Positions 1-64,000 of a DNA stretch of 64,000 bases are shown here, in pieces. This stretch comes from Sphingobium arseniciresistens (GTDB taxonomy: Bacteria; Pseudomonadota; Alphaproteobacteria; Sphingomonadales; Sphingomonadaceae). The position numbers and the translations under genes were made by a program. The number at the start of each line of letters is the position of its first letter. Position 1 is the stretch's first letter. Below the pieces are notes generated by a model. That model ran no database searches, was not told the DNA's origin, and worked only from the letters and a program-made list of their open reading frames with translations. The DNA is taken from assembly GCA_029167225.1 (NCBI GenBank), contig JARFNK010000023.1, positions 1-64,000 on the forward strand, in the 5' to 3' direction.

Positions 1-242
1 ATCCGGTCGCGCAGCGCATACATCTCGCGAAACTTCCACGTCGTGTCGACATGCAGCAGCGGAAAGGGCGGCGGCGAAGGATAAAACGCCTTGCGCGTCA
101 GATGCAGCATCACCGCGCTGTCCTTCCCAACCGAATACAGCATCACCGGGCGCTCAGCCTCCGCCACAACCTCCCGCAAGATGTGGATGCTCTCCGCCTC
201 AAGGCGTTCAAGGTGGGTCAATGTGCGTGCCATGGTCTTCAT
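1..242 (-). CDS. cysD: Sulfate adenylyltransferase subunit 2 (CysD), partial, C-terminus beyond window
   Basis: Reading the minus strand from 242 gives an 80-residue N-terminal piece of CysD, the small catalytic subunit of ATP sulfurylase, which makes APS from ATP and sulfate in cytosolic sulfate assimilation. The [13 protein letters not shown] start, the PP-loop [12 protein letters not shown], and [18 protein letters not shown] are hallmarks of the family. Two in-frame ATGs (242 and 233) are possible; 242 has GGGAA just upstream. The gene is cut by the left window edge, so cysN/cysC cannot be seen. It is the only clear housekeeping gene here and may mark the border of the catabolic region. 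It would supply sulfate activation for the sulfotransferase at 4556, but that link is inference. Confidence 0.9.
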
Positions 243-308
243 TCATTTCCCTGTAAGAGGGGCGCGCGGGCCGCAGCCGGCGCCTGTTGTTCAATCAGCG
301 CGTATCGC

Positions 309-1556
309 TCAGCCGGCAGGTGTAAGCCGCTTTTCGGCGTCGGCGATCTCCGCCTTGAGCCACATGGTTTCGGACAGGTTGGTGCCGCCGCTCGCGGCCA
401 GGAGTTGTTCGAGCGCCGCCTTCTTGACGGTCAGCGAGGCAGCGTCATCCGGTGCGACATCAAGCGCGATGTCGAGCAGGTGCAGCGCTTCCAGCGGTGC
501 CCCGGCCTCGACATGGGCCTTCGCCCGGCCCGCCAGGGCAGCGGGGCCGCCCGCCAACTCAGCGAGGTCCGCGCTCACCGCACTGCGCGGAACGCCATAG
601 AGCGCCGTCGTGCCGTCCTCATAATGGAACCAGCCGGCATTTTCTTCCCAGATGGCACGGACGACCCAGGAGGCCTTGCCGTGGAACTGGCCGATCGTCA
701 GCGCTTCCGGCAGGACGATCTCCCGCATGAGCTGCTGTACGGACTTGCCCGCGTTCATGCCGTCGATGGTCTCGCTTTCCAGATAGGAAACCGCTGCGTG
801 CATCACGTCCAGGTCGGCGCGGATCTTCTCTGCGCCTCGAATAGGTTCGCCATGGCCGGTGATCACCAGTTCGGGCGCCAGCGCCCGGACCTGCTCCACC
901 GACTTCAGATAGGCGCGCACCAGACGCGGCTTGTCGCCGCGCATGGTGACGAGGTTGGGCATCGCCCGCCACACCGGACCGAAGAGGTTGCCGGTGAAAA
1001 TGGTCTTCTCGTCAGGCAGCCAGACGAAGACCGAGCAGAGGGTCTCGCCGCCGGGCGTCTTCGTTACCTCGAACCGGCGACCGCCCTGTTCGAACGCATG
1101 GACGCCTGCGACCTCGTTGTCCGGCACGACGATGGGCGGCTTGGGCGGTGGCCCGTCGCGCCGTATCATCGATGCCCACAGCTTGCCCGATCGCCGGCCC
1201 AGAAATGGCGCCAGCCGATCGAAATAGTCGCAGGTGTCGGTAAATCCGGCGCCGGCGATCACCTGCGTCTCGGCTTCCTTCTGGTCGGGCAGGGCGCCAT
1301 AATGGTCGGCATGCGCCTGTGTCAGCAGGATCCGGCGGAGCGGCCCTGTCCGGTGCGGGGCGAAGAGTGCCTTGTTCCGCGCGCCATTGCCGAGAAAGCC
1401 GGTGTTGACCATCAGGTCGCCGTCAGCTGTCGTCACCAGATAGGCGTTGGAAATATCCTTCACCATGAAGATGCCGTCGCCGATCTGCTCGGCGGCGGTC
1501 TGGCCGTCGCCTGCTGTCACGAGCGCGCCGAGCGGTGTCTGGGCTTTGGTGCTCAT
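309..1556 (-). CDS. Alkylsulfatase-like metallo-beta-lactamase-fold hydrolase with altered metal motif
   Basis: A 415-residue MBL-fold protein resembling SdsA1-type alkylsulfatases: an N-terminal MBL domain (about residues 20-260), then a helical dimerisation/SCP2-like tail. The segment TIFTGNLFGPVWRAMPNL and TGHGEPI fit the MBL core. The usual HxHxDH metal motif reads T-Q80-A-H82-A-D84-H85, so the first histidine is glutamine; the chemistry may differ from sulfate ester cleavage. The start at 1556 is chosen because AAGGAG lies upstream and an open frame further upstream runs through the neighbouring dehydrogenase. It is the last gene of an SDR/ADH/MBL operon, 11 bp after the ADH. There is no signal peptide, so a cytoplasmic location is likely. 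Substrate unknown. Confidence 0.82.
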   Translation of the reverse strand: MSTKAQTPLGALVTAGDGQTAAEQIGDGIFMVKDISNAYLVTTADGDLMVNTGFLGNGARNKALFAPHRTGPLRRILLTQAHADHYGALPDQKEAETQVIAGAGFTDTCDYFDRLAPFLGRRSGKLWASMIRRDGPPPKPPIVVPDNEVAGVHAFEQGGRRFEVTKTPGGETLCSVFVWLPDEKTIFTGNLFGPVWRAMPNLVTMRGDKPRLVRAYLKSVEQVRALAPELVITGHGEPIRGAEKIRADLDVMHAAVSYLESETIDGMNAGKSVQQLMREIVLPEALTIGQFHGKASWVVRAIWEENAGWFHYEDGTTALYGVPRSAVSADLAELAGGPAALAGRAKAHVEAGAPLEALHLLDIALDVAPDDAASLTVKKAALEQLLAASGGTNLSETMWLKAEIADAEKRLTPAG

Positions 1557-1567
1557 CGAACGACTCC

Positions 1568-2566
1568 TTAAAATTCGATCATGACCTTGGCGGACTGGGG
1601 CGTGGCGGCGATCTTGAAGCCGTCCAGCACCTGTTCGAAGGGCAGTTTGTGGCTGATGAGTGCTGCGATCTTGTCCTTGAGGCGGGGCATGGCGGCGATC
1701 ACCTCCGGGAACTCGTCGGGATAGCCGACCGCGGTGGTGATCGTCATCTCGGTGGTCAGCATTGCGCTGGCCGGAAGCTCCACGGGCTTCATATAGGCGG
1801 CGGTGATGACATGGCGGGCGTGCCGCTTGGCGAGCTTGACGACGTCCGCCAAGATCGTGGGGCCGCCCGCGGCGTCGATATAGGCGTCGGTCCCCGCCTT
1901 TTCGCGGCCGAAGCACATTTCCGTGCCATGGATCTCCTTGATGCGCGCCACCATGTCTTCCTGGCCGGGATTGATGCCGTGGGCGCCCAGTGCGCGAGCA
2001 CGTTCCAGCCGCTCGTCGGAAAGGTCGAGCGCGATTACGTCCTTGCAACCGCGATCGATGGCCCACAGCACCATGCCGAGCCCGATCGGGCCGCAGCCGA
2101 AGATCACGACCTTGTCGCCGGCCTTTGCCTGTGCGCGGTTGACGCCGTGCATCGCCACGGCAAGCGGCTCGCACATCGCGGCCACATCGAAGGGGATGCC
2201 CGGCGGGATGGGAAGCAGGCTGTCGTTGAGCCGGGCGTCCCGTACCAGCAATTCCTCGGTAAAGGCGCCTTCCGGGCCGCCGCTGCCGATATAGCTGGGC
2301 GTGTTCATCGGGTTGATGATGACCGGCTGGCCAACCTTGACGCCATCCACATCGGCGCCGACCAGCATGATCTCGCCCGCGCCCTCATGGCCCAGCGCCG
2401 TCAGCTTGCCGGGGCCGGGAATGCCGCCATTCTTGATATAGGACAGGTCGCTGCCGCAGATGCCGCAGGCCTTCATCCTGACCACCACGTCCTTGGGGCC
2501 GGGCTCTGGTCGCTCATAGCTGTCGAGCCGGACATCGTTGACATCGTGGATATTGAGCAGGTGCAT
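1568..2566 (-). CDS. Zinc-dependent alcohol dehydrogenase (MDR family)
   Basis: A 332-residue medium-chain dehydrogenase. The catalytic zinc site is visible as Cys37 (CGICGSD), His60-Glu61 (GHEGAGE) and CEPLAVAMHG; the Rossmann motif is GCGPIGLG near residue 165, followed by an acidic residue in ALDLSDE, which suggests NAD. The four-cysteine structural zinc loop of classical ADHs is absent (the region reads NPMNTPSYIGSGG), so it is closer to threonine/sorbitol-dehydrogenase-like members. It probably oxidises a secondary alcohol made by a neighbouring pathway. It lies 22 bp after the SDR at 2589 and 11 bp before the MBL gene, as one operon. Substrate not predictable. Confidence 0.87.
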   Translation of the reverse strand: MHLLNIHDVNDVRLDSYERPEPGPKDVVVRMKACGICGSDLSYIKNGGIPGPGKLTALGHEGAGEIMLVGADVDGVKVGQPVIINPMNTPSYIGSGGPEGAFTEELLVRDARLNDSLLPIPPGIPFDVAAMCEPLAVAMHGVNRAQAKAGDKVVIFGCGPIGLGMVLWAIDRGCKDVIALDLSDERLERARALGAHGINPGQEDMVARIKEIHGTEMCFGREKAGTDAYIDAAGGPTILADVVKLAKRHARHVITAAYMKPVELPASAMLTTEMTITTAVGYPDEFPEVIAAMPRLKDKIAALISHKLPFEQVLDGFKIAATPQSAKVMIEF

Positions 2567-2588
2567 GGGACTGTCCTTCTCCGCGAGA

Positions 2589-3410
2589 TCAGAAAGCGTA
2601 GGGCGGATAGATCAGGCTGCCGCCGTCGATGACGATCGTGTCGCCGGAATGATATTTCGAGGCATCGCTGCACAGATAGGCGCCGATTCCTTCGAAATCC
2701 TCGGGCCGGCCGGGGCGATGGATCGGCGTCTTCGCGGAGAAATGCGCGTCCACGGCGGCCATGCGGGCGGTCATTTCCTCGCTCATCGCCTGATCGGTGC
2801 CGATGCCGGTCTTGATATAACCTGGCGCGATCGAGTTCGCGCGGATCTCATATTTGCCCAGTTCCGCCGCCATGCCGCGCACGACCGCGCCCATGCCTCC
2901 CTTGGACGCGGCATAATTGTTGATGCCCGCAATGCCGTGGAACATCGAGAGGCTGCCGCAATAGACCAGCGATCCGCCCGGCTCCCCGGCTTCCGCGCGC
3001 TTCACCATCAGCTTGGCGGCCTCGCGCAGGGTGAAGAAGGCGCCGTGGAGGTTGACCGCCAGCAGATCATGCCATTCCGCCGCGTCCAGCGTCAGGACGG
3101 AGCGGCTCTTCGATGCGCGGCCGGAATTGGCGAAGACGCAATCGAGGCGGCCGAAATCGGCGATCAACTGCTCATAGCCCTCCACGATATTCCGTTCGGA
3201 CGAGACATCGACCGCATAGGTTTCCACCCGCCCTGCGCCGGCCGCGAGCAGGTCTGCCTTTGCCTCTGCGTTCTTTTCCGCATTCCGCGCCCAGATGGCG
3301 ACATTGCCGCCCATCTTCGCGATGCCCCGCGCAAAGCCGAGACCGATACCGCCATTGCCGCCCGTTACCAGCGTCACCTTGCCCGTGCAGTCGAAAAGAC
3401 CCATCGCCAT
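2589..3410 (-). CDS. Short-chain dehydrogenase/reductase (SDR), classical type
   Basis: A 273-residue SDR. It has the NAD(P)-binding TGGNGGIGLG motif, the ANSG variant of NNAG, the catalytic serine in YCGSLSMF, and YAASK (YxxxK), followed by NSIAPGYIKTG and a C-terminal VIDGG. Starts at 3410 (MAMG) or 3404 (MG) both fit the GGAG at about 3413-3416; the second has better spacing. It is the first gene of the SDR/ADH/MBL minus operon and lies divergent to the AraC regulator at 3557, which is the likely controller. It would interconvert an alcohol and a ketone on a lipophilic substrate; the specific substrate cannot be read from sequence. Confidence 0.9.
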   Translation of the reverse strand: MAMGLFDCTGKVTLVTGGNGGIGLGFARGIAKMGGNVAIWARNAEKNAEAKADLLAAGAGRVETYAVDVSSERNIVEGYEQLIADFGRLDCVFANSGRASKSRSVLTLDAAEWHDLLAVNLHGAFFTLREAAKLMVKRAEAGEPGGSLVYCGSLSMFHGIAGINNYAASKGGMGAVVRGMAAELGKYEIRANSIAPGYIKTGIGTDQAMSEEMTARMAAVDAHFSAKTPIHRPGRPEDFEGIGAYLCSDASKYHSGDTIVIDGGSLIYPPYAF

Positions 3411-3485
3411 GCTCTCCTGTTGCGCCGCATGCTTCTGCGGTCGATCGATGGTGTAAGCATGTCCGGGAACGGGGCCTTGCCGCAA

Positions 3486-3515
3486 TTGACGTGAGTATTG
3501 ATACTGGGCCATATT
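3486..3515 (+). promoter_or_regulatory. Candidate sigma70 promoter of the AraC gene
   Basis: TTGACG (3486-3491) and CATATT (3510-3515) are separated by 18 nt and lie about 42 bp before the AraC ATG at 3557. The 146 bp intergenic space must also hold the oppositely directed promoter of the SDR/ADH/MBL operon. Pattern match only. Confidence 0.35.
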
Positions 3516-3556
3516 ACCGCCATAGGGCCACAGATAAACGGCCGCCGGGGACGAGG

Positions 3557-4426
3557 ATGGAAACGGAAACCTATGCGGAGTCGATCTACGAGGCGGAGAT
3601 CAATGTTTCTCTGGCGAGCGCGCGGACCATGCGGCTGCGACTCGATACGCCCACCAATCGGGTGTTCCGGCGCGAAGATCATTACTGGCTGGATTTGTGC
3701 CTGACGCCCAGGCCGGAAGGCGCGCGGGGCTGCTATCGGGATCGCTGGGGGCCGCACCGCTTCGAGCGACTGGGCGAAATCTTCCTGGTGCCGCCCGGCG
3801 AGGCGCTGCATTTGCGCAGCGAGAAGGGGGGTAATCAGGCCTCGATCATTTGTGAGATCGAGGCTGATGCGGTCGATCGTTGGCTGGGTGGCGGGATCGA
3901 GTGGACCGACCGGCGGCTGGAAGCCGGGCTCGATATCGCGCATCCGCACATGCGTTCCTGCCTGATGCGGCTGGCGGAAGAGGTGCGTCATCCCGGCCCC
4001 GGCAGCCAGGAACTGGCAGAGATGATCGCCGGGCAACTGGCCATAGAGGTGGCGCGCTATTGCCGGGCGATCTCGGAAGGACCGATCGCGGGCGGGCTTT
4101 CATCCTGGCGCCTGCGCCGGATTGACGAGCGCCTCCATCAGGAAGGCCCCGTGCCTCCGCTCGAGGAACTGGCGACATTGTGCAATATGTCCGTGCGCCA
4201 GCTCACCCGCGGGTTCAAGGCCAGTCGCGGTTGCTCCATCGGGGATCATATTGCCCAGACCCGCATAGAGATGGCCAAGCGGCACCTTGGATCGCGCGAG
4301 AGCATCAAGGAAATCGCCTTCGCGCTGGGCTTTTCATCGCCGTCGAGCTTCTCTTTCGCCTTTCGTCGCGCGACGGGATCGACGCCGCGCCAGTTCCGTC
4401 AGCGCAGAATGCCGAAACCCGGCTGA
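3557..4426 (+). CDS. AraC-family transcriptional regulator
   Basis: A 289-residue protein with a sensor-like N-terminal half and an AraC-type double helix-turn-helix at the C-terminus. The first HTH is around LEELATLCNMSVRQLTRGF; the second is in IKEIAFALGFSSPSSFSFAF, followed by the family tail GSTPRQFR. The start at 3557 follows GGGGACGAGG. It lies divergent from the SDR/ADH/MBL operon and upstream of the sulfotransferase/VOC operon, so it could control either or both; AraC proteins usually activate in response to a pathway compound. The effector is unknown. Confidence 0.92.
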   Translation: METETYAESIYEAEINVSLASARTMRLRLDTPTNRVFRREDHYWLDLCLTPRPEGARGCYRDRWGPHRFERLGEIFLVPPGEALHLRSEKGGNQASIICEIEADAVDRWLGGGIEWTDRRLEAGLDIAHPHMRSCLMRLAEEVRHPGPGSQELAEMIAGQLAIEVARYCRAISEGPIAGGLSSWRLRRIDERLHQEGPVPPLEELATLCNMSVRQLTRGFKASRGCSIGDHIAQTRIEMAKRHLGSRESIKEIAFALGFSSPSSFSFAFRRATGSTPRQFRQRRMPKPG

Positions 4427-4443
4427 CCGGCTTATCTGCCGGT

Positions 4444-4465
4444 ATCGATATGTCCCGATATCGAT
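4444..4465. promoter_or_regulatory. Perfect inverted repeat upstream of sulfotransferase operon
   Basis: ATCGATAT-N6-ATATCGAT, a perfect 8+8 bp inverted repeat with a GTCCCG spacer, in the 129 bp gap between araC and the sulfotransferase gene. The size suits a dimeric regulator site, or a weak hairpin at the end of araC; no T-run follows. Confidence 0.45.
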
Positions 4466-4555
4466 GATCCGTCCTGATCGGCAAAGTCATGGCGATTGGC
4501 GCTCTGGCCGCTGCTTCGCATGATGCAGAAAAATCCATGATCGGGAGAGAATGCC

Positions 4556-5707
4556 ATGAGCGAGCCGCTCGTCGTCGACGCGCTGATAGAACAGGCGCAC
4601 AAGAATACCGGGCTCGATCGTTTCGATTCCCAATCCTATCGCGAGGGCCTGGACATTCTGGTCGCGGACCTGAACGCGACCGGACTATCGGAGGGCGGCC
4701 AGGGGCGGATGGCGGCGACCATCGTCGATCTCCTTTCAACCCGGCTGAAGACGACCGACTATCTCAGCAAGCGGCCTGAACTTCTGGATCGACCCATCGA
4801 GCGGCCGGTCTTCGTCTTCGGCATTCCGCGCACGGGCACGACCTTGCTCAGCAACCTGCTGGCCTGCGATCCCGCTCGGCGCTCTCCGCTGACCTGGGAA
4901 ATCGACGATCCGGTGCCGCCGGCGACCACCGCCACCTTGAAGACGGACCCGCGCGCCATCGCGAGGCTGGAGCAGGAAAGGGCGATGCTCGCCGCCCGGC
5001 CGGAAATGGGCAAATATTATCGCAACTCGGCCGTCTATCCCAACGAGTGCATCTTCTTCATGGCGCATGACTTCAAGGCGCTGGCGCTCGAATCTAGGGG
5101 CAAGCTGCCCAATTATCGCGACTGGCTGTTTTCGACCGACATGACGTCGGCCTATGATTATCACAAGCGCTTCCTGCAGCTGTTACAGGCCGACGCACCG
5201 GGCACCTGGAACCTCAAGATGCCGAGCCATTCCCTGTGGCTCGACACTATCAAGGCGGTCTACCCCGATGCGCGTCTCGTGTGGACGCATCGCGACCCAC
5301 TGACCGCGATGGGCAGCTTCTGCTCGATCATCAGCCTTGCGCATATGGGCTTCATGGGCCGGGTGGATAAGGAATGGCTCGCCGAGAACTGCAGCTATCA
5401 GGCAAAGCTGCACGCGGAGCGGATCATGGACTTTCGTGACCGCCATGGCGAGGACAGCATGATCGACGTGCATTACGCGGAGCTGCTGTCCGATCCGATC
5501 GGGTCGATGCGCCGGCTCTATGCGGATCTGGGCGACGACTTCACGCCCGAGGCGGAGGCCGCGATGCAGACCTGGCTGGATGACAATCCGCAGGGAAAGT
5601 TCGGCAAGCATGAATATAAGCTCGACCAATATGGCCTGTCGGTCGAACAACTGACGGCGGGGTTCGAACGCTACCTGTCCCGTTATGATGTCGCGCGGGA
5701 GGGCTGA
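4556..5707 (+). CDS. PAPS-dependent sulfotransferase family protein
   Basis: A 383-residue protein of the bacterial sulfotransferase family (Sulfotransfer_3 type). FVFGIPRTGTTLLSNLL (about residues 87-101) is the 5'-phosphosulfate-binding loop and WTHRDPLTAMGSF is the 3'-phosphate-binding Arg region. Members transfer sulfonate from PAPS to hydroxyl groups of lipids or small molecules, although many relatives in sphingomonad catabolic clusters have no proven activity. The start at 4556 is preceded by a GGGAGAGAATGCC region. Two VOC genes follow, the first only 3 bp downstream, so the three are likely co-transcribed. A soluble cytoplasmic enzyme is expected. Confidence 0.85.
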   Translation: MSEPLVVDALIEQAHKNTGLDRFDSQSYREGLDILVADLNATGLSEGGQGRMAATIVDLLSTRLKTTDYLSKRPELLDRPIERPVFVFGIPRTGTTLLSNLLACDPARRSPLTWEIDDPVPPATTATLKTDPRAIARLEQERAMLAARPEMGKYYRNSAVYPNECIFFMAHDFKALALESRGKLPNYRDWLFSTDMTSAYDYHKRFLQLLQADAPGTWNLKMPSHSLWLDTIKAVYPDARLVWTHRDPLTAMGSFCSIISLAHMGFMGRVDKEWLAENCSYQAKLHAERIMDFRDRHGEDSMIDVHYAELLSDPIGSMRRLYADLGDDFTPEAEAAMQTWLDDNPQGKFGKHEYKLDQYGLSVEQLTAGFERYLSRYDVAREG

Positions 5708-5710
5708 GCC

Positions 5711-6178
5711 ATGATCGTCGGACGCCATTATCAGAACGCCTATGTCACCCGAAATGTCGACAAGGCCGTGGCCCAGTTCAAGGAGCGGGCCGATATCCGC
5801 GCCCTTCACGAGATAGAGGTGCCGGTCAACGTCTGGACGCCCAAGGGCGAGGGTGCGGGTGTGCAGAAACTGGCCTTCATCTGGGTGGAGGACATGCAAT
5901 TCGAGCTGATCGAGCCCAAGGAAGGCGACGTGCTGGCGCTCTTCAGGGACGCGCTGCCCGCCGATGACGGGCTGGCCTTCCACCACATCTGCCATCTCGT
6001 GGATGATTGGGATGCCTTCATGGCGAGGGTGGACAAGCAGCCTTTCCCGATCGTCCTGAAGGGCGGGACGTCTGGCATGTTGGAGTTCGTCTATCTCGAT
6101 GCGCGCGAATGGCTGGGGCACTACATCGAATATGTCTGGATGGTGCCCGAGCGCTGGGCAGCAATGGGCGGAAGATAA
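5711..6178 (+). CDS. VOC-superfamily protein (glyoxalase/extradiol dioxygenase fold)
   Basis: A 155-residue protein with paired beta-alpha-beta-beta-beta modules typical of the VOC fold: GRHYQNAYVTRNVDKAV at the start, then FELIEP, FHHICHLVDDWD and GHYIEYVW, which supply possible His/Glu metal ligands. It is too short for a two-module extradiol dioxygenase and is more likely a metal-dependent lyase, isomerase or binding protein. It starts 3 bp after the sulfotransferase stop and ends 14 bp before a second VOC gene, so it belongs to that operon. No specific reaction can be assigned. Confidence 0.82.
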   Translation: MIVGRHYQNAYVTRNVDKAVAQFKERADIRALHEIEVPVNVWTPKGEGAGVQKLAFIWVEDMQFELIEPKEGDVLALFRDALPADDGLAFHHICHLVDDWDAFMARVDKQPFPIVLKGGTSGMLEFVYLDAREWLGHYIEYVWMVPERWAAMGGR

Positions 6179-6192
6179 GGGGAGGCAGTGAC

Positions 6193-6570
6193 ATGATAAG
6201 CACCGCACGTTTTGGTACGCGCGATCTGGAGCGCGCGAGGGGCTTTTATAATGCCCTCGCGGAATTGCTCGGCGCGGTCAGGGCGTTCGACCGGCCGGGT
6301 CTTGTCGCCTATAAGGGCGCAGAAGGCGGCATGTTGTTGATCGGCAAGCCTTTCGAAGGGGAGGCAAGCCCTGGTAACGGCAATCAGGTCGGCATGACTG
6401 CGCCGACCCGCGCTGTGGTTGACGCGGTGCATGCGAAGGCGCTGGAACTGGGTGGCAAGTGTGAAGGCAAGCCCGGCATCCGCGGAGATGATCCCGATGG
6501 CTTCTATGGCGCCTATTTCCGCGATCTGGATGGCAACAAGCTGGTCGTCTTCCGCTTTGGCCCGGCCTGA
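6193..6570 (+). CDS. Second VOC-superfamily protein
   Basis: A 125-residue single glyoxalase-like domain. It begins MISTARFGTRDLERARGFY, has a GMLLIGKPF strand and ends with YFRDLDGNKLVVFRF, the usual C-terminal strand with DPDGN-like turn. The start follows GGAGGCAGTGAC. It resembles lactoylglutathione-lyase-like proteins of unknown function common in proteobacteria. It is the last gene of the sulfotransferase/VOC/VOC operon; strong hairpins follow immediately and separate it from the convergent SDR at 6682. Confidence 0.85.
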   Translation: MISTARFGTRDLERARGFYNALAELLGAVRAFDRPGLVAYKGAEGGMLLIGKPFEGEASPGNGNQVGMTAPTRAVVDAVHAKALELGGKCEGKPGIRGDDPDGFYGAYFRDLDGNKLVVFRFGPA

Positions 6571-6575
6571 AGCAT

Positions 6576-6607
6576 TTTCGAAGCAGATGATCCCATCCGC
6601 TTCGAAA
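6576..6607. terminator. Hairpin after VOC operon, TTTCGAAGC...GCTTCGAAA
   Basis: TTTCGAAGC and GCTTCGAAA form a 9 bp stem, extended by GATG/CATC with one A/C mismatch, closing on a 4 nt loop. It begins 5 bp after the VOC stop codon. It lacks a long T-run, so it could be a terminator or a mRNA 3' stabiliser. Confidence 0.55.
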
Positions 6608-6624
6608 CTTTCGGAAAATAATGG

Positions 6625-6663
6625 CAGAGCGCGCTCAGGCTGACGAAGCCTAGCGCTCTGTTT
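6625..6663. terminator. Bidirectional terminator-like hairpin between convergent genes
   Basis: CAGAGCGC (6625-6632) pairs with GCGCTCTG (6653-6660), and inner AGGCT pairs with AGCCT across a small internal loop. TTT follows on the plus strand. It sits between the VOC gene and the convergent SDR at 6682, where a shared terminator is expected. Confidence 0.55.
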
Positions 6664-6681
6664 ATGTGGGCCGCCGCCGCT

Positions 6682-7494
6682 TCACAGAAGGCTGCCGCCA
6701 TCGACCGGATAGACCTGTCCGGTAATGAAGCTCGCCTTGCCGGACGCGAGATAGATAGCGAGCGAGGCGACTTCCTCTGGTGTCGCAACCGGCCGCCCGA
6801 CAACCGTCTGGCGTGAGCGCTTGGCCATGTCGGCCGAACTCGTCTCGGCGAACGCCTTGCTGAAGAAACTGCTGTCGGGATGGAAGCGGCTGCCCGTGCT
6901 GAAGGCTTCGGGGTCTCGCGACACCGTGCCATAAGGGGCGACGCAGTTGACGCGGATGCCATGCTGCCCGACCTCTTTGGCCAGCACCTTGGTAAAGCCG
7001 TGGACCGCGGCCTTCGCCGCCGAATAGACCGGCAGCATATAGTCGCCGACCAGGCCGGCCGTCGATCCGATGTTGACGATGGCGCCGCCGCCCCGTTCGA
7101 TCATGCCGGGCAGGACCGCATGGGTCATGCGCAGGATCGTGCCGAGGTTGAGGTCTATGTCGCCGGCCCAGCTGGCGGGGTCCGATCCGGCGAAGAAGCC
7201 GGAGCCGATATTCCCGCCGACATTGTTGACGAGCACTGCCGCCGGGCCGATGGCGTCTGCCGCCGCAAGGATACCTGCTGGAGCCCCCGCGTCGAGAAGG
7301 TCGGCGCGCACGAAGCGGATCGCGCCGATACCGTTCTGTTCGCCCGCCGTCGCCAGTTTTGCGCCGGCCTCCTCATCGCGGCCGACAGCGATCACGGTCA
7401 TGCCCTCTGCCGCCAGTCCTAGCGAAATGGCCCGTCCGATATTGGCGGTGGCGCCGGTGACGATGGCGACCTTTTCCGAAAGATCCATGTCCAT
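6682..7494 (-). CDS. Short-chain dehydrogenase/reductase (SDR)
   Basis: A 270-residue classical SDR with TGATANIGRA, NNVGG, a serine in IVNIGSTAGL, YSAAK, VNCVAPYGT and a C-terminal GQVYPVDGGSLL. The AVGRDEE segment after beta-2 suggests NADP preference. It is the last gene of the minus unit after the Rieske oxygenase (7850) and the 111-residue protein (7518), 23 bp downstream of the latter. It may act on the alcohol or diol produced by the oxygenase; cis-diol dehydrogenase activity is possible but not demonstrable here. Confidence 0.9.
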   Translation of the reverse strand: MDMDLSEKVAIVTGATANIGRAISLGLAAEGMTVIAVGRDEEAGAKLATAGEQNGIGAIRFVRADLLDAGAPAGILAAADAIGPAAVLVNNVGGNIGSGFFAGSDPASWAGDIDLNLGTILRMTHAVLPGMIERGGGAIVNIGSTAGLVGDYMLPVYSAAKAAVHGFTKVLAKEVGQHGIRVNCVAPYGTVSRDPEAFSTGSRFHPDSSFFSKAFAETSSADMAKRSRQTVVGRPVATPEEVASLAIYLASGKASFITGQVYPVDGGSLL

Positions 7495-7517
7495 GTCGAT
7501 GATTGTCCTTTGCGTGT

Positions 7518-7853
7518 TCAGGCGTCGGCAGGCGCTCGGGTTATCCGCATGCCCTCGCGGTGCGGCGCGTGGCGGTCCTCGTCATCGCCTTGCATCTCGA
7601 TCGCCTGGGCGACATGGGCGAGGGAGAGGCAGAGCAGCATCAGGCGCCGCTCCTGTTCGTCATGTTCGGCCAGTGGTTTGGCATCAAGCCGTTCCAGCGC
7701 GGCCGCGAGCAACGGCTTTCCGGCATCGAAAAACGTGCGGCGTTCGTCTGCGCTGGATGTCGTCCTGCGGCGCGCCCGGTTTGCAGCGCCTTCGATCGTC
7801 CAGTCGGCGACAAACGGGTCGAGCGCGGAAAATCCCGTAGGAAGGAGGGTCAT
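7518..7853 (-). CDS. Small conserved protein translationally coupled to Rieske oxygenase
   Basis: A 111-residue, charged, mostly helical protein of no family I can name with certainty. Its start codon overlaps the stop of the Rieske gene by 4 bp (ATGA), implying coupled translation and similar amounts. It has no signal peptide or membrane segment. The central part is rich in Leu/Ala helices (LLAAALERLDAKPL, LMLLCLSLAHVAQAIEM). From memory, similar small proteins sit beside Rieske oxygenases in sphingomonads. It does not look like the SnoaL-like beta subunit of ring-hydroxylating dioxygenases, which is longer. It could be an accessory or stabilising subunit. Confidence 0.7.
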   Translation of the reverse strand: MTLLPTGFSALDPFVADWTIEGAANRARRRTTSSADERRTFFDAGKPLLAAALERLDAKPLAEHDEQERRLMLLCLSLAHVAQAIEMQGDDEDRHAPHREGMRITRAPADA

Positions 7854-9052
7854 GCCTGCGCTCCCGTCGCTTGTTGCTCCGCCTGCCAGGATTGCACGCT
7901 GTCACGGACGCTGTTGAACAGGTGGCGGCACAGGGCTTCCTGGGTCTGGAAATGGATATGTTTGAGCGCGCCGCTCGACAGCCCGCGCTGGCCGGCGGCG
8001 ATGACGGAGCGATCCTCCGCATGAATGTCCCGCGCGGTCGCCATCGCGAATTCGCGCGCAAAGCGTTCGCTGGCGGAGCCATCTTCGCCCACCCAATAGA
8101 GGCGGATGACGCCCCGTGAACGGGTCGCGGAGATCGGATAGACCACATGCGAGAAATGCTGGATGGGCGTTCCGAGCAGGAAGAAATTGGGGAACAGCGC
8201 GAAATATTCGCGGTCATACGGTCCGCCCACGATCCCGCGCGCCATCGCCGCCTGATATCCCTTGCCAAAGGCGAGGCCCTGCATCTCCTGGATATTCGGC
8301 TGCGGATTGGTCCAGATGCTCTGAGTCCTGTGCCGGTCATGAAATCCGTAGGCGAGCGGATAGCCGAAGGGGTTATCCTGGCTCAACGTCGCCTGGCCCG
8401 TGCGCGGATGGATGAAGCGCAGGTGATAATTTTCCTGGAAATTGTCGTAGGTCAGCTTCCAGTTGGCTTCGATGTCATAGACATATTCGGAGAAGGTCGT
8501 CGCCCTGGCGACCGGCAGCGTCTCCAGCTTTTCCGCCAGGTCGCCGAGCCATGCGCGCAGGGGCTGCGGATCGGCCGCGAAATTGATGAAGATGAGCCCG
8601 GCGCACACCTCCAACGCGATGGAGGGAAGGGCGCAGTCTGCCTTCGGGACATGGAACTGCCCGAAATCCGGTGCTGAGATCAGCGCGCCGTCGGTCCCGA
8701 ACGTCCAGCGATGATAGGGACAGCTGAACGTCGATTTTCGGCCCTGTTCTTTCTCGACAAGCTGGGTGCCCCGGTGCGTGCAGACATTGTGGAAGGCGCG
8801 GATCTCGCGATCCTTGCCGCGGACGATCAGCAGCGAGGCCTGCGCGAATTCCAGGTCGCGGCGGATGAAGCTGCCGGGCTCGGGCAGTTCGCAGATATGG
8901 CCGATCTGGATCCATTCGCGCAGGAAGATCGCCTTGCGCTCCTGCTCATACCATTGGGCATCATAATAGGGCGCCGCTGGGATGGGATCGGTTCCCAGGA
9001 ACCGGACATCTTCCGCTGTTACCTGTGTAAAGCCCTTGGTTGGCGCGTTCAT
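7850..9052 (-). CDS. Rieske non-heme iron oxygenase, alpha subunit type
   Basis: A 400-residue oxygenase. The N-terminal Rieske [2Fe-2S] domain has Cys91-x-His93 (CTHRG) and Cys111-x2-His114 (CPYHRW). The C-terminal catalytic domain has DNFQENYHLRFIH, giving Asp203 as electron bridge and His210/His215 as iron ligands; a later EDRSVIAAGQRGL supplies the likely Asp ligand. Such enzymes hydroxylate, dihydroxylate or demethylate aromatic and alicyclic substrates using electrons from a separate reductase. No reductase, ferredoxin or beta subunit is adjacent, so it must borrow partners. A small coupled gene and an SDR follow; a TetR gene lies 86 bp upstream in the same direction. Confidence 0.93.
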   Translation of the reverse strand: MNAPTKGFTQVTAEDVRFLGTDPIPAAPYYDAQWYEQERKAIFLREWIQIGHICELPEPGSFIRRDLEFAQASLLIVRGKDREIRAFHNVCTHRGTQLVEKEQGRKSTFSCPYHRWTFGTDGALISAPDFGQFHVPKADCALPSIALEVCAGLIFINFAADPQPLRAWLGDLAEKLETLPVARATTFSEYVYDIEANWKLTYDNFQENYHLRFIHPRTGQATLSQDNPFGYPLAYGFHDRHRTQSIWTNPQPNIQEMQGLAFGKGYQAAMARGIVGGPYDREYFALFPNFFLLGTPIQHFSHVVYPISATRSRGVIRLYWVGEDGSASERFAREFAMATARDIHAEDRSVIAAGQRGLSSGALKHIHFQTQEALCRHLFNSVRDSVQSWQAEQQATGAQA

Positions 9053-9072
9053 GCCGATCCCCTCGCTCCATC

Positions 9073-9092
9073 ATGTTCTGTGGATCGAACAT
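9073..9092. promoter_or_regulatory. Inverted repeat upstream of Rieske gene (candidate operator)
   Basis: ATGTTC-N8-GAACAT, a perfect 6+6 bp inverted repeat, 20 bp before the Rieske start, in the 86 bp gap between the TetR gene and the oxygenase. Position and length fit a TetR-family operator. Inference from symmetry only. Confidence 0.4.
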
Positions 9093-9138
9093 AGAAGCGC
9101 CAAGGTATTTTTTCAACAGATATGTAGAAATTTGATTG

Positions 9139-9720
9139 CTACAGGTCGAGCGTCCTCAACAACCTTTGTTGTTCGCGCCGAAAGCGTTCGATAATATCGG
9201 CATTCGACGCATCTGGGCTGACGGCTTTGCGGAAAATGCCGGGGCCGATGACCGATCCCGTGATCAGCATCGTGCAGAAAATCTCTGCGTCGATCTCGCT
9301 GCCCGTCACCTTTTGGCGGATGCTTTCCACCAGCGAGTCCCACAGGGGGTAGCTTTCCCGGATGTCGGTTCCGGCAAGGAAGTCGTCGGTCCAAAGGCGG
9401 ATCAGTTCGGGATTTTCCAGCACGAAGCGGGTGATGTGGTCGATGCGTTCGTCCTGCGATCCGGGGCCGGTGAACGCGGCGGTGAGCTGCTCGGACGACC
9501 AGTCTCGAACCGCCCGCAGCAAGTCTTCGCGGGTCTTGAAGTGATAATAAACGCTCGTGCGGTCGATGCCCGTGGCGCGGGCCAGTTCCGCGATTGAAAG
9601 CGCGCTGGCCCCTTGTTCGGAGATCAACCGCACAGCGGTCTCGATCAAGGCCTTGTGGGTGTCTTCATATCCGCGGTTGCGTCGCCGCGTGCCTTGATCA
9701 TGTGCCATGATGGTGTTCAT
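9139..9720 (-). CDS. TetR-family transcriptional regulator
   Basis: A 193-residue TetR protein: the N-terminal helix-turn-helix spans ASALSIAELARATGIDRTSVYYHFKTREDLLRAV in two parts, followed by a ligand-binding helical domain. It lies directly upstream of the Rieske/small protein/SDR genes in the same direction, so a local repressor role and the operator at 9073 are reasonable. Start 9720 (MNTIMAHD) or 9708 (MAHD) cannot be separated by ribosome-site strength. The promoter would lie in the 330 bp shared with the TonB receptor. Confidence 0.9.
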   Translation of the reverse strand: MNTIMAHDQGTRRRNRGYEDTHKALIETAVRLISEQGASALSIAELARATGIDRTSVYYHFKTREDLLRAVRDWSSEQLTAAFTGPGSQDERIDHITRFVLENPELIRLWTDDFLAGTDIRESYPLWDSLVESIRQKVTGSEIDAEIFCTMLITGSVIGPGIFRKAVSPDASNADIIERFRREQQRLLRTLDL

Positions 9721-10050
9721 GCCCCAGCCGCCACGGCATTACCATGTGTCTGAGCGACATTCTGTGTAAAATCGGTGGGAAGGGTTTGTCTTCTCTCCCG
9801 GAGTAAACTGTCTGATATTGTGCGAGGGCGTGAAGGGCGCGGTCGCTGAATTGTCATGCCAATCGTCGTCGCGGTAAATCGCTGCCACGGGGTAGAATCG
9901 TGACAGCGATATATGTTCCCGGGCTCGGCTTCCGGGCTTCTCGTCTGTACTTAATCAGGCATAACAATGCGCAAGAAAAAGCAAAAATGATGTCCGCGCA
10001 AGCATCGGCACCTGATCCGCTGCAGCGCCTATTTGGGGAGGATTTCTTCA
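9721..10050. other. Intergenic region between TetR and TonB receptor
   Basis: 330 bp of divergent upstream sequence with no convincing gene. It must contain the promoters of the TetR gene and the TonB receptor. It is slightly AT-richer near 9950-10000 (AAAAAGCAAAAATG). GGGGAGG at 10035-10041 is the receptor ribosome site. I see no clear -35/-10 pair or strong palindrome. Confidence 0.5.
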
Positions 10051-12456
10051 GTGAAAATCAAAACAGCATATTATTGCGTAGGGGCCAGCATTGCTGCGCT
10101 GACGGCCACGACGCAGGCCATGGCGCAGGAAGCGCAGGATGGCTTTGATGCTCCGGCCATCATCGTTCAGGCGCGCCGCCGCGAAGAAGACGTGCAGGAT
10201 GTGCCTGCCGTCATCAACGCCGTCACGGCCCAGGCGATCGGCGATCTCAACCTGCGCGAGTTTACCGACGTCAAGACGCTGGCGCCGGGTCTCGACCTGA
10301 CGACCAATGCTAACGGCATCGGCGGCAATGCGCGTCTGCGCGGCGTCAACTTCGATGCCAATGCCAGCGGCAACAACGGCACTGTGGAATTCTATTTCAA
10401 CGACGCGCCGCTTTCGCCGGGTGCGGTGCTGCAGCAGATGTACGACATCGGCCAGATCGAAATCCAGCGTGGCCCTCAGGGAACGCTGCGCGGCCGCGCC
10501 TCTCCGTCGGGTTCCATCACGATCACCACGCGCAAGCCGGACCTGAACGAGTTTGGGGGTTTCGTGGACCTGACGGGCAATGATATCGGTACGCTGAACT
10601 TCAAGGGCGGTCTCAACATCCCTGTCATCGAGGGCATCGCCGGCATCCGCGTTTCCGGCCTGTGGGACGAGAATGAAGCTGATCGCGTTCGTCCGATCAC
10701 CGGTGGCGAGGCGCCGCATTCCCGCACCAAGAGCGGCCGTATCGTTGGCTTGATCGAGCCCGCCGACTGGGTGCGTCTGGAAGGTACCTATCAATATATG
10801 GACCGTTATGCGCGGACCTATGACCAGGCGATTTCGTTCAGCGAGGTCAATCCGGCGGCGCCGGCCAGCCCCGTGCTGATCAGGGCCAAGGATCGCCTGT
10901 CGATCCAGGAAGAGCCGCGGGACATCAACCAGCGCTTCGATATCTATAACTGGCGTGCCGAATTTGCCGCTGCCGGGCAGAGGCTGATCTATCAGGGGCA
11001 GCATTCCAAGCAGAAGTTCCTGACGACAGACAATGTCGATGACGGCAATTTCTTCATCGGCCGCGACGTCAATCAGATTACGGACACCGTTGCCAAGGGC
11101 ACCTCGCATGAAGTCCGCTTGCAGAATGAAGAGCGGGTTTTTGATATCTTCGACTATGTCGTCGGCTTCTTCGACAGCAAGCTTAATCCGCCGACATTCC
11201 TGACATCGCCGACGATCGTTCGTCTGCCCACCGCTTTCGGCGGCGGCATCGCGTCGATCGTGCAGACCAATGTGGCCCGTACCGGCAGGGCGCATGAGCA
11301 GTCCTATTTCGGCAACCTGACCGCACATTTCGGCGCGGCCGAAATTTCGGGCGGCGTCCGCCAGATATCGTACAAGTCACGCAACTTCCTGGCGGTGAAC
11401 GGCAATACGATCGCGGCCGATACGCAGGATGTGGATAAGCTCATCTACAGCGGTTCGGTCAAATATAACGTGACGCCGAACATCCTGATCTATGCTGCAA
11501 CGGGCAGTTCCTTTCGTCCCGGCATCAACGTGGTGGGCGATTTCAGCATCGCTCAGTCGGCGCTTGAACGGTCGTTCCTCAACCTGCCGCCGGAAACATC
11601 GAAATCCTATGAAGTGGGCGTGAAGACGACGCTGATGGATGGCCGGATGCGGTTCAACCTCACCGGTTATCATCAGAAGTATAAGAACTTCCCATTCCGC
11701 GTTCCGAACAACGGCGTCTACTATGTGAACACTGTTGCTGTCCGCAATGCCGCCGGCGCGGTTACGGGTACGGCGCAGCAGGTCTCGTCCTTCAACTTTG
11801 TGGGCGCTGTGCCGGTCGAAGTGAACGGTGTCGAGGCGGAGTGGCTGTTCGATGTCACCCATGCCTGGAATATCGGCGTGACCACCAGCTATTCGCTGGG
11901 CAAGATCAAGAATGGCAACATTCCCTGTAACGATCTGAACAGTGATGGCGTGCCCGACGCCGTGGGCTCTGCGCCTACGCTCGCGCAGCTTCAGGCGGCG
12001 GTCGGCGCAAACAACCTTTCGTCCTGCGCCGTGTCGCAGCGCGCGGCGTTCCTGCCGCCACTCACCGCCACCGTGCAGAGCGAGTACAAGCTAGCCGTTT
12101 CCAGCAAGGTCGACGGGTTCGTTCGCGGCCTGCTGAACTATAGCGGCAAGTCGCAGGGCGATCCTTCGAACAACTTCGACGATGTCGGTGCCTTCGCCCT
12201 ACTCAACATGTACGCGGGTATCCGCGCACCCGATGGTGGCTGGGAAGTGTCGCTGTTCGCCAAGAACATCTTCGACACGACGAAGGTGCTGACGCGGACG
12301 ACGCCTCTGTTCACCGCCTATCAGCAGATCACCGGCTTTACGGCCACGGGCGCCACGACGGCTGCGGCGACCTACACCAGCCCCTATACCGGCGCCACGG
12401 TTACGCCGCCGCGGGAAATTGGCCTCAACGTGCGCTTCTTCTTCGGTTCGCGCTGA
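10051..12456 (+). CDS. TonB-dependent outer-membrane receptor
   Basis: An 801-residue outer-membrane receptor. The GTG at 10051 is preferred over an upstream TTG (10033) because GGGGAGG sits just before it and it gives a clean signal peptide (KIKTAYYCVG...ALTATTQAMA) with cleavage after Ala25. A TonB-box-like IIVQARRREED follows, then the plug domain (about 45-180: RGPQGTLRGRASPSGSI) and the beta-barrel ending LNVRFFFGSR. In sphingomonads such receptors are often found inside degradation clusters and import bulky hydrophobic or sugar substrates rather than siderophores. With no iron-uptake genes here, a role in substrate uptake is likely but unproven. A hairpin follows the stop codon. Confidence 0.93.
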   Translation: MKIKTAYYCVGASIAALTATTQAMAQEAQDGFDAPAIIVQARRREEDVQDVPAVINAVTAQAIGDLNLREFTDVKTLAPGLDLTTNANGIGGNARLRGVNFDANASGNNGTVEFYFNDAPLSPGAVLQQMYDIGQIEIQRGPQGTLRGRASPSGSITITTRKPDLNEFGGFVDLTGNDIGTLNFKGGLNIPVIEGIAGIRVSGLWDENEADRVRPITGGEAPHSRTKSGRIVGLIEPADWVRLEGTYQYMDRYARTYDQAISFSEVNPAAPASPVLIRAKDRLSIQEEPRDINQRFDIYNWRAEFAAAGQRLIYQGQHSKQKFLTTDNVDDGNFFIGRDVNQITDTVAKGTSHEVRLQNEERVFDIFDYVVGFFDSKLNPPTFLTSPTIVRLPTAFGGGIASIVQTNVARTGRAHEQSYFGNLTAHFGAAEISGGVRQISYKSRNFLAVNGNTIAADTQDVDKLIYSGSVKYNVTPNILIYAATGSSFRPGINVVGDFSIAQSALERSFLNLPPETSKSYEVGVKTTLMDGRMRFNLTGYHQKYKNFPFRVPNNGVYYVNTVAVRNAAGAVTGTAQQVSSFNFVGAVPVEVNGVEAEWLFDVTHAWNIGVTTSYSLGKIKNGNIPCNDLNSDGVPDAVGSAPTLAQLQAAVGANNLSSCAVSQRAAFLPPLTATVQSEYKLAVSSKVDGFVRGLLNYSGKSQGDPSNNFDDVGAFALLNMYAGIRAPDGGWEVSLFAKNIFDTTKVLTRTTPLFTAYQQITGFTATGATTAAATYTSPYTGATVTPPREIGLNVRFFFGSR

Positions 12457-12484
12457 TCGCCAACGCCTTATCCATGAAGGTGGG

Positions 12485-12520
12485 AGAGGGCCGGGTGGCG
12501 ATTGCGCTGCCCGGCCTTCT
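12485..12520 (+). terminator. Terminator-like hairpin after TonB receptor
   Basis: AGAGGGCCGGG pairs with CCCGGCCTTCT (one G-U), an 11 bp stem with a 14 nt loop, 28 bp after the receptor stop. Only short T-runs follow, so efficiency is uncertain. Confidence 0.5.
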
Positions 12521-12653
12521 GCCGTTTCTGGGCGAGGTTTTATCTGCAATCCTTCGCGGGAGCGATGAACGCATCGCCACCGCGAGACCAGCAAGCCGGC
12601 TTATTGACTATCACGGCAGGGCGCGCAGGGATGTCGTTGGATCGGCATTGCCG

Positions 12654-12716
12654 GCTGTCTGATGCGCTTGCCTGATAGACAGCAGTGATGTTGATACGTG
12701 CTGTCACTTTGGTGAC
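12654..12716. promoter_or_regulatory. Symmetrical elements upstream of TetR gene
   Basis: The 324 bp gap 12457-12780 holds, after the receptor terminator, GCTGTCT (12654) with AGACAGC (12677), a 7 bp inverted repeat with 16 bp spacing, and GTCAC-TTTG-GTGAC (12703-12716). The second lies about 65 bp before the TetR start and could be an autoregulatory operator. No gene is seen in this gap. Confidence 0.35.
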
Positions 12717-12780
12717 GACCCTCCCGCCTGCCGATATGCGCGGCGATGCGGGTCATGACAGATAATTGAAGGACGGCACG

Positions 12781-13467
12781 ATGACGGAACCACGGAAAAG
12801 GCGATCGAGAGACCCCGCCGCGACACGCGAGGCGATCCTGGAGGCGGCGCGGACGCTGCTTGCCAAGGACGGCCCCGAAGGGATCAGCCTTTCCGAAGTC
12901 GCGCATCTGGCGGGGGTCAATCGCGGCACGGCCTACCAGCATTTCGAAACGCGCGAGAAATTGATCGAGGCGACGGCCGACTGGGTGTCGGACAAGATGT
13001 TCCGCGCGGTCTTCGGCGATCCCGCGACGATCGGTGAACGCCGCGTGGAGCAGGTGGACATCGCGGACACGACGGACCGATTGACCAATTTCGCGATGGA
13101 AAATCCCGAGCTGTGCCGGATCTGGCTGTTGCAATTGCTCTCCTCGTCGGACCCGATGGCGGACCCCTTCTGGCGGGAATATGAAGGCTCGTTGCAACGT
13201 TTTGCCGACAGCGACCTGTCCGAAGATGGCGTGGACGCGGAAGTCCTGTCGGTGTTGATGCTCGCCGGGGCGTTCCTGTGGCCGGTGTGGGCGCAGTCAC
13301 ACGCGCGTAGCGAAGAGGAGCGATCGGGACTTGCCCGCCGTCTCGCCCAGGAATGTCTGCGCCTGTGCATGTTCGGCTCCATGCGCAGCGAGCGCTTTCC
13401 CGAAATTGCGCGGCGGCTCGGCGAAACAGTCGGTGCGCCCGTGCGGGTGCGGACGGGAAGAGCGTGA
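12781..13467 (+). CDS. TetR-family transcriptional regulator
   Basis: A 228-residue TetR protein. The DNA-binding domain is near residues 15-60 (REAILEAARTLLAKDG, SLSEVAHLAGVNRGTAYQHF). The ligand domain contains a hydrophobic stretch (VLMLAGAFLWPVWAQ). ATG 12781 follows AAGGACGG; an in-frame TTG at 12766 is less likely. It precedes acuI and the ligase/SnoaL/SDR operon in the same direction by 102 bp, so it may control those genes or the TonB receptor upstream. Ligand unknown. Confidence 0.9.
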   Translation: MTEPRKRRSRDPAATREAILEAARTLLAKDGPEGISLSEVAHLAGVNRGTAYQHFETREKLIEATADWVSDKMFRAVFGDPATIGERRVEQVDIADTTDRLTNFAMENPELCRIWLLQLLSSSDPMADPFWREYEGSLQRFADSDLSEDGVDAEVLSVLMLAGAFLWPVWAQSHARSEEERSGLARRLAQECLRLCMFGSMRSERFPEIARRLGETVGAPVRVRTGRA

Positions 13468-13569
13468 TGTCATGACGACATGCTCTGTTCCTCCCTCAAC
13501 CCGTGTCAGTCCCAGGCTCAATGCTTGTGCCGAAATTTCCATCCTGATTGTCCGAAAGGGAAGAACATC

Positions 13570-14553
13570 ATGTTTTCTGCCATTCTGATCGAAAAAACCG
13601 ACGAGAAGCAGACCGTCTCGATCGCCAAGGTCGATGAGTCGCAACTGCCCGAGGGCGATGTCACCATCGACGTCGAATATTCGACGCTCAACTACAAGGA
13701 TGGGCTGGCCATCACCGGCAAGTCCCCGGTAGTCCGCAAGTTCCCGATGGTACCGGGCATCGACCTGGTCGGCACGGTCCGCGAAACGAGCCATGCGGAC
13801 TGGAAGGCCGGCGACAAGGTCGTGCTGAACGGCTGGGGTGTCGGCGAAGGGCATTGGGGCGGGCTGTCGCAGGTTGCGCGGTTGAAGGGCGACTGGCTGG
13901 TGCCGCTGCCTTCCGCCTTCACGCCGAAGCAGGCGATGGCGATCGGCACCGCCGGCTACACAGCGGCGCTGTGTGTCGAAGCGCTCGTCAACGCCGGGAT
14001 CAAGCCCGAGCAGGGCGAAGTGCTGGTGACGGGTGCGACGGGCGGCGTGGGCAGCGTCGCGGTGGCCCTGCTCAAGAAGCTCGGCTTCACCGTGGTCGGC
14101 TCCACCGGGAAGGCGACCGAGGGCGACTATCTGAAGCAGCTGGGCGCTGACTCGTTCATCGACCGGGCGGAGCTCTCCGAAAAGGGCAAGCCGCTGCAGA
14201 AGGAGCGCTGGGCCGGCGTCGTTGACTCAGTGGGCAGCTTCACGCTCGCCAATGCCTGCGCCCAGACCCGCTATGGCGGCGCCGTGGCGGCCTGCGGTCT
14301 GGCGCAGGGCGCGGATTTCCCGGCGACGGTCATGCCCTTCATCCTGCGCGGCGTGCGCCTGCTCGGCGTGGATAGCGTGATGGCGCCCAAGGCCAAGCGC
14401 CTGGCGGCCTGGGAAAGGCTCGCGCGCGATCTCGATCCCTCGCTGCTCGAAGTGATCGCGCATGAGATCAGCCTGGGCGAGGCGGTCGCCGCAGCATCGG
14501 ACCTGCTGGACGGCAAGGTACGCGGTCGCGTTATCGTGGACGTCAATCGCTGA
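13570..14553 (+). CDS. acuI: AcuI/YhdH-family NADPH-dependent acrylyl-CoA reductase-like MDR
   Basis: A 327-residue zinc-free medium-chain reductase. It has the YhdH/AcuI family features [14 protein letters not shown] near the start, [20 protein letters not shown] and the NADPH-binding [13 protein letters not shown] near residue 160, and ends with [11 protein letters not shown]. AcuI reduces acrylyl-CoA to propionyl-CoA and detoxifies this electrophile; orthologues are about 325-330 residues, as here. In this setting it could handle alpha,beta-unsaturated CoA products of side-chain breakdown. The start at 13570 follows GGGAAGAACATC. It is separated from the following ligase by a 69 bp gap with a strong hairpin. 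Confidence 0.85.
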
Positions 14554-14569
14554 TCGCGGACCGGAAACA

Positions 14570-14594
14570 GCGGCAGCCGATTTCGGGCTGCCGC
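14570..14594 (+). terminator. Hairpin between acuI-like gene and CoA ligase
   Basis: GCGGCAGCC pairs perfectly with GGCTGCCGC across a 7 nt loop (GATTTCG), in the gap after the acuI-like gene. It is followed by GGCGTGAAAG rather than T-run, so it may be a partial terminator or processing site that sets different levels for the two genes. Confidence 0.5.
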
Positions 14595-14622
14595 CGGCGT
14601 GAAAGCAGGAGCAGGACGAGGC

Positions 14623-16305
14623 ATGTCGACTAGGCCGATTTCCATCGTTGCAGGGCCGCCACTCTCGGAAGAGCCGGGCCTTGGCACGCTGACCCTGAGC
14701 GGGTGGCTGCGTGAGGTGACGCAGGGCTTTGGCGGGCGCGAAGCGCTGGTCATGCATGAGCCGGGCGGCGTGACGCGCTGGACCTATGATGAACTATGGG
14801 CACGCGCTAATGCGGTCGCACGGGCGCTTATCGCCTGCGGCGTGGGCAAGGGCACGCGCGTTGGCGTGCTCATGACCAACCGGCCGGAATTTCTTGCGGC
14901 GGTGTTCGGCACGGCGCTGGCGGGCGGTGTAGCGGCGACCCTGTCCACCTTCTCGACCCAGGCTGAGCTCGACCATCTGCTCCAGTCTTCCGCCTGCACG
15001 GTGCTGCTGATGGAACGCAAAGTGCTCAAGAAGGACTTCGCGGAGATGGTTGCGCAATTGGAGCCCGCCATCGCCGATGCTGCGCCGGGCGCGCTTTCCT
15101 CCGTCAAATTCCCGTTCCTGCGTCATGTCGCCAGCATCGGCGGCGGCACGGGTGCGATCGAGGATTGGGACAGTTTTCTGGCGCGCGGGGAAGGCGTGGC
15201 GCAGGCCATCGTCGACGCGACCGCTGCGACGGTGATGCCCGCCGATCCGGGCGTGCTGTTCTTCTCTTCCGGCTCCACCGCCAAGCCCAAGGGCATATTG
15301 AGCATGCATCGCGGCGTGACGCTGCAGCTCTGGCGCTGGCGGCGCTTTCTGTCCGCGAAGGACGATGCGCGGGCGTGGTCGGCGAACGGCTTCTTCTGGT
15401 CGGGCAATTTCGCGATGGCGATCGGCGGGGCGCTGTCGGCGGGGGGCAGCCTGATCCTGCAGGCGACCTTCCAGCCTGAAGAGGCGATGGCGCTGATGGA
15501 GAAGGAAAAGGCGACCATGGCCTTCGCCTGGCCGCATCAATGGGCGCAGCTGGAAGCCGCTGCCAACTGGAACGATGTGGATGTCTCGTCGCTCTATTAT
15601 GTCGGCCAGCATACGCCGCTCGGGCGTCATCCGACCGTCAAGACCGACTGGCACGAGCCGATGGCGGCCTATGGCAATACCGAGACTTTCACGATCAGCG
15701 CGATCTTCGACGCTGATACGCCGCTGGAGAAGATCGGCGGCAGCCATGGCGCGCCGCTGCCGGGCAATGTCTTCAAGATCCTGGACCCCTTGACGGGCGA
15801 GGTCGTGCCGCTAGGCGAGCGCGGCGAGATTGCCGTAAAGGGGCCGACGCTGATGCTCGGCTATATCGGCATTCCGCTCGACGAGAGCGTGGATGGCGAA
15901 GGCTTTTTCCGCACGGGCGATGGCGGCTGGTTTGATGAGGAAGGGCGGCTGCACTGGGAAGGGCGGCTCAACGACATCATCAAGACCGGCGGCGCCAATG
16001 TTTCTCCGGTGGAGATCGACGCGATCATCAAATCCTGCCCAGGGGTGAAGGTCACGCAGACCGTGGGCGTGCCGCACGAGACCCTGGGCGAATTGGTCGT
16101 GACCTGCATCGTGCCGCATGAAGGGACGGCGCTGGATCAGGAGCAGATCCGCGGCTTCGCCAAGGACCAGCTCGCCAGCTACAAGGTGCCGCGCCGGGTG
16201 CTTTTCTTCAGCGAGGATGATCTGCAACTGACAGGCAGCGCAAAGATCAAGACTGCGGACTTGAAGCAGCTGGTTGTCAAGCGTCTTGAATTGGAAGCCA
16301 AGTGA
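14623..16305 (+). CDS. Class I adenylate-forming acyl-CoA ligase
   Basis: A 560-residue ATP-dependent CoA ligase. Motifs in order: P-loop SSGSTAKPKG near residue 210, YGNTETF, the FRTGDGGWFDEEGRLHWEGR hinge region, NDIIKTGGANVSPVEID, and the C-terminal lysine in TGSAKIKTADLK. It would activate a carboxylic acid to its CoA thioester in the cytosol. ATG 14623 has GGAGCAGGACGAGG upstream and is preferred to the GTG at 14599. Its stop overlaps the following SnoaL-like gene if that uses GTG 16302, so it heads an operon of ligase, SnoaL, SDR, SnoaL and hydrolase. Substrate unknown. Confidence 0.92.
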   Translation: MSTRPISIVAGPPLSEEPGLGTLTLSGWLREVTQGFGGREALVMHEPGGVTRWTYDELWARANAVARALIACGVGKGTRVGVLMTNRPEFLAAVFGTALAGGVAATLSTFSTQAELDHLLQSSACTVLLMERKVLKKDFAEMVAQLEPAIADAAPGALSSVKFPFLRHVASIGGGTGAIEDWDSFLARGEGVAQAIVDATAATVMPADPGVLFFSSGSTAKPKGILSMHRGVTLQLWRWRRFLSAKDDARAWSANGFFWSGNFAMAIGGALSAGGSLILQATFQPEEAMALMEKEKATMAFAWPHQWAQLEAAANWNDVDVSSLYYVGQHTPLGRHPTVKTDWHEPMAAYGNTETFTISAIFDADTPLEKIGGSHGAPLPGNVFKILDPLTGEVVPLGERGEIAVKGPTLMLGYIGIPLDESVDGEGFFRTGDGGWFDEEGRLHWEGRLNDIIKTGGANVSPVEIDAIIKSCPGVKVTQTVGVPHETLGELVVTCIVPHEGTALDQEQIRGFAKDQLASYKVPRRVLFFSEDDLQLTGSAKIKTADLKQLVVKRLELEAK

Positions 16306-16307
16306 CC

Positions 16308-16715
16308 ATGATCGCCGACCATGCGTTGGCCATCGCCAACCTGAAGGCCCGCTACTGTGCGGCGGCAGACCTTGCCGCCAGCGACACAGAGGCGGCGCGC
16401 GCGATGATGGGGGAGCTGTTTACCGATGATTTCGTTGGGGATTATGGCTTCGATCCGCTGAACGGACCCAGCGCCATCATCGACTTCCTGTGTACGATGA
16501 TTGGTGGGAACAGCCAATGGGCGGTCCACATGCTGCATTCGCCGCGCATCGAGGTGGGGGAGACGATGGCGACAGGCGACTGGACGGTGCTGGTTCACCT
16601 CAAGCGGCGGGGCGCGGGGAATGTGGACGTCGTGCTGGGCCGTTATCGCGATCAGTTCCGTCTGACGTCGCAGGGGTGGAAGATCGAGAAAGTGGCATTC
16701 ACGCGCGCCGAATAA
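16308..16715 (+). CDS. SnoaL/NTF2-like protein (first copy)
   Basis: A 135-residue protein of the NTF2/SnoaL fold: an N-terminal helix pair (ALAIANLKARYCAAADLAASD), a cone-closing region with FTDDFVGDYGF, and the central sheet (WAVHMLHSPRIEV, DWTVLVHLKRR, RYRDQFRL). Members include ketosteroid isomerases, hydratases and many proteins of unknown role. GTG 16302 overlaps the ligase stop; ATG 16308 is equally possible. A similar gene lies at 17582 after the SDR, so the operon carries two such proteins, which may form a pair or act on successive intermediates. Confidence 0.82.
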   Translation: MIADHALAIANLKARYCAAADLAASDTEAARAMMGELFTDDFVGDYGFDPLNGPSAIIDFLCTMIGGNSQWAVHMLHSPRIEVGETMATGDWTVLVHLKRRGAGNVDVVLGRYRDQFRLTSQGWKIEKVAFTRAE

Positions 16716-16738
16716 CAGGTTCCAGAGAGAACCGTGAT

Positions 16739-16768
16739 TTGACTTAAGTTTCAGGTTTTTCGCATTTT
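16739..16768 (+). promoter_or_regulatory. Weak candidate promoter before SDR
   Basis: TTGACT (16739-16744) and CATTTT (16763-16768) are 18 nt apart in the AT-rich part of the 105 bp gap before the SDR at 16821. It could be an internal promoter of the operon. Match to consensus is modest. Confidence 0.25.
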
Positions 16769-16820
16769 CGAAGCCACAGGTGATGAACCGGCTGCTAAGA
16801 TGCTCTGGAGGAGAGGTGCC

Positions 16821-17585
16821 ATGATGACCGATCGTTTCCGCGGCAAGACCGTGCTCGTAACCGGTTCCGCTGGAGGGCTCGGACGGGCCTATGCGCTCGC
16901 CTTTGCGCGCGAAGGGGCGGTGCTGGTGCTGGCGGATTACAACGAGGCGGGACTTGTGGAAACGGCGGCCCTGATCGAGGCTGCGGGCAGCACGGCGTCC
17001 GTGCATCGCGTCGATCTGAGCAAGGAAGATGATCTCACCGCCTTTGCCCATGCCGTCCTGCTGGACCATCCTGTCATGGATGTCCTCATCAATAATGCTG
17101 GCCTTGCCTATGGCGAGATCGCGCACAGCTTTTTCGGCCTTGGTCTCGCCAAGTGGCAGCATTTCCTGGCGGTGAACACCATCGCGCCGCTGCTGCTCGC
17201 AGAGGCGCTGCGCCCCGCGCTGGCGAGCGCGAAGGGGCTCATCATCAACCAGTCCTCTATGGCGAGCTTCACGCCCGCGACCGCCTATGGCGTGACCAAG
17301 GCGTCGCTGAACGCCATGACATTCGGCATGGCGATGCAGTTCGGTAGTGACGAGATCCGCGTCGTCGGCATCGCGCCGGGCCTGATGGAGACGGAAGCCA
17401 ATCGTGCGTCGCTGCCGCCGGAAACCTATCAGCGGGTCCAGGGGATGCAACTGGTCAAGCGGCAGGGCACGGCAGAAGACATCGCCAATCTGGGCATCTT
17501 TCTTGCGTCGAACGAGGGCAGCTTCATCAACAATGAAGTCGTCATCATGGATGGCGGCAACAACCTGCGCGGCTGGCGGCTGTGA
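16821..17585 (+). CDS. Short-chain dehydrogenase/reductase (SDR)
   Basis: A 254-residue SDR with TGSAGGLGRA, ADYNEAG (acidic end of beta-2, suggesting NAD), NNAG, a catalytic serine in INQSSMASF, YGVTK, and MDGGNNLRGWRL at the C-terminus. ATG 16821 follows GGAGGAGAGG; the upstream ATG at 16800 has no such site. Its last codons overlap the GTG of the next gene, so translation is coupled. It probably oxidises a hydroxyl or reduces a keto group of an intermediate in the ligase/SnoaL pathway. Confidence 0.9.
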   Translation: MMTDRFRGKTVLVTGSAGGLGRAYALAFAREGAVLVLADYNEAGLVETAALIEAAGSTASVHRVDLSKEDDLTAFAHAVLLDHPVMDVLINNAGLAYGEIAHSFFGLGLAKWQHFLAVNTIAPLLLAEALRPALASAKGLIINQSSMASFTPATAYGVTKASLNAMTFGMAMQFGSDEIRVVGIAPGLMETEANRASLPPETYQRVQGMQLVKRQGTAEDIANLGIFLASNEGSFINNEVVIMDGGNNLRGWRL

Positions 17586-18010
17586 GCGCCGCGCCGGATT
17601 TCGCTGACTGGCTGGCGATCAGCAATCTGAAGGCGCGCTATTGCCGGCTGCTCGACACCAAGGACTGGGAAGGGTTCGAGGCGCTGTTCATGCCGGACTT
17701 CCTGCTCGACGCGACGGGATCGGGTGGGCCGCGCCTGGAAGGACGTGCTGCCGCCATCGCCAGCGTGCGCAGGTCGCTCGATGCCGCGACGACCGTGCAT
17801 CAGGTCTTTTCTCCCGAAGTCACGGTGGAGGGCGATGAGGCGTCGGCCGTGTGGCCGATGCACGACCGGCTGACCTGGGCCAATGGCCGAGAGATCAACG
17901 GCTATGGCCATTATCACGAGCGCTACGTCCGAACCGGGGATGGATGGCGGATCGCGCAGTCGCGCGTCACCCGCCTGATGCTCGACGTTCAGGCGCCTCG
18001 GGAGGAATGA
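17582..18010 (+). CDS. SnoaL/NTF2-like protein (second copy)
   Basis: A 142-residue NTF2-like protein starting at GTG 17582, overlapping the SDR stop by 4 bp. Recognisable parts: WLAISNLKARYCRLLDTKDW, FEALFMPDFLLDATG, and the closing sheet GHYHERYVRTGDGWRIAQSRV. The NLKARYC motif near the start is shared with the first copy at 16308, pointing to common ancestry. The WRI..S.V.R ending is typical of SnoaL_4 proteins. A ketosteroid-isomerase-like or dehydratase role is possible; no catalytic Asp pair can be assigned with confidence. Confidence 0.85.
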   Translation: MSAAPDFADWLAISNLKARYCRLLDTKDWEGFEALFMPDFLLDATGSGGPRLEGRAAAIASVRRSLDAATTVHQVFSPEVTVEGDEASAVWPMHDRLTWANGREINGYGHYHERYVRTGDGWRIAQSRVTRLMLDVQAPREE

Positions 18011-18013
18011 CCG

Positions 18014-18880
18014 ATGCCGCGCGAGACCATCCATGGCGTCAGCCTGGCCTATGAGATCATCGGTTCAGGCAGCCGCACGGCGGTGATCACGCCGGGAGGG
18101 CGTTTCTCCAAGGATGCTGGCGGCATCAGGGAACTGGCGCAGGCTCTGGCCGACGGGGGCTTCCGCGTCCTCATCTGGGATCGCCCCAATTGCGGCGAGT
18201 CCGAGATATCGGTGACGGGAGCTTCGGAATCGCTGCAGAATGCGGATATGCTGGCTGGTCTCCTACGGGCGCTCGGCATGGGGCCGGCACTGCTGGTCGG
18301 CGGTTCGGGCGGCGCGCGCGAAACATTGCTCACGGCCATTCGCCATCCGGACGTGGTTGCGCAGGTCTTCGTCTTCTGGCTGAGCGGTGGCGCGGTCGGC
18401 ATCGCAACTTTGCCGTCCTTCTATTGTGCCGACGGGATCGTCGCAGCGACCCATGGTGGGATGGCGGAGGTGGCGGAGTTGCCCGGCTGGCAGGAGCCGC
18501 TCAAACGCCATCCGGCCAATCGCGACCGATTGCTCGCCTATACGCCGGAAGCCTTTATTGCGACGATGATGGAATGGGCAGAAGCTTATTTCCCGGTGGA
18601 GGGCGCACCCATCCCGTGTGTCACCGTAGACGATCTGGCCTCTATAAATGTGCCGGTGATGGTCCTGCGCAGCGGCCTTTCCGACATGCATCACAGCCGG
18701 CAGACAAGCGAAGCCGTCGCGGGGCTCATTCCGGGTGCGCGGCTCGCCGAGCCGCCATGGAGCGACCGTGAATGGGTGGAGCGGCTCGTCGCCAATCTCC
18801 GGGGCGAGGCGCCGCTGTTCAGCCGCTGGCCGCTGCTGGCGCCGACGATCCTTGATTTTTGCCGGGTCGCAGTGGTTTGA
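18014..18880 (+). CDS. Alpha/beta-hydrolase
   Basis: A 288-residue alpha/beta-hydrolase. The oxyanion loop region is PGGRFSKDAGG, then LIWDRPNCGES, and the nucleophile elbow is GGSGGAR (Gly-x-Ser-x-Gly). The acid may be in VMVLRSGLSDMHH and the histidine in that H-H pair or later. Such enzymes hydrolyse esters, C-C bonds of ring-cleavage products, or CoA thioesters. It starts 3 bp after the second SnoaL gene and closes the operon that begins with the CoA ligase. A lipophilic ester or 1,3-diketone substrate would suit the context, but this is inference. Confidence 0.87.
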   Translation: MPRETIHGVSLAYEIIGSGSRTAVITPGGRFSKDAGGIRELAQALADGGFRVLIWDRPNCGESEISVTGASESLQNADMLAGLLRALGMGPALLVGGSGGARETLLTAIRHPDVVAQVFVFWLSGGAVGIATLPSFYCADGIVAATHGGMAEVAELPGWQEPLKRHPANRDRLLAYTPEAFIATMMEWAEAYFPVEGAPIPCVTVDDLASINVPVMVLRSGLSDMHHSRQTSEAVAGLIPGARLAEPPWSDREWVERLVANLRGEAPLFSRWPLLAPTILDFCRVAVV

Positions 18881-18914
18881 CACAGCCCATGATCCGATCG
18901 GATTGGAAAATCCC

Positions 18915-19463
18915 CTAGCCGAAGACCAACCCCGATGGCGGCCGTTCCTCCGGCCAGGCATCATGCTTCGCCCTGGCGCTTTCGACGGCTTTCTTCCAGA
19001 ATGCCGCATTGTTGGCGAGCAGGCGGATGTCGAAACTGTTCGCCGTCCTGAACTCCAGCACCTCGACGCCGTCCGGGCCGGGCACATAGGCATAGGGCAC
19101 GTCGGCCCCGACGAAGAAGCCGTCGCCGGCGGCAAGCTCTTCGGTTCCGATCCGCAGGGAACCGGCAAGGAGGAAATAGAGGCAATCGACATTGTGGCTG
19201 TGCCGGGGCAGCGGAAAGCCGCTCTTGAACCAGGCATGGCTCAGGCTGAGGCCGGGCATTTCGAAGAGCAGGTGGACGTTCGTGCCCGCCAGCATCCCGG
19301 CCTCTATGGCGGCGATCGACCCCGCCATTTCCGTCTCTGTCGGTGGCTGGGTGGACATGAGCCCGCTTTGCTCGAAGTCCGCTGCGTCCTTGGCGCGGAA
19401 GATGGCGAAGCGGGGTGGTGGTGGGGCCTTGGTCGCAGTCATGATGGGATGCTCGCTCTGCAT
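18915..19463 (-). CDS. Cupin-domain protein
   Basis: A 182-residue protein with one cupin barrel: FPLPRHSHNVDCLYFLLAGSL carries the first motif (H-x-H, later acidic), and LAAGDGFFVGADVPYAYVPG the second, although its histidine is replaced by tyrosine. Start 19463 (after AAGGAC) or 19442 are both possible. It is convergent with the hydrolase and divergent from the EthD-like gene. Cupins of this size may be small dioxygenases, isomerases or sensors; metal binding is uncertain because the second motif is altered. Confidence 0.78.
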   Translation of the reverse strand: MQSEHPIMTATKAPPPPRFAIFRAKDAADFEQSGLMSTQPPTETEMAGSIAAIEAGMLAGTNVHLLFEMPGLSLSHAWFKSGFPLPRHSHNVDCLYFLLAGSLRIGTEELAAGDGFFVGADVPYAYVPGPDGVEVLEFRTANSFDIRLLANNAAFWKKAVESARAKHDAWPEERPPSGLVFG

Positions 19464-19530
19464 GTCCTTGCAGCCTGTGACTCGGTGCCATGGGCGTCAA
19501 CAATTCTGATGCCGCTTGCCTATGGTGAGG

Positions 19531-19564
19531 CGGCGATCATTGCCCCGGCGATCAATAGCCGGGG
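19531..19564. promoter_or_regulatory. Repeats in divergent cupin/EthD promoter region
   Basis: CGGCGATCA occurs twice (19531-19539 and 19546-19554), 15 bp apart, and CCCCGG-N10-CCGGGG (19543-19564) overlaps the second copy. The 199 bp gap lies between two divergent genes, so a shared regulator site is plausible. No nearby dedicated regulator is seen. Confidence 0.35.
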
Positions 19565-19662
19565 GCTCTAGCGCGATACTGGCTTCGAACGCACATCCAT
19601 GCTGCACTGATATTCGCCGCAAAGGGCCGCAGCAAACCGGCCGAGCATTCAGGGATCGAGGA

Positions 19663-20445
19663 ATGAGCCTGCATACCACCATCCATCTGCACAACGTGCC
19701 TGAGGGCAGGGCGGAAGACTATGCGCAATGGTTCGATGGCAAGCACCAAGCCGACCTTGCGCGGCTGCGCGGTTTCCTGTCGGCCGATCGTTATGAGGTC
19801 ACGCCGCAGCAGATCATGCCCGACATTCCGCAGCCCTGGCGTTTCCTGAGCGTCTATGAATTCGACTATCCCGCGCCGGACATCGACCTGCCGGCGCTTG
19901 GGCCTCTTCTGGCCGAGGCGCGCGACGCCGGCCTGATCGACGACGAGGCGGAGACCGAGCGGATCCACAGCTACGCCATGTATTCCGATTGGGTATCCAG
20001 CCCCAATCACCAGAAGGACAAGCCGCTGTCGGGCGTGAGCATCATCCTTGCGAATTTCGTCGCCGGGCGGGAAGCGGAATATCATCAATGGTATGACGAG
20101 GTGCATGGGCCGGAAGTGACGCGGGTGCCGGGCAAGGTCGCGATGAAGCGCGGGCGCCTGACCCCGCTGCAGATCGAACCACGCCGTTACTGCCCCGGCA
20201 GCGACCTGGTGTTCTGCGCCCAGCAGACCGACGATCTGCTTTTTACGGTGAAGGATTTCAGTGCCCGTGCGCGCGGCGTTAGCCCCAGCGGGGTCGCGTT
20301 TCAGGCGCGCTCTTCCGCAGGTTCCTTTGCCCGGACGGTCCATTATTTCCGCAAGATCAGCGGTCAGGATTTCTGGCCGGGCGGGGTCGCATATGACGGC
20401 GATCTTTCCGTCTATCCTGCTGATTTTGCGCGGCCTGCACCCTGA
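19663..20445 (+). CDS. EthD/Dabb-like protein with internal duplication
   Basis: A 260-residue protein made of two dimeric alpha/beta-barrel-like halves. The first has YAQWFDGKHQADLARLRGF and RYEVTP; the second YHQWYDEVHGPEVTRVPG and GRLTP, so the pattern Y-x-Q-W-[FY]-D-x2-H appears twice about 120 residues apart. Single-domain relatives of about 100-110 residues form dimers; here the dimer would be covalent. Related proteins act in ring decarboxylation, ether cleavage (EthD) or polyketide processing, often without defined chemistry. The start at 19663 follows GATCGAGGA. SDR and ALDH genes follow on the same strand. Confidence 0.8.
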   Translation: MSLHTTIHLHNVPEGRAEDYAQWFDGKHQADLARLRGFLSADRYEVTPQQIMPDIPQPWRFLSVYEFDYPAPDIDLPALGPLLAEARDAGLIDDEAETERIHSYAMYSDWVSSPNHQKDKPLSGVSIILANFVAGREAEYHQWYDEVHGPEVTRVPGKVAMKRGRLTPLQIEPRRYCPGSDLVFCAQQTDDLLFTVKDFSARARGVSPSGVAFQARSSAGSFARTVHYFRKISGQDFWPGGVAYDGDLSVYPADFARPAP

Positions 20446-20543
20446 CGCGCGGAACTATCGCGGCCGCGATGCACAGGCTCTTGCCGCATGGCCGATGACA
20501 TGCGCAGTTACCGGAACGACAAGCAGAATAATTGGAGCGAGAG

Positions 20544-21281
20544 GTGAGCAAGACAATCGTCATAACCGGGGCAGGCGACGGACTGGGGCGTGCGCTCGCC
20601 CGGCGCTTTGCGGCCGACGGAGAGACTGTCATCCTGCTTGGGCGCACCCTCTCCAAGGTGCAGTCGGTGGCCGACGAACTGGGGGCGCCGCATTTCGCGC
20701 TGGCGTGCGACGTCAGCAACCCGGACTCGGTGCGGGCCGCCTTTGCAGAGATCGCCGCGCGCCATCCCAAGATCGACGTGCTGATTAACAACGCTGCGAT
20801 CTATGAGCCCTTTACTCTTGGCGAAGTGCGCGATGACCAGATCGTGACGCAGCTCATGACCAACCTTGCCGGACCGATCTTCTGCGCGCGCGAGGCGCTG
20901 CCGCTCTTCGGTGGCAGTGGCCATATCATCAACGTCAGCAGTGAATCGGTGCAGGTGAAGATGCCGATGCTGTGGCTCTATGCCGGCGCCAAGGCCGGGC
21001 TGGAGTTCGTATCCGACATGTGGGCGCGCGAACTGGACGCCGATGGCGTCCGCGTGACCGTGGTGCAGGCCGGGCAGATGATGGACGAGACCAAGACCGG
21101 AACCAACTGGCCGATGGATGTCGCGATCCGTTTCATGCAGGAAAATGCCAAGGTCGGCATCAATCTGCGCGAGCGGCCGCTGACGCATTATAATTCGGTC
21201 ACGGATGCCTTTCGCGCGGTGCTGGATAGCCCCGCCGACCTGCATATTGGGACCGTCGCACTTTCGGCCCGCCGGCGCTGA
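20544..21281 (+). CDS. Short-chain dehydrogenase/reductase (SDR)
   Basis: A 245-residue SDR starting at GTG 20544 behind GGAGCGAG; a TTG 12 bp upstream is less likely. It has ITGAGDGLGRA, NNAAIYE, the serine in INVSSESVQ and YAGAK. The LGRTLSK after beta-2 suggests NADP. It lacks the usual C-terminal DGG. It lies 41 bp before an aldehyde dehydrogenase, so the pair may convert an alcohol through aldehyde to acid. The substrate cannot be inferred. Confidence 0.9.
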   Translation: MSKTIVITGAGDGLGRALARRFAADGETVILLGRTLSKVQSVADELGAPHFALACDVSNPDSVRAAFAEIAARHPKIDVLINNAAIYEPFTLGEVRDDQIVTQLMTNLAGPIFCAREALPLFGGSGHIINVSSESVQVKMPMLWLYAGAKAGLEFVSDMWARELDADGVRVTVVQAGQMMDETKTGTNWPMDVAIRFMQENAKVGINLRERPLTHYNSVTDAFRAVLDSPADLHIGTVALSARRR

Positions 21282-21322
21282 CCTCCGCAATTCTCAAAGA
21301 CATTCGACAGGAAGACCACATC

Positions 21323-22792
21323 ATGGCGACTCTCCCCGAAGCCCAGCTTTACATCGACGGCGTGCTGCGCGGCGCCGAGGGCGGCAAGACCTTTGACGTC
21401 ATCGGCCCCTGGACCGGCGAACCCGTGGGCAAGGCGGCCGACGCCTCCGCTGCGGACGTGGAGGCGGCCATCGTGGCCGCGCGCAGGGCATTCGACGAGA
21501 CCGACTGGTCCACCAATGTCGAGAAGCGGGTTGCGCTGTTGCGCAAGCTGCGCGACCTGTTCGAGGCGAACAGGGCACGGCTGTCGGATCTTGCCCGGCA
21601 TGAGGCCGGTGCGGCGCTGGGCGCGGTGGGGCGCGCACATGTGGACATGGCGCTTGACGGCTGGGACGATTACATGGCCGTCTTCCCGCAGATCGCATGG
21701 GAAAAGGACTATGGCGGGCGCACGGGCTATGGTTTCGAAAGCCTGCGCAAGGCCGTTTATGAACCGATCGGCGTCGTCGGCGCGATCACGCCGTGGAACG
21801 TGCCGCTCTATGTGAATGTGGGCAAGGTCGTGGCGGCGCTGCTGGCGGGTTGCACCGTCATCCTGAAGCCGGCGCCCAATACCCCCGGCATGGGCGCGAT
21901 CTTCGGCGAGTTGGCGCAGGAGGCGGGGTTCCCGGCGGGTGTGCTCAATGTTGTGTTTGGTGCCGATCCGGCTCTGGCGGGCGAGATGCTGGTCACGGAC
22001 AAGCGGGTCGATCTCATCTCCTTCACCGGATCGACCGGCGTGGGCAAGCGCATCATGGAGCAGGGGGCGGCGACCCTGAAGCGTGTCTTCCTGGAACTGG
22101 GCGGCAAGTCCGCCAAGATCGTGCTGGACGATTCCGCGAATTTCGCGATGGATGTCGCCCAGACGATGCTGGTCTTCCATGCGGGACAGGGCTGCGCCGT
22201 GCATTCGCGCCTCCTCGTGCCCCGGAGCCGCTATGAAGAGGCCAAGGCCATTTTGAAGCATGCCTATGGCAGCTTTGGCGACAATTGGGGCGATTTCGAC
22301 AATCCGCAGCATATTATGGGACCGGTCGTGTCCAAGCGGCAGATGGAGCGTGTCCTCTCCTATGTGGCCCTTGGGCAGGAAGAGGGCGCAACACTGCTGG
22401 CCGGCGGCAAGGCGCGGCCGGACAAGGGCGGCGGCTTCTTTGTCGAGCCGACCTGTTTCGTCGATGTGACCAACGATATGCGGATCGCGCGGGAAGAGAT
22501 TTTCGGGCCGGTGCTGGTCGTCATTCCCTTCGAGGACGATGATGATGCCGTGCGGATCGCCAATGAAAGCGATTATGGCCTGTCCGGCGGAGTCAGTTCG
22601 GGCAACCTCGATCGCGCAATGAATGTCGCCAAGCGGATACGAAGCGGGTCGATCAGCGTTAATGGCGGGATGTGCATCGCCGGCGACTTGCCTTTTGGCG
22701 GATACAAAGCCAGTGGCGTAGGACGCGAATGGGGTCTTGAGGGAATTGAGGAATTCCTAGAGACTAAACTGATTGCCTGGCGCGCCGGGTAG
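21323..22792 (+). CDS. NAD(P)-dependent aldehyde dehydrogenase
   Basis: A 489-residue ALDH of normal family length. It has the cofactor motif FTGSTGVGK, the general base glutamate in LELGGKSAK, and the nucleophile in GQGCAVHSR near residue 290; EEIFGPVLVV and the C-terminal PFGGYKASGVGREWG region are intact. It oxidises an aldehyde to the acid using NAD(P) in the cytosol. The start at 21323 follows GGAAGACCACATC. It forms an operon with the preceding SDR, and a TetR gene follows 17 bp later, the likely regulator of the set. Confidence 0.95.
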   Translation: MATLPEAQLYIDGVLRGAEGGKTFDVIGPWTGEPVGKAADASAADVEAAIVAARRAFDETDWSTNVEKRVALLRKLRDLFEANRARLSDLARHEAGAALGAVGRAHVDMALDGWDDYMAVFPQIAWEKDYGGRTGYGFESLRKAVYEPIGVVGAITPWNVPLYVNVGKVVAALLAGCTVILKPAPNTPGMGAIFGELAQEAGFPAGVLNVVFGADPALAGEMLVTDKRVDLISFTGSTGVGKRIMEQGAATLKRVFLELGGKSAKIVLDDSANFAMDVAQTMLVFHAGQGCAVHSRLLVPRSRYEEAKAILKHAYGSFGDNWGDFDNPQHIMGPVVSKRQMERVLSYVALGQEEGATLLAGGKARPDKGGGFFVEPTCFVDVTNDMRIAREEIFGPVLVVIPFEDDDDAVRIANESDYGLSGGVSSGNLDRAMNVAKRIRSGSISVNGGMCIAGDLPFGGYKASGVGREWGLEGIEEFLETKLIAWRAG

Positions 22793-22809
22793 AAGAAACG
22801 GGACGAAAC

Positions 22810-23553
22810 TTGACTGCAGAGACATCGAGCGTGAAGGGGGAAGCGACGGGAGGAGCCGGAAAAGCCCGGCCGCGTGGCGCATCTTCGGCCAAGCAACTCA
22901 GTCATAACCTCAACGGGCAGCGGCTGGGTCGCAAGGGCCGCGACACGCGCGATCGTATTCTCGCCGCGACGCTGGAATTGCTGGCCGATACCGGCGAGGA
23001 AACGCCTATCTCGCTGAGCGCGGTGGCGCGCAAGGCGTCACTCGGCATGACGTCGCTCTATCTGTATTTCAACGACCTTACCGAGTTGCTGCTGGCCGTT
23101 CTCGATCCCGTGATGGCGACGGCCGAGGATGCCTATGTCTCGCTCCTGCGCGCGCGCTGGTCGGACGAGGAACTGGGCGATCGGACTTACGCCTTCGTCA
23201 GCGCCTATCACGCCTTCTGGGTCAAGCATTCGCAACTGCTGCACTTGCGTAACAGCATGGCCGACCGACAAAACGAACGGATGATGCTGCACCGTGTCCG
23301 CTCCGCGCAGGTTGTCATGCGGCTGATGGTCGAGCAGATGGACGGCGACCTGGCCCAGCCGCTCTCGCCTGTATTCAGCATGGCGACGGCGCTGATGACC
23401 GGGCTGGAGCGCGTCGTCACGGTAACGACCGACGTATCGCTGCAGAATGTCCTGAATGCCCGCTTTTCCTCCACTCATGCGCACCTGCTGCAGGCAGAGT
23501 CGCGGCTGCTGGAACTGGGCATTCGTGATTATCGCAAACTTGCCCAGAGTTGA
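22810..23553 (+). CDS. TetR-family transcriptional regulator
   Basis: A 247-residue TetR-like protein with a long, basic N-terminal extension of about 40 residues before the DNA-binding domain (RDRILAATLELLADTG, SLSAVARKASLGMTSLYLYF). The only start giving the full frame is TTG 22810; an internal GTG at 22831 would shorten the tail. It follows the aldehyde dehydrogenase by 17 bp and probably shares its transcript, which suggests autoregulation of the SDR/ALDH/TetR operon. Ligand unknown. Confidence 0.85.
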   Translation: MTAETSSVKGEATGGAGKARPRGASSAKQLSHNLNGQRLGRKGRDTRDRILAATLELLADTGEETPISLSAVARKASLGMTSLYLYFNDLTELLLAVLDPVMATAEDAYVSLLRARWSDEELGDRTYAFVSAYHAFWVKHSQLLHLRNSMADRQNERMMLHRVRSAQVVMRLMVEQMDGDLAQPLSPVFSMATALMTGLERVVTVTTDVSLQNVLNARFSSTHAHLLQAESRLLELGIRDYRKLAQS

Positions 23554-23680
23554 GTTGAAATATGGTGCGCCGGCGTATAGCCGGAACCCTACAGGACCAC
23601 GTCATGCAGACAAACCCGGTGCCCGCCTGACCCGGATGCGATGAACCGCCAAATGCTTCAGGATAGCGCGCTGCAGGCGG

Positions 23681-24493
23681 TCAATCCTTCTTGCCGCCCA
23701 TGCCCTTGATATAGCGTTCGATGGTTTCGAGATAGGCAGGATTGAGCATGAGGGCGCTGTTCGCCATGCGCTCGACATGACGGCCCATGTCACGACCCAA
23801 TTCGCTGGCGAGTTCGATGGCAATCTTGGCCGCACCCATCTGTTCGCCATTCTGCTTGGTCAGGTGACGGCAGAAATCGAGCGCCGCTTCCTCGAAGCCT
23901 TCGTCGGGCATCACATCGTGGACCAGACCCATGATGAGCGCGCGATCTGCATCGGCCTTCTGGTTGCCCATGATGAGCCAGCGCGCCCAATGCGGCCCGC
24001 AGATGCGCGTGAGACGGCTGACGCCATTGGAGGCGGGCAGTACGCCAAACAACCCCTCAGGGAAGGAAAAGGCCGCGCTCTTCGCTGCCAGGCGAAAATC
24101 GCATGACAGCGACAGTTCCAGCCCGCCGCCGACGCAGGTTGCGTGGATGGCCACGACGATCGGCTTTTCGATATGCTCCATCTCGTCATAGATGCGGTGC
24201 ATGCCGTTCAGGTTGAGCCGGTGGTTCTCGCGGATGGCCGATGCCGTCTTCGGCTGCGCGCCCGGAGCGCCGCTGCGCAAGTCCGCACCCGAGCAGAAAT
24301 AACGGCCCGTTGCGCGGATCAGCATGACCTTCAGATCGGGTGTATCGCGAAACCGATGCAGCGCCGTTTCGAACAGCGACATGGTCTCGGCCGACAGCGC
24401 ATTGAGCTTGTCTGGCCGGTTCAGGGTCGCGATCAGGATACCGTCCTGCTCCTCCGTCAGCAGATGCGGTGCTTCCGGTGCTTCTGACATCAT
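23681..24493 (-). CDS. Enoyl-CoA hydratase/isomerase (crotonase family)
   Basis: A 270-residue crotonase. It has the CoA/oxyanion features YFCSGADLRSG and THCVGGG-type loop (HATCVGGGLELSLSCDFR), and PEGLFGVLPASNGVSRL, where a catalytic Glu of the hydratase is present in PEG. It begins with ATGATG after GGGGAAGA and ends the minus operon ferredoxin/SDR/ACAD/ECH, 7 bp after the ACAD. It could hydrate the enoyl-CoA made by the fused acyl-CoA dehydrogenase, giving the hydroxyacyl-CoA that the aldolase-like pair at 29295-30863 would cleave. Pathway role is inferred. Confidence 0.92.
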   Translation of the reverse strand: MMSEAPEAPHLLTEEQDGILIATLNRPDKLNALSAETMSLFETALHRFRDTPDLKVMLIRATGRYFCSGADLRSGAPGAQPKTASAIRENHRLNLNGMHRIYDEMEHIEKPIVVAIHATCVGGGLELSLSCDFRLAAKSAAFSFPEGLFGVLPASNGVSRLTRICGPHWARWLIMGNQKADADRALIMGLVHDVMPDEGFEEAALDFCRHLTKQNGEQMGAAKIAIELASELGRDMGRHVERMANSALMLNPAYLETIERYIKGMGGKKD

Positions 24494-24500
24494 TCTTCCC

Positions 24501-26708
24501 CTAGGCGCGCGTGCGCGGCAGGCCGAGGCCCCGTTCCGCGATCATGCTGCGATGCACTTCGCTGGTGCCACCGTAGATGGTGGCGCCCTGCGCGTGCCGG
24601 TAATATTGGTTGATCTCGTTCGCGGCACCCTTCCGCTTGGAGAGGGAGAGGGGAGCGGTCAGGTCCAGCAGATCCCGCGCGTCACTCTGGAATTTCTCCG
24701 AGCTGAACATCTTGGCCATGGGGCCATAGGCATGGTTGGGCTTCTTTTCCGCGATCACCCATTGGGCGCGATAGGTGATAAGCTCCGACACCCAGAGATT
24801 GGCGGCCGTGCGCGTGAGCCGGACCTGGGCATTGGCATCCTCGATCAAGGGCTTGCCGCGATAGGAGATTTCCCGGCACAGCGTCTCCGCGGCATGGAGC
24901 ATGGCGCGCTGATATTTGGCAAAGCCGCCACCATGTTCCAGTTCCAGGCTGGCGCTCATCGTGCGGACGCCGCCATCGACTTCGCCCAGCCGCCAGCTGT
25001 CGGGAATATGGACGCCGTCGTAGAAGGTGATGTTGGTGCGTTCATCCTGGAAGGTATAGACCGGTTGCACCGTCACGCCATCGGCCTTGAGCGGCACGAT
25101 GAACATGGTCAAACCCTTGTGCTTGGCGACGTCTGGATTGGTCCGGCACAGCATCAGCACATAGCTGGAAAGATTGGCGCCGCTCGTGAACATCTTCGTG
25201 CCGTCGATCCGCCAGCCATCACCGTCCGGGTTCGCACGACATTGCGCGGCGAACACGTCGGAGCCCGCGCCCGGCTCGGAATAGCCAAGGCTGCAGATCA
25301 CCTCGCCCCGCATGATCTCGGGCAATATCGCCTGCTTCAGCTCTTCCGTGCCGAAACGGTGGATGATGAGGGCGACCATCTGGGTCACGCCGGCGGCGGG
25401 GTTGTTATAGCCCTGCGCTTCGAACGCATCCATTGCCGCGGTCTTCTCATAGGCGGAAAGGCCGCGTCCGCCGACATCCCTGGGCAGGCCGAGATAGAGC
25501 AGATTGGCTTCGGCCAGCTTGCGGTTGAGTTCCGGGTTATAACCCTCCCAGCTATAGTGGAAGGTCTCGCGCATTTCGGGCGTGACATGCTTGGCGAAAA
25601 ATGCGCTGATTTCCTCGCTGATGATGCGGGCATCCTCGCCAAGGTCGAAATCGATCGGCATGTCGCCGGCGTCCGGCAGGGATGCCGTCTCGCCTGCATA
25701 GAGTCGCCGGGCGCCTTCCTCGATCAGCCGCTGCGGATCGCCCAGGGCCAGCGGCCAGGCCTTGGCGCGCAGGTTGAAGAGGAAGATGTCATATTCGGTG
25801 GTCAGGCCGTAGCCGCCGAAGGTGTGCAATGCCTGGGCGACCGCGCGCTCGCAGGCGTCGCTGTTCCACCAGGCCGCGATCGAGATCGCCGCCCCGGCGT
25901 CCTTGGCGCCATCGGCGATGTCGCGAATGGCCTTCCAGACAAGAAACTTGCCGCCGTCGACATCGCACAGAAGGTCGGCGAGCGGATGGGAAATCCCCTG
26001 GAACTGGCCGATGAACTGGTCGAACTGCTTGCGTTCGCAGGCATAGGCGGATGCGAGCTTGAGCGCTTCCCGGCTGATGCCGGCAAGCCCCGCCGCGATC
26101 AGCAGCTTCCATTCCTCGACGCCCTTCTCGAAGGTCGCCAGCGCCGCCGTGCCGGACGCCAGAATGACATGCGGATGCGCGGCAAGATCGATTTCCGCAA
26201 TCGGGGTGGAGGCGAGATTGTTCTCAGCCGTCCGTCCGCTTTCCGGCACGGAGACGAGAACGATGTCATCACCCTTGCGGCCAATGACCGCCTCCGCAAC
26301 CAGTCCGCCCGCGACCCACTGCTTCGGTTGGGTCGCGATATCATGAAAGGCGAGGGTCGCCACGACCTCGCCGGCAAGCACGCGGCCAAGCAGTTCGGCT
26401 ACCGTGTCTCCGCCCAGTTGCGCCAGCAGTCGCGCCGTGACGAGCGCCTCCGCCAGTGGCCCGGAGACCAGCGTGCGGCCGGCCTCTTCCATCAGGATGG
26501 CCGCGTCGAACAGGCCAAGGCCAAGGCCGCCGGCTTCCTCCGGCACGCGGATGGAGAGCGCGCCCTGTTCGGCAAGGCCCCGCCATAGCGCAGGGTCGAA
26601 CCCGGATGGGGCGGCCTCGCGCACGCGGGCCATGGTGCTGTTCTCGTCCAGGAAACGCGCGAACATGTCGCGCATCATCTCCTGGTCGTCGGTCAAGTCG
26701 AAATTCAT
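24501..26708 (-). CDS. Two-domain (fused) acyl-CoA dehydrogenase
   Basis: A 735-residue protein, about twice the usual 380-400. The first ACAD-like half (1-345) contains ERKQFDQFIGQFQGI and ALHTFGGYGLTTEYDI. The second half (about 355-735) has the flavin/substrate loop CSLGYSEPGAGSD, TSGANLSSYV, and the C-terminal TIYGGTSEVHRSMIAERGLG. This architecture resembles mycobacterial FadE34, which fuses the two chains of the heterotetrameric ACADs used on steroid side chains. It oxidises a bulky acyl-CoA to the 2-enoyl-CoA, passing electrons to ETF. It lies in an operon with ferredoxin, SDR and ECH genes. Confidence 0.93.
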   Translation of the reverse strand: MNFDLTDDQEMMRDMFARFLDENSTMARVREAAPSGFDPALWRGLAEQGALSIRVPEEAGGLGLGLFDAAILMEEAGRTLVSGPLAEALVTARLLAQLGGDTVAELLGRVLAGEVVATLAFHDIATQPKQWVAGGLVAEAVIGRKGDDIVLVSVPESGRTAENNLASTPIAEIDLAAHPHVILASGTAALATFEKGVEEWKLLIAAGLAGISREALKLASAYACERKQFDQFIGQFQGISHPLADLLCDVDGGKFLVWKAIRDIADGAKDAGAAISIAAWWNSDACERAVAQALHTFGGYGLTTEYDIFLFNLRAKAWPLALGDPQRLIEEGARRLYAGETASLPDAGDMPIDFDLGEDARIISEEISAFFAKHVTPEMRETFHYSWEGYNPELNRKLAEANLLYLGLPRDVGGRGLSAYEKTAAMDAFEAQGYNNPAAGVTQMVALIIHRFGTEELKQAILPEIMRGEVICSLGYSEPGAGSDVFAAQCRANPDGDGWRIDGTKMFTSGANLSSYVLMLCRTNPDVAKHKGLTMFIVPLKADGVTVQPVYTFQDERTNITFYDGVHIPDSWRLGEVDGGVRTMSASLELEHGGGFAKYQRAMLHAAETLCREISYRGKPLIEDANAQVRLTRTAANLWVSELITYRAQWVIAEKKPNHAYGPMAKMFSSEKFQSDARDLLDLTAPLSLSKRKGAANEINQYYRHAQGATIYGGTSEVHRSMIAERGLGLPRTRA

Positions 26709-26727
26709 CGGGCGATCCTCAATGATG

Positions 26728-27546
26728 TCAGGATGCGCGACGCATCATGCGGCTGATGTCGATCTGGCCAGTCGCGAGGCCGCCCATGAACCCGCCGTCC
26801 ACGGGGAAGACCACGCCATTGACGATGGTTGCAAGGTCGCTGTTGAGCAGCACGATGCCGCCGGCCTGTTCCTCCGGCGTCGAATAGCGGCCCATGGGTT
26901 GGGCTGCGGCCTCGACCACATCCTTGCCGGAGGTCGATTCAAACGCGGCCATCATCGGCGTCTGCGTGGGGGAGGGCAGGGTGCAATTGATGCGGATGCC
27001 CTGCTTGATAAGGTGCGCGCCCATATATTGGGTCCACACGATCACATTTTCCTTGGAGAAGCTGTAGCCTTCCTTGACGTCGTCCGGGTGCTCTTCACAC
27101 CACTGGACCGCGGCATCGAAGCCCTTGGTTGTGACGAATTCCATGTTCGTCGGGATGCGCCGGCTCCAGCCAAGGCCACCGGTGGAAGCGATGCTGGCGA
27201 TGGCGCCGCCCGGCCCCATCAGCGGCAGAACCTGCTCGGTGAGGTGGCGCAAACCGATGAAGTTGACCTTCATCACGTCCATTGCCGGGAAGGACTGGGG
27301 CAGGCCGGCACAGTTGAACAGCGCATCGACCTTGCCGCCGATCTTCGCCACGCCGGCCTCGATCGAGGCTGGGTCGCGCAGGTCGACATTGCCGAAGGAC
27401 GCGAGCGGCAGCGCGCAGGGCTTGTAGTCGAGGCCATGCACCTCGGCGCCAAGGTCCAGCAGCATCTTGGCGGTCGCCTCGCCCATGCCTGAAAAGCAGC
27501 CGCTTACGATGACGCGCTTGCCGCTATAACCCAGAATGTCGCTCAT
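26728..27546 (-). CDS. SDR resembling 3-alpha-hydroxysteroid dehydrogenase/carbonyl reductase
   Basis: A 272-residue SDR of the short HsdA/coniferyl-alcohol-dehydrogenase-like type. It has VSGCFSGMGEATA instead of the usual TGxxxGxG, a compact LDYKPC region, NCAGLP, ASIASTGGL, and YSFSKENVI (YxxxK), and lacks some of the loops of classical SDRs. Members oxidise 3-alpha-hydroxysteroids, or aryl/coniferyl alcohols, with NAD. The extra insertion before the YxxxK (RRIPTNMEFVTTKGFDAAVQWCEEHP) matches the family. It starts 20 bp after the ferredoxin and ends 19 bp before the ACAD. A steroid-like substrate is an inference. Confidence 0.88.
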   Translation of the reverse strand: MSDILGYSGKRVIVSGCFSGMGEATAKMLLDLGAEVHGLDYKPCALPLASFGNVDLRDPASIEAGVAKIGGKVDALFNCAGLPQSFPAMDVMKVNFIGLRHLTEQVLPLMGPGGAIASIASTGGLGWSRRIPTNMEFVTTKGFDAAVQWCEEHPDDVKEGYSFSKENVIVWTQYMGAHLIKQGIRINCTLPSPTQTPMMAAFESTSGKDVVEAAAQPMGRYSTPEEQAGGIVLLNSDLATIVNGVVFPVDGGFMGGLATGQIDISRMMRRAS

Positions 27547-27566
27547 TATCTTCTCCGTGAAACGCG

Positions 27567-27797
27567 TCAGGCCTTCGCCTTGGGAGGCCAGGAAATCGTG
27601 CCGTCGTCTTCCTCGACGAAAATGATTCTCTCCGGGCAGGCCCGCGCACCGCGCTTTGCGGTCTGCTCCATGCCCGGTTCCACATCGAAGCCTTCGGTGG
27701 CGATGTAGCCGTCCTCGTCCAGGGGAAACATTTCTTCGGATACGGCGGCGCAACGGGCATTGCCGACGCAGCCTGATTTTTCGATCCGGATTTTCAT
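27567..27797 (-). CDS. 3Fe-4S-type ferredoxin, likely P450 electron donor
   Basis: A 76-residue ferredoxin with Cys10-x2-Asn13-x2-Cys16 and a later Cys54-Pro. The missing middle cysteine (Asn13) is typical of the [3Fe-4S] ferredoxins that reduce bacterial cytochromes P450. The acidic surface (EEMFPLDEDG) fits docking. It is the first gene of the minus operon and lies divergent to the P450 gene at 28042, with 244 bp between them, so they probably share control. GAGGGCTG precedes the start. A ferredoxin reductase is not present in the window. Confidence 0.9.
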   Translation of the reverse strand: MKIRIEKSGCVGNARCAAVSEEMFPLDEDGYIATEGFDVEPGMEQTAKRGARACPERIIFVEEDDGTISWPPKAKA

Positions 27798-27904
27798 CAG
27801 CCCTCTCCAGCGATGCTTGCCTACCTTAGAAAGGAGAATGAACGGGCAATCAACACGCTGTCCCGCTAATCGCCGCCGCGATAAGCCGGCGGAAACAGGG
27901 GCTG

Positions 27905-27985
27905 GTTGCAATCGTGGGTGCGTTATCTTCTGATGTCGAGGCGCAAGCATTTGCCTTTGTCCCCGGCCGCGTTGCAATTCCGGGG
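27905..27985. promoter_or_regulatory. Repeats between divergent ferredoxin and P450 operons
   Basis: GTTGCAAT occurs at 27905-27912 and 27971-27978, 66 bp apart, and CCCCGG-N13-CCGGGG (27961-27985) encloses the second copy. The 244 bp region must drive both operons. The CCCCGG/CCGGGG pair resembles that at 19543-19564. No adjacent regulator gene is obvious. Confidence 0.35.
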
Positions 27986-28041
27986 TAAGGGGGCGCGAGA
28001 TGCCCCGACAGACATTGGAAGCAGGATAGCCGGAGACCCCT

Positions 28042-29292
28042 ATGGCCGCCATTTTGAGCCCCGCCGTCGCCAAGCCGGACCATGTGCCGGACGCGCTCGT
28101 CTATGATTTCGATATCCATGCAGACCCCGGCCTGCTGGTCGATCCGCATGCCCGCATCCTGGAGATGCTCGGCGAGGCGCCACCGGTGTTCTGGACGCCG
28201 CGCAATGGCGGGGGCTGGGTCGCGCTCACCCATGCCGCGAATTATGAGGCCTCCCGCGACACAGAGACCTTTTCCAGCGAGTTCGTGTCGCAGGCGCAGA
28301 TGAAGGCGCTGCTCGCATCGCTGCCTCCAGGCGCGCCGCATATCCCCCAGCCGATCCCCATCACGCTCGATCCGCCCGAGCACACCAAATATCGCCAGCC
28401 CCTGCAGAAGGTGTTCTCGCCCAAGACCATCTCGAACCTGCGCGACAGCATCCGGGAGCTTGCCGGTGAGCTTATCGACGCAGTGAAGCCGGCGGGGGGA
28501 TGCGAATTCATGACCGCGGTGGCGGAGCCGCTGCCGGTCCAGGTGTTTCTCAAGATGCTGGGCCTGCCGCTCGATCGCCTGCCTGAATATCGCGCCATCG
28601 TGAAGGAGCATATGGAAGCGATCGATACCGACCGCGAGGGGTCGATGCGGCGTTTGCAGAAGATCGCCGCGGCCATGCGTGATGTCGTGCTGGACCGGAA
28701 GGATAATCCGCGGGACGATATCATATCGATGCTGTGGAAGCTGGAGATTGACGGCCAGCCCACGACGCTTGCCGACATGGAGAATTACGGCGTCCTGCTT
28801 TTCATTGCCGGGCTGGATACGGTGATGAACGGCATGGGGCTTGCCATGCGGGGACTGGCGCTGGACCTGGAATTGCAAGCGAGGCTACGGGGCGAGCCCA
28901 AGCTGATCGCGGAAGCTGCGGAGGAAATGCTGCGCCGCTTCACCTTCACCGTGCCGATGCGGGTCGTGCGCAAGGAAACCGAACTGGCTGGTGCCAGGAT
29001 CATGCCCGGCGACATGCTCAAGCTGTTCCTTCCGGCGGCCGATCTTGATGCGCGAGAGTTTCCGCAGCCCGATCATTATGATCTTGATCGCGAGAATAAC
29101 GTCCATATCGCCTTCGGGGTCGGCCCGCATCGCTGCCTGGGATCGCACCTCGCCCGTGTCGAGCTTCAGGTGCTCTATGAGGAAATGCTGGCGCGGTTGC
29201 CGGAATTCCGGCTCGATCCCGACAAGCCGACCGTCTTCCATGGCGGCCATGTGATGGGCATCGAAGAGATGCATCTGGTCTGGGACGTCTGA
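28042..29292 (+). CDS. Cytochrome P450, CYP101-like
   Basis: A 416-residue soluble P450. It has the I-helix FIAGLDTVMN (A-G-x-D-T), the ExxR helix (EEMLRRFT), and the heme loop FGVGPHRCLG with Cys365. VPDALVYDFDIH at the start, VFWTPRNGGGWVALTH, and the C-terminal MHLVWDV closely follow the pattern of P450cam relatives (CYP101), which hydroxylate camphor-like alicyclic compounds. P450cam uses a [2Fe-2S] ferredoxin, whereas here a [3Fe-4S] type lies divergent. Start 28042 follows GGAGACCCCT. It heads a tight operon with a DUF35, a thiolase-fold and a DUF2889 gene (2-4 bp gaps). Likely role: initial hydroxylation or side-chain oxidation. Confidence 0.93.
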   Translation: MAAILSPAVAKPDHVPDALVYDFDIHADPGLLVDPHARILEMLGEAPPVFWTPRNGGGWVALTHAANYEASRDTETFSSEFVSQAQMKALLASLPPGAPHIPQPIPITLDPPEHTKYRQPLQKVFSPKTISNLRDSIRELAGELIDAVKPAGGCEFMTAVAEPLPVQVFLKMLGLPLDRLPEYRAIVKEHMEAIDTDREGSMRRLQKIAAAMRDVVLDRKDNPRDDIISMLWKLEIDGQPTTLADMENYGVLLFIAGLDTVMNGMGLAMRGLALDLELQARLRGEPKLIAEAAEEMLRRFTFTVPMRVVRKETELAGARIMPGDMLKLFLPAADLDAREFPQPDHYDLDRENNVHIAFGVGPHRCLGSHLARVELQVLYEEMLARLPEFRLDPDKPTVFHGGHVMGIEEMHLVWDV

Positions 29293-29294
29293 AG

Positions 29295-29699
29295 ATGGTC
29301 TGGCAGCGCTCGCGGCCCCGGCTCGACCGGGAAAACCGCGCATTCTGGACGGGAGGCGCCGAGGGTCACCTCAACATCGCAAAATGCGGCGACTGCGGCC
29401 AGTTCACCCATCCGCCGCGCGAATTCTGTCGCCATTGCCAGTCCGAAAATGTGGCGCCGCATGCCGTCGCCGGAACGGGCGTGGTGGACACCTACACGGT
29501 CAACCATCAGGCCTGGGCGAAGGACATGGAAGTGCCCTTCGTCATCGCGCGGGTGAAGCTGGATGACGTGCCGGGCGTGTATCTGACCACCAATATCGTC
29601 AACTGCCCGGTTGATGCGGTCGATATCGATGATCGGGTGCGCGTCCTCTTCGAAGAGCAGGACGGCATCTGGTATCCGCTGTTTGAGAAAGTGACCTGA
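29295..29699 (+). CDS. DUF35 OB-fold protein with zinc ribbon
   Basis: A 134-residue protein with an N-terminal zinc ribbon (Cys31-x2-Cys34 and Cys45-x2-Cys48) followed by an OB-fold (DUF35/ChsH2 C-terminal type). Such proteins form tight complexes with thiolase-fold partners; in steroid degraders the DUF35 domain is required for the aldolase activity of Ltp2-like proteins. It starts 2 bp after the P450 stop and 3 bp before the thiolase-like gene, in keeping with a fixed complex. No catalytic residues are expected in this chain. Confidence 0.9.
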   Translation: MVWQRSRPRLDRENRAFWTGGAEGHLNIAKCGDCGQFTHPPREFCRHCQSENVAPHAVAGTGVVDTYTVNHQAWAKDMEVPFVIARVKLDDVPGVYLTTNIVNCPVDAVDIDDRVRVLFEEQDGIWYPLFEKVT

Positions 29700-29702
29700 G
29701 GC

Positions 29703-30863
29703 ATGGCAAGCGAAGCCTATATTAGCGGCATCGGCATGTCGGAGGTCGGCGTACGCTTGACGCGGTCCGCGCTCGGTCTGACAGTGGATGCCATAAAGGA
29801 AGCGATCGCTGATGCGGGGCTGACGCTGGACCAGATCGACGGCGTGGCGACCTATCCGGGCAAGATGCAGACCTTTCTGGGCTTCTCGCCGATCAGTGCC
29901 GACGATGTCATCGAGGTGCTGGGCCTGCGCACCCGCTGGCATATCGGCGCGGCGGAAGCGACGGCGCAGCTGGGCGCGATCGTGGAGGCGGCCAATGCCG
30001 TGAAGGCGGGGCTCGCCCGCCATGTCATCTGCTTCCGCACGGTCTATGAAGCCGCGGCGCTGGCACGACCCGAGGAATTTCCGCCAATGGAGCGGCGCAA
30101 GGATATCTCCGGTTCGTCGCAATGGGTGTCGCCCTTCGGCGCCTTTTCGGCGGCCAACTGGACCGCGCAGTTCGCGATGCGCCACATGAAGCGCTATGGC
30201 CTGACGCGCGAGCAGCTGGCGCAGGTCGCGCTCAACGATCATGCCAATGCGGCGATCAATCCGCGCGCTCTCGTCAAGAAGCCGTTGACGCTGGACGACT
30301 ATATGTCCGCCCGGCTGATCAGCACGCCCTTCTGCCTCTATGACTGCGACCGCTTCACGGATGCCTCGACCGTGGTGATCGTTTCGGCGGGTGACGCCAT
30401 CGACGAGGTGAAGACCACGCCCATCCGCATCGCCGCGACGGCCGGATCGGTGGAACGCTATAGCTGGGACCAGGCCGAATGGGCGGGGGCCTATCCCACC
30501 GGCCGCGACCTGTGGAAGAACACCGATTACACGGCCAAGGATGTCGATACCGTCCAGCTTTATGACGGCTTCGCGTTCCAGCCCATCACATGGCTGGAGG
30601 GGCTGGGCTTTTGCGACATCGGTGAGGGCGGGCAGTTCCTTGAAGGGGGCAAGCGGATCGCCCGCGACGGCGACCTGCCCATGAATACCGGCGGCGGACA
30701 GCTTGGCTGGGGGCGCCTGCACGGATTTGGGTTCGCCTATGAAGCCGTCGTTCAGTTGCGCGGGGAAGGCGGCGCTCGGCAGATCACCGGTGATCCCAAG
30801 GTTGCCATCGCGACGTCGGGGGGCGGGCCGATGGCTGCCGCCTTGCTGCTCGCGAAGGACTAG
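29703..30863 (+). CDS. Thiolase-fold protein without nucleophilic Cys (Ltp2-like aldolase candidate)
   Basis: A 386-residue thiolase-superfamily protein. The position of the usual nucleophilic cysteine reads IGAAEATAQLGA (residues 81-92), without Cys, and the NEAFA and GHPxGATG motifs are replaced by YDGFAFQPITWLEGLGFC and LGWGRLHGFG. These are the features of the Ltp2/SCP-x-like subgroup that catalyses retro-aldol cleavage of steroid side-chain CoA esters with a DUF35 partner, rather than thiolysis. The DUF35 gene immediately precedes it. It would cut a hydroxyacyl-CoA to a ketone plus a short acyl-CoA. Substrate specificity is inferred. Confidence 0.9.
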   Translation: MASEAYISGIGMSEVGVRLTRSALGLTVDAIKEAIADAGLTLDQIDGVATYPGKMQTFLGFSPISADDVIEVLGLRTRWHIGAAEATAQLGAIVEAANAVKAGLARHVICFRTVYEAAALARPEEFPPMERRKDISGSSQWVSPFGAFSAANWTAQFAMRHMKRYGLTREQLAQVALNDHANAAINPRALVKKPLTLDDYMSARLISTPFCLYDCDRFTDASTVVIVSAGDAIDEVKTTPIRIAATAGSVERYSWDQAEWAGAYPTGRDLWKNTDYTAKDVDTVQLYDGFAFQPITWLEGLGFCDIGEGGQFLEGGKRIARDGDLPMNTGGGQLGWGRLHGFGFAYEAVVQLRGEGGARQITGDPKVAIATSGGGPMAAALLLAKD

Positions 30864-30867
30864 CCGC

Positions 30868-31608
30868 ATGGCCGCGCCCGTTCTCGATGCGCTTCCCGGC
30901 TTTCGCCGTTGCATCGGCATTCATCCGGCGAAGGGCCAGGTGATGGCGGCGGTCGAGGATGATTATCACTGCATGGGGGTGCTCCTGCACCATGATGGCC
31001 GGGTCGTCACGGCGGCCGAGTCCATCATGGAGCGGGTGCCCTGGACGACCTGTCCGGGCGCGCCCGCGGTGTTGCAGGCGACGTTTCAGGGCGTGGCACT
31101 AGGCGAAGTTGCGGCTAGGGGCGAAAAGCGCGCCAACTGCACCCACCTACACGATCTTGCCGTGCTTGCGGCCGCCCATGCCGGGGACGATGCGCCGACG
31201 CGCTACGATATTCTTGCCTGCGATCCCGTGGACGGCCTGTCCATCGCCGAAATCCGCCGCGATGGCGAGGCGGTGCTTCGCATCGAGCACCGGTCCCATG
31301 TCATGACGGCGCCGGAAGAGATTGCCGGCGCGTCGCTGATGAAGCTGCGCGACTGGATCGAGAGCCTTGATGAAGGGCTGCGGGAAGCGGCGCGCCTGCT
31401 GCAATGGGGCGCGATCCTCGCCAATGGGCGCATCATCCCGATGGAGCGTCAGTCGAACGCCAGCAGGGTTCCAGCCAACTGCTATACCTTCCAGCCGGAA
31501 AACAAGACGCATGCGGTCCGGGTCGGGCGGATATTCGATTTCAGTGATGACGCGATCGCGCCGCTGGATCATTTCGACGGCGAGGCTTTCCACAGCCGCG
31601 CGATCTGA
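30868..31608 (+). CDS. DUF2889-domain protein
   Basis: A 246-residue protein matching the DUF2889 pattern, with AESIMERVPWTTCPGAP, THLHDLAVLAAAHA and MKLRDWIESL in order, and an acidic end. The family has no established biochemical role but often occurs beside P450, thiolase or CoA-pathway genes in actinobacteria and proteobacteria. Here it follows the thiolase-like gene by 4 bp, ending the P450/DUF35/thiolase operon. No signal peptide or transmembrane segment is visible. Cys and His residues (CTHLHD) may bind metal, but this is a guess. Confidence 0.82.
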   Translation: MAAPVLDALPGFRRCIGIHPAKGQVMAAVEDDYHCMGVLLHHDGRVVTAAESIMERVPWTTCPGAPAVLQATFQGVALGEVAARGEKRANCTHLHDLAVLAAAHAGDDAPTRYDILACDPVDGLSIAEIRRDGEAVLRIEHRSHVMTAPEEIAGASLMKLRDWIESLDEGLREAARLLQWGAILANGRIIPMERQSNASRVPANCYTFQPENKTHAVRVGRIFDFSDDAIAPLDHFDGEAFHSRAI

Positions 31609-31704
31609 ACCGGGGCGATCACAGCAATTTCAAGACTTGGTAGCGCCGCGCACGGGTGAGCGCGTGCGTTCATTCCGGCGATTTCTCGCCGTGCCAGGCC
31701 CCGT

Positions 31705-31745
31705 CCAAAGAAAAGGGGCGCTTCCCTGTGTGGAAAGCGCCCCTT
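31705..31745 (-). terminator. Rho-independent terminator of amidohydrolase operon
   Basis: On the minus strand AAGGGGCGCTTT (31745 downward) pairs with AAGCGCCCCTT across a 6 nt loop region with one bulged base, followed by TTTTCTTT. Stem, loop and T-run are classic. It lies 22 bp after the amidohydrolase stop at 31767 and also separates it from the convergent DUF2889 gene. Confidence 0.85.
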
Positions 31746-31766
31746 CGCGTTACGAGCCTGTTTGGG

Positions 31767-33035
31767 TCAGAATGGCAGATTGTAGAAGCGCACCGCGTTG
31801 TCCTGCAGCACCTTCTTCTTCACATCATAGCTATAGTCGCCGAGCACGTTGATGATGTGCTCCTGCACGCCGGGATAGAGCGACGTGGGATGCGGGAAGT
31901 CGGTTTCAAACATCACGTTGTCGATGCCGATGGTTTCCAGCAATTGCTTCGGCGCGATCTTCTCGAACCAGAAGGTGCACATGAAATGATCGCGGAAATA
32001 GTCCCAGGGCTGTTTCTTGAGGATGTGGCGCTTGCTCGGCAGCATTTCCTGGAACTGATGCTCCAGCGCCTCGACGGCGAAGGGAATCCAGCCCATGCCG
32101 CTTTCGATCAGGCCGATCTTGAGGTTCGGATGCTGATCGAGCCGGCCGGAAACCATCCAGTTGCCCATCGTCGCCGCATTGCCGATGGAGAACATCGTCG
32201 CCACGACCGACAGGATCTGCTCGAAGCCGAAGCCCTGCCATGTCAGCGTGTTCGGATCTATGGCCGCGTTGAGGTGGAAGTTGAGCGGCGTCTTGGTGGC
32301 ATCGCACATTTCCAGGAACGGCGTCCAATAGTCGCTCAGGAAGCTGGGGACGCCGACGCGTTCGGGCGTGTCGGGCAGCACGAAGCCCTTGAGGCCCATG
32401 TCGATGCAGCGCCGGGCTTCCTTCTCCAGCTCCACCTTGTCCCAATAGGGCAGGTGCGCCATCGGGAACAGGCGCTCGCCGGATTCCCGCTGCCAGTCGG
32501 CATTGAAGTCGTTGTAGATCTTCATGATGGTGAGCGCGAGTTCTGGATCGCCCAGGCTCATCAACGTGCCGGCCTGTGTAATACCCGAATTCTGGAAGCA
32601 AACCTGGGCATAGACACCCATGTCGTCCATCGCCTGCAGCCGAGGCTTCACCTCATGGCCGCCCGCATGGGATTCTTCCAGCGTCGGGAAGGCGAGGCGA
32701 CCAAGCAACTTGTTATTGTCGGCGCGGATGACGTTGCCGCCCAGAGTGCCGCAGTTGCGATCACCGATATACCAGCGATCGACGCCATCGGGGTCACGCT
32801 TCACGAAGGGCAGCTTGTTCTTCATGCCCGCAGGAGCACGGTCGGTGAACAGCGTCGGCGGTTCCACGATATGCGTGTCTGTATCGACGATCTTGATGCC
32901 GGCGAGCGAAGAATCGAGCCCGCCGGACTGCGAGGCATAATCGACCTCCCGGATCACGCCACCGGGAAGATAGCCTTCTGCGGACCAGTATTTCCGGGCG
33001 TCTGCCGCCTGGTCCTTTTCCTTGGTATCAACCAT
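31767..33035 (-). CDS. Amidohydrolase_2-family metal-dependent hydrolase/decarboxylase
   Basis: A 422-residue TIM-barrel protein. DTDTHIVEP near residue 50 gives the first histidine motif, LNFHLNA a central one, and ETDFPHPTS the C-terminal Asp. The family (ACMSD/LigW/LigY-like) decarboxylates or hydrolyses aromatic and enol acids. The MKIYNDFNADW segment and the late FETDFPHP pattern fit the amidohydrolase_2 group common in sphingomonads. Its start at 33035 overlaps the IclR stop by 8 bp and is preceded by GGAGGTGAAGC inside that gene, so the two are co-transcribed, with a strong terminator after it. Confidence 0.88.
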   Translation of the reverse strand: MVDTKEKDQAADARKYWSAEGYLPGGVIREVDYASQSGGLDSSLAGIKIVDTDTHIVEPPTLFTDRAPAGMKNKLPFVKRDPDGVDRWYIGDRNCGTLGGNVIRADNNKLLGRLAFPTLEESHAGGHEVKPRLQAMDDMGVYAQVCFQNSGITQAGTLMSLGDPELALTIMKIYNDFNADWQRESGERLFPMAHLPYWDKVELEKEARRCIDMGLKGFVLPDTPERVGVPSFLSDYWTPFLEMCDATKTPLNFHLNAAIDPNTLTWQGFGFEQILSVVATMFSIGNAATMGNWMVSGRLDQHPNLKIGLIESGMGWIPFAVEALEHQFQEMLPSKRHILKKQPWDYFRDHFMCTFWFEKIAPKQLLETIGIDNVMFETDFPHPTSLYPGVQEHIINVLGDYSYDVKKKVLQDNAVRFYNLPF

Positions 33036-33861
33036 GCTTCACCTCCAGCTGGCTCTGCCAGGGGGCGTCGAACAGCGGCTGGACGATCGAGGATGCGGAT
33101 TGTTCTTCGGTGCAGCGCTCAACGGCGTTGTGCAGCGTGTCGCGCAAGCCGGCCGGGTCGATATGTTCCGAGGGCTCATAGACGAAGCCGATGGCGAGCG
33201 GCTGGTGCTCGGGCATGTTCGGCAGCAGCACGGCGGTGACATCGCAGATCGATCCGAAGCCGGCGATGCCGGTCGCAGCGCCCTGTTCCCGGCACTGCTG
33301 TACGCGGGCATCCATGTCGGCGAAGGCGAACTTGCGCTCGGCCGGCGCTTCGGCGTGGAGGCGGCGGATCATGCCGTCGCGGCGGGGGCGGTCCACGGTG
33401 GACAGCATCAGCCAGCCCGCGGCGGAATCCGACAGATGTTCCTGCTGGCCGCCGCAAAAGCCGCGAGGGCCGGACGTGCGCAGGTTGTTCTTGCCGGCGC
33501 GCCAGGTAAAGACCTGAACCTTCAGGCCGACCATGCCGAAGCCGGCAACGCCAAGGCCGGTCTGGGCGGAAAGCCGATCGATCAGGCCGGTGAGGCGGCC
33601 GTCGCGGACCAGCTTGGGCTGAACCGAGGCGCCAAGCATCGCGGCGCGGGGGGTCGGGGAATAGGATCGCGAGCAGGGATCCTTGTGGAGCAGGCCGAGG
33701 TCGACGAGGCTCGAGAGAAGTTCCGATGTGCTCGACTGCGGCCGGTCAAAGCGTCGGACGATGTCCATGACCGTGGCCTGGGGATGTTCCTCATCGAAGA
33801 ACTCAAGGACCTCGATGACACGCTTGGCAATCTTTGCCTTGTTGGACTCTACTTGAGCCAT
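33028..33861 (-). CDS. IclR-family-like transcriptional regulator
   Basis: A 277-residue protein with an N-terminal winged helix (ATVMDIVRRFDRPQSSTSELLSSLVDLGLLHKD) and a long C-terminal ligand domain, as in IclR regulators, though its effector domain is somewhat divergent. The start follows GGAGGAGAGG. It is the first gene of a two-gene operon with the amidohydrolase (8 bp overlap). A palindrome, TGAACA-CAGT-TGTTCA, lies 19 bp upstream and suits autoregulation. Ligand unknown, presumably a substrate or product of the amidohydrolase. Confidence 0.82.
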   Translation of the reverse strand: MAQVESNKAKIAKRVIEVLEFFDEEHPQATVMDIVRRFDRPQSSTSELLSSLVDLGLLHKDPCSRSYSPTPRAAMLGASVQPKLVRDGRLTGLIDRLSAQTGLGVAGFGMVGLKVQVFTWRAGKNNLRTSGPRGFCGGQQEHLSDSAAGWLMLSTVDRPRRDGMIRRLHAEAPAERKFAFADMDARVQQCREQGAATGIAGFGSICDVTAVLLPNMPEHQPLAIGFVYEPSEHIDPAGLRDTLHNAVERCTEEQSASSIVQPLFDAPWQSQLEVKHG

Positions 33862-33879
33862 ATGCCTCTCCTCCGTTTA

Positions 33880-33895
33880 TGAACACAGTTGTTCA
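33880..33895. promoter_or_regulatory. Palindrome upstream of IclR gene
   Basis: TGAACA-CAGT-TGTTCA, a perfect 6+6 bp inverted repeat starting 19 bp before the IclR start codon. Its place in the 110 bp leader of the IclR/amidohydrolase operon is what an autoregulatory operator would show. Confidence 0.45.
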
Positions 33896-33959
33896 CTAAG
33901 CGGGAAGAGCTGTCAATAAAAAATGAGATACCCTCGTTTATGTGATGCACACTGGCTCA

Positions 33960-33975
33960 TTGAACAGGGGTTCAA
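33960..33975. promoter_or_regulatory. Second palindrome near end of CoA ligase gene
   Basis: TTGAAC-AGGG-GTTCAA, a perfect 6+6 bp inverted repeat overlapping the last codon region of the ligase at 33972 and about 100 bp before the IclR start. It shares TGAAC/GTTCA with the site at 33880 but with a different spacer. It might be a second IclR site or a weak hairpin. Confidence 0.35.
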
Positions 33976-35456
33976 CCCGGTTTTTCGAACAGGGCGCGCA
34001 GGGCGTTTTTGTCGGTCTTGAGCGAGGGTGTCCTTGGGAAATCATCGCAAAACAGCCATTTTACGGGGATGTGAGTGGCGAGCAGATGCTCCCTTAAATG
34101 GGCTTCGAGCGCGCTGGATGAAGGCGGTGCGACATTGGGCTTGGGGCGCACTGCCGCCACTGGAACTTCACCGAGTCGGCCATCGCGCAGGCCTACCACG
34201 GCCGCTTCAGATACGGCCGGATGGGTCATCAGCGCACGCTCGATCGACTCAGGGATGAGCTTGAAGCCGCCGCGAATAATCGCGCCGTCGGCTCGCCCAT
34301 GCAGGAAAAGGAAGCCGTCGCTGTCGATGCGCGCGATGTCGGAGGTGCGAATCCAGTCCGGTCCGATTCGAGAGGAAATGACTTCGAGCAGCCCTTCCGC
34401 GCCGGGCGGCAGGATCTCCCCGGTCTCCGCATCGACCACGCGGAGCTGCGCGCCCGGCATCGCCCGTCCGACCGTGCCCAGCTTGGCCTTGCCCCACTGC
34501 GCGTGCAACTCGGCCGTCATCGCTGCCACCGGGCCGGCGAACTCGGTTGCGCCATAGGAGAGCAGGATGGGAATGCCGTAGCGCGCTTCGAACGCGGCTT
34601 GCACCATGGGATCGAGTGGCGCCGCGCCCGCACCGATCGCACGGAGCGAGGCGAGGGCTTCCTTGGGAATATTCGCGTCGAGCACCATCTGCACGGCCGA
34701 TGGCGGCAGGCCCGAATGGACGGGGCGAAAGCGCAGGATGTGATCGCGCCATGCTTCTATGGTGAAGCGTTCGATCAGCATGACGGGCTGTCCCCGGATC
34801 AGCATCGGCAAGGTCGAATAGAGGCCGGAGATATTGCCCAGTGGGAAATAGAGCAGAAAGGGCGGGGATGCCTGCGGATCTTCGCCCTGCTGCCGGGCGA
34901 GCGGGCTTGCCAGGAAATGGCGCTCCAGCAGTGCATAGGAAACAGCGAATGGCTTGGGCGGGCCGGTGGTGCCGCTCGTCAATATCTGGATCTGCGGTTC
35001 AGCCGGGCCGGTCTGCTGCTGCGCCGCAGTGCCGGCCCGCTCGAAACCGGCGAGGGGTGCTGCCGCCATTTCGTCGAGCGCAACGGCCGTTATGCCGCCA
35101 CGACCAAGGGCGTCGCGCACCTCGGGCGAGAAATCCTCGCGAAAGGCGATGACCGCCGACGGGGTGAGCCGATCGATGTCGCGTGCGATGCCGGTTGCCG
35201 ACTGGAATGCGTAGATCATCCGGATCGTCCGGCGCTGGGCGATGAGAGCGAGCAGGGCCGCCAGCGCGGCCGGGCGGTTGCGCGAGACAAATGCGACCGG
35301 GGCATCGGCGGCGATGCCGCTGCGCTGCAGGGCTACCCGAACATCCTCCGCGACCCGGCGGACATCGCGCCAGACATAGCAGCGCTCGCCGAATATGATT
35401 GCCTTGCCGTCTGGCGCTCTGAGCAGAGCCTCGGCGCTCAGCCTGTCCAAACTCAT
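33972..35456 (-). CDS. AMP-dependent CoA ligase/acyl-CoA synthetase
   Basis: A 494-residue adenylate-forming enzyme: P-loop LTSGTTGPPKP, YGATEFAG, RTSDIARIDSDGFLFLHGR, IIRGGFKLIPESIE, and the C-terminal lysine in TPSLKTDKN. AAGGAGAGACGGC precedes ATG 35456, which is preferred over an upstream open frame. It would activate a carboxylic acid to a CoA thioester. It stands alone between the IclR operon and the divergent crotonase at 35581, 124 bp away. No substrate can be predicted. Confidence 0.9.
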   Translation of the reverse strand: MSLDRLSAEALLRAPDGKAIIFGERCYVWRDVRRVAEDVRVALQRSGIAADAPVAFVSRNRPAALAALLALIAQRRTIRMIYAFQSATGIARDIDRLTPSAVIAFREDFSPEVRDALGRGGITAVALDEMAAAPLAGFERAGTAAQQQTGPAEPQIQILTSGTTGPPKPFAVSYALLERHFLASPLARQQGEDPQASPPFLLYFPLGNISGLYSTLPMLIRGQPVMLIERFTIEAWRDHILRFRPVHSGLPPSAVQMVLDANIPKEALASLRAIGAGAAPLDPMVQAAFEARYGIPILLSYGATEFAGPVAAMTAELHAQWGKAKLGTVGRAMPGAQLRVVDAETGEILPPGAEGLLEVISSRIGPDWIRTSDIARIDSDGFLFLHGRADGAIIRGGFKLIPESIERALMTHPAVSEAAVVGLRDGRLGEVPVAAVRPKPNVAPPSSSALEAHLREHLLATHIPVKWLFCDDFPRTPSLKTDKNALRALFEKPG

Positions 35457-35580
35457 GCCGTCTCTCCTTGATGCAATTGTGAGCCAGAAATCCGGGGGCG
35501 ACCATGTGCAAGCGCAACGCCATGGCGATGCTTGGGCAACCACGGTTTCTACCAGACAGGGTGTCGATTAGGCTTGCAGC

Positions 35581-36567
35581 GTGGCCGATCCCATTGCCTT
35601 GTTCGATCCCTGCGCATTCGCGATCCCCTGGAGCGGCGACTGCCCCGCGGTAGGGTTCGTGAATCTAGACGGGACGGGAGAGGGCATGGCTTCCTTCCAT
35701 CTGCCCCCATTCCCGCTCCTGGGGATCGGCAATCCCGCACATCCGATCGCGCACCAGCTTGACGCCGTGATCGAGCCGCCATTTACGACCGCGATGATCC
35801 AGCATGCATGCGACGCGCAGCCGGATGCTGCCGCCATTCTCGCGCAATTGCTTCGCTTGATCGAGCCGCTGGATGTCGAGCCGGCGCTGGTGGCGGAATC
35901 ACTCGCCTATGCGGTACTTCAGGGGAGCAGCGGCCATGCAAGCTGGCTCGCCGCTCAGCAGGCACGCCCGCCCCAGCCATCGGGCGAGGTGAGGGTGGCG
36001 CGGCAGGACGGGCTTCTCACCATCACGCTCGATCGGCCGATCGCGCATAATGCGATCGACCGCCATATGCGCGACGGACTGCGCGAGGCGTTCGAACTGG
36101 CGGCGCTGGACCCCGATATCGAACGGGTGGTGCTGCGGGGAGAGGGGAGGAGTTTTTCCGTCGGGGCCGATCTGGCGGAATTCGGCACGACGCGGGATCC
36201 CGCCATGGCGCATGGCATCAGGATGCGGACCCTGCCAGCACATGCGATCGCCCGGTGTTGCGACAGGCTGGAGGTGCATGTGCAGGGCGGATGCGTCGGC
36301 TCCGGGCTGGAGATGGCCGCCTTCGCGCGCCGCTTGACCGCGAGCGCACGGGCATGGTTCCAGTTGCCAGAACTTGCCATGGGTGTGATCGCCGGCGCGG
36401 GCGGATGTGTATCCGTCTCCCGCCGGATCGGACGGCAACGGGCGGCGCTGCTGATGCTGTCTGGCAAGCGGATAAGTGCGGAGGTCGCCCTAGGCTGGGG
36501 GCTGGTCGACGCGATCATAGACGATCGATCCGTTGATGATCGTCATCCTGACATCGCTGGCCTGTAA
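35581..36567 (+). CDS. Crotonase-family protein with degenerate N-terminal half
   Basis: A 328-residue protein from GTG 35581. Residues about 135-325 form a crotonase domain with VARQDGLLTITLDRP, GRSFSVGADLAEFG, and QGGCVGSGLEMAAFA (oxyanion loop) and LPELAMGVIAGAGG. The first 130 residues have no full crotonase motifs but keep spacing such as IEPPFTTAMIQHACD; they may be a decayed first crotonase copy or a separate helical domain. Its last 78 bp overlap the end of the convergent amidohydrolase at 36490. Hydratase, isomerase or C-C hydrolase activity is possible. Confidence 0.82.
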   Translation: MADPIALFDPCAFAIPWSGDCPAVGFVNLDGTGEGMASFHLPPFPLLGIGNPAHPIAHQLDAVIEPPFTTAMIQHACDAQPDAAAILAQLLRLIEPLDVEPALVAESLAYAVLQGSSGHASWLAAQQARPPQPSGEVRVARQDGLLTITLDRPIAHNAIDRHMRDGLREAFELAALDPDIERVVLRGEGRSFSVGADLAEFGTTRDPAMAHGIRMRTLPAHAIARCCDRLEVHVQGGCVGSGLEMAAFARRLTASARAWFQLPELAMGVIAGAGGCVSVSRRIGRQRAALLMLSGKRISAEVALGWGLVDAIIDDRSVDDRHPDIAGL

Positions 36568-37905
36568 CCGCGATCGTGCAACCGCCCAGGGGCGGTCGAG
36601 CAGGCATAGGTCGGCTGGGCTGCCCTTGGCGATGGCGCGCTCCGACCGGAGATCGCGCGGATCTGCGATAAAGAGTTGCAACGCCTCTTCCGGGCTCAGG
36701 GCTTCGTCCTCGCCGATCAGGCGACCCTCGCGCGTGCGGCGAGAGATCGCGGCGCGCATCGCCAGCCAAGGGTCATGGCTGCCAAAGGGCGCGTCACTGC
36801 CCCCGGCAAGCGTCACGCCCGCCCGGCGGAAAGCGGCGAGGCGGTAGAGGAAGGCGTGGTCGCGCGGCTCCACGTCGCGCAGATACTGGTCGCCGCGCTG
36901 CGCGATGAAGTGGGGCTGGCTGACGACCTGCAGCCCCAGTCTTTGCATCTCGGCCAGCAGATGATCGGGCGTGACGCCGGCATGTTCGATCCGGTCGCCC
37001 TGGCAGGCTCCGGCGGCGTCCAGCGCGGCGAGCGCGAACACCAGTTCCGTTTCGGTCGTACAGTGGATCGCGATGGCGCGGCACTGCGCATGGCCGTCGC
37101 GCATCAGGGCGATCGTCTCATCGAGGTCGGGCAGGGCGTTTTCGTGCAGATGCAGCTTGAGGGGGCCGAGCATCAACCGGTCACTGAAACGCCCCTCCCG
37201 AAGATCGAGCGTGCCGGCGAGCAGCACCTGTTGTTTCAGCTGCCCGTGATGTTGCTCTTCCACGAAATGCGCTGCCATCTCCCCGTTATTGGCCGGCGAC
37301 ATGTCGGTCAGCCCGGTGACGCCCATGGCGGCGAGGTCTGCGCTAATTTCGGCAAAGGACGGCGGCGTGCTGCCCAGCGCCTGCCGCAGCCAGCGATCCT
37401 CGTCGAACAGGCGGCCGGTCCAGCGGCCATGCTCGCGCTCAAGCCCCGGTGGGGCGGCGGCGTTCGTCAGGATGAGGTCGAGTGCGCGGCTGTTGAGGAA
37501 CCACATGCGCCCCGATCGATGCTGGATCCGCACCGGCCGGTCGGGCGCCCAGCGGTCGAGCGTCTGCGCGTCAAGCATCCCCGCAACGCTCTCATGATAG
37601 CCGATGCCGCGCAGCCAGTCCCGGCCGGGCCGGTCGAGCGCTGTCGCAAGCTCCGTGCTGGTCGCAACCTCCGGTGGACCGCATGGAATGGATGCCCGCG
37701 CGACCGCGAGCGCCGACAGATGGATATGATGGTCGTGCAGGCCGGGGAGCAGGGCGCCGCCCTGCGCATCAATGACAGGTTCGCCTTCCTGCGGCTGGAG
37801 TATGCCGATCTCGGTAATCAGGCCACTCTGCCACCTTACATCGCCATGGCCGTGCCGCCAGATGTCGGCATTGCGGATCAACACTGGGCCGTTGCCGCGA
37901 GCCAC
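36490..37905 (-). CDS. YtcJ-like amidohydrolase (Amidohydrolase_3)
   Basis: A 471-residue metal-dependent hydrolase. LPGLHDHHIHLSA provides the H-x-H motif, IAIHCTTETEL and DRIEHAGVT further histidines, and LAGGSDAPFGSHDPW the C-terminal Asp; the ASDVRMTIINGSIVY tail is the family's beta-sandwich segment. YtcJ relatives hydrolyse C-N or ester bonds of amides and cyclic imides; some are annotated as exoenzyme-regulatory proteins. It has no signal peptide. It is the last gene of the minus operon 42105-36490, overlapping the upstream CoA transferase by 28 bp and the convergent crotonase by 78 bp. Confidence 0.87.
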   Translation of the reverse strand: MARGNGPVLIRNADIWRHGHGDVRWQSGLITEIGILQPQEGEPVIDAQGGALLPGLHDHHIHLSALAVARASIPCGPPEVATSTELATALDRPGRDWLRGIGYHESVAGMLDAQTLDRWAPDRPVRIQHRSGRMWFLNSRALDLILTNAAAPPGLEREHGRWTGRLFDEDRWLRQALGSTPPSFAEISADLAAMGVTGLTDMSPANNGEMAAHFVEEQHHGQLKQQVLLAGTLDLREGRFSDRLMLGPLKLHLHENALPDLDETIALMRDGHAQCRAIAIHCTTETELVFALAALDAAGACQGDRIEHAGVTPDHLLAEMQRLGLQVVSQPHFIAQRGDQYLRDVEPRDHAFLYRLAAFRRAGVTLAGGSDAPFGSHDPWLAMRAAISRRTREGRLIGEDEALSPEEALQLFIADPRDLRSERAIAKGSPADLCLLDRPWAVARSRLQASDVRMTIINGSIVYDRVDQPPA

Positions 37906-39059
37906 TTTTCATTGTCCTGCCCCAGCGAGGCAACGGAGCCGTTGGAGCGGTCGGCCACGGCGGGGAAGGGCTGCCCCCGCATCGCGACCCAGTGTTTGAG
38001 GCTGTTCATCAGTGCATCTTCGTCATGGGCGCGCTCGTCGGCAAGCGCTTTGGCGACGATGGCGCTCATGGAGAGGATCATCCGCGCGCCAATGCCGCTG
38101 GCGCGCTGTTCGAGGGCACATCGTGCCGCGTGGATGCCTGCCAGCGGATCTGCGCAGGCATCGCCGCCGAAACCGATCCGGCCGCTGGCGTCCAGCAATG
38201 CCGCGCTGAGGCCCGCCGCCACGCTGCAATCGTCACCAAAGCCGATCCAGTTACCGGCCTCGCCTTCGTCTCCATGACCGGTGATCGTGACCCATACGAG
38301 ACCGGGCACGTCGCGCACCAGCGCGTCGGGATTGATGCCGAGCTGGGGCAGGGCGCGCGGGCGGGCAGCTTCCAGCACGAAGTCGGCACGGCGGATGAGC
38401 GAGATCAGCGCATCCCGATCCTGACGATCCCGCAGGTCGAGCGCGACATTCGCCTTCTGCTGGTTCAGCCGGGCGAACAGCGCAGGATCGCCCTGCCGCA
38501 TGCGATCGGGCCGGTTACGGCTTTCGACCTTGATCACCCGCGCGCCGGACAGGCCCAGCAGATGACCCGCCAGGGGGCCGGCCCAGAGCGCCGTCAGATC
38601 GACCACCAGCGGAGGGTGTTCACGCCGCGTTACGGGCAGGCCGGTCGCGCTTATCCTGCATGGCGGGCTGACGGGCCGCTCGTTCAGGCTGGCAATCGCA
38701 AGGCCGAGGGTGCGGCCCTGCATGGCCAGTTCTTCCGCGCGCCGGACGGACATGCGCTGCTCCAGTGCCGCGACGTCGTTAGGATCGACCGACGCATCCC
38801 CCAGCAGCGCGGGCAGCATCGCGCGATCATCGTCCCGCGACAGGTTGAGTGAGATATGACCGTCGCTGGTGGCAAAGAAGCGGCAGCCACCGCCCGCCGA
38901 GGTCGTGCCGGGCACGACAAAGCCGTTCAGCGCCGCCCGTTCTCCAAGCAGAGTCGCGCCTGAAAGCGCCGCCAGGGGTGGGAAGCCGGTGATGGCCGCG
39001 ATAGCCTTGATCTGTGCATCGGCCCAGCCGGAAAGGGGGATGGGGAATGCACTGGTCAC
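37878..39059 (-). CDS. Family III CoA transferase with atypical domain order
   Basis: A 393-residue CaiB/BaiF-like protein starting at GTG 39059, one base after the stop of the CoA ligase. The typical N-terminal CoA-transferase segment (LTALWAGPLAGHLLGLSGAR, VIKVESRNRPD) appears only from about residue 155, while residues 1-150 (GGGCRFFATSDGHISLNLSR, LGLAIASLNERP) resemble the C-terminal part of ordinary family III enzymes. The candidate catalytic Asp is in GDACADPLAGIHA near the end. The order C-part then N-part suggests a permuted or half-tandem enzyme; I recall similar actinobacterial proteins. It would transfer CoA between acids. Confidence 0.82.
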   Translation of the reverse strand: MTSAFPIPLSGWADAQIKAIAAITGFPPLAALSGATLLGERAALNGFVVPGTTSAGGGCRFFATSDGHISLNLSRDDDRAMLPALLGDASVDPNDVAALEQRMSVRRAEELAMQGRTLGLAIASLNERPVSPPCRISATGLPVTRREHPPLVVDLTALWAGPLAGHLLGLSGARVIKVESRNRPDRMRQGDPALFARLNQQKANVALDLRDRQDRDALISLIRRADFVLEAARPRALPQLGINPDALVRDVPGLVWVTITGHGDEGEAGNWIGFGDDCSVAAGLSAALLDASGRIGFGGDACADPLAGIHAARCALEQRASGIGARMILSMSAIVAKALADERAHDEDALMNSLKHWVAMRGQPFPAVADRSNGSVASLGQDNEKWLAATAQC

Positions 39060-39060
39060 G

Positions 39061-40557
39061 TCATGCCGCAAAAAGCTTCTTGATTTCTCGGCGGAGCAGC
39101 TTGCCCATTTCATTATAGGGAAGGGCGTCGGCGAACAGGATTTTCTCGGGGACGCGGGACGAGCGCAGCCGAGCGCGAATGACGTCCTTCAGTTCATCCT
39201 CTGCAGGTGCGGTCTGGCCATCGCGAATGACGATGATCACGCCTACGGCCTCGCCCCATTCCAGCGAGGGTATGGCGACGGCAGCGGCATCGGCGATCGC
39301 AGGATGGGCGAGCAGCACGTCCTCGATCTCGCCGGGTGAGATATTCTCGCCGCCGCGCACGATCACGTCGTCGGCACGCCCGGACAGGAAGAGATAGCCT
39401 CCCTCGTCGATCCAGCCCGCGTCGCGGGTAGGGAACCAGCCCTGCGCATCGAGCGCGCTTCGTTCGCGATATTCGCCCGACACCTGCTCGCCGCGGACGT
39501 AGATCTCGCCCTGTTCGCCGGCGGGGAGGAGCTTGCCCTCATCGTCCCTGATCTCGATCTCGACAGTGGGGAGCGGACGCCCTACCGACGCGAGCCGTGC
39601 CCGCGCCGCGGGATCGGTGGCGGCATGCGCGGCGCGATGCTCGTCGGGGCCAAGCAGGGCTACCGTCGAACTGGTCTCGGTCAATCCATAGGCATTGGTG
39701 AAGCCCGTGTCGGGGAACAGGTCCAGCGCATGATGGATGAGTTCGAGCGGCATCTTGCCACCACCATAAGCAATCGACCGTAGCGAGGAAAGATCGGGGC
39801 GGTGGCCCTTGTCCATCGCGTCGATGATGCGGGTGAGCATGGTCGGCACGACGAAGGCGTTGCTCGCCTTCTCCGCCGCGACGAGGTCCATCCACGCCTT
39901 CGGATCGAAGCCGGGCAGCAGCAGGATGCGGCGCTGGGCATAGATCGAGCTGAGCAGCGCCGCGATGCCGGCGATATGATAGGGCGGCACGCTGACGAGG
40001 GCGGCATCCTCTTCGGGCGCCGAGCCGAATTCCACCGTGCCTAGAATATAGGATACGAGATTGGCGTGCCTCAGGATCGCGGCCTTGGGCGCGGCCGTGG
40101 TGCCGCTGGTGAACAGCTGGATCGCCACGCCCTCGCCATCCTCGCCCTCGGTGGGCGCATCCGCGCTGCGTCCCAGGGCCGCCTCGACAAAGGCGGCACG
40201 GGTCAGGACGGTGTTGGCCTCATCCGGGCAAAGCCGCGTGATGCGGTCCACATCGCCGATCATGAGCGCAGGCGTGACCCGTGCCAGCAGAGCGCCAAGG
40301 TCCGCATCGGCCAGCCGATAGTTGAGCGGCACATAGGGCACGCCGGCGAGGGCCGCGCCGAACAGGGCCATCGCGCCGGCCTCGCTGCTTTCGTCGAGTA
40401 GTGCGACATGCGCGCAGCCGCTGTCGCGGATCAGCGCCGCCGCGCCGCGCGCGCCAGCCAGCAGGTCGGCATAGGACCAGCACTTGCCGTCACAGACCAG
40501 ACCGATGCGATCGGGATCGGCATCGGCCGCCATTTCGAGGAACAGGGCGATGTTCAT
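39061..40557 (-). CDS. AMP-dependent acyl-CoA ligase
   Basis: A 498-residue adenylate-forming ligase with TSGTTAAPKAAILRH (P-loop), YGLTETSS, TRDAGWIDEGGYLFLSGR, VIVRGGENISPGEIE, and a C-terminal lysine in YNEMGKLLRREI. The start at 40557 (MNIALFLEM) is set by family length; no strong ribosome site is visible and it lies 10 bp after a 96-residue protein gene. It sits in the middle of a five-gene minus operon, between two CoA transferases. It may prime the pathway by making the first CoA ester that the transferases then exchange. Confidence 0.9.
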   Translation of the reverse strand: MNIALFLEMAADADPDRIGLVCDGKCWSYADLLAGARGAAALIRDSGCAHVALLDESSEAGAMALFGAALAGVPYVPLNYRLADADLGALLARVTPALMIGDVDRITRLCPDEANTVLTRAAFVEAALGRSADAPTEGEDGEGVAIQLFTSGTTAAPKAAILRHANLVSYILGTVEFGSAPEEDAALVSVPPYHIAGIAALLSSIYAQRRILLLPGFDPKAWMDLVAAEKASNAFVVPTMLTRIIDAMDKGHRPDLSSLRSIAYGGGKMPLELIHHALDLFPDTGFTNAYGLTETSSTVALLGPDEHRAAHAATDPAARARLASVGRPLPTVEIEIRDDEGKLLPAGEQGEIYVRGEQVSGEYRERSALDAQGWFPTRDAGWIDEGGYLFLSGRADDVIVRGGENISPGEIEDVLLAHPAIADAAAVAIPSLEWGEAVGVIIVIRDGQTAPAEDELKDVIRARLRSSRVPEKILFADALPYNEMGKLLRREIKKLFAA

Positions 40558-40567
40558 GGGGTGCGTA

Positions 40568-40858
40568 TCAATCCGATGCGGGCAGGGGCTTGGCGTCCTT
40601 GGTGTTGAGCGCCACGCCATTCACGGAAAGCGAACCCTTGCCGGGCTTCACGCACAGCAGTTCAAAGCTGTTGGCAGCATCGACATAGCGCTTGCCCATC
40701 AACGTGCCCTTGGCAAAGTCGTCGCTCAGGGGCGCGGGCGTTTCCGGCTTGGCTTCGCCCATGGGCGCGCCGCCGCATTCTATCGTGCCTTCGCCGCTGC
40801 GGATCACCATCACCTCGGTATCGCAGGCTGCGCTTTTCAGTTTCGTTCCGGGCTTCAT
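40568..40858 (-). CDS. Small conserved Cys-containing protein
   Basis: A 96-residue protein of unknown function. Three cysteines are spread as SAACDTEVMVIR, IECGGAPM and LLCVKPGKGSLS, with conserved-looking turns (GGAPM, GKRYVD). From memory, very similar small proteins occur beside CoA ligases in actinobacterial and sphingomonad catabolic operons. There is no signal peptide or membrane segment. It sits between a CoA transferase (20 bp upstream) and a CoA ligase (10 bp downstream), suggesting an accessory role for one of them. Metal or acyl-thioester binding is possible but not shown. Confidence 0.75.
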   Translation of the reverse strand: MKPGTKLKSAACDTEVMVIRSGEGTIECGGAPMGEAKPETPAPLSDDFAKGTLMGKRYVDAANSFELLCVKPGKGSLSVNGVALNTKDAKPLPASD

Positions 40859-40878
40859 ATTGTCCTACCTTCCAAGGC

Positions 40879-42105
40879 TCAGGCGATGGCGCCGCTTGCC
40901 TTCAACTGCTCGATGCGGTCCCATTCCAGACCAAGTTCCATTAGCACGATTTCGGTGTGCTCCGATGCCTGGGGCGACCGGGTCGTCTGCAGGGGTGCGC
41001 CATCGAACTGCACGGGGCCGCGCACGAGCCTGAGCGGTTCGCCGCCGTCGGCGCCTTCGACCTCGATGATCATGTCGTTCGCCAGCGCCTGTTCGTCGGT
41101 CAGCAGATCCTGGAAGCTCTGGACCGGCGCCCATTGGCCCTTCATCGTCTTCAGGTGATCGCGCCAATAGGCGAACGGCTTGGTCGCAAATGCCTTGACG
41201 AGGATGTCGCTGGCCGCGCCCGCATTCTCAATGAGCGAAAGCACGTCGTTGAAACGTGGATCGTCGGCCGCCTCGGGCACACCCACATGCGCGAAGGTGT
41301 CGCGGATCAGGCCTGTTGGGCTGACCATGCACAGATTGATGGTGCCACCGTCGGAGGTGTAGAAATTGCCCATGAAGGGGTTGCGCAGGGAACCGCCGGA
41401 TGTCGGCATGCCATTGCGCGTGACGACGCCGGTTTCCATGATCTGGGCGATCTGCGCGCCCGATGCCCACCAGCCGGCGCTCAGCAGCGACACATCGAGT
41501 TCTGCTGCTTCGCCGGTCTTTTCGCGATTGAACAGGGCGCCCGCAATGCCACCGGCAATGAACATGCCGCCGATGGAATCGCCAAAGGCAGGAATGCCCT
41601 GCGTGAGCGGCCCCGGCAGTTCTTCCGGGGTCATGGCATAGGCGATGCCGCTTCTTGCCCAAAAGCATGTACCGTCGAAGCCGCCGACCTCCCGCTCCGG
41701 CCCCTTGTTGCCGAGCGCGCTGCCGCGGGCATAGATGATGTTCGGATTGGCGGCGCGGATATGCTCGACATCGAACTTGTTCTTCTGGCGCACCTGGGGA
41801 AGATAGTTCGTCAGGAACACGTCGGCGGATTTCGCCAGCTCATAGAGCACTTCCTGCCCCTCGGGCGTCGACACGTCGATGCCGACGCTGCGCTTGCCGC
41901 GATTGGGGTGCTCGAACAGCGTGTGGCGCAGCGGATCGAGCGTGACGCCGCCCATGTTGAGGAAGCCACGCTGGGTGTCACCACGAACCGGGTGCTCGAT
42001 CTTGATGACGTCGGCACCCCAGTCCGCCAGCACTGCGCCTGCAGCCGGTACGAAGGTGAACTGCGCGACTTCCAGAACGCGCACACCTTTCATCACCTGA
42101 GTCAT
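40879..42105 (-). CDS. Family III CoA transferase (CaiB/BaiF)
   Basis: A 408-residue typical family III enzyme: [20 protein letters not shown] then [18 protein letters not shown] at the N-terminus, [11 protein letters not shown] in the middle, and the catalytic Asp in [14 protein letters not shown]. It transfers CoA between carboxylates without ATP through a glutamyl or aspartyl anhydride. ATG 42105 is chosen by family alignment. It is the first gene of the five-gene minus operon and is divergent from the SDR at 42339. Together with the second, unusual CoA transferase it may exchange CoA between incoming acid and released product. Confidence 0.92.
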
Positions 42106-42338
42106 AATCCCGTCATCCCCTCGCATACCGCACGACACGGCTGAATTCATCAAAGCCTAGATGCTGGGATCGACGCCGCAAACCCCCCAGAGGGTTGCGC
42201 GCTCGGGCTATCGCTCGCACGATGCCGCCGGTCGGCTCAACGCTGCGGCGATATCCATGGCACGTCCCGGAAAGCATTGGTTGAGAAGGGCCATAGCTGT
42301 GCCAATAGCCGCATGAAGACATGTCCTGGAGGGATGCC

Positions 42339-43130
42339 ATGAAAATCGACTCTTCGCTTTCCGCTGTCGTGACGGGCGGCGCATCGGGATTGGGGCTCGC
42401 CACGGTTCGCGCGCTGCGTGAGGCGGGCGTCAAGGTCGCGATCTTCGACATCAATGAAGACAGCGGCCAGAAAATCGCCGAAGAAGTTGGCGCCCTGTTC
42501 TGCAAGGTCGACATCATGTCGGAGGAAAGCGCGATGGCTGGTTTCGAGAAGGCCCGCGCTGCCAATGGCCAGGAACGGCTGCTGGTCCATTGCGCGGTGG
42601 TTTCCAAGGGGGGCAAGACGGTCAGCAAGGACAAGGAGACCGGCGGATACAAGCGCCTGTCGACGGCCGACTACGCCATTTCGGCCGAGGGCGTCCTTGT
42701 TGCCAGCTATCGCATGGCGTCGATTTCGGCGCTGGGCATGGCGTCGCTGGAGCCGCTTGAGGATGGCGAGCGCGGTGCCATCGTGCTGACGTCCAGTGCT
42801 GCGGCGCAAGATGGACAGGTGGGGCAGGTGGCCTATGGCTCGCTCAAGGCGGGCGTCAATGGCATGGTGCTGCCCATGGCGCGCGACCTCATGGAACTCG
42901 GCATTCGCGTCAATGCGATCATGCCCGGCATTTTCGCCACCCCACCGATGCTCCGCTTCAAGGATATGAACCCGGCCATGTGGGACAGCTTGAGCAATTC
43001 GGTTCCCTTCCCCAGGCGCTTGGGAAAGCCCGAGGAATTTGCCAGCATCGCGATGGAGCTGCTGCGCAACAGCTACATGAATGCGCAGACCGTCCGGGTA
43101 GACGGCGCCATTCGCTTCCCGCCCCGCTGA
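42339..43130 (+). CDS. SDR of 17-beta-HSD10/3-hydroxyacyl-CoA dehydrogenase type
   Basis: A 263-residue SDR. Features: TGGASGLGLATVRAL, FDINEDSG, HCAVV in place of NNAG, IVLTSSAAAQDGQVGQ, YGSLK (YxxxK), NAIMPGIFATPPM and a C-terminal VDGAIRFPP. This pattern resembles HSD17B10 proteins that oxidise 3-hydroxyacyl-CoA and hydroxysteroids. ATG 42339 follows TGGAGGGA. It is divergent from the five-gene CoA-transferase operon (233 bp apart) and ends in a hairpin, so it is a single-gene unit. Confidence 0.88.
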   Translation: MKIDSSLSAVVTGGASGLGLATVRALREAGVKVAIFDINEDSGQKIAEEVGALFCKVDIMSEESAMAGFEKARAANGQERLLVHCAVVSKGGKTVSKDKETGGYKRLSTADYAISAEGVLVASYRMASISALGMASLEPLEDGERGAIVLTSSAAAQDGQVGQVAYGSLKAGVNGMVLPMARDLMELGIRVNAIMPGIFATPPMLRFKDMNPAMWDSLSNSVPFPRRLGKPEEFASIAMELLRNSYMNAQTVRVDGAIRFPPR

Positions 43131-43166
43131 CATAACGACAGTTTTCGCAGGGCATATGTCTGTGGT

Positions 43167-43188
43167 GCCGGGCGCCGATGCGCCCGGC
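43167..43188 (+). terminator. Hairpin after SDR
   Basis: GCCGGGCGC pairs perfectly with GCGCCCGGC over a 4 nt loop, 36 bp after the SDR stop. GTCTCTGC follows, so the T-run is weak, but stem strength suggests a terminator. Confidence 0.6.
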
Positions 43189-43233
43189 GTCTCTGCGGCC
43201 ATGCATGCCATCTCGCGCCTGCGAAAAAATATA

Positions 43234-43276
43234 CTAAGCTAGGTTGACATTGAGTCTGAAATAGCTAAGCTAGGTT
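43234..43276 (+). promoter_or_regulatory. Direct repeats over candidate promoter of small secreted protein
   Basis: CTAAGCTAGGTT occurs at 43234-43245 and 43265-43276, starts 31 bp apart (about three helical turns). TTGACA (43244-43249) overlaps the end of the first repeat, and TAAGCT (43266-43271) in the second could act as the -10 with 16 nt spacing. The second copy also carries TAGCT-A-AGCTA. It lies 47 bp before the gene at 43323. Confidence 0.45.
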
Positions 43277-43322
43277 AGTGTTATGAGATTCTCTCGCTAA
43301 TCCCAGTTTCGAATGAGGTTTG

Positions 43323-43631
43323 ATGATGATCCGCTTTGCAAAAATTGCCCTTCCGCTTTCGCTGCTGGGCGCTGCCATTCTTCCGCAGATGGCGTCCGCC
43401 GATGACGCCGTGCAGATCGCTTCGGCGACCAGCGCGGCCGATTTCAAGGGCAAGATGCTCTATGGCCCGACCGGCGAGCGCCTCGCCGCGGTCTATCGCG
43501 TGAGTCAGGATGGCGCCGCGCAGATCATCCTGAACGGCAAGATGATCAGCGTTCCCGCGTCGACGCTGACGGCCGCTGATGGCAAGTTGGCGACGAGCCT
43601 TTCCAAGCGCGACCTTCTGACGTCGCGCTGA
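43323..43631 (+). CDS. Small secreted/periplasmic protein of unknown function
   Basis: A 102-residue protein with an obvious signal peptide (IRFAKIALPLSLLGAAIL, cleavage near ASA-DD). The mature part of about 75 residues is small and partly charged, with GKMLYGPTGERLAAVYRV and IILNGKMISVPAS, resembling a PRC-barrel-like or small beta-sandwich unit common in sphingomonads. Start 43323 or 43326 (two ATGs) follows GAGG. It is a single-gene unit between hairpins, with an unusual repeat-bearing promoter. It is not clearly tied to the catabolic genes. Confidence 0.82.
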   Translation: MMIRFAKIALPLSLLGAAILPQMASADDAVQIASATSAADFKGKMLYGPTGERLAAVYRVSQDGAAQIILNGKMISVPASTLTAADGKLATSLSKRDLLTSR

Positions 43632-43685
43632 AAAAGCGTACCTGACGGCGCGGCCTCCCTCCCCGGAGCGCCCGTTGGGAAGAAT

Positions 43686-43715
43686 AGGGCTGTCTCGGAA
43701 GGGGCAGCCCTTTTT
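43686..43715 (+). terminator. Rho-independent terminator after small secreted protein
   Basis: AGGGCTG (43686-43692) pairs with CAGCCCT (43705-43711) over a 12 nt loop and TTTTT follows directly. Classic intrinsic terminator, 54 bp after the stop codon. Confidence 0.85.
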
Positions 43716-43947
43716 GTGTGCGTGGTGAGTGTGGACCTTGTCCCACGGATCGGAGAGGTCACCCGGCGCGCTTTCGTAGCTCCAGCAGGCTTTACCCGCT
43801 CGCCGGTCGTAGACACTCGATCAAAAATCCGATCCGCTGCTGCGCGATCGAGTGCTGCTCGATATTGCTGGTTTGAGTGGCATCACGCGCCGATCGTTGA
43901 TTGCCCGGCGATGATTTCCTGATCGTGGTGAGTCCAGCCTGGAACGG
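43716..43947. other. Intergenic region without a supported gene
   Basis: Between the terminator and the MarR gene there is about 230 bp (316 bp counting from the gene end) with no convincing coding signal. It contains CACTCGATC (43814) and GATCGAGTG (43846), a 9 bp inverted repeat with a 23 nt loop. Short open frames there match nothing I recognise. Confidence 0.5.
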
Positions 43948-44529
43948 CTACTGTGCCGGTGGCTCGCTACCTGCGGCTTTGCCGATATTTTCCGAGATCA
44001 TGTCGAGCAGGGTGTTGAAGCGGGTGAGGTCGTCAAACTTAAACCCTGCGAAAGCCACCTCTTCATTCGCGCGGGCGATGCCAGCCAGCTTCGACGTGAT
44101 CTTCTGGCCGGTTTCGGTGAGGTAGACCGCGTGCGCGCGGCGATCGTCATCCTTCTGGCGACGTTCCACCAGGCCATCGGCGCACAGGCGATCGATCATT
44201 CGTCCCGCGGATGCCTCCGCGACCTCCAGAAGATTGGCGATCGTGCGCTGGGTGGCGCCCGGATGCCGGGCAACCACGGCGATGACGGTCCATTGCGAGC
44301 GGGTGACGCCCAGCCGGACGACGCTCTGGTCGAAATGCGCACGGAGCTGCCGTGCGATCACCGAGAGTTTCAGTGACGCATTGCGCATCAGGTCCGTTGA
44401 TGTTTCGACCGCCGGTGCTTCGTGTAATTTATGCATCGTCGCAGCAGCATAGCGCCATTGCGGCGAAACGAAAGCAGCGTCGTTCTGTTGTTCCTCCTGC
44501 GACACGTTTATATTGTGCCGTTCACGCAC
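43948..44529 (-). CDS. MarR-family transcriptional regulator
   Basis: A 193-residue MarR protein. The winged helix is in SQWTVIAVVARHPGATQ, IANLLEVAEASAGRMIDRL and the wing GLVERRQKDDDRRAHAVYLT. GTG 44529 overlaps the thiolase stop by 8 bp; ATG 44436 would shorten it by 31 residues and still keep the fold, so the start is uncertain. It follows the thiolase on the same strand, suggesting co-transcription and control of that gene, possibly through the palindrome at 45794. Confidence 0.85.
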   Translation of the reverse strand: MRERHNINVSQEEQQNDAAFVSPQWRYAAATMHKLHEAPAVETSTDLMRNASLKLSVIARQLRAHFDQSVVRLGVTRSQWTVIAVVARHPGATQRTIANLLEVAEASAGRMIDRLCADGLVERRQKDDDRRAHAVYLTETGQKITSKLAGIARANEEVAFAGFKFDDLTRFNTLLDMISENIGKAAGSEPPAQ

Positions 44530-45778
44530 GTTCGATGATGATCGCCGGAGCCATACCCCCCGCCGCGCACATCGTGATCAGCGCATAGCGACCGCCGATC
44601 CGCTCCAGTTCATCAAGCGCCGTACCGATCAGGACGGCCCCGGTGGCGCCGATCGGATGGCCCAGCGCGATCGCACCGCCATTGGGGTTGAGCCGGGCGC
44701 GGTCGATCTCCATGTCGCGAATGAACTTCTCGGTGACGACCGCAAAGGCTTCGTTGACTTCAAAGACGTCGATATCATCCTTGGTCAGGCCGGCCTTCGC
44801 CAAAACCTTGCGTGCGGCAGGAACGGGCGCGTTGAGCATGAGCGTCGGGCAATCGCCGACATTGGCGGTGGCGACGACACGGGCGCGGGGCTTCAGGCCA
44901 CTTCTGAGGGCATAGCCTTCCGACGCCAGCAGCAGCGCGGCGGCGCCATCGACCACGCCGGAAGATGTGCCGGCATGATGTAGCGGTTCGATCTGGAGGT
45001 CGGGATATTTCTGGTTGATGAGCTGGCGGAAGGTCGGGCCTTCCGGGCGCGAGGGCATGTCGAAAAATGCCGCGAAGGCCGGCTTGAGCTGTGCCAGCTG
45101 CTCGGCGGTGGTGTCCGGGCGCGGATATTCCTCATGATCCAGGATCACTGCGCCATCGTCGCCGATGACGGGCACGGTCGATCGGGCAAAGCGGCCTTCG
45201 CGCAGCGCGATGGCGGCGCGGCGCTGGCTTTCGGCGCCAAAGGCGTCGAGCTGTTCGCGGGTGATGCCTTCCATAGCGGCGATGGCGTCGGCGCTCACGC
45301 CTTGGTTCGACTGGGGATGCTTTGCCTGAAGGCGCATGTTGCCCGTGCCGAGGCCGCCCGCCGACTTGACGCCGGCCTCGCGCAGGGACTGGCCGTACCA
45401 GTTGACGTGAGACATCATCTCCGTGCCGCCGGCGACAATAAGATCCTCCATGCCGGCCATGATCTGCCCGGCGGCCAGATTGGTGGCGGTCAGGCCGCTG
45501 CCGCAGAAGCGATCCAGGGTGACGCCCGAAACCTTGATGTCATAATCAGCGTCGAGGGCCGCCATCCGCCCCATGTCGCCGCCCTGCAACCCGATCTGCG
45601 CGCTGGTGCCCCAGATGACGTCGTCGATCTCGGTCGTGTTGACGCCGTTGCGATCCCTGATCGCGCGCAGCACCGTGGCGGCAATATGTTGCGGATGCAT
45701 ATGCGACAGAGCGCCCTTGCCCAGTTTGCCAATGCTGCGCGGCGTGCGGACAGCGTCAATGATAAAGGCATCGGCCAA
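44522..45778 (-). CDS. Acetyl-CoA acyltransferase (thiolase)
   Basis: A 418-residue thiolase with all catalytic motifs: nucleophile Cys92 in DRFCGSGL, NEAFAVV, GHPIGATG and the second cysteine in TMCAAGGMAP. It performs CoA-dependent cleavage of 3-ketoacyl-CoA or the reverse condensation. The start is TTG 45778 behind AGGAGATGAGC, because the nearby ATG is in another frame. The MarR gene follows and overlaps. In contrast to the thiolase-fold protein at 29703 this one is catalytically complete. Confidence 0.93.
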   Translation of the reverse strand: MADAFIIDAVRTPRSIGKLGKGALSHMHPQHIAATVLRAIRDRNGVNTTEIDDVIWGTSAQIGLQGGDMGRMAALDADYDIKVSGVTLDRFCGSGLTATNLAAGQIMAGMEDLIVAGGTEMMSHVNWYGQSLREAGVKSAGGLGTGNMRLQAKHPQSNQGVSADAIAAMEGITREQLDAFGAESQRRAAIALREGRFARSTVPVIGDDGAVILDHEEYPRPDTTAEQLAQLKPAFAAFFDMPSRPEGPTFRQLINQKYPDLQIEPLHHAGTSSGVVDGAAALLLASEGYALRSGLKPRARVVATANVGDCPTLMLNAPVPAARKVLAKAGLTKDDIDVFEVNEAFAVVTEKFIRDMEIDRARLNPNGGAIALGHPIGATGAVLIGTALDELERIGGRYALITMCAAGGMAPAIIIERA

Positions 45779-45793
45779 AGCTCATCTCCTGGT

Positions 45794-45807
45794 CATATAC
45801 GCATATG
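45794..45807. promoter_or_regulatory. Near-palindrome upstream of thiolase
   Basis: CATATACGCATATG, symmetric at 12 of 14 positions, 15 bp before the thiolase start and in the 189 bp divergent gap to the MFS gene. An AT-rich palindrome here is suitable for the co-transcribed MarR regulator. Confidence 0.35.
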
Positions 45808-45967
45808 GTACGTTTGCTTCGGCTATCGCATGGAAGCGCTTTGGCACGCCACCGCCAACCCAATCGCGCAGGCGATTGATGTTCCTTCCGGCGTTTCACT
45901 GGCCGCTCCTGTGGTAACAGCGCTGGAGAGCCGCGACAGCGCGAGCGGCCGACAAGGAGGGGCGCAT

Positions 45968-47638
45968 ATGGCAGCGACGAGCGCCGGCAAGGGTGCGGGG
46001 CAGGGCGGTACATTCGCGCCGCTGCGGGAACCGGTATTCCGGCGGATCTGGACGGCGAGCGTCCTTTCCAATTTCGGGCAGCTCATCCTGGGGGTCGGCG
46101 CTGCGTGGGAGATGACGCGGCTGACCCCGTCGGCAAGCATGGTCGCGCTGGTCCAGACCGCACTCATGTTTCCGCTCATGCTGGTCGCGGTCCCGGCGGG
46201 CGCGGTGGCCGACATGTTCGACCGGCGAAAGATCGCGATGACCGGCCTGGCCTTCTCGATGGTCTGTGCCGCGATCCTCACGCTGCTGGCCTGGTCCGGC
46301 TATACTTCGCCGTGGATGCTGCTGTTGTTCTGCGCTCTGATCGGCGCGGGCGTAGCGCTCTATTCGCCGGCCTGGCAGGCGTCGATCAGCGAGCAGGTCG
46401 GGCCGGAACTGCTGCCGCCCGCCGTCGCGCTGGGCACGATCAGCTATAATGTCGCACGCAGCTTCGGGCCGGCGCTGGGCGGATTGATCGTCCTTGCAGC
46501 GGGCGCGCAGGCTGCCTTTGCGGTCAATGCGGTCTGTTACCTGCCGCTGTTCTTCGCCTTCTTCCTGTGGCGGCGCAGGCATGTCCCCTCACGGCTTCCG
46601 CCCGAGCAGATACACCGCGCGATCGTTTCCGGCGCGCGCTACGCCTTTCACGCCGGGGCGATCCGCACGGTGCTGCTGCGCGCTTTCCTCTTCGGCCTTT
46701 CGGGGGCTTCCGCCTCCGCGCTCGCGCCTCTGGTGGCAAGGAACCTGCTGGGCGGCGACGCCAGCATCTATGGCATATTGCTGGGTGCAAGCGGTGTCGG
46801 TGCGGTCGGGGGCGCGCTGCTGGTCGGACCGGCGCGCGAGCGGTTCGGCACGCGGGCGACGACCGGCGCAATGGCCGTGATCGGCGGGCTGGCCCTTGTT
46901 CTCGTCGGCTTCAGTCGCTCCGTGCCACTGACCTGCTTTGCGCTGCTGATTGCAGGCGGCGCCAACATTCTGACCATCGCGTTGTTCAATGTCTCCGTGC
47001 AGTTGGCCGCACCGCGCTGGGTGACGGCGCGCGCGGTCTCGCTCTTCTCGTCGGCGCTCACCGGCGGCATCGCGCTGGGCGCGTGGATCTGGGGCACGGT
47101 CGCCAATGACTGGTCGGTCGACGTTGCGCTCTATGCCTCCGGCGTGGCACTGGCATGCATGCCGCTATTGGGTTTCTTCCTGCCGCTGCCCGATGCCAGC
47201 GAAGCGGATGTCGAACCGTTCGAGCTGCACAATGAGCCTGAGGTCGGGATGGCGCTCACGCGTCGGTCCGGACCCGTCATCATCGAGATCGACTATGATG
47301 TCGACCCCGATCAGGCGCGGGAATTTTACGCCGTCATGCTCAAGGTGCAGCGCACGAGGCTGCGCAACGGCGGGTTCAACTGGTCGATTTCGCGCGACAT
47401 CGCCGACCCGGCCCTGTGGACGGAGCGCTATCAATGTCCGACCTGGGGCGATTATCTCCACATGCGCGAGCGCTTTACGCAGGCTGACAAGGCCGCGCAG
47501 GTGGATGCCCGTGCCTTTGATCGCAAGGCGGATCAGGTGCGCGTGCGCCGGCTGCTCGAACGACCTTTCGGCTCGGTCCGCTGGCGAGCGGATTCGCCCG
47601 ACCCCCGGCAGGATGGGATGGGCTATATCGGCCCCTGA
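45968..47638 (+). CDS. MFS_3-type exporter with C-terminal soluble domain
   Basis: A 556-residue transporter. Residues about 15-410 form some 12 hydrophobic segments of the MFS_3/EntS family (FRRIWTASVLSNFGQLILGVG; GAVADMFDRRKIAM loop). The final 130 residues are soluble and include VIIEIDYDVDPDQAREFYAV and YLHMRERFTQADKAAQ, resembling the domain seen in many MFS_3 proteins. Start ATG 45968 follows AAGGAGGGGCG. The family exports siderophores or drugs; here it could export a toxic pathway compound. Divergent to the thiolase/MarR operon. Confidence 0.88.
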   Translation: MAATSAGKGAGQGGTFAPLREPVFRRIWTASVLSNFGQLILGVGAAWEMTRLTPSASMVALVQTALMFPLMLVAVPAGAVADMFDRRKIAMTGLAFSMVCAAILTLLAWSGYTSPWMLLLFCALIGAGVALYSPAWQASISEQVGPELLPPAVALGTISYNVARSFGPALGGLIVLAAGAQAAFAVNAVCYLPLFFAFFLWRRRHVPSRLPPEQIHRAIVSGARYAFHAGAIRTVLLRAFLFGLSGASASALAPLVARNLLGGDASIYGILLGASGVGAVGGALLVGPARERFGTRATTGAMAVIGGLALVLVGFSRSVPLTCFALLIAGGANILTIALFNVSVQLAAPRWVTARAVSLFSSALTGGIALGAWIWGTVANDWSVDVALYASGVALACMPLLGFFLPLPDASEADVEPFELHNEPEVGMALTRRSGPVIIEIDYDVDPDQAREFYAVMLKVQRTRLRNGGFNWSISRDIADPALWTERYQCPTWGDYLHMRERFTQADKAAQVDARAFDRKADQVRVRRLLERPFGSVRWRADSPDPRQDGMGYIGP

Positions 47639-47735
47639 CTCTGGGCCGCGGTGCCGCCTGGCAAGATCGGGAAGTGGAACGCGCCCAATGACGTTTAGCG
47701 CCCGGAGGACTGATGATGAGGAGGAGAGGTGCGAG

Positions 47736-48776
47736 ATGGCGAACGGCAAGACATACAGGGTCATCCAGTGGGCAACGGGCAATATCGGAGCCCGCGCCCT
47801 GCGCGCGGTGATCGAGCATCCCCGGCTGGAACTGGCCGGCCTGTGGGTGAGCTCGCAGGAGAAGGTCGGGCGGGACGCGGGCGAACTGGCGGGGATCGCG
47901 CCCTGCGGCGTCCAGGCCACCAATTCCGTCGATGCCCTGATCGCCACGCCGGCGGATTGCGTGCTCTACATGCGCCAGGGCACGGACATCGACGAACTCT
48001 GCCGGCTGCTGGCTTCGGGCAAGAATGTCGTGACCACGCGGGGCGACTTCCACCATCCCCCGTTCATGGATCCGGACATCCGGGCGCGCATCGAGCAGGC
48101 GTGCGAGCAGGGCAACAGCGCGATCTACAGCACCGGCTCCAGTCCGGGCTTCGTCACGGAGGCGCTGCCGATTGTGCTGCTGTCGCTCTCCCGCCGGCAT
48201 GATTGCCTGACGATCGACGAATATGCCGACATGGAGAGCCGCAATTCGCCGGACCTGCTGTTCAACATCATGGGCTATGGCGTCGCCCCCAGGGCGTTCG
48301 ATCCGCGCCAGATCGAGCATGTGAAGGGGGACTTTGCCGGCTCGCTCGCCCAGATCGCCGACGCGACCGGACTGAGGGTCGATCGTTGGGATGCGGTGGG
48401 GGAAATGTCTGCCGCCACGCAGGATGTTACCATCGCCGCCGGTACGATCCCCACCGGCACGGTCGCCGCGCAGCGCATCACGATCACGGGTTATGACAGG
48501 GAGAAGCCGGTGCTGCGCTTCCGCGCCAACTGGTACTGCTCGCGCGACATCGAGAACCCGGAATGGGAATTGCGGGAATCGGGCTGGCGCATCCGGGTGG
48601 AAGGCGACACGCCGCTGGACGTTGCGATCACCTTTCCCGTGAAGCCGGAAGACTATGCGGCGTTCACGCCGGGCCTGACGGCACATCGCGCCGTCAATGC
48701 GGTGCCTGCGGTGTGCGCGGCGCCGGCAGGCATTCGCACCACGGCCGATCTGCCCCAGATCATTGCTCAGTTCTGA
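47736..48776 (+). CDS. DapB-like NAD(P)-dependent dehydrogenase
   Basis: A 346-residue protein with an N-terminal Rossmann fold starting VIQWATGNIGARALRAVIEHP, typical of the DapB-N/2,4-diaminopentanoate-dehydrogenase-like group, followed by a C-terminal domain with EYADMESRNSPDLLF. ATG 47736 follows AGGAGGAGAGGTG. Relatives without amino-acid context are common in actinobacteria and sphingomonads and their substrates are unknown; a ketone or imine reduction is plausible. It is downstream of the MFS exporter by 97 bp and convergent with the SDR at 48792. Confidence 0.83.
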   Translation: MANGKTYRVIQWATGNIGARALRAVIEHPRLELAGLWVSSQEKVGRDAGELAGIAPCGVQATNSVDALIATPADCVLYMRQGTDIDELCRLLASGKNVVTTRGDFHHPPFMDPDIRARIEQACEQGNSAIYSTGSSPGFVTEALPIVLLSLSRRHDCLTIDEYADMESRNSPDLLFNIMGYGVAPRAFDPRQIEHVKGDFAGSLAQIADATGLRVDRWDAVGEMSAATQDVTIAAGTIPTGTVAAQRITITGYDREKPVLRFRANWYCSRDIENPEWELRESGWRIRVEGDTPLDVAITFPVKPEDYAAFTPGLTAHRAVNAVPAVCAAPAGIRTTADLPQIIAQF

Positions 48777-48791
48777 AGACGAGAGGCGGGC

Positions 48792-49661
48792 TCAGTAGCC
48801 CGCCACCATTGCCTCGCTTGTCTCCCACAGGCGCCGGGCGGCCTCGTCGTCCAGCGCTGCGGGGGAGGGGGAGAGCACCCGCCGCACATGGAAATAGCGG
48901 CCGTTGCTAAGCCCCGGCTCCTCATCCGTGGCGAGCCAGACGAGTGTGTCGGCGGCGGCCTCCGGCGAAACGGAGCGATCGACGATCGATTCCATATAGG
49001 CGCGCATCGGCCCGTCGCAGTGGCTGGCGAAGTTGCTCGCGACCACGCCGGGGTGCATGGCATGGGCGACGATGCCCCTGGCCGCTGCCCGCCGCGCAAG
49101 CTCCCGCGTGAAGAGGATGTTGGCGAGCTTGGCATGGCAATAGGCCGCCCCGCCGACAAAGCCCTGCGCGAAGGTCAGGTCGTCCCAGTTGATCCCGTCG
49201 CAATGTTCGTGGCCGGTCGAGGAGACGGCGACGACACGCACCTTGCCCGGCCCTCGCACGGCTGCCGCAGCCGCCAGATTGGGCATGAGCTTTTGCGTGA
49301 GCAGGAAGGGCGCCAGATGGTTTGAGGCGAACGTCGCCTCGAACCCCTCGGGCGTGATGACGCGTTCCGCATGGACGCCGCCCGCATTGTTGAGAAGCGC
49401 GTCGATCCTTGGCGCGATCCGGGCGATCTGACCGGCGGCGTGGGCGGTTTCCGACAGCAGGGAAAGGTCCGCGCGGATCATGGTGAAGTCGGCGCCCGGC
49501 AGCGCGCAAAGCTCCGCTTCGGCGGCAGCGCAACGACCGGCATCCCGACCCACGCCGATGACACGCCATCGCTGCGCAATCAGGGCCTTGGCAGCGGCCT
49601 TGCCGACGCCGGCGCTTGCGCCGGTGACGACGGCTACCTTGGAAATATTGGATGCGTTCAT
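48792..49661 (-). CDS. SDR, retinol-dehydrogenase-like
   Basis: A 289-residue SDR with TGASAGVGKAAAKAL, NNAGGVH, VVAVSSTGH, YCHAK (YxxxK) and AMHPGVVASN. The pattern, including the NHLAPFLLT segment, is close to retinol dehydrogenase/WWOX-type enzymes that interconvert lipophilic aldehydes and alcohols, usually NADP-dependent. Its ATG overlaps the MFS stop by 4 bp, so it is the last gene of a TetR-MFS-SDR operon. An aldehyde-reducing role beside the divergent LuxE/LuxC-like genes would be logical: acid to aldehyde to alcohol. Confidence 0.88.
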   Translation of the reverse strand: MNASNISKVAVVTGASAGVGKAAAKALIAQRWRVIGVGRDAGRCAAAEAELCALPGADFTMIRADLSLLSETAHAAGQIARIAPRIDALLNNAGGVHAERVITPEGFEATFASNHLAPFLLTQKLMPNLAAAAAVRGPGKVRVVAVSSTGHEHCDGINWDDLTFAQGFVGGAAYCHAKLANILFTRELARRAAARGIVAHAMHPGVVASNFASHCDGPMRAYMESIVDRSVSPEAAADTLVWLATDEEPGLSNGRYFHVRRVLSPSPAALDDEAARRLWETSEAMVAGY

Positions 49662-50884
49662 GCCGGTACGGCCTCCATGATCCGTGGGGTGCGACCGAGC
49701 GCCAGAAACAGCGTGGCGCCGACCAGGGTGATGCATGCGCTCAGCATCAGGAACGGGGCATAGGTGCCCCACAGGTTGAGGATGAGGCTGAGTGTCAGCG
49801 CGCCAAGGGCGGCGCCCCCGGCGATCGCCGCGCCCACGAAGCCCATGACCAGGCTGAAGACGCCAAGGCCGAAGCGGCGCGAGACCAGATAGGCGGCGAT
49901 GTCGCCCTCCGCTCCCTGCGCGAGGCCCATGAGCGCAACGGACAGCGCGAGGATCACCGTGGCATCCAGCGGGGATGCCATCAGCGCCATGCCGATGGCC
50001 GGCATCCCCAGCGCCAGCGCGGCGACATGATGGGGCTGCATCCGGTCGAGCGACAGGCCGCAGGCGAATCGGCCCGTCAGCACGCCGATGGCATAGGCTG
50101 AAATCAGCCATGTCGCGGTTTGCGACTGTGCCCCGCTGTCCATCAGCACGAGCTTCATCTGCGCGGAGACAAGACCTTGCGGGAAGTTCACCGCGACCAT
50201 GCCGACGATCAGAACCCAGAAGGCCGGGTTGCGCAGGATCGCGCGATATCGCGACGGCTGGCCGTCGTTCGCCGCGCTGTCCTGATGCGCGTCATGCATC
50301 CCGACATGGGGCGGCGTCAGCAGGACCGCGATCAGGCCGAAGACCAGCGTGACGACGCCGAGCAAAAGATAGCCGTGGCGCCAACCCTCCGCCTCGATGA
50401 AGCCGCCCAGCAGCGGCGCAATCACGGCGCCGACAAGCGGTGGCCCCGTCATCACGATGGAGAAGGCCAGGCCGCGCGCCCGCTCGAAACGTTCGGCCAC
50501 GATACGGGTGTAGACCGGCGATGTCGTCAGCGTGCCCAGCACGATCTGCAGGATCGCAATGCCGAAAAAGGCGCCGATATTCCCCGGTTGGGCAGCAAAG
50601 GCGATATAGGCGAGGGGAGCGGAAAGAACCCCGATCGCGGAGATCGTGCGCACGCCGAAGCGGTCGGTCAGATGGCCGGTGATCGGCTGCGCGATCAGCA
50701 TCAGCATGCCAAAGCTGCCGAGCAGCGCGAATTGGGATCTGGTCCAGCCGAACTCGCCGATCAGTTTCGGCGCGAACAGGCTCATCGTATATGCGCTCAG
50801 CCCAATGCCGAAGCCAAGGCCGATGGTGGCGGCCAGCAACGGCCGCCAGTGCGTCTGAAACTCGCGCCAATAGCCCGAATCCAT
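49658..50884 (-). CDS. MFS transporter, monocarboxylate-porter-like
   Basis: A 408-residue MFS protein with about 12 membrane segments. LTDRFGVRTISAIG is the loop 2-3 signature and GLSLDRMQPHHV the equivalent in the second half. Overall pattern matches the OFA/monocarboxylate transporter group (GFGIGLSAYTMSLFAPKLIG at helix 1). It may import a carboxylic acid or other organic anion, which fits the acid-activating LuxE-like gene nearby. Sits 16 bp after the TetR gene and overlaps the SDR by 4 bp. Confidence 0.9.
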   Translation of the reverse strand: MDSGYWREFQTHWRPLLAATIGLGFGIGLSAYTMSLFAPKLIGEFGWTRSQFALLGSFGMLMLIAQPITGHLTDRFGVRTISAIGVLSAPLAYIAFAAQPGNIGAFFGIAILQIVLGTLTTSPVYTRIVAERFERARGLAFSIVMTGPPLVGAVIAPLLGGFIEAEGWRHGYLLLGVVTLVFGLIAVLLTPPHVGMHDAHQDSAANDGQPSRYRAILRNPAFWVLIVGMVAVNFPQGLVSAQMKLVLMDSGAQSQTATWLISAYAIGVLTGRFACGLSLDRMQPHHVAALALGMPAIGMALMASPLDATVILALSVALMGLAQGAEGDIAAYLVSRRFGLGVFSLVMGFVGAAIAGGAALGALTLSLILNLWGTYAPFLMLSACITLVGATLFLALGRTPRIMEAVPA

Positions 50885-50900
50885 CCTCTCCTCCTCTATT

Positions 50901-51548
50901 TTATCTTGGCTTTATTCCATTGAGGAAGAGCCGAACCGCGGCGCTCACCCAGTCGTCGATTTCTGTGCTGCTCATCGGATTGCCGGAAACCAGCAGGCGA
51001 ACCGGCCCGCCAACGACCATGCTCATGAAGACATTGGCTGCCATGTCCGGCTGCTCGGCGCAAATCGCTCCCGCGTTATCGTGGCGGCGGAACAGGTCGG
51101 TGAGGAACGCGATGACCGGCTTCGCGCCCTGTTCGTAGGACATCGAGAAGATCTGCGGAAAACGGTAGGACTCGGTGTTGATGATCCGCCGCAGGCGGAC
51201 GCCCTCCGGCCGTGAAAGATCAGCGATACGCATCCGGCCGATCGCGACCAGCGTGGCTTCCAGATCCTCCGTCTCGGCCGCGCGCAGTTCCTCGACCGAC
51301 GTTGTGGTCCTGTCGATCGCGCGCTGGACGGTGGCCAGGAACAGGGCCGCCTTGTCCTCATAACGGGCGTAAATGGTGCGTTTCGTCATGCCCATGGCGG
51401 CGGCAACGCCCTCCATGGTCGTCAACTGAAACCCGTTTTCAAGGAACATGTCGAGTGCTGTGTCCAGCAGTTCGGCATGGCGTGCCTGTGCCTGTTCGCG
51501 TGTCGGACGACCGGCGCGGCTTCTGGTGTCTGAAGGGGGTGCTGTCAT
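50901..51548 (-). CDS. TetR-family transcriptional regulator
   Basis: A 215-residue TetR protein. The HTH lies in LDTALDMFLENGF, TTMEGVAAAMGMTKRTIYARY. The start is ATG 51548 or GTG 51554. It is the first gene of the TetR-MFS-SDR minus operon and diverges from the LuxE-like gene by 101 bp, a gap that carries inverted repeats and overlapping promoter-like motifs. It is therefore the likely repressor of both transcripts. The ligand might be the acid or aldehyde substrate of the Lux-like enzymes. Confidence 0.9.
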   Translation of the reverse strand: MTAPPSDTRSRAGRPTREQAQARHAELLDTALDMFLENGFQLTTMEGVAAAMGMTKRTIYARYEDKAALFLATVQRAIDRTTTSVEELRAAETEDLEATLVAIGRMRIADLSRPEGVRLRRIINTESYRFPQIFSMSYEQGAKPVIAFLTDLFRRHDNAGAICAEQPDMAANVFMSMVVGGPVRLLVSGNPMSSTEIDDWVSAAVRLFLNGIKPR

Positions 51549-51555
51549 CTCCACA

Positions 51556-51597
51556 TCATTATTGCCCTTGCCGGATTTTGCGAATCATGCATAATGA
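51556..51597. promoter_or_regulatory. Divergent promoter region with inverted repeat
   Basis: TCATTAT (51556-51562) and ATAATGA (51591-51597) form a perfect 7 bp inverted repeat with 28 bp between. On the plus strand TTGCCG (51568-51573), 16 nt, CATAAT (51590-51595) is a plausible promoter for the luxE-like gene, and the left arm can act as the -10 of the opposite promoter. A TetR dimer bound here could control both sides. Confidence 0.5.
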
Positions 51598-51649
51598 AAC
51601 GTATCAGGTGCTATTAAATGAGACCAGCGGCACTGGCAAGGAGCAGGAT

Positions 51650-53002
51650 ATGGGTGCGGAGGCAGATCGACTGACCGGACTGGTGAGTTCGGAATACAGG
51701 TTCAACATTCCCTATGCGGAATTGCGCGATGCGCAGGTGGCCGCGCTCAACGAACGGTTTCAGGAAAAGAAGGATGTGATCCGGCTTCTGGGTCACCGGG
51801 CGCGGGAAGGCGGCCTTTCGGAGGTGCGGTCACTCGAGGATGCGGTACAGCTGCTCTTCCCGCACACCGCGTATAAGAGCTATCCCGAAAGCTGGCTGAC
51901 GGCCGAGCGCTGGGACAAGCTGACCCAGTGGCTCAACACCATTTCCGCGCATCCGATCAGGCCGATCGACATGGAGGGCATTGCCGACGTCGACGACTGG
52001 ATCGATCGGCTTCAGGCGGTGGGGCATTTCGTGTCCTGTTCCAGCGGGACGACCGGCAAGTCCGCCATGCTCATCGCCTCGCAGAAGGACATGGACTGGT
52101 CGAAGATCGACACCGTTAATGTCTTCGCCTGGGGATCGGGCGTGCAGCCGGAGCAGGATCGCCGCATCATGGGGCTGGCGCCGGTGGCGAAGGTGCCCAA
52201 GAACGAGATCATCGGCGAAGCCCAGCGCGAAGCCTTTGGCGATCCCGCCAAGGCGGCCTTCGCCTATCCCGTGCCGCCGATCACCGTGGGCTCGCTGACC
52301 CGCATGGTCGTTCTGCGCAAGGCCATTGCCGAGGGCACCGCGCTGCCGGGCGACATTGCCGAGCTGGAGGCGACATCGCGCGAACGTCAGGAAGTGATGG
52401 ACCGCGCCGTCGAGATCGCGGCCGACGCACTGATCGAGCATCGCCAGGACAAGCTCTACATCGCAGGCATGTGGAACGCGCTGTATCAGGTCGCGAAGGT
52501 GGTGCGCGAACGGGGATACAGTGCGAAGGACTTCGACGCCGACAATTGCATCTATGTCGGCGGCGGCCTGAAGCGCGCGCAATTGCCGGCCGATTATCAG
52601 GAATTCGTCCACGAGACCTTCAACATTCCAGCCGGCAGGCATTTCCAGAACTACAGCATGCAGGAGCTGAATTCCGGCATGCCCAAATGCCGCGAAGGCA
52701 ATCGCTATCATGTGCCGCCATGGGTGGTGCCGATGATCCTCAACAAGGATGGCGATGCGCTGATCGAGCATGGCTATGACGACGAAATCGAGGGGCGCGC
52801 GGCGTTCTTCGACCTTTCACTCGATGGCCGCTGGGGCGGCGTCATCACCGGCGACCGGATTTCGCTGGACTATCGCCCCTGTGCCTGTGGTCACTCCGGG
52901 CCGTCGATCAGGGACACTATCGCGCGCTATGCCGACCTTGAAGGTGACGACAAGATCGGGTGCGCGGGCACTGTCGATGCATATGTGCGAGGTGTAGCAT
53001 GA
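51650..53002 (+). CDS. LuxE/PaaK-like acyl-protein synthetase (acid-activating)
   Basis: A 450-residue adenylate-forming protein of the LuxE/PaaK type: SSGTTGKS at 131-138 is the ATP loop, LLFPHTAYKSYPESW and FQNYSMQELNSGMPKC are LuxE-family features, and a late CACGHSGP replaces the usual hinge. LuxE activates a fatty acid as acyl-AMP and then acyl-enzyme for LuxC. ATG 51650 is chosen because AAGGAGCAGGAT precedes it; an upstream ATG (51587) has no site. The stop overlaps the start of the LuxC-like gene by ATGA, so the two are translated together. Confidence 0.85.
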   Translation: MGAEADRLTGLVSSEYRFNIPYAELRDAQVAALNERFQEKKDVIRLLGHRAREGGLSEVRSLEDAVQLLFPHTAYKSYPESWLTAERWDKLTQWLNTISAHPIRPIDMEGIADVDDWIDRLQAVGHFVSCSSGTTGKSAMLIASQKDMDWSKIDTVNVFAWGSGVQPEQDRRIMGLAPVAKVPKNEIIGEAQREAFGDPAKAAFAYPVPPITVGSLTRMVVLRKAIAEGTALPGDIAELEATSRERQEVMDRAVEIAADALIEHRQDKLYIAGMWNALYQVAKVVRERGYSAKDFDADNCIYVGGGLKRAQLPADYQEFVHETFNIPAGRHFQNYSMQELNSGMPKCREGNRYHVPPWVVPMILNKDGDALIEHGYDDEIEGRAAFFDLSLDGRWGGVITGDRISLDYRPCACGHSGPSIRDTIARYADLEGDDKIGCAGTVDAYVRGVA

Positions 53003-54426
53003 ACGTTCTGGAAAAGACGCCGCAGGTCGAAGCCGCGGCAGGTCCGCAGCCCATCCTCGTCAACCATTTCGTCCGGGGCGCATTGGTTCAGGGGGGCGCG
53101 GTCAAGCATCGATCCCGCGACCTTGGCGTGGATTTCGCGACGCCGGAGATCGACCTCAACGCGCTGGTGGCGCCGCGCTCGGAATTGCCGCCGCTGCTGG
53201 ACGTGCCGACGAAGGAGATCGTCGATTTCCTGATCGAGGCCGGCCAGCGCATGGACTTCGAGACCAATCCCTATCTGCAGGAAGCGCTTGAGCATACGGT
53301 GAAGGTCAATCCTTTGCCGCGCCGGGTGGTGGAAAACCTGTTCCGCCGCGCCAAGCATTTCCTGACGCGGGAAGGGCTGATGTGCAGCATCGAGTCCAGC
53401 TTTCTCAATCCGGCCGCGCTGGACGGCTGGGTGGAGCGGACCGACCTGCACGGCAATCATGGCGCGCTCCGGGCCTTTCCGCCGCGGATGATCCACATGC
53501 TGGCCGGCAATTCTCCCACGGGCTGTATTTCCTCGATCGCTCAGGGCGCGCTGGTCAAGGCGATCAACGTGTTCAAGATGCCGTCGAGCGATCCGTTCAC
53601 CTGTGTCGCGATGCTGCGGACGATGGCTGATGTCGACCCCGATCACCCCGTCGTGCGCTCGATGTCCGCAGTCTACTGGAAGGGCGGGGACGAGCGGATC
53701 GAGGGTACGCTCTATCGCCCGCAATATTTCGACAAGATCGTTGCCTGGGGCGGCGGCGACGCGATCAAGAATGTCATCAAATATATCGGGCCAGGCATCC
53801 AAATGGTGTCCTTCGATCCCAAGACGTCGATCTCGATGATCGGGCCGGAGGGCTTCGCGTCGCCGGGCGTCATCGAGGAAGTGGCCGACGCCGCCGCCAC
53901 CGATGTCGCCACGATGAACCAGGAAGCCTGCCTTGCGAGCCGCTTCATCTTCGTTGAGGGCGAGCGGGGCGATGTCGAGGAATTCTGCGCCCGGCTGCAG
54001 GATCGGCTGGGTGTCGAGCGCGATACGACGTCCGAATTTGCCCATCCCCTGCCTGTCGAGGTGCGCGACGAGATCGAGATGCTCATGCTGATGGGCGACG
54101 ACTGCAAGGTCTGGGGCAAGCCCGACGGGCGGGGCATGGTGATCCTGACGGACGAGCCGGTCGATTTCCACCCGAGCAACAAGACGGCAAACGTCGTCCA
54201 TGTGCCCTCGCTTGATCATGCGATCCGCTACGTCAATGTCGCGACCCAGACGATCGGCATCTACCCGCCATCGGCGAAGCGCGCGATGCGGGATCGTCTG
54301 GCGAGCGCGGGGGCGCAGCGCGTGGTGCGCCTGGGCGGGGCGGCCAAGCATGTCATGGGTGGCGCGCATGACGGCATGTTGCCGCTGCAGCGCTTCGTCC
54401 ACTGGATGAGCGACGAGGATGCCTGA
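52999..54426 (+). CDS. LuxC-like acyl reductase
   Basis: A 475-residue protein of the LuxC family (ALDH fold). Residues 168-196 (MLAGNSPTGCISS, ALVKAINVFKMPSS) are the NADPH-binding region and Cys311 in MNQEACLASRF matches the acyl-accepting cysteine of LuxC. LuxC reduces the acyl group passed from LuxE to an aldehyde with NADPH. It is coupled to the LuxE-like gene by a 4 bp overlap. No luxA, luxB or luxD is present here, so light production is not implied. The substrate acid is probably not a simple fatty acid, but this is open. A strong terminator follows. Confidence 0.88.
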   Translation: MNVLEKTPQVEAAAGPQPILVNHFVRGALVQGGAVKHRSRDLGVDFATPEIDLNALVAPRSELPPLLDVPTKEIVDFLIEAGQRMDFETNPYLQEALEHTVKVNPLPRRVVENLFRRAKHFLTREGLMCSIESSFLNPAALDGWVERTDLHGNHGALRAFPPRMIHMLAGNSPTGCISSIAQGALVKAINVFKMPSSDPFTCVAMLRTMADVDPDHPVVRSMSAVYWKGGDERIEGTLYRPQYFDKIVAWGGGDAIKNVIKYIGPGIQMVSFDPKTSISMIGPEGFASPGVIEEVADAAATDVATMNQEACLASRFIFVEGERGDVEEFCARLQDRLGVERDTTSEFAHPLPVEVRDEIEMLMLMGDDCKVWGKPDGRGMVILTDEPVDFHPSNKTANVVHVPSLDHAIRYVNVATQTIGIYPPSAKRAMRDRLASAGAQRVVRLGGAAKHVMGGAHDGMLPLQRFVHWMSDEDA

Positions 54427-54483
54427 GAGCGGTTCCGGTCGAGGGGGACGGGTCGCTCTCGGATAACCGATGAGACCTGTCGG

Positions 54484-54520
54484 GGACGGCGCTTGCGAGA
54501 GCAGGCGCCGTCCTTTTTTT
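54484..54520 (+). terminator. Strong Rho-independent terminator after luxC-like gene
   Basis: GGACGGCGC pairs with GCGCCGTCC, extended by further pairs to a GAGA tetraloop (13 bp stem with one G-U), followed by seven Ts (54514-54520). It lies 57 bp after the stop. Confidence 0.92.
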
Positions 54521-54750
54521 GTGTTCGGCCCGGTCGTTTTGTCGACCCGATGCCGACCGAAAGGCCGCCATGCCAATCGCCCGGCATCGCGCGCGCGATT
54601 GATGGCGGCGCGGCGCTTTCCGCGTATGTGAACCCACTCCAGATACGATACCACCATCCAACGTCACGGCCGCGATGGTCTGCGTCAGATATGGCGCCAT
54701 CGGGTGAAGAGCGTGCGCAGCACGCCGGAAAAACAGGTGAGGAGCATTGA
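54521..54750. other. Intergenic region before MFS gene
   Basis: The rest of the 324 bp gap between the luxC-like gene and the MFS gene at 54751. After the terminator there is GC-rich sequence without a supported gene, tRNA or strong palindrome. GTGAGGAG just before 54751 is the ribosome site of the transporter. The promoter cannot be pinpointed. Confidence 0.5.
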
Positions 54751-56088
54751 GTGACTGATCCCGAATCCCGTCCTTCTGCGCCCTCGGAACAGCTGCCTGG
54801 CATGGCGTATCGATCCTATTTTCTGTTCATCATGGTGCTCGTCTCGGCGTCGGTCATCGGCGAACGTTACATGATGGTGGTCATGGTGGAACCGATCCGC
54901 CGCGAGCTGCACCTGAGCGACACGGCCATCGGCCTTGCGAAGGATCTGGCGATCGCGATCATCTACATCCTCGCCGTCATTCCGCTGGCCCGGCTTGCCG
55001 ATCGATGGTCGAAGCGCAAGGTCGTGGCGATTTCCGCGACGGTATGGAGCGTTGCCGTCCTGCTCTGCGGCGGCGCCAAGAATTTCTGGATGCTGCTCGC
55101 CGGGCGGGCCGGCATCGGCCTTGGCGAGGGTGGTTTCACGCCGCCTTCGCAGGCATGGATCGCCGATCTCTTTCCGGTCAAGCAGCGGGCGACAGCGCTT
55201 TCGATCTTTCTGCTCGGCGCCTCGCTCGGCAACTTCCTCGGCCCGGCTCTCGGCGGATGGGCAGCCAAGACTTATGGCTGGCGCGAGGCGTTGCTGTTCG
55301 CGAGCATACCGGGGTTCATCCTGGCGCCGATCGTGTGGTTCACCCTGCGGGATACCCGGCCGGGCCTGGCCGATGGTGCGCCCATTGCGAGGGACAAGCC
55401 AACGCCCTTCATCCAGACCGCGCGCGAACTGCTGGCCATAAAGACCCTGCCGCCGTTGATCCTGGCATCTTCGCTCAATGCGCTGCTCACCATGGGCATC
55501 GTCAGTTGGGCGCCTGCCTTCATGGAACGGACGCACGGCATGCCGGCGGACCAGGCCGGGCTGCAGATGGGCGGCGCGCTCTTCGTGGGCTCGGTCATCG
55601 GGCATAGCATCGGCGGGCCGCTGGCCGATTTTCTCGGGCGCAGGGATTTGCGCTGGTACATCTGGATCCTGATGTTCAGCGGCGCCATCGCGACCGGCAT
55701 CGGCTGGCTGATCCTGACCGGGCCGGGCGGGCAGGTCTTTCCACTGTTCGGCCTCAACCTGCTGATCGGCGGACTGTCGGCGGCGCCGATGATGGCGGTC
55801 GTGGCCGGCCTCGTGCCCGCCCGGTCGCGCGCCACGACCATTGCGGTTTTGATGGTGTCGATCCAGGTCGTCGGGCTTGGTGGCGGGCCGGTGTTCGTCG
55901 GTTGGCTCAGCGACATGCTGCGCCCGGTCTATGGCGAGCAGTCTCTTGGCATGGCGATGCGCTGGGTGCTGCTGGTCGGCGTTCCCAGCACGATGCTCGC
56001 CTGGATCGCAAGCCGCAGTTGCCGGGAGGATTTTGAGTCCATCGGCGGCTGGAACGGCGCCGTGATGAAACATGCGGTCGCACATTGA
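54751..56088 (+). CDS. MFS transporter, spinster-like
   Basis: A 445-residue MFS protein starting at GTG 54751 behind GTGAGGAG. The helix-1 region (YFLFIMVLVSASVIGERYMM), the loop LADRWSKRKVVAI and the GIGLGEGGFTPPSQAWIADLF motif are typical of the spinster-like group that is abundant in sphingomonads and often found in aromatic or steroid clusters. Substrate is unknown; inner-membrane uptake of a hydrophobic acid is likely. A DUF1330-like gene follows 22 bp after. Confidence 0.9.
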   Translation: MTDPESRPSAPSEQLPGMAYRSYFLFIMVLVSASVIGERYMMVVMVEPIRRELHLSDTAIGLAKDLAIAIIYILAVIPLARLADRWSKRKVVAISATVWSVAVLLCGGAKNFWMLLAGRAGIGLGEGGFTPPSQAWIADLFPVKQRATALSIFLLGASLGNFLGPALGGWAAKTYGWREALLFASIPGFILAPIVWFTLRDTRPGLADGAPIARDKPTPFIQTARELLAIKTLPPLILASSLNALLTMGIVSWAPAFMERTHGMPADQAGLQMGGALFVGSVIGHSIGGPLADFLGRRDLRWYIWILMFSGAIATGIGWLILTGPGGQVFPLFGLNLLIGGLSAAPMMAVVAGLVPARSRATTIAVLMVSIQVVGLGGGPVFVGWLSDMLRPVYGEQSLGMAMRWVLLVGVPSTMLAWIASRSCREDFESIGGWNGAVMKHAVAH

Positions 56089-56110
56089 CGGACGGAGAGG
56101 AGGCGAAACC

Positions 56111-56413
56111 ATGCCGGCTTATATGATTTTCACCCGCGAAGGCCCGGTGACGGATCAGGTGGAGATGGACCTGTATAGCGGCTTGAACCGCAGTCATGCC
56201 GGCAGTTTCGTGGAGGACTATGGCCTGAAGCCGCTGACGATCTATGGCGCGCAGGAGACGCTGGAAGGGGAGGGCCCCGAAGGCGTGGTGATCCTGGAGT
56301 TCCCGGACGCCGACAAGGCCCGCGCCTGGTACAACAGCGCCGAATATCAGGCCGCGGCCGAACATCGGAAGAGAGGCGCGCCCTATCGCGCGCTCCTGGT
56401 CGAGGGGCTGTAG
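56111..56413 (+). CDS. DUF1330-like dimeric alpha/beta-barrel protein
   Basis: A 100-residue protein with MPAYMIFTREGPVTDQ at the start, LNRSHAGSFVEDYG, VVILEFPDADKARAWYNSAEY and ALLVEGL. These are typical of DUF1330 proteins, ferredoxin-like alpha/beta dimers of unknown role. The start follows GGAGAGGAGGCGAAACC. It probably shares the MFS transcript. Similar small proteins are often found near degradation genes; no active site is visible. Confidence 0.87.
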   Translation: MPAYMIFTREGPVTDQVEMDLYSGLNRSHAGSFVEDYGLKPLTIYGAQETLEGEGPEGVVILEFPDADKARAWYNSAEYQAAAEHRKRGAPYRALLVEGL

Positions 56414-56455
56414 GCGATAGCCCGGCTGATGAGGATCGCGTTCGGTGAGGACGGA

Positions 56456-57271
56456 ATGATGATGATGAAGATGAAATATCTGGTCGCAGCGGGACTGGCG
56501 TGCGTGACGGCGCCATGCGTTGCCGCCGCCGATCAAGCAACTGCGCCTGCCTCGATGTCTCCCCGGTTGGGACAGGGCTATCTCAAAGGCGGCGTGATGG
56601 CGGACAGTCTTGCGCTGTCACCGCCGCCCCCGGCGCCCGGTTCGGCTTCCGAGGCGCGGGACAGGGAAGCATCGGCGGCAGGGTTGGCGCTCAAGGGCTC
56701 CGCCCGTTGGTCGCTGGCGACACGCGACGCGGACCTGTTTGGGCCGGGCGCAACCGGCGCACTCTCCTGCGCCCTGGGTGTCGATATCAGCGCGAAAACG
56801 ACGCCTCGGCTCGACCGGCTGTTGCGCAGGACGATTGCCGATCTCGGCATGTCGACCTCCGCCATCAAGCATGCCTTCAACCGCGAGCGCCCGTTCACGG
56901 TCAACCGCCAGCCGACCTGCACGCCCGACTGGGAGTCGATGCTGGTGAAGGATGGTTCCTATCCCTCTGGCCACAGCGCGATCGGCTATGGCTGGGGCTT
57001 GATCCTCGCCGAATTGCGTCCCGAACGTGCGGCTTTGCTGGTCGCGCGCGGGCGGGCCTTTGGCGACAGCCGCCGCATCTGCAACGCCCATTGGCTGAGC
57101 GATATCGAGGAAGGACGCATCGCGGCGGCGGCGACGGTCTCTCGCCTCAACGCTGACCCGGCATTTCAGAAGGATCTGAAGGGCGCACGGGCGGAACTGA
57201 AGCGCGCGAAGGCACAGCCGCGCGATTGCGACGGCGAGCGTGCTGCGCTGTCCCTTACCCCCACGCCTTGA
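56456..57271 (+). CDS. PAP2-type class A acid phosphatase, secreted
   Basis: A 271-residue protein with a signal peptide (KMKYLVAAGLACVTAPCVAAA, cleavage near residue 25). All three PAP2 motifs are present: KHAFNRERP (K-x6-RP), PSGHSAIG, and SRRICNAHWLSD (SR-x5-H-x3-D). It is a periplasmic, non-specific phosphomonoesterase of the PhoC/PhoN type. The first ATG of a run, 56456, follows GAGGACGGA. It does not obviously belong to the surrounding catabolic pathway; it might release phosphate from organic substrates. Confidence 0.92.
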   Translation: MMMMKMKYLVAAGLACVTAPCVAAADQATAPASMSPRLGQGYLKGGVMADSLALSPPPPAPGSASEARDREASAAGLALKGSARWSLATRDADLFGPGATGALSCALGVDISAKTTPRLDRLLRRTIADLGMSTSAIKHAFNRERPFTVNRQPTCTPDWESMLVKDGSYPSGHSAIGYGWGLILAELRPERAALLVARGRAFGDSRRICNAHWLSDIEEGRIAAAATVSRLNADPAFQKDLKGARAELKRAKAQPRDCDGERAALSLTPTP

Positions 57272-57316
57272 CGCTGACAGATTGGACGGCTGCGGTCGTC
57301 GGAAGGAGCCCAGAAC

Positions 57317-57970
57317 ATGACTGACATCAAGCCCCGCATCCTCCCTCTCCCGCGTGAACAGTGGACCGACGATGCGCGCGAAGTCTTTGCCTATTGGGGG
57401 GAACCCAATGCGTGGGAGGAAGGCTCCAAGACCAACATCCTGATGGTGATGGGCAACCACCCGGACGTGGGCAAGGTGTATAACATCTGGGGCAAGCACC
57501 TGCTGATGTCGAATACGCTATCGACCCGCCATCTGGAGATCCTGATCCTGCGCGTCGCCTGGCTCGTGAAGTCCGCCTATGAGTGGCACAATCATGTGGG
57601 ATATGGGCTCAACGCGGGGCTGACGCTGGAAGAGATCGGCGCCATCCGGGATTATCCAGCGGGAGGCGACTGGAACGAGCAGGACGCCGTCGTCCTGCGT
57701 TCCGTCGATGAATTGAAGAATGACGGCACGCTCAGCGATGAGACATGGGAAATCCTGGGCCGGCATTTCGATACGCGGCAGAAAATGGATCTGGTCTTTT
57801 CCATCGGCCATTATGTGATGACCAGTTGGGCCTTGTCGGCCTTTGGCGTCCAGATCGAGGGCGGTGCCGACCAGATCGGTTTCGACTTGCGGACCGCTTC
57901 CGGCAAGGTGCCCGGCAAGACCTACAAGCCCGGCGAAACAGAGGACTGGACCGACAGCCGCGGATACTGA
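57317..57970 (+). CDS. Carboxymuconolactone decarboxylase-family protein
   Basis: A 217-residue AhpD/CMD-like protein. The CMD domain is at about 55-110: LSTRHLEILILRVAWLVKSA, YEWHNHVGYG, GLTLEEIGAI, with Glu/His residues typical of the family but without the Cys-x-x-Cys of peroxidase members. A second weaker half follows. The start at 57317 follows GGAAGGAGCCCAGAAC. Such proteins are frequent in sphingomonad catabolic clusters. A lactone or small acid reaction is possible, not proven. Confidence 0.87.
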   Translation: MTDIKPRILPLPREQWTDDAREVFAYWGEPNAWEEGSKTNILMVMGNHPDVGKVYNIWGKHLLMSNTLSTRHLEILILRVAWLVKSAYEWHNHVGYGLNAGLTLEEIGAIRDYPAGGDWNEQDAVVLRSVDELKNDGTLSDETWEILGRHFDTRQKMDLVFSIGHYVMTSWALSAFGVQIEGGADQIGFDLRTASGKVPGKTYKPGETEDWTDSRGY

Positions 57971-58107
57971 CCGGCGGGGGAGCGGGGCTTTCCGTCATCG
58001 CGTCAACGATATCGGGGAAAGGCAGCCGCTTCGGGATTGCCCGGCCCCCGATGCACGATAGGCACTAGAGCCATAGAGGCATCGCTTTTCTGAAAGGGAC
58101 AATAATC

Positions 58108-58338
58108 ATGGCGACCGAAATCCTGCTTCCCAAGATCGGTTTTTCGATGACCGAAGCGCAGATCGCGGAATGGCTTGCCGAGGATGGCGCGGCCGTGACC
58201 GAAGGCCAGCCGCTGTTCCTGCTGGAAGCCGACAAGTCCGCAAACGAGGTGGAAGCGCCCGCGAGCGGCACGCTGCGCATCATCGCGACCGCCGGCGAAA
58301 CCTACGAGGTCGGGACGGTGCTCGGCATCATCGAATAA
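58108..58338 (+). CDS. Stand-alone lipoyl (biotinyl-like) carrier domain
   Basis: A 76-residue protein that is a complete lipoyl domain: LLPKIGFSMTEAQIAEWL, and the modified lysine in LLEADKSANEVEAPASG, ending in GTVLGIIE. No catalytic acyltransferase part is attached. AAGGGAC precedes the start. It may serve a 2-oxoacid dehydrogenase complex, such as that starting with the E1-alpha gene at 63782, or another acyl-transfer system. It lies 10 bp before the Gfo/Idh-like gene. Confidence 0.9.
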   Translation: MATEILLPKIGFSMTEAQIAEWLAEDGAAVTEGQPLFLLEADKSANEVEAPASGTLRIIATAGETYEVGTVLGIIE

Positions 58339-58348
58339 GGGTGCGGAC

Positions 58349-59452
58349 GTGACCTTGCGTGTCGGCATCGTCAGCGCCGCATGGGGCGGCTTTGCGCATT
58401 TGCCGGCATGGCGCGCCATCCCCGGCGTCGAGGTGACGGCCATCTGTACGTCGCGAGAGGAGACGGCGAGGGCGGCGGCCGAGCGACTGGCCCTGCCGCG
58501 CGCGTTCTGGAATGCCGAGCAGATGTGCGCCGATCCCGATATCGACATCGTTGATCTGGGGACGCGGCCCAGCGTCCGCCTGCCGATGGTGCTCGCGGCG
58601 CTGGCGCAGGGCAAGCATGTCTATAATGCCAGTCCGCATGCGCCGGACTGGGCGGGCGCTCGGCAGATCGATGCGGCGTGGCGGGCCAGCGACAGCGTGG
58701 GCGTCGTCGATGCCTTTGCCCAATGGCTGCCCGCGCATCGGCAGATGAAGGCGATGGTCGATCAGGACTATCTGGGCACGCCGCTGGGCGGCACCTGCCA
58801 TTTCAACATTTCGCTGTTCAACCAGCCGATCAAGCAGTTCCCCTATAACTGGTTCTCGCAAAAGGGGCTGGGGGTTTCGGCCGTTCGCAACAATGGCAGC
58901 CATGCGCTCTACACGCTGCTCCATCTCTTTGGCCCGATCGCCGAACTGGTGGCTGATGACAGTCAGGTTCTGAAGGCATGGCGCTTCCCGGACGGGGACA
59001 GCATCACGCCGGAGACGAACGACTTCGCCAATGTGATCCTGCGTTTCGCCAGCGGGTTGACGATGCAGATGCAGATCAGCTGGAGCATGACGCTCCACGA
59101 CGGCTGGCTGATCGATGTCTTCGGCGAGAAGGGGCGGCTCGTCGCGTCCTCGCCGACCTTTCCCACCGCGCGCGACTGTGTGCTGCGGGGCGGGCAGCTG
59201 GGCGGCGCGCTGGAAGAGATCGCGATCCCGCACGGGTTCAGGGCGGTCGAGGGCATCACGCTCGATTGGCAGAGCGAAATCCAGCCGAGTTTCCCCATGG
59301 CCCTGTCCATGCACGTCATGGTGGAAGCCATCCATGGTCGCGGACAGCCCGCGCCCGACTTCGCGCAGGCGCTGGAAGTGGAGAGGCTCCAGGAAGCGGT
59401 CCGGCTTTCCAGCGCGGAGCGGCGCTGGATCAGGATCGCCGACATCATCTGA
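58349..59452 (+). CDS. Gfo/Idh/MocA-family oxidoreductase lacking the EKP motif
   Basis: A 367-residue NAD(P)-dependent oxidoreductase starting at GTG 58349. The Rossmann fold begins VGIVSAAWGGFAHLPAWRAI; a GxGxxG-like pattern is loose. The position of the usual E-K-P reads GKHVYNASPHAPDW (residues 88-101), so the catalytic lysine is missing. The C-terminal beta-sheet domain (MQISWSMTLHDGWLIDVFG) is intact. Sugar, inositol or other alcohols are usual family substrates; loss of Lys may mean a binding or lyase function. Follows the lipoyl gene by 10 bp. Confidence 0.85.
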   Translation: MTLRVGIVSAAWGGFAHLPAWRAIPGVEVTAICTSREETARAAAERLALPRAFWNAEQMCADPDIDIVDLGTRPSVRLPMVLAALAQGKHVYNASPHAPDWAGARQIDAAWRASDSVGVVDAFAQWLPAHRQMKAMVDQDYLGTPLGGTCHFNISLFNQPIKQFPYNWFSQKGLGVSAVRNNGSHALYTLLHLFGPIAELVADDSQVLKAWRFPDGDSITPETNDFANVILRFASGLTMQMQISWSMTLHDGWLIDVFGEKGRLVASSPTFPTARDCVLRGGQLGGALEEIAIPHGFRAVEGITLDWQSEIQPSFPMALSMHVMVEAIHGRGQPAPDFAQALEVERLQEAVRLSSAERRWIRIADII

Positions 59453-59471
59453 ATATCGGCTCTGCAAGGCG

Positions 59472-59498
59472 TGGCGCTGCGCGTCATGCGCAGCGCCA
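59472..59498. terminator. Bidirectional hairpin between convergent genes
   Basis: TGGCGCTGCGC (59472-59482) pairs perfectly with GCGCAGCGCCA (59488-59498), an 11 bp stem with a 5 nt loop, between the Gfo/Idh-like gene and the convergent crotonase. No long T-run, but the place and strength suggest a shared terminator. Confidence 0.65.
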
Positions 59499-59503
59499 AT
59501 CGA

Positions 59504-60304
59504 TCAGCGACCGGTGAAGCGAGGAGGGCGCTTTTCCTTCAGCGCGGCGATGCCTTCGCGATGATCGGCGCTGCGCACGCTGATGGATTCATAGGCGATA
59601 CCCGCCTCCATTACCGCGCCGGCAATGCGCTTCAGTTCCATGTTGGTCAGCACCTTGGTCCAGCGGATGGCGTTCGGCGCACCGTCGAGCAGGCGGGTGC
59701 AGAAGGCATCGACGGTATCGTCCAGCGCGTCGGCAGGCAGGCAATGGTTGATGAGGCCGATCTCTGCCGCCTTGGCTGCCGTCAACAATTCCCCGGTCAG
59801 CAGATATTCCTTGGCGCGGGTGAGGCCGATCCGCTGCGCCCACACGATCGCCCCGCCATCGCCGGCAACCAGACCGATGCCGACATGGGGGTCGCCGATC
59901 CTTGCGCCCTCGGCCGCAAAGATGACGTCGCACAGCAGCACCATCGTTGCCCCAAGGCCGACGGCATGGCCGTTCATCCGGCAGACGACCGGCTTTTCGA
60001 TGTCCAGCAGCGCGAACACGATGCGCTTGGCCTGCCGGGCTTCGTGATCGAACAGATGCGGGTTGGCGGCATTATGCTCCATATGGGCAATGTCGCCGCC
60101 CGCCGAAAAGGCGCGGCCGGCCCCGGTCAGCAGCAGCACATCCGACCCGCTGTCACGCGCGGCAAATGCCAGCGCTTCGGGCAATTCGTCGTGCAGGTCG
60201 AGGTTGACGGCATTGAGCGCATCGGGCCGGTTGAGCGTTAGCACGAGCAGGCGGCCGCGGCGCTCCAACAGGATGGTCCGATAGTGCGGCAGGTCTTGGT
60301 TCAT
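59504..60304 (-). CDS. Enoyl-CoA hydratase/isomerase
   Basis: A 266-residue crotonase: LVLTLNRPDALNAVN, GRAFSAGGDIAHME, MNGHAVGLGATMVLLCDV (oxyanion loop) and ARIGDPHVGIGLVAGDGG. The usual Glu pair of hydratases is partly replaced (an Asp in GDPH and GDGG), so isomerase or lyase action cannot be excluded. The start 60304 follows AAGGAGATTTCGTCG. It is divergent to the flavoprotein at 60452 with 147 bp between. Confidence 0.9.
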   Translation of the reverse strand: MNQDLPHYRTILLERRGRLLVLTLNRPDALNAVNLDLHDELPEALAFAARDSGSDVLLLTGAGRAFSAGGDIAHMEHNAANPHLFDHEARQAKRIVFALLDIEKPVVCRMNGHAVGLGATMVLLCDVIFAAEGARIGDPHVGIGLVAGDGGAIVWAQRIGLTRAKEYLLTGELLTAAKAAEIGLINHCLPADALDDTVDAFCTRLLDGAPNAIRWTKVLTNMELKRIAGAVMEAGIAYESISVRSADHREGIAALKEKRPPRFTGR

Positions 60305-60451
60305 CGACGAAATCTCCTTGCCTCCCCTTATCATGCCAGATCGGCCTGCAAACGTCGCCGGGGCGATAAGCGCACGGGCGCGTGTCCGGGTGGGCTCCCA
60401 TTCGATGCCGGTGGGATATAGCTCGATCCAAAGAGATGATGGAGAGCGTGG

Positions 60452-62137
60452 ATGAGCGGCTTTGATGAAACGTTCGATTGGGTCGTCGTCGGCAATGGCG
60501 CGGGGTCGATGAGTTCGGCCCTGGTCATGCGCCACGCCGGCAAATCGGTCGTCATCCTTGAAAAATCGCCATGGGCCGGCGGGACGACGGCAAAATCCGG
60601 TGGTGTCATCTGGGTACCCAATAACCGATTCATGCGGCAGGCGGGTGATGAGGACAGTGCCGAGGCGGCGGCCCGCTATCTGGATGCGGCGGCTGCCACC
60701 GATCCGCGGGACGCGCCCGGCACGTCACCGGAAAAACGACGCGCCTATGTCAATGAAGCGCCGCGCATGATCGACTTCCTCGTCGAACGCGGCGTCAAGC
60801 TGGAGCGCGCGACGACCTATTGGCCCGATTATTATGATGAGTTGCCCGGCGGCTGCAAGACGACGCGCTGCGTCGTGGCCCAGCTGTTTGACACCAATGA
60901 ACTGGGCGAGTGGCGGGAAAAGCTGCGGCCCGGCTTTCTGCCGGTGCCCGCGCGCCTCGATGAGGGCATGAAGCTGCCCTATTACAAGAAGAGCTGGCTT
61001 GGCCGGAAGATGTTCCTGAAGGTCGCATTGCGTACCGTCGCATCGCGGCTTCTGGGAAAGAAGATGGTGTCCGCCGGTGCCGCGCTGCAGGGGCGGATGC
61101 TGCATGCGGCGGTGAAGGCGGGAGTCGACATCCGGCTGGAGACTCCCGTATCCGAACTGGTGGTCGAGGGCGGCAAGGTCACGGGCGTCGTCACCGTGAA
61201 GGACGGCAAGCCCTGGCGGATCGGCGCACATCTGGGCGTGCTGGTCAACGCCGGCGGCTTTGCCCGCAATCAGGCGATGCGCGACAAATATCTGCCCGGC
61301 ACTCGCTCGGAATGGTCCCAGACCAATGAAAGCGACACGGGCGACATGCATGTCGAGATGGAAAGGATCGGCGGCGTGCTGGCGCAGATGGACCAGATGG
61401 TCGGTTATCAGTGCACGCTCGTTCCCAATTGGGAAAAGATGTTTCCTGTGCCCCCGGCGCAGAGCATCACGGGCAAGCCGCACGCGATCCTGGTCGACCA
61501 ATCGGGCGTGCGCTACATGAACGAGGGCGGCTCCTACGAGCTGTATTGCGAAACCATGATGAAACGGAACCGCACCGTTCCGGCGGTCCCGAGCTGGGCG
61601 ATCTTCGATACCGATTATATCGACCAATATATGCTGGGCGGCACGATGCCGGGGCGCAACAAGCCGGATGCCTGGACCGAGCAGGGCTATCTCAAGCGCG
61701 CCGATAGCGTCGAGCAACTGGCCGCGCTCATCAATGTCGATCCCAGGACCCTCGCCGAGACCGTCGCCCGCTGGAACGGCTTCGTCGACAAGGGCGTGGA
61801 CGAGGATTTCCATCGCGGCGAACGCGAATATGATTTCTGGCTCGGCGACCCCTATCACGGCCCCAACAAGGCGCTCGGCAAGATCGAGAAGGGGCCTTTC
61901 TACGCCGTCAACGTCGTGCCCGGTGACGTATCCACCTATGGCGGCGCCGTGACCGATCCCCATGGCCGGGTGGTGAGCGCCGATGGCGCACCGATCGAGG
62001 GGCTCTACGCCACGGGGGTTTCGACCGCATCCGTCATGGGAAACATCTATCCCGGTGCCGGCGCAAGCATCGGGCCGTCCATGACATTCGGCTACATCGC
62101 GGCGAAACATGCCGCCGGGCTCGGCAACCAGCTTTAG
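60452..62137 (+). CDS. 3-ketosteroid delta1-dehydrogenase-like FAD flavoprotein
   Basis: A 561-residue FAD-dependent protein. VVVGNGAGSMSSALVMRHAG and VVILEKSPWAGGTTAKSGG, followed by VIWVPNN, match the KstD-family N-terminus, and YPGAGASIGPSMTFGYIAA matches the C-terminal Tyr-x3-Gly active-site segment. KstD enzymes introduce a 1,2-double bond in 3-ketosteroids; other family members act on 3-keto-cyclohexanes. The start 60452 follows GGAGAGCGTGG. It is a single gene between a crotonase and a convergent small protein. Steroid specificity is a reasonable inference, not proven. Confidence 0.88.
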   Translation: MSGFDETFDWVVVGNGAGSMSSALVMRHAGKSVVILEKSPWAGGTTAKSGGVIWVPNNRFMRQAGDEDSAEAAARYLDAAAATDPRDAPGTSPEKRRAYVNEAPRMIDFLVERGVKLERATTYWPDYYDELPGGCKTTRCVVAQLFDTNELGEWREKLRPGFLPVPARLDEGMKLPYYKKSWLGRKMFLKVALRTVASRLLGKKMVSAGAALQGRMLHAAVKAGVDIRLETPVSELVVEGGKVTGVVTVKDGKPWRIGAHLGVLVNAGGFARNQAMRDKYLPGTRSEWSQTNESDTGDMHVEMERIGGVLAQMDQMVGYQCTLVPNWEKMFPVPPAQSITGKPHAILVDQSGVRYMNEGGSYELYCETMMKRNRTVPAVPSWAIFDTDYIDQYMLGGTMPGRNKPDAWTEQGYLKRADSVEQLAALINVDPRTLAETVARWNGFVDKGVDEDFHRGEREYDFWLGDPYHGPNKALGKIEKGPFYAVNVVPGDVSTYGGAVTDPHGRVVSADGAPIEGLYATGVSTASVMGNIYPGAGASIGPSMTFGYIAAKHAAGLGNQL

Positions 62138-62208
62138 GATATCATCGGCGGGCTGGCGGCTGGATTTCGCGAGGATCACGCTGCCGGTCGCCGATTACAT
62201 CTGGCTGT

Positions 62209-62478
62209 TCATTGTCCGAACGTGACCGGCTTGGACAGCAGGAAAGGCAGGGTCGGCGAGGCGATCTTGGATTCCTGGCCGTCATCATGGATCAGCGTCA
62301 CGCGGCCGACACCGGGCGAGGCGACGACGCCGACAACGGTGTCGATCCATTGGTGCAGGGATGCCCTGATGCGGGCAAGATCATCGCCGCCGGTCGTGGC
62401 GGACCCCTCGGCTTCCAGTTCTGCTTCCAGTTGCAGGACTCGCTCTGCCGCCTGCCTTACTGCTTCGTCCTTATCCAT
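62209..62478 (-). CDS. Small hypothetical protein
   Basis: An 89-residue protein with an N-terminal charged helix (KDEAVRQAAERVLQLEAELE) and a C-terminal beta-rich part (VGRVTLIHDDGQESKIASP). AAGGAAGTCGGC precedes the start. It matches no family I can name. It lies 41 bp downstream of the MDR reductase at 62520 on the same strand and may be co-transcribed with it. No signal peptide or membrane segment. Confidence 0.65.
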   Translation of the reverse strand: MDKDEAVRQAAERVLQLEAELEAEGSATTGGDDLARIRASLHQWIDTVVGVVASPGVGRVTLIHDDGQESKIASPTLPFLLSKPVTFGQ

Positions 62479-62519
62479 GCCGACTTCCTTTCATTGTGCC
62501 TTCTTGTCGTTCGCCGAGC

Positions 62520-63527
62520 CTAGAGAAGATTTATCCCGACCTTTCCGAAAAATGCACCGCTTTCCAGATGTCGATAGGCGTCTTGTATCCGGGAAAGGTC
62601 ATAGATGATATCGATGACGGGCCGGATGTCATGGTGCGCGCAAAAGCGGAGCATGGCCTCATGGTCGCTCCGGTTGCCGACGGCGATCCGCGCGACGCGA
62701 TGACCGGCGACGTGGGTCAATCCCCAGCTGAACGCAGACCCAAGCATGCCGATCGCGGCGATCACGCCGCCGGGATTGAGCAACGATGCGGCGGTTTCCA
62801 CCTGGCTTGCACCGACGACGTCCACGACGATGTCGACGCCATGGCTACCCAGCGCAGTTCGCACGGCGGCCGCCCAGTCCGGCTCCGTGCGATAATTGAT
62901 CGTGATGTCCGCCCCAAGCGATCGCGCACGGGAGAGCTTGGCATCGGACGATGAGGTGATGACGACATGCGCGCCCGCCGCCTTGGCAAACTGGAGGGCG
63001 GCAATGGATACCCCGCCGGTGCCCTGACACAGGATCCATTCCCCCGCCTTCAGCGGTCGCGGCTGGAACAGCGCGTTCCATGCGGTCAGCCCGGCGCAGG
63101 TCATGGTCGCCGCGTCGAGATCTCCCATCATGTCGGGCACGATGCACAGGCTGTCGGCCGGATAGGCTGCATATTGGCGCGCCACGCCGTCGGCCAGCCC
63201 GCCCAGCATGTCCATGGTCGGTTGCTGGCCGGTGATCCATCCGAGCGCGAAGATCGGATTGACCCGGTCGCCCGGGTTTACCCGGTCGACACCGGCACCT
63301 ACAGCGACCACTTCCCCGGTGGCGCAGGACAGCGGCACATAATGCGGCTTCTTCGCCAGCCCCTCCATCATCCCCTTGGCGATGATGAGATCGCGGAAAT
63401 TGAGCGTGGCGGCCTTCAGGCGGATCAGCGCTTCGCCGGGGCCGGTCTCCGGCACGGGGTATTCGCGAAGCTCCACGCCATTGATCCCTGCGCCGCCTGT
63501 CGCGATCGCCGTCAGCATCTGTGTCAT
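62520..63527 (-). CDS. Quinone-reductase-type zinc-free MDR oxidoreductase
   Basis: A 335-residue medium-chain reductase. AATLNFRDLIIAKG and DRVNPIFALGW are of the quinone oxidoreductase/zeta-crystallin-like group; the NADPH motif is CQGTGGVSIAALQFAKAAGA with TSSSDAKL after it. No zinc ligands are visible. It would reduce an enone or quinone. AAGGAGAAAAGGGCG precedes ATG 63527. It is divergent from the E1-alpha gene at 63782 with a 254 bp gap. Confidence 0.9.
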   Translation of the reverse strand: MTQMLTAIATGGAGINGVELREYPVPETGPGEALIRLKAATLNFRDLIIAKGMMEGLAKKPHYVPLSCATGEVVAVGAGVDRVNPGDRVNPIFALGWITGQQPTMDMLGGLADGVARQYAAYPADSLCIVPDMMGDLDAATMTCAGLTAWNALFQPRPLKAGEWILCQGTGGVSIAALQFAKAAGAHVVITSSSDAKLSRARSLGADITINYRTEPDWAAAVRTALGSHGVDIVVDVVGASQVETAASLLNPGGVIAAIGMLGSAFSWGLTHVAGHRVARIAVGNRSDHEAMLRFCAHHDIRPVIDIIYDLSRIQDAYRHLESGAFFGKVGINLL

Positions 63528-63617
63528 CGCGCCCTTTTCTCCTTGTCGCCTTCCAACAAGAAGGTGCGCCTCAAGCGGCATTGCAAGCGACGGCCGCCGC
63601 ATATCGGGAGAGCGAAG

Positions 63618-63756
63618 TTGATGGTGCCGGCCGTCCTGCGTTGAAACCCGCATTTGCCGGGAAAGTCGCTGTTTTCCGGGGGTGAACGGGTGGGTGCAGA
63701 GAGATATCGCCGGGGCGTGATTGACCTTGCAGGGCCGAGGGCCAATTGATGGTGCC
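63618..63756. promoter_or_regulatory. Repeats in divergent MDR/E1-alpha upstream region
   Basis: TTGATGGTGCC occurs at 63618-63628 and 63746-63756 (128 bp apart), the second 26 bp before the E1-alpha start. Between them CCGGGAAA-N7-TTTTCCGG (63657-63679, one G-U) is symmetrical. They may be regulator sites for the divergent genes. Confidence 0.3.
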
Positions 63757-63781
63757 ATTCCAATGGCCATCGAGGAAACCC

Positions 63782-64000
63782 ATGGCAGAGCTCAAGAACG
63801 CCCCCGCGCCAAGCACGGAAACGCTGGTCGATATCTACCGGCGCATGATCCGTATCGAGCGGAATGACGACGCTATTCGCAAGACCATCCGTCTCGGGCG
63901 TCTGACCATGCCCTATTATTCGGCCCGCGGTCAGGAGGTCATTCCCTCCACGGTTTCGGCGCTGCTGAACAAGGACGACACGATCTGCACCATCTATCGT
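63782..64000 (+). CDS. TPP-dependent dehydrogenase E1 component, alpha subunit, partial
   Basis: The first 73 residues of an E1-alpha subunit (pyruvate/branched-chain/acetoin dehydrogenase type): TLVDIYRRMIRIERNDDAIR and LTMPYYSARGQEVIPSTVSALL, the usual N-terminal helices with the YxSxGQEA-like segment and the following DDTICTIYR. GAGGAAACCC precedes ATG 63782. The gene runs off the right edge, so the E1-beta and E2 genes are expected beyond the window. The orphan lipoyl domain at 58108 could be its carrier. Substrate 2-oxoacid unknown. Confidence 0.9.
   Translation, partial: MAELKNAPAPSTETLVDIYRRMIRIERNDDAIRKTIRLGRLTMPYYSARGQEVIPSTVSALLNKDDTICTIYR

Follow-up and report, generated by a model that had tools for sequence, protein, structure and literature searches.

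Analysis of a 64,000-nucleotide stretch of Sphingobium arseniciresistens DNA (the window) identified a LuxE-type and a LuxC-type gene next to a divergent TetR-family regulator gene. These three genes probably constitute a self-contained, inducible two-protein carboxylic-acid reductase dependent on ATP and NAD(P)H. The features observed directly are the family relationships, the fold, the conserved residues, the gene pairing, the conserved site in front of the pair and the mobility of the cassette. Should the pair turn out to reduce free acids, it would be a new source of carboxylic-acid reductases, likely with non-fatty substrates, and would show that LuxE/LuxC chemistry also operates in a setting remote from bioluminescence.

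The gene pair and its products

The LuxE-type gene (51650..53002) and the LuxC-type gene (52999..54426) lie on the plus strand, the stop of the former overlapping the start of the latter in ATGA (52999-53002). Divergent from them, on the minus strand, are genes for a TetR-family regulator with an AefR-like C-terminal domain (50901..51554, PF14246 3.4e-19, PF00440 7.2e-12; start at GTG 51554 or ATG 51548), an MFS transporter (49658..50884, PF07690 6.7e-32) and an SDR (48792..49661, PF00106 1.4e-28; best NCBIfam model PRK06197, under its cut-off). This arrangement, including the overlap, the strands and the location inside a degradation island, agrees with the first-pass annotation. Two further claims of that annotation stand in part. 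The stem-loop taken for the pair's own terminator is present 3' of the pair (54482..54515, plus strand; 15 pairs, 10 of them GC, and a T tail), but sites of this kind, taken together, occur in the region about as often as expected by chance (3 found, 2.5 expected). The absence of luciferase is shown for the contig (C37) only, where PF00296 has no match; the genome has 10 PF00296 matches elsewhere.

A 25-bp operator-like site (51592..51616, strand not assigned) occupies the gap between the TetR and LuxE-type genes; the window's gap stretch served as the reference for comparison with 32 related loci. It is the sole match in the 6.6-Mb genome at up to three mismatches (the reversed control gave 0), recurs in Nocardia, and is overlapped by a promoter-like match (51568-51595) that is at chance level. 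Being single in the genome, the site offers a handle on the inducing acid. The LuxE-type protein has 450 aa if translated from ATG 51650 and 471 aa from 51587; the former start is more likely, because the first ~20 codons from 51587 overlay the conserved DNA site. AGGAG is located upstream of ATG 51650.

The LuxE-type protein contains the SSGTTGKS loop and the FPHTAYKSYP motif, both noted previously. It has no PF04443 match at 1e-3 and matches no other Pfam or NCBIfam model; PF04443 matched nowhere in the genome either, in a search whose control matched in 1 of 14 genomes, below the cut-off. The PF04443 model itself gives a classical LuxE 656.9 bits. The match to PDB LuxE is weak (0.011 by phmmer, 3.1e-4 by profile); hhalign aligns residues 282-413 with a PF04443 protein at a probability of 93.9 (E 1.6e-7). 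The subfamily profile also found weak places in both groups: 12 in Pseudomonadota, with PF04443 in 11 of the 11 scanned, and 12 in actinomycetes, where all three scanned were PF04443 (one at just 32 bits) and nine were unscanned. By eye, the tails of several of these nine resemble ordinary PaaK-type CoA ligases.

The predicted model has a PaaK/ANL-type fold; among the fold matches listed, ClxA, PaaK and other ligases are on top, and the LuxE chain 7xc6_E is not one of them. In LuxE the acyl acceptor is a C-terminal cysteine. The corresponding residue (C459 in the 471-aa numbering) occupies a single alignment column in all 56 rows, nine of them PF04443, in both MAFFT modes; in the smaller alignment A3 the sole classical LuxE row lies outside this column. 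The PaaK fold rows mostly stop near model residue 452, some reaching 469-470, and residues 453-471 have pLDDT below 50. Since just 19 residues follow residue 452, the model suggests that the C-terminal domain with which ANL CoA ligases carry out the thioester half-reaction is missing. By family profile, fold and residue tests the protein is a relative of LuxE, as the first-pass annotation proposed, but it belongs outside PF04443. We call it a divergent LuxE-type subfamily rather than a PF04443 member because it forms a branch apart from that family.

The assignment of the second protein (475 aa) as LuxC-like was confirmed, so that the HMM comparison placed one protein of the pair within its expected family and the other, though related, outside it. 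The LuxC-type protein matches PF05893 at residues 68-469 with 200.4 bits (5.8e-59) against a cut-off of 21; this cut-off is loose, as two other places in the genome, which match an aldehyde dehydrogenase of the window, pass it at 22-25 bits. With the LuxC equivalog NF052251 (long-chain-fatty-acyl-CoA reductase) it reaches 179.4 bits, below the cut-off of 750. The catalytic Cys311 is found in the motif NQEACLASR, as had been read from the sequence, and is kept in all rows compared (31 of 31 and 9 of 9), including a luminescence-type LuxC. The protein matches 7xc6_A both by sequence and by model, and is predicted to have an aldehyde-dehydrogenase fold; the model is middling (pLDDT 72.9; rmsd 14 to 7xc6_A).

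The pairing of LuxE-type and LuxC-type genes is genuine. In a family sample of 30 places, which includes the window and was drawn without regard to LuxC, LuxC adjoins the LuxE-type gene in 26, three of these being special cases: in L109 LuxC is represented by no more than a 56-bit fragment where the stretch ends, and in two places the match is on the opposite strand, as a fragment of 112 bits in L131 and as a strong LuxC in L121. The four places without LuxC are L123, L124 (a truncated match), L126 and L128. LuxC is beside the LuxE-type gene in all 17 plasmid records and present in 30 of the 32 related loci; LuxC-free copies were also seen at L010, L018, L047, whose frame is short, and L052 (the place counted above as L126). 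Distances among the LuxE-type and among the LuxC proteins of 47 pairs, L045 being left out because of stop codons within its stretch, have a correlation of 0.93 that partly mirrors common descent; 2000 permutations reach at most 0.38. Three PF04443-PF05893 fusions were also found.

Proposed reaction and substrate

By analogy with LuxE/LuxC and GriC/GriD, from which adenylation, acyl transfer, reduction, direction, cofactor and repression are all carried over, the ANL domain of the LuxE-type protein would adenylate an acid with ATP, and the acyl group would then be moved onto the C-terminal cysteine of the same protein. After its transfer to Cys311 of the LuxC-type protein, the group would be reduced to the aldehyde at the expense of NAD(P)H. 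The TetR protein, bound to the 25-bp site of the common promoter region, would repress the pair and probably its own gene too, the repression being lifted in the presence of the acid or of a ligand related to it.

The pair most likely acts on an organic acid other than that of bacterial light. The island looks geared to ring compounds, and our leading, though tentative, guess at the substrate is a bulky acid of the island that resembles a terpenoid or steroid. A much broader reading seems to us quite unlikely: that the LuxE subfamily without a model, together with LuxC, is a widespread two-protein carboxylic-acid reductase of degraders and producers, and that in sphingomonads it moves about as a TetR-operator cassette, contributing the reduction of an acid to an aldehyde when terpenoids or steroids are degraded, perhaps within the side-chain part, which the literature describes as unknown.

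LuxE and LuxC of luminous bacteria have fatty acids as substrates, and the pair could be a fatty acid reductase without luciferase, making long-chain fatty aldehydes or alcohols for storage or wax esters. Relatives on a Caballeronia plasmid, located beside an alcohol dehydrogenase and less than 10 kb from a wax ester synthase and a phasin, point in this direction, but the Caballeronia pair sits in another branch, no wax-ester-synthase match was found among the 40 scanned of about 61 window proteins, and the apparent gearing to ring compounds speaks against it. We consider this possibility unlikely.

Less probable still is the oxidative direction, in which LuxC would oxidize an aldehyde to the acyl-enzyme and the LuxE-type protein would use CoA or another thiol as the acceptor of the acyl group. 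Degraders usually oxidize aldehydes, LuxC has an aldehyde-dehydrogenase fold, and CoA ligases account for several of the LuxE-type protein's fold neighbors; but the ANL loop and the C-terminal cysteine suit ATP-driven activation of an acid, and the C-terminal domain of the CoA ligases seems to be missing.

Extent and mobility of the cassette

The regulatory unit proposed here comprises fewer genes than the first-pass annotation held, according to which importer, pair and SDR made up one import-activate-reduce module. The order SDR, MFS, TetR, then LuxE and LuxC on the opposite strand, is indeed common to the window and its closest relatives (L004-L007). Among the 32 related loci, some on short contigs, the expected neighborhood is conserved for TetR (all 32, although in L012 beside that locus's other LuxE copy) and LuxC, but an SDR homolog is present in 24 and missing in eight, and an MFS homolog of the window's type is present in 13 and missing in 19. 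In Nocardia (L030) and N. beihaiensis (L020), TetR-LuxE-LuxC has neither SDR nor MFS beside it; conversely, the RAC03 plasmid has kept SDR and MFS and lost TetR-LuxE-LuxC. An obligatory module of all these genes is thus improbable; the core of the regulatory unit is TetR-LuxE-LuxC, with SDR and MFS as optional neighbors. The transporter was said to be of the carboxylate type: its nearest models are indeed oxalate/formate and lactate transporters (TIGR00890, NF049980), but the scores are far under the cut-offs.

The cassette is mobile. In the tree, the actinomycete rows L030 and L091 cluster with a proteobacterial row within a mainly sphingomonad part.

A gene for a free-standing lipoyl-domain protein of 76 aa (58108..58338, plus strand; PF00364 7.7e-17), absent from the first-pass annotation, is a neighbor outside the cassette. 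In RAC03 a lipoyl relative lies 4 kb from E1 alpha/beta genes, and in TomTYG64 no E1 gene is found within 9 kb of it. The idea that this protein is an acyl carrier between LuxE and LuxC, suggested by its presence in 23 of the 32 related loci and the window, was dropped as highly improbable because its relatives directly adjoin 2-oxo acid dehydrogenase E1 alpha/beta genes in four annotated plasmids; such genes are also at the window's end, and the LuxE-type protein already has its own C-terminal cysteine.

A CitE-like lyase was rejected as a part of the cassette: it occurs in 24 of the 32 loci, yet was not found in the window, where a different PF03328 protein is encoded ~21 kb downstream of the pair.

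Comparison with described systems

In the cassette as in the luminous LuxE/LuxC (PF04443/PF05893; PDB 7xc6), an ANL-type acyl-protein synthetase and a reductase of the aldehyde-dehydrogenase type are encoded by neighboring genes, the two cysteines are conserved, and LuxC belongs to the same Pfam family. The cassette differs in the LuxE-type protein, which is on its own branch outside PF04443, in the TetR gene with its site, in the degradation context and in the contig free of luciferase. A search of the genome for LuxD, run without a positive control, gave no match.

Carboxylic-acid reductases (CARs) convert an acid to the aldehyde with ATP and NADPH, and are single polypeptides in which a phosphopantetheine carrier is combined with a reductase domain of the short-chain type, whereas the cassette has two proteins, cysteine carriers and an aldehyde-dehydrogenase-type reductase.

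GriC/GriD of Streptomyces griseus (grixazone), as described in PMC10179220, convert a free non-fatty acid to the aldehyde with one AMP-forming and one reducing protein; the likeness to the cassette is one of described function, and GriC/GriD, unlike the cassette, serve the biosynthesis of an aromatic aldehyde. Flagellin glycosylation islands of Aeromonas contain luxE and luxC in a locus not for light, according to PMC7874193; here the likeness is in gene content, and the context differs, being glycan. MelK is LuxC-like and has 'no clear homologue of LuxE' according to PMC1793995. The term 'acyl-CoA reductase' is absent from the accessible parts of PMC8399759 and PMC12175502, as is 'acyl-CoA' from that of PMC10653915, and no description of a TetR-LuxE-LuxC cassette was found in the literature, which was covered partially.

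In the six plasmid records inspected, the LuxE-type proteins are annotated as 'hypothetical protein'; therefore, a family name and a motif would aid their annotation.

Gene layout and family of the LuxE-type protein

The first-pass annotation described a LuxE/LuxC-like pair with an ATGA overlap, divergent from TetR, MFS and SDR genes; coordinates and strands confirm this, and all sequence motifs cited were found in the window. On the plus strand, the LuxE-type gene, with its stop at 53002, overlaps the LuxC-type gene (52999-54426), downstream of which lies a terminator-like stem-loop (54482-54515). The TetR (50901-51554), MFS (49658-50884) and SDR (48792-49661) genes are on the minus strand.

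The LuxE-type protein had no match among the Pfam or NCBIfam models. A PF04443 (LuxE family) search of the whole genome gave no match, the control being detected in only 1 of 14 genomes; as a working check, a classical LuxE scores 656.9 bits with this model. The PDB LuxE chain 7xc6_E gave 0.011 with phmmer and 3.1e-4 with a profile, and hhalign against a PF04443 protein gave a probability of 93.9 (residues 282-413). A subfamily profile built from 11 diverse members was run on 398 Pseudomonadota and 396 actinomycete genomes. It matched in 15 Pseudomonadota (three strong full-length, 12 weak), and 11 of the 12 weak places were scanned, all 11 being PF04443; it also matched in 15 actinomycetes, at four strong and 12 weak places, three of the latter being scanned and found to be PF04443 (one at only 32 bits) and several of the remaining ones having tails that resemble PaaK-type ligases. 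The predicted model is PaaK/ANL-like (pLDDT 82.1). In Vibrio harveyi LuxE, the acyl group is borne by a C-terminal cysteine; in our alignment, the C-terminal cysteine of all 56 rows, nine PF04443 proteins included, lines up in one column under either of two alignment modes, and the SSGT-type loop likewise aligns with PF04443 proteins. In a tree of 60 proteins, arbitrarily rooted and with a program warning of long branches meeting at the PF04443 split, eight PF04443 rows form one side of a branch (support 100/100). The profile and hhalign matches, the fold, the shared cysteine and loop and the separate branch identify the protein as a divergent LuxE-type subfamily member. The HMM check thus upholds kinship with LuxE, given the hhalign result and the weak profile places that are PF04443, but not membership in PF04443, which does not match.

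Pairing with LuxC and the conserved gap site

The distribution of the subfamily is patchy: it occurs once in its own genome, in 9 of 296 genomes of an order-level sample (one weak; narrower profile), and in 20 of 298 family-sample genomes, at 31 places. A LuxC match lies in the flank of about 1.5 kb at 26 of 30 family-sample loci (30 of the 31 places, the window being one), L109 and L131 having weak pieces only and L121 a strong match on the other strand. The LuxE-type protein occurs in 17 of 72,556 plasmid records and, by comparison of coordinates, a LuxC match adjoins it in all 17. Among the named relatives (tblastn at 1e-20; 32 loci, of which 31 are proteobacterial, almost all of these from sphingomonads, and one is from Nocardia), LuxC adjoins in 30. 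LuxE and LuxC distances for 47 pairs correlate at 0.93, while 2000 permutations peak at 0.38; common descent by itself would also raise this value. Three Pseudomonadota genomes of one genus (L077, L078, L081) encode PF04443-PF05893 (LuxE-LuxC) fusions in a single open frame of about 820 residues. Second LuxE-type copies lie next to or near the first in L012, L015, L022 and L010, with one LuxC per locus except L010, where none was found.

The TetR-LuxE gap carries a site (51592-51616) of the form TAATGAWACGYNNNNGNTGYYATTA. Scored against the window's 33-base stretch, all 32 named loci had at least 20 identical bases (660 shuffles: mean 14.9, highest 20), L013 and L016 scoring exactly 20, no higher than the best shuffle; the TetR-adjacent second LuxE copy in L012 gave a score of 16. 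The degenerate form matched exactly in 21 of the 32 loci, once in each, Nocardia alni among them, and in further genomes (L044, L092, L106, L107, L111). With up to three mismatches, the site occurs once in the own genome and the reversed control gave zero. Its palindromy is loose (14 of 25 positions), and an overlapping promoter-like match (51568-51595) is of a kind found at chance frequency. The site is operator-like, a candidate TetR operator. In the 471-aa reading from 51587 it takes up the first ~20 codons, so the LuxE-type gene likely starts at 51650 (450 aa), upstream of which lies AGGAG.

Extent of the cassette

The first-pass annotation proposed one TetR-controlled module including MFS and SDR, and suggested looking for a conserved neighborhood of all five genes. 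Among the 32 named relatives, of which L008, L009 and L013 lie on short contigs, a divergent TetR was found in 32 and LuxC in 30, but SDR in 24 and the window-type MFS in 13. TetR-LuxE-LuxC is flanked by a sigma-factor/FecR pair and cell-wall genes in N. beihaiensis, and by an AraC-type regulator and another TetR, GntR and an oxygenase in Nocardia. The Sphingobium sp. RAC03 plasmid pBSY17_1 (L063) lacks the three genes and retains the surrounding cluster (SDR, MFS, second MFS, DUF1330, CMD, lipoyl, Gfo, hydratase, FAD protein); its gap (6246-6532) holds a 47-bp TetR remnant 85% identical to window positions 51035-51081, which reads as natural loss from a plasmid cluster. In the tree, the actinomycete proteins L030 and L091 cluster with L009, a proteobacterial row, within the portion occupied mainly by sphingomonads. 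The cassette therefore consists of TetR with its site plus the LuxE and LuxC genes, with MFS and SDR as frequent companions, and the proposed module is partly supported: the TetR-linked pair stands, obligatory MFS and SDR do not.

Possible substrates and genomic settings

The analysis establishes the protein families and their conserved residues, the fold, the gene pairing and the conserved gap site. Activity, direction, cofactor and ligand we infer: by analogy with LuxE/LuxC and with GriC/GriD (PMC10179220), the LuxE-type protein would use ATP to activate an acid, whose acyl group the LuxC-type protein would reduce to an aldehyde.

The surrounding island encodes CoA ligases, a fused acyl-CoA dehydrogenase, a lipid-transfer-protein-type thiolase, a P450, a Rieske oxygenase and a KstD-like flavoprotein; at and beyond the window end lie E1 alpha/beta genes (about 63.7-65.8 kb of the contig), further acyl-CoA dehydrogenases and an additional Rieske protein. 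In sphingomonad bile-acid degraders, side-chain breakdown is attributed in PMC8399759 to enzymes as yet unknown. The cassette's putative tie to this process consists only of its location and a relative (L016) from a MAG labeled Novosphingobium sp. Chol11.

Relatives of the pair occur on plasmids of Sphingobium TomTYG/TomMM, which are tomato isolates, of Paraburkholderia (with sulfotransferase and ecdysteroid-kinase-like genes), of Caballeronia (with a wax ester synthase) and on one mycobacterial plasmid. These varied settings argue for a general module for reducing acids, the acid differing from case to case.

On Pseudonocardia plasmid pLS1-1 (L041 11902-14831), the pair immediately follows a type I polyketide synthase and may provide an acid-to-aldehyde tailoring or release step. 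On the mycobacterial plasmid (L040 10754-14833), an F420-dependent luciferase-like oxidoreductase gene (TIGR03857) overlaps the LuxE-type gene, ahead of LuxC. A sulfotransferase adjoins a small VOC/glyoxalase-like protein, judged by eye, at 4556-6178 of the window, and the same neighbors lie near LuxE-type genes on a Paraburkholderia plasmid (L038 2489-4167). The first-pass annotation omitted a free-standing 76-aa lipoyl-domain protein (58108-58338, plus strand), kept in 23 of the 32 related loci; the E1 alpha/beta genes on the same contig belong to a 2-oxo acid dehydrogenase.
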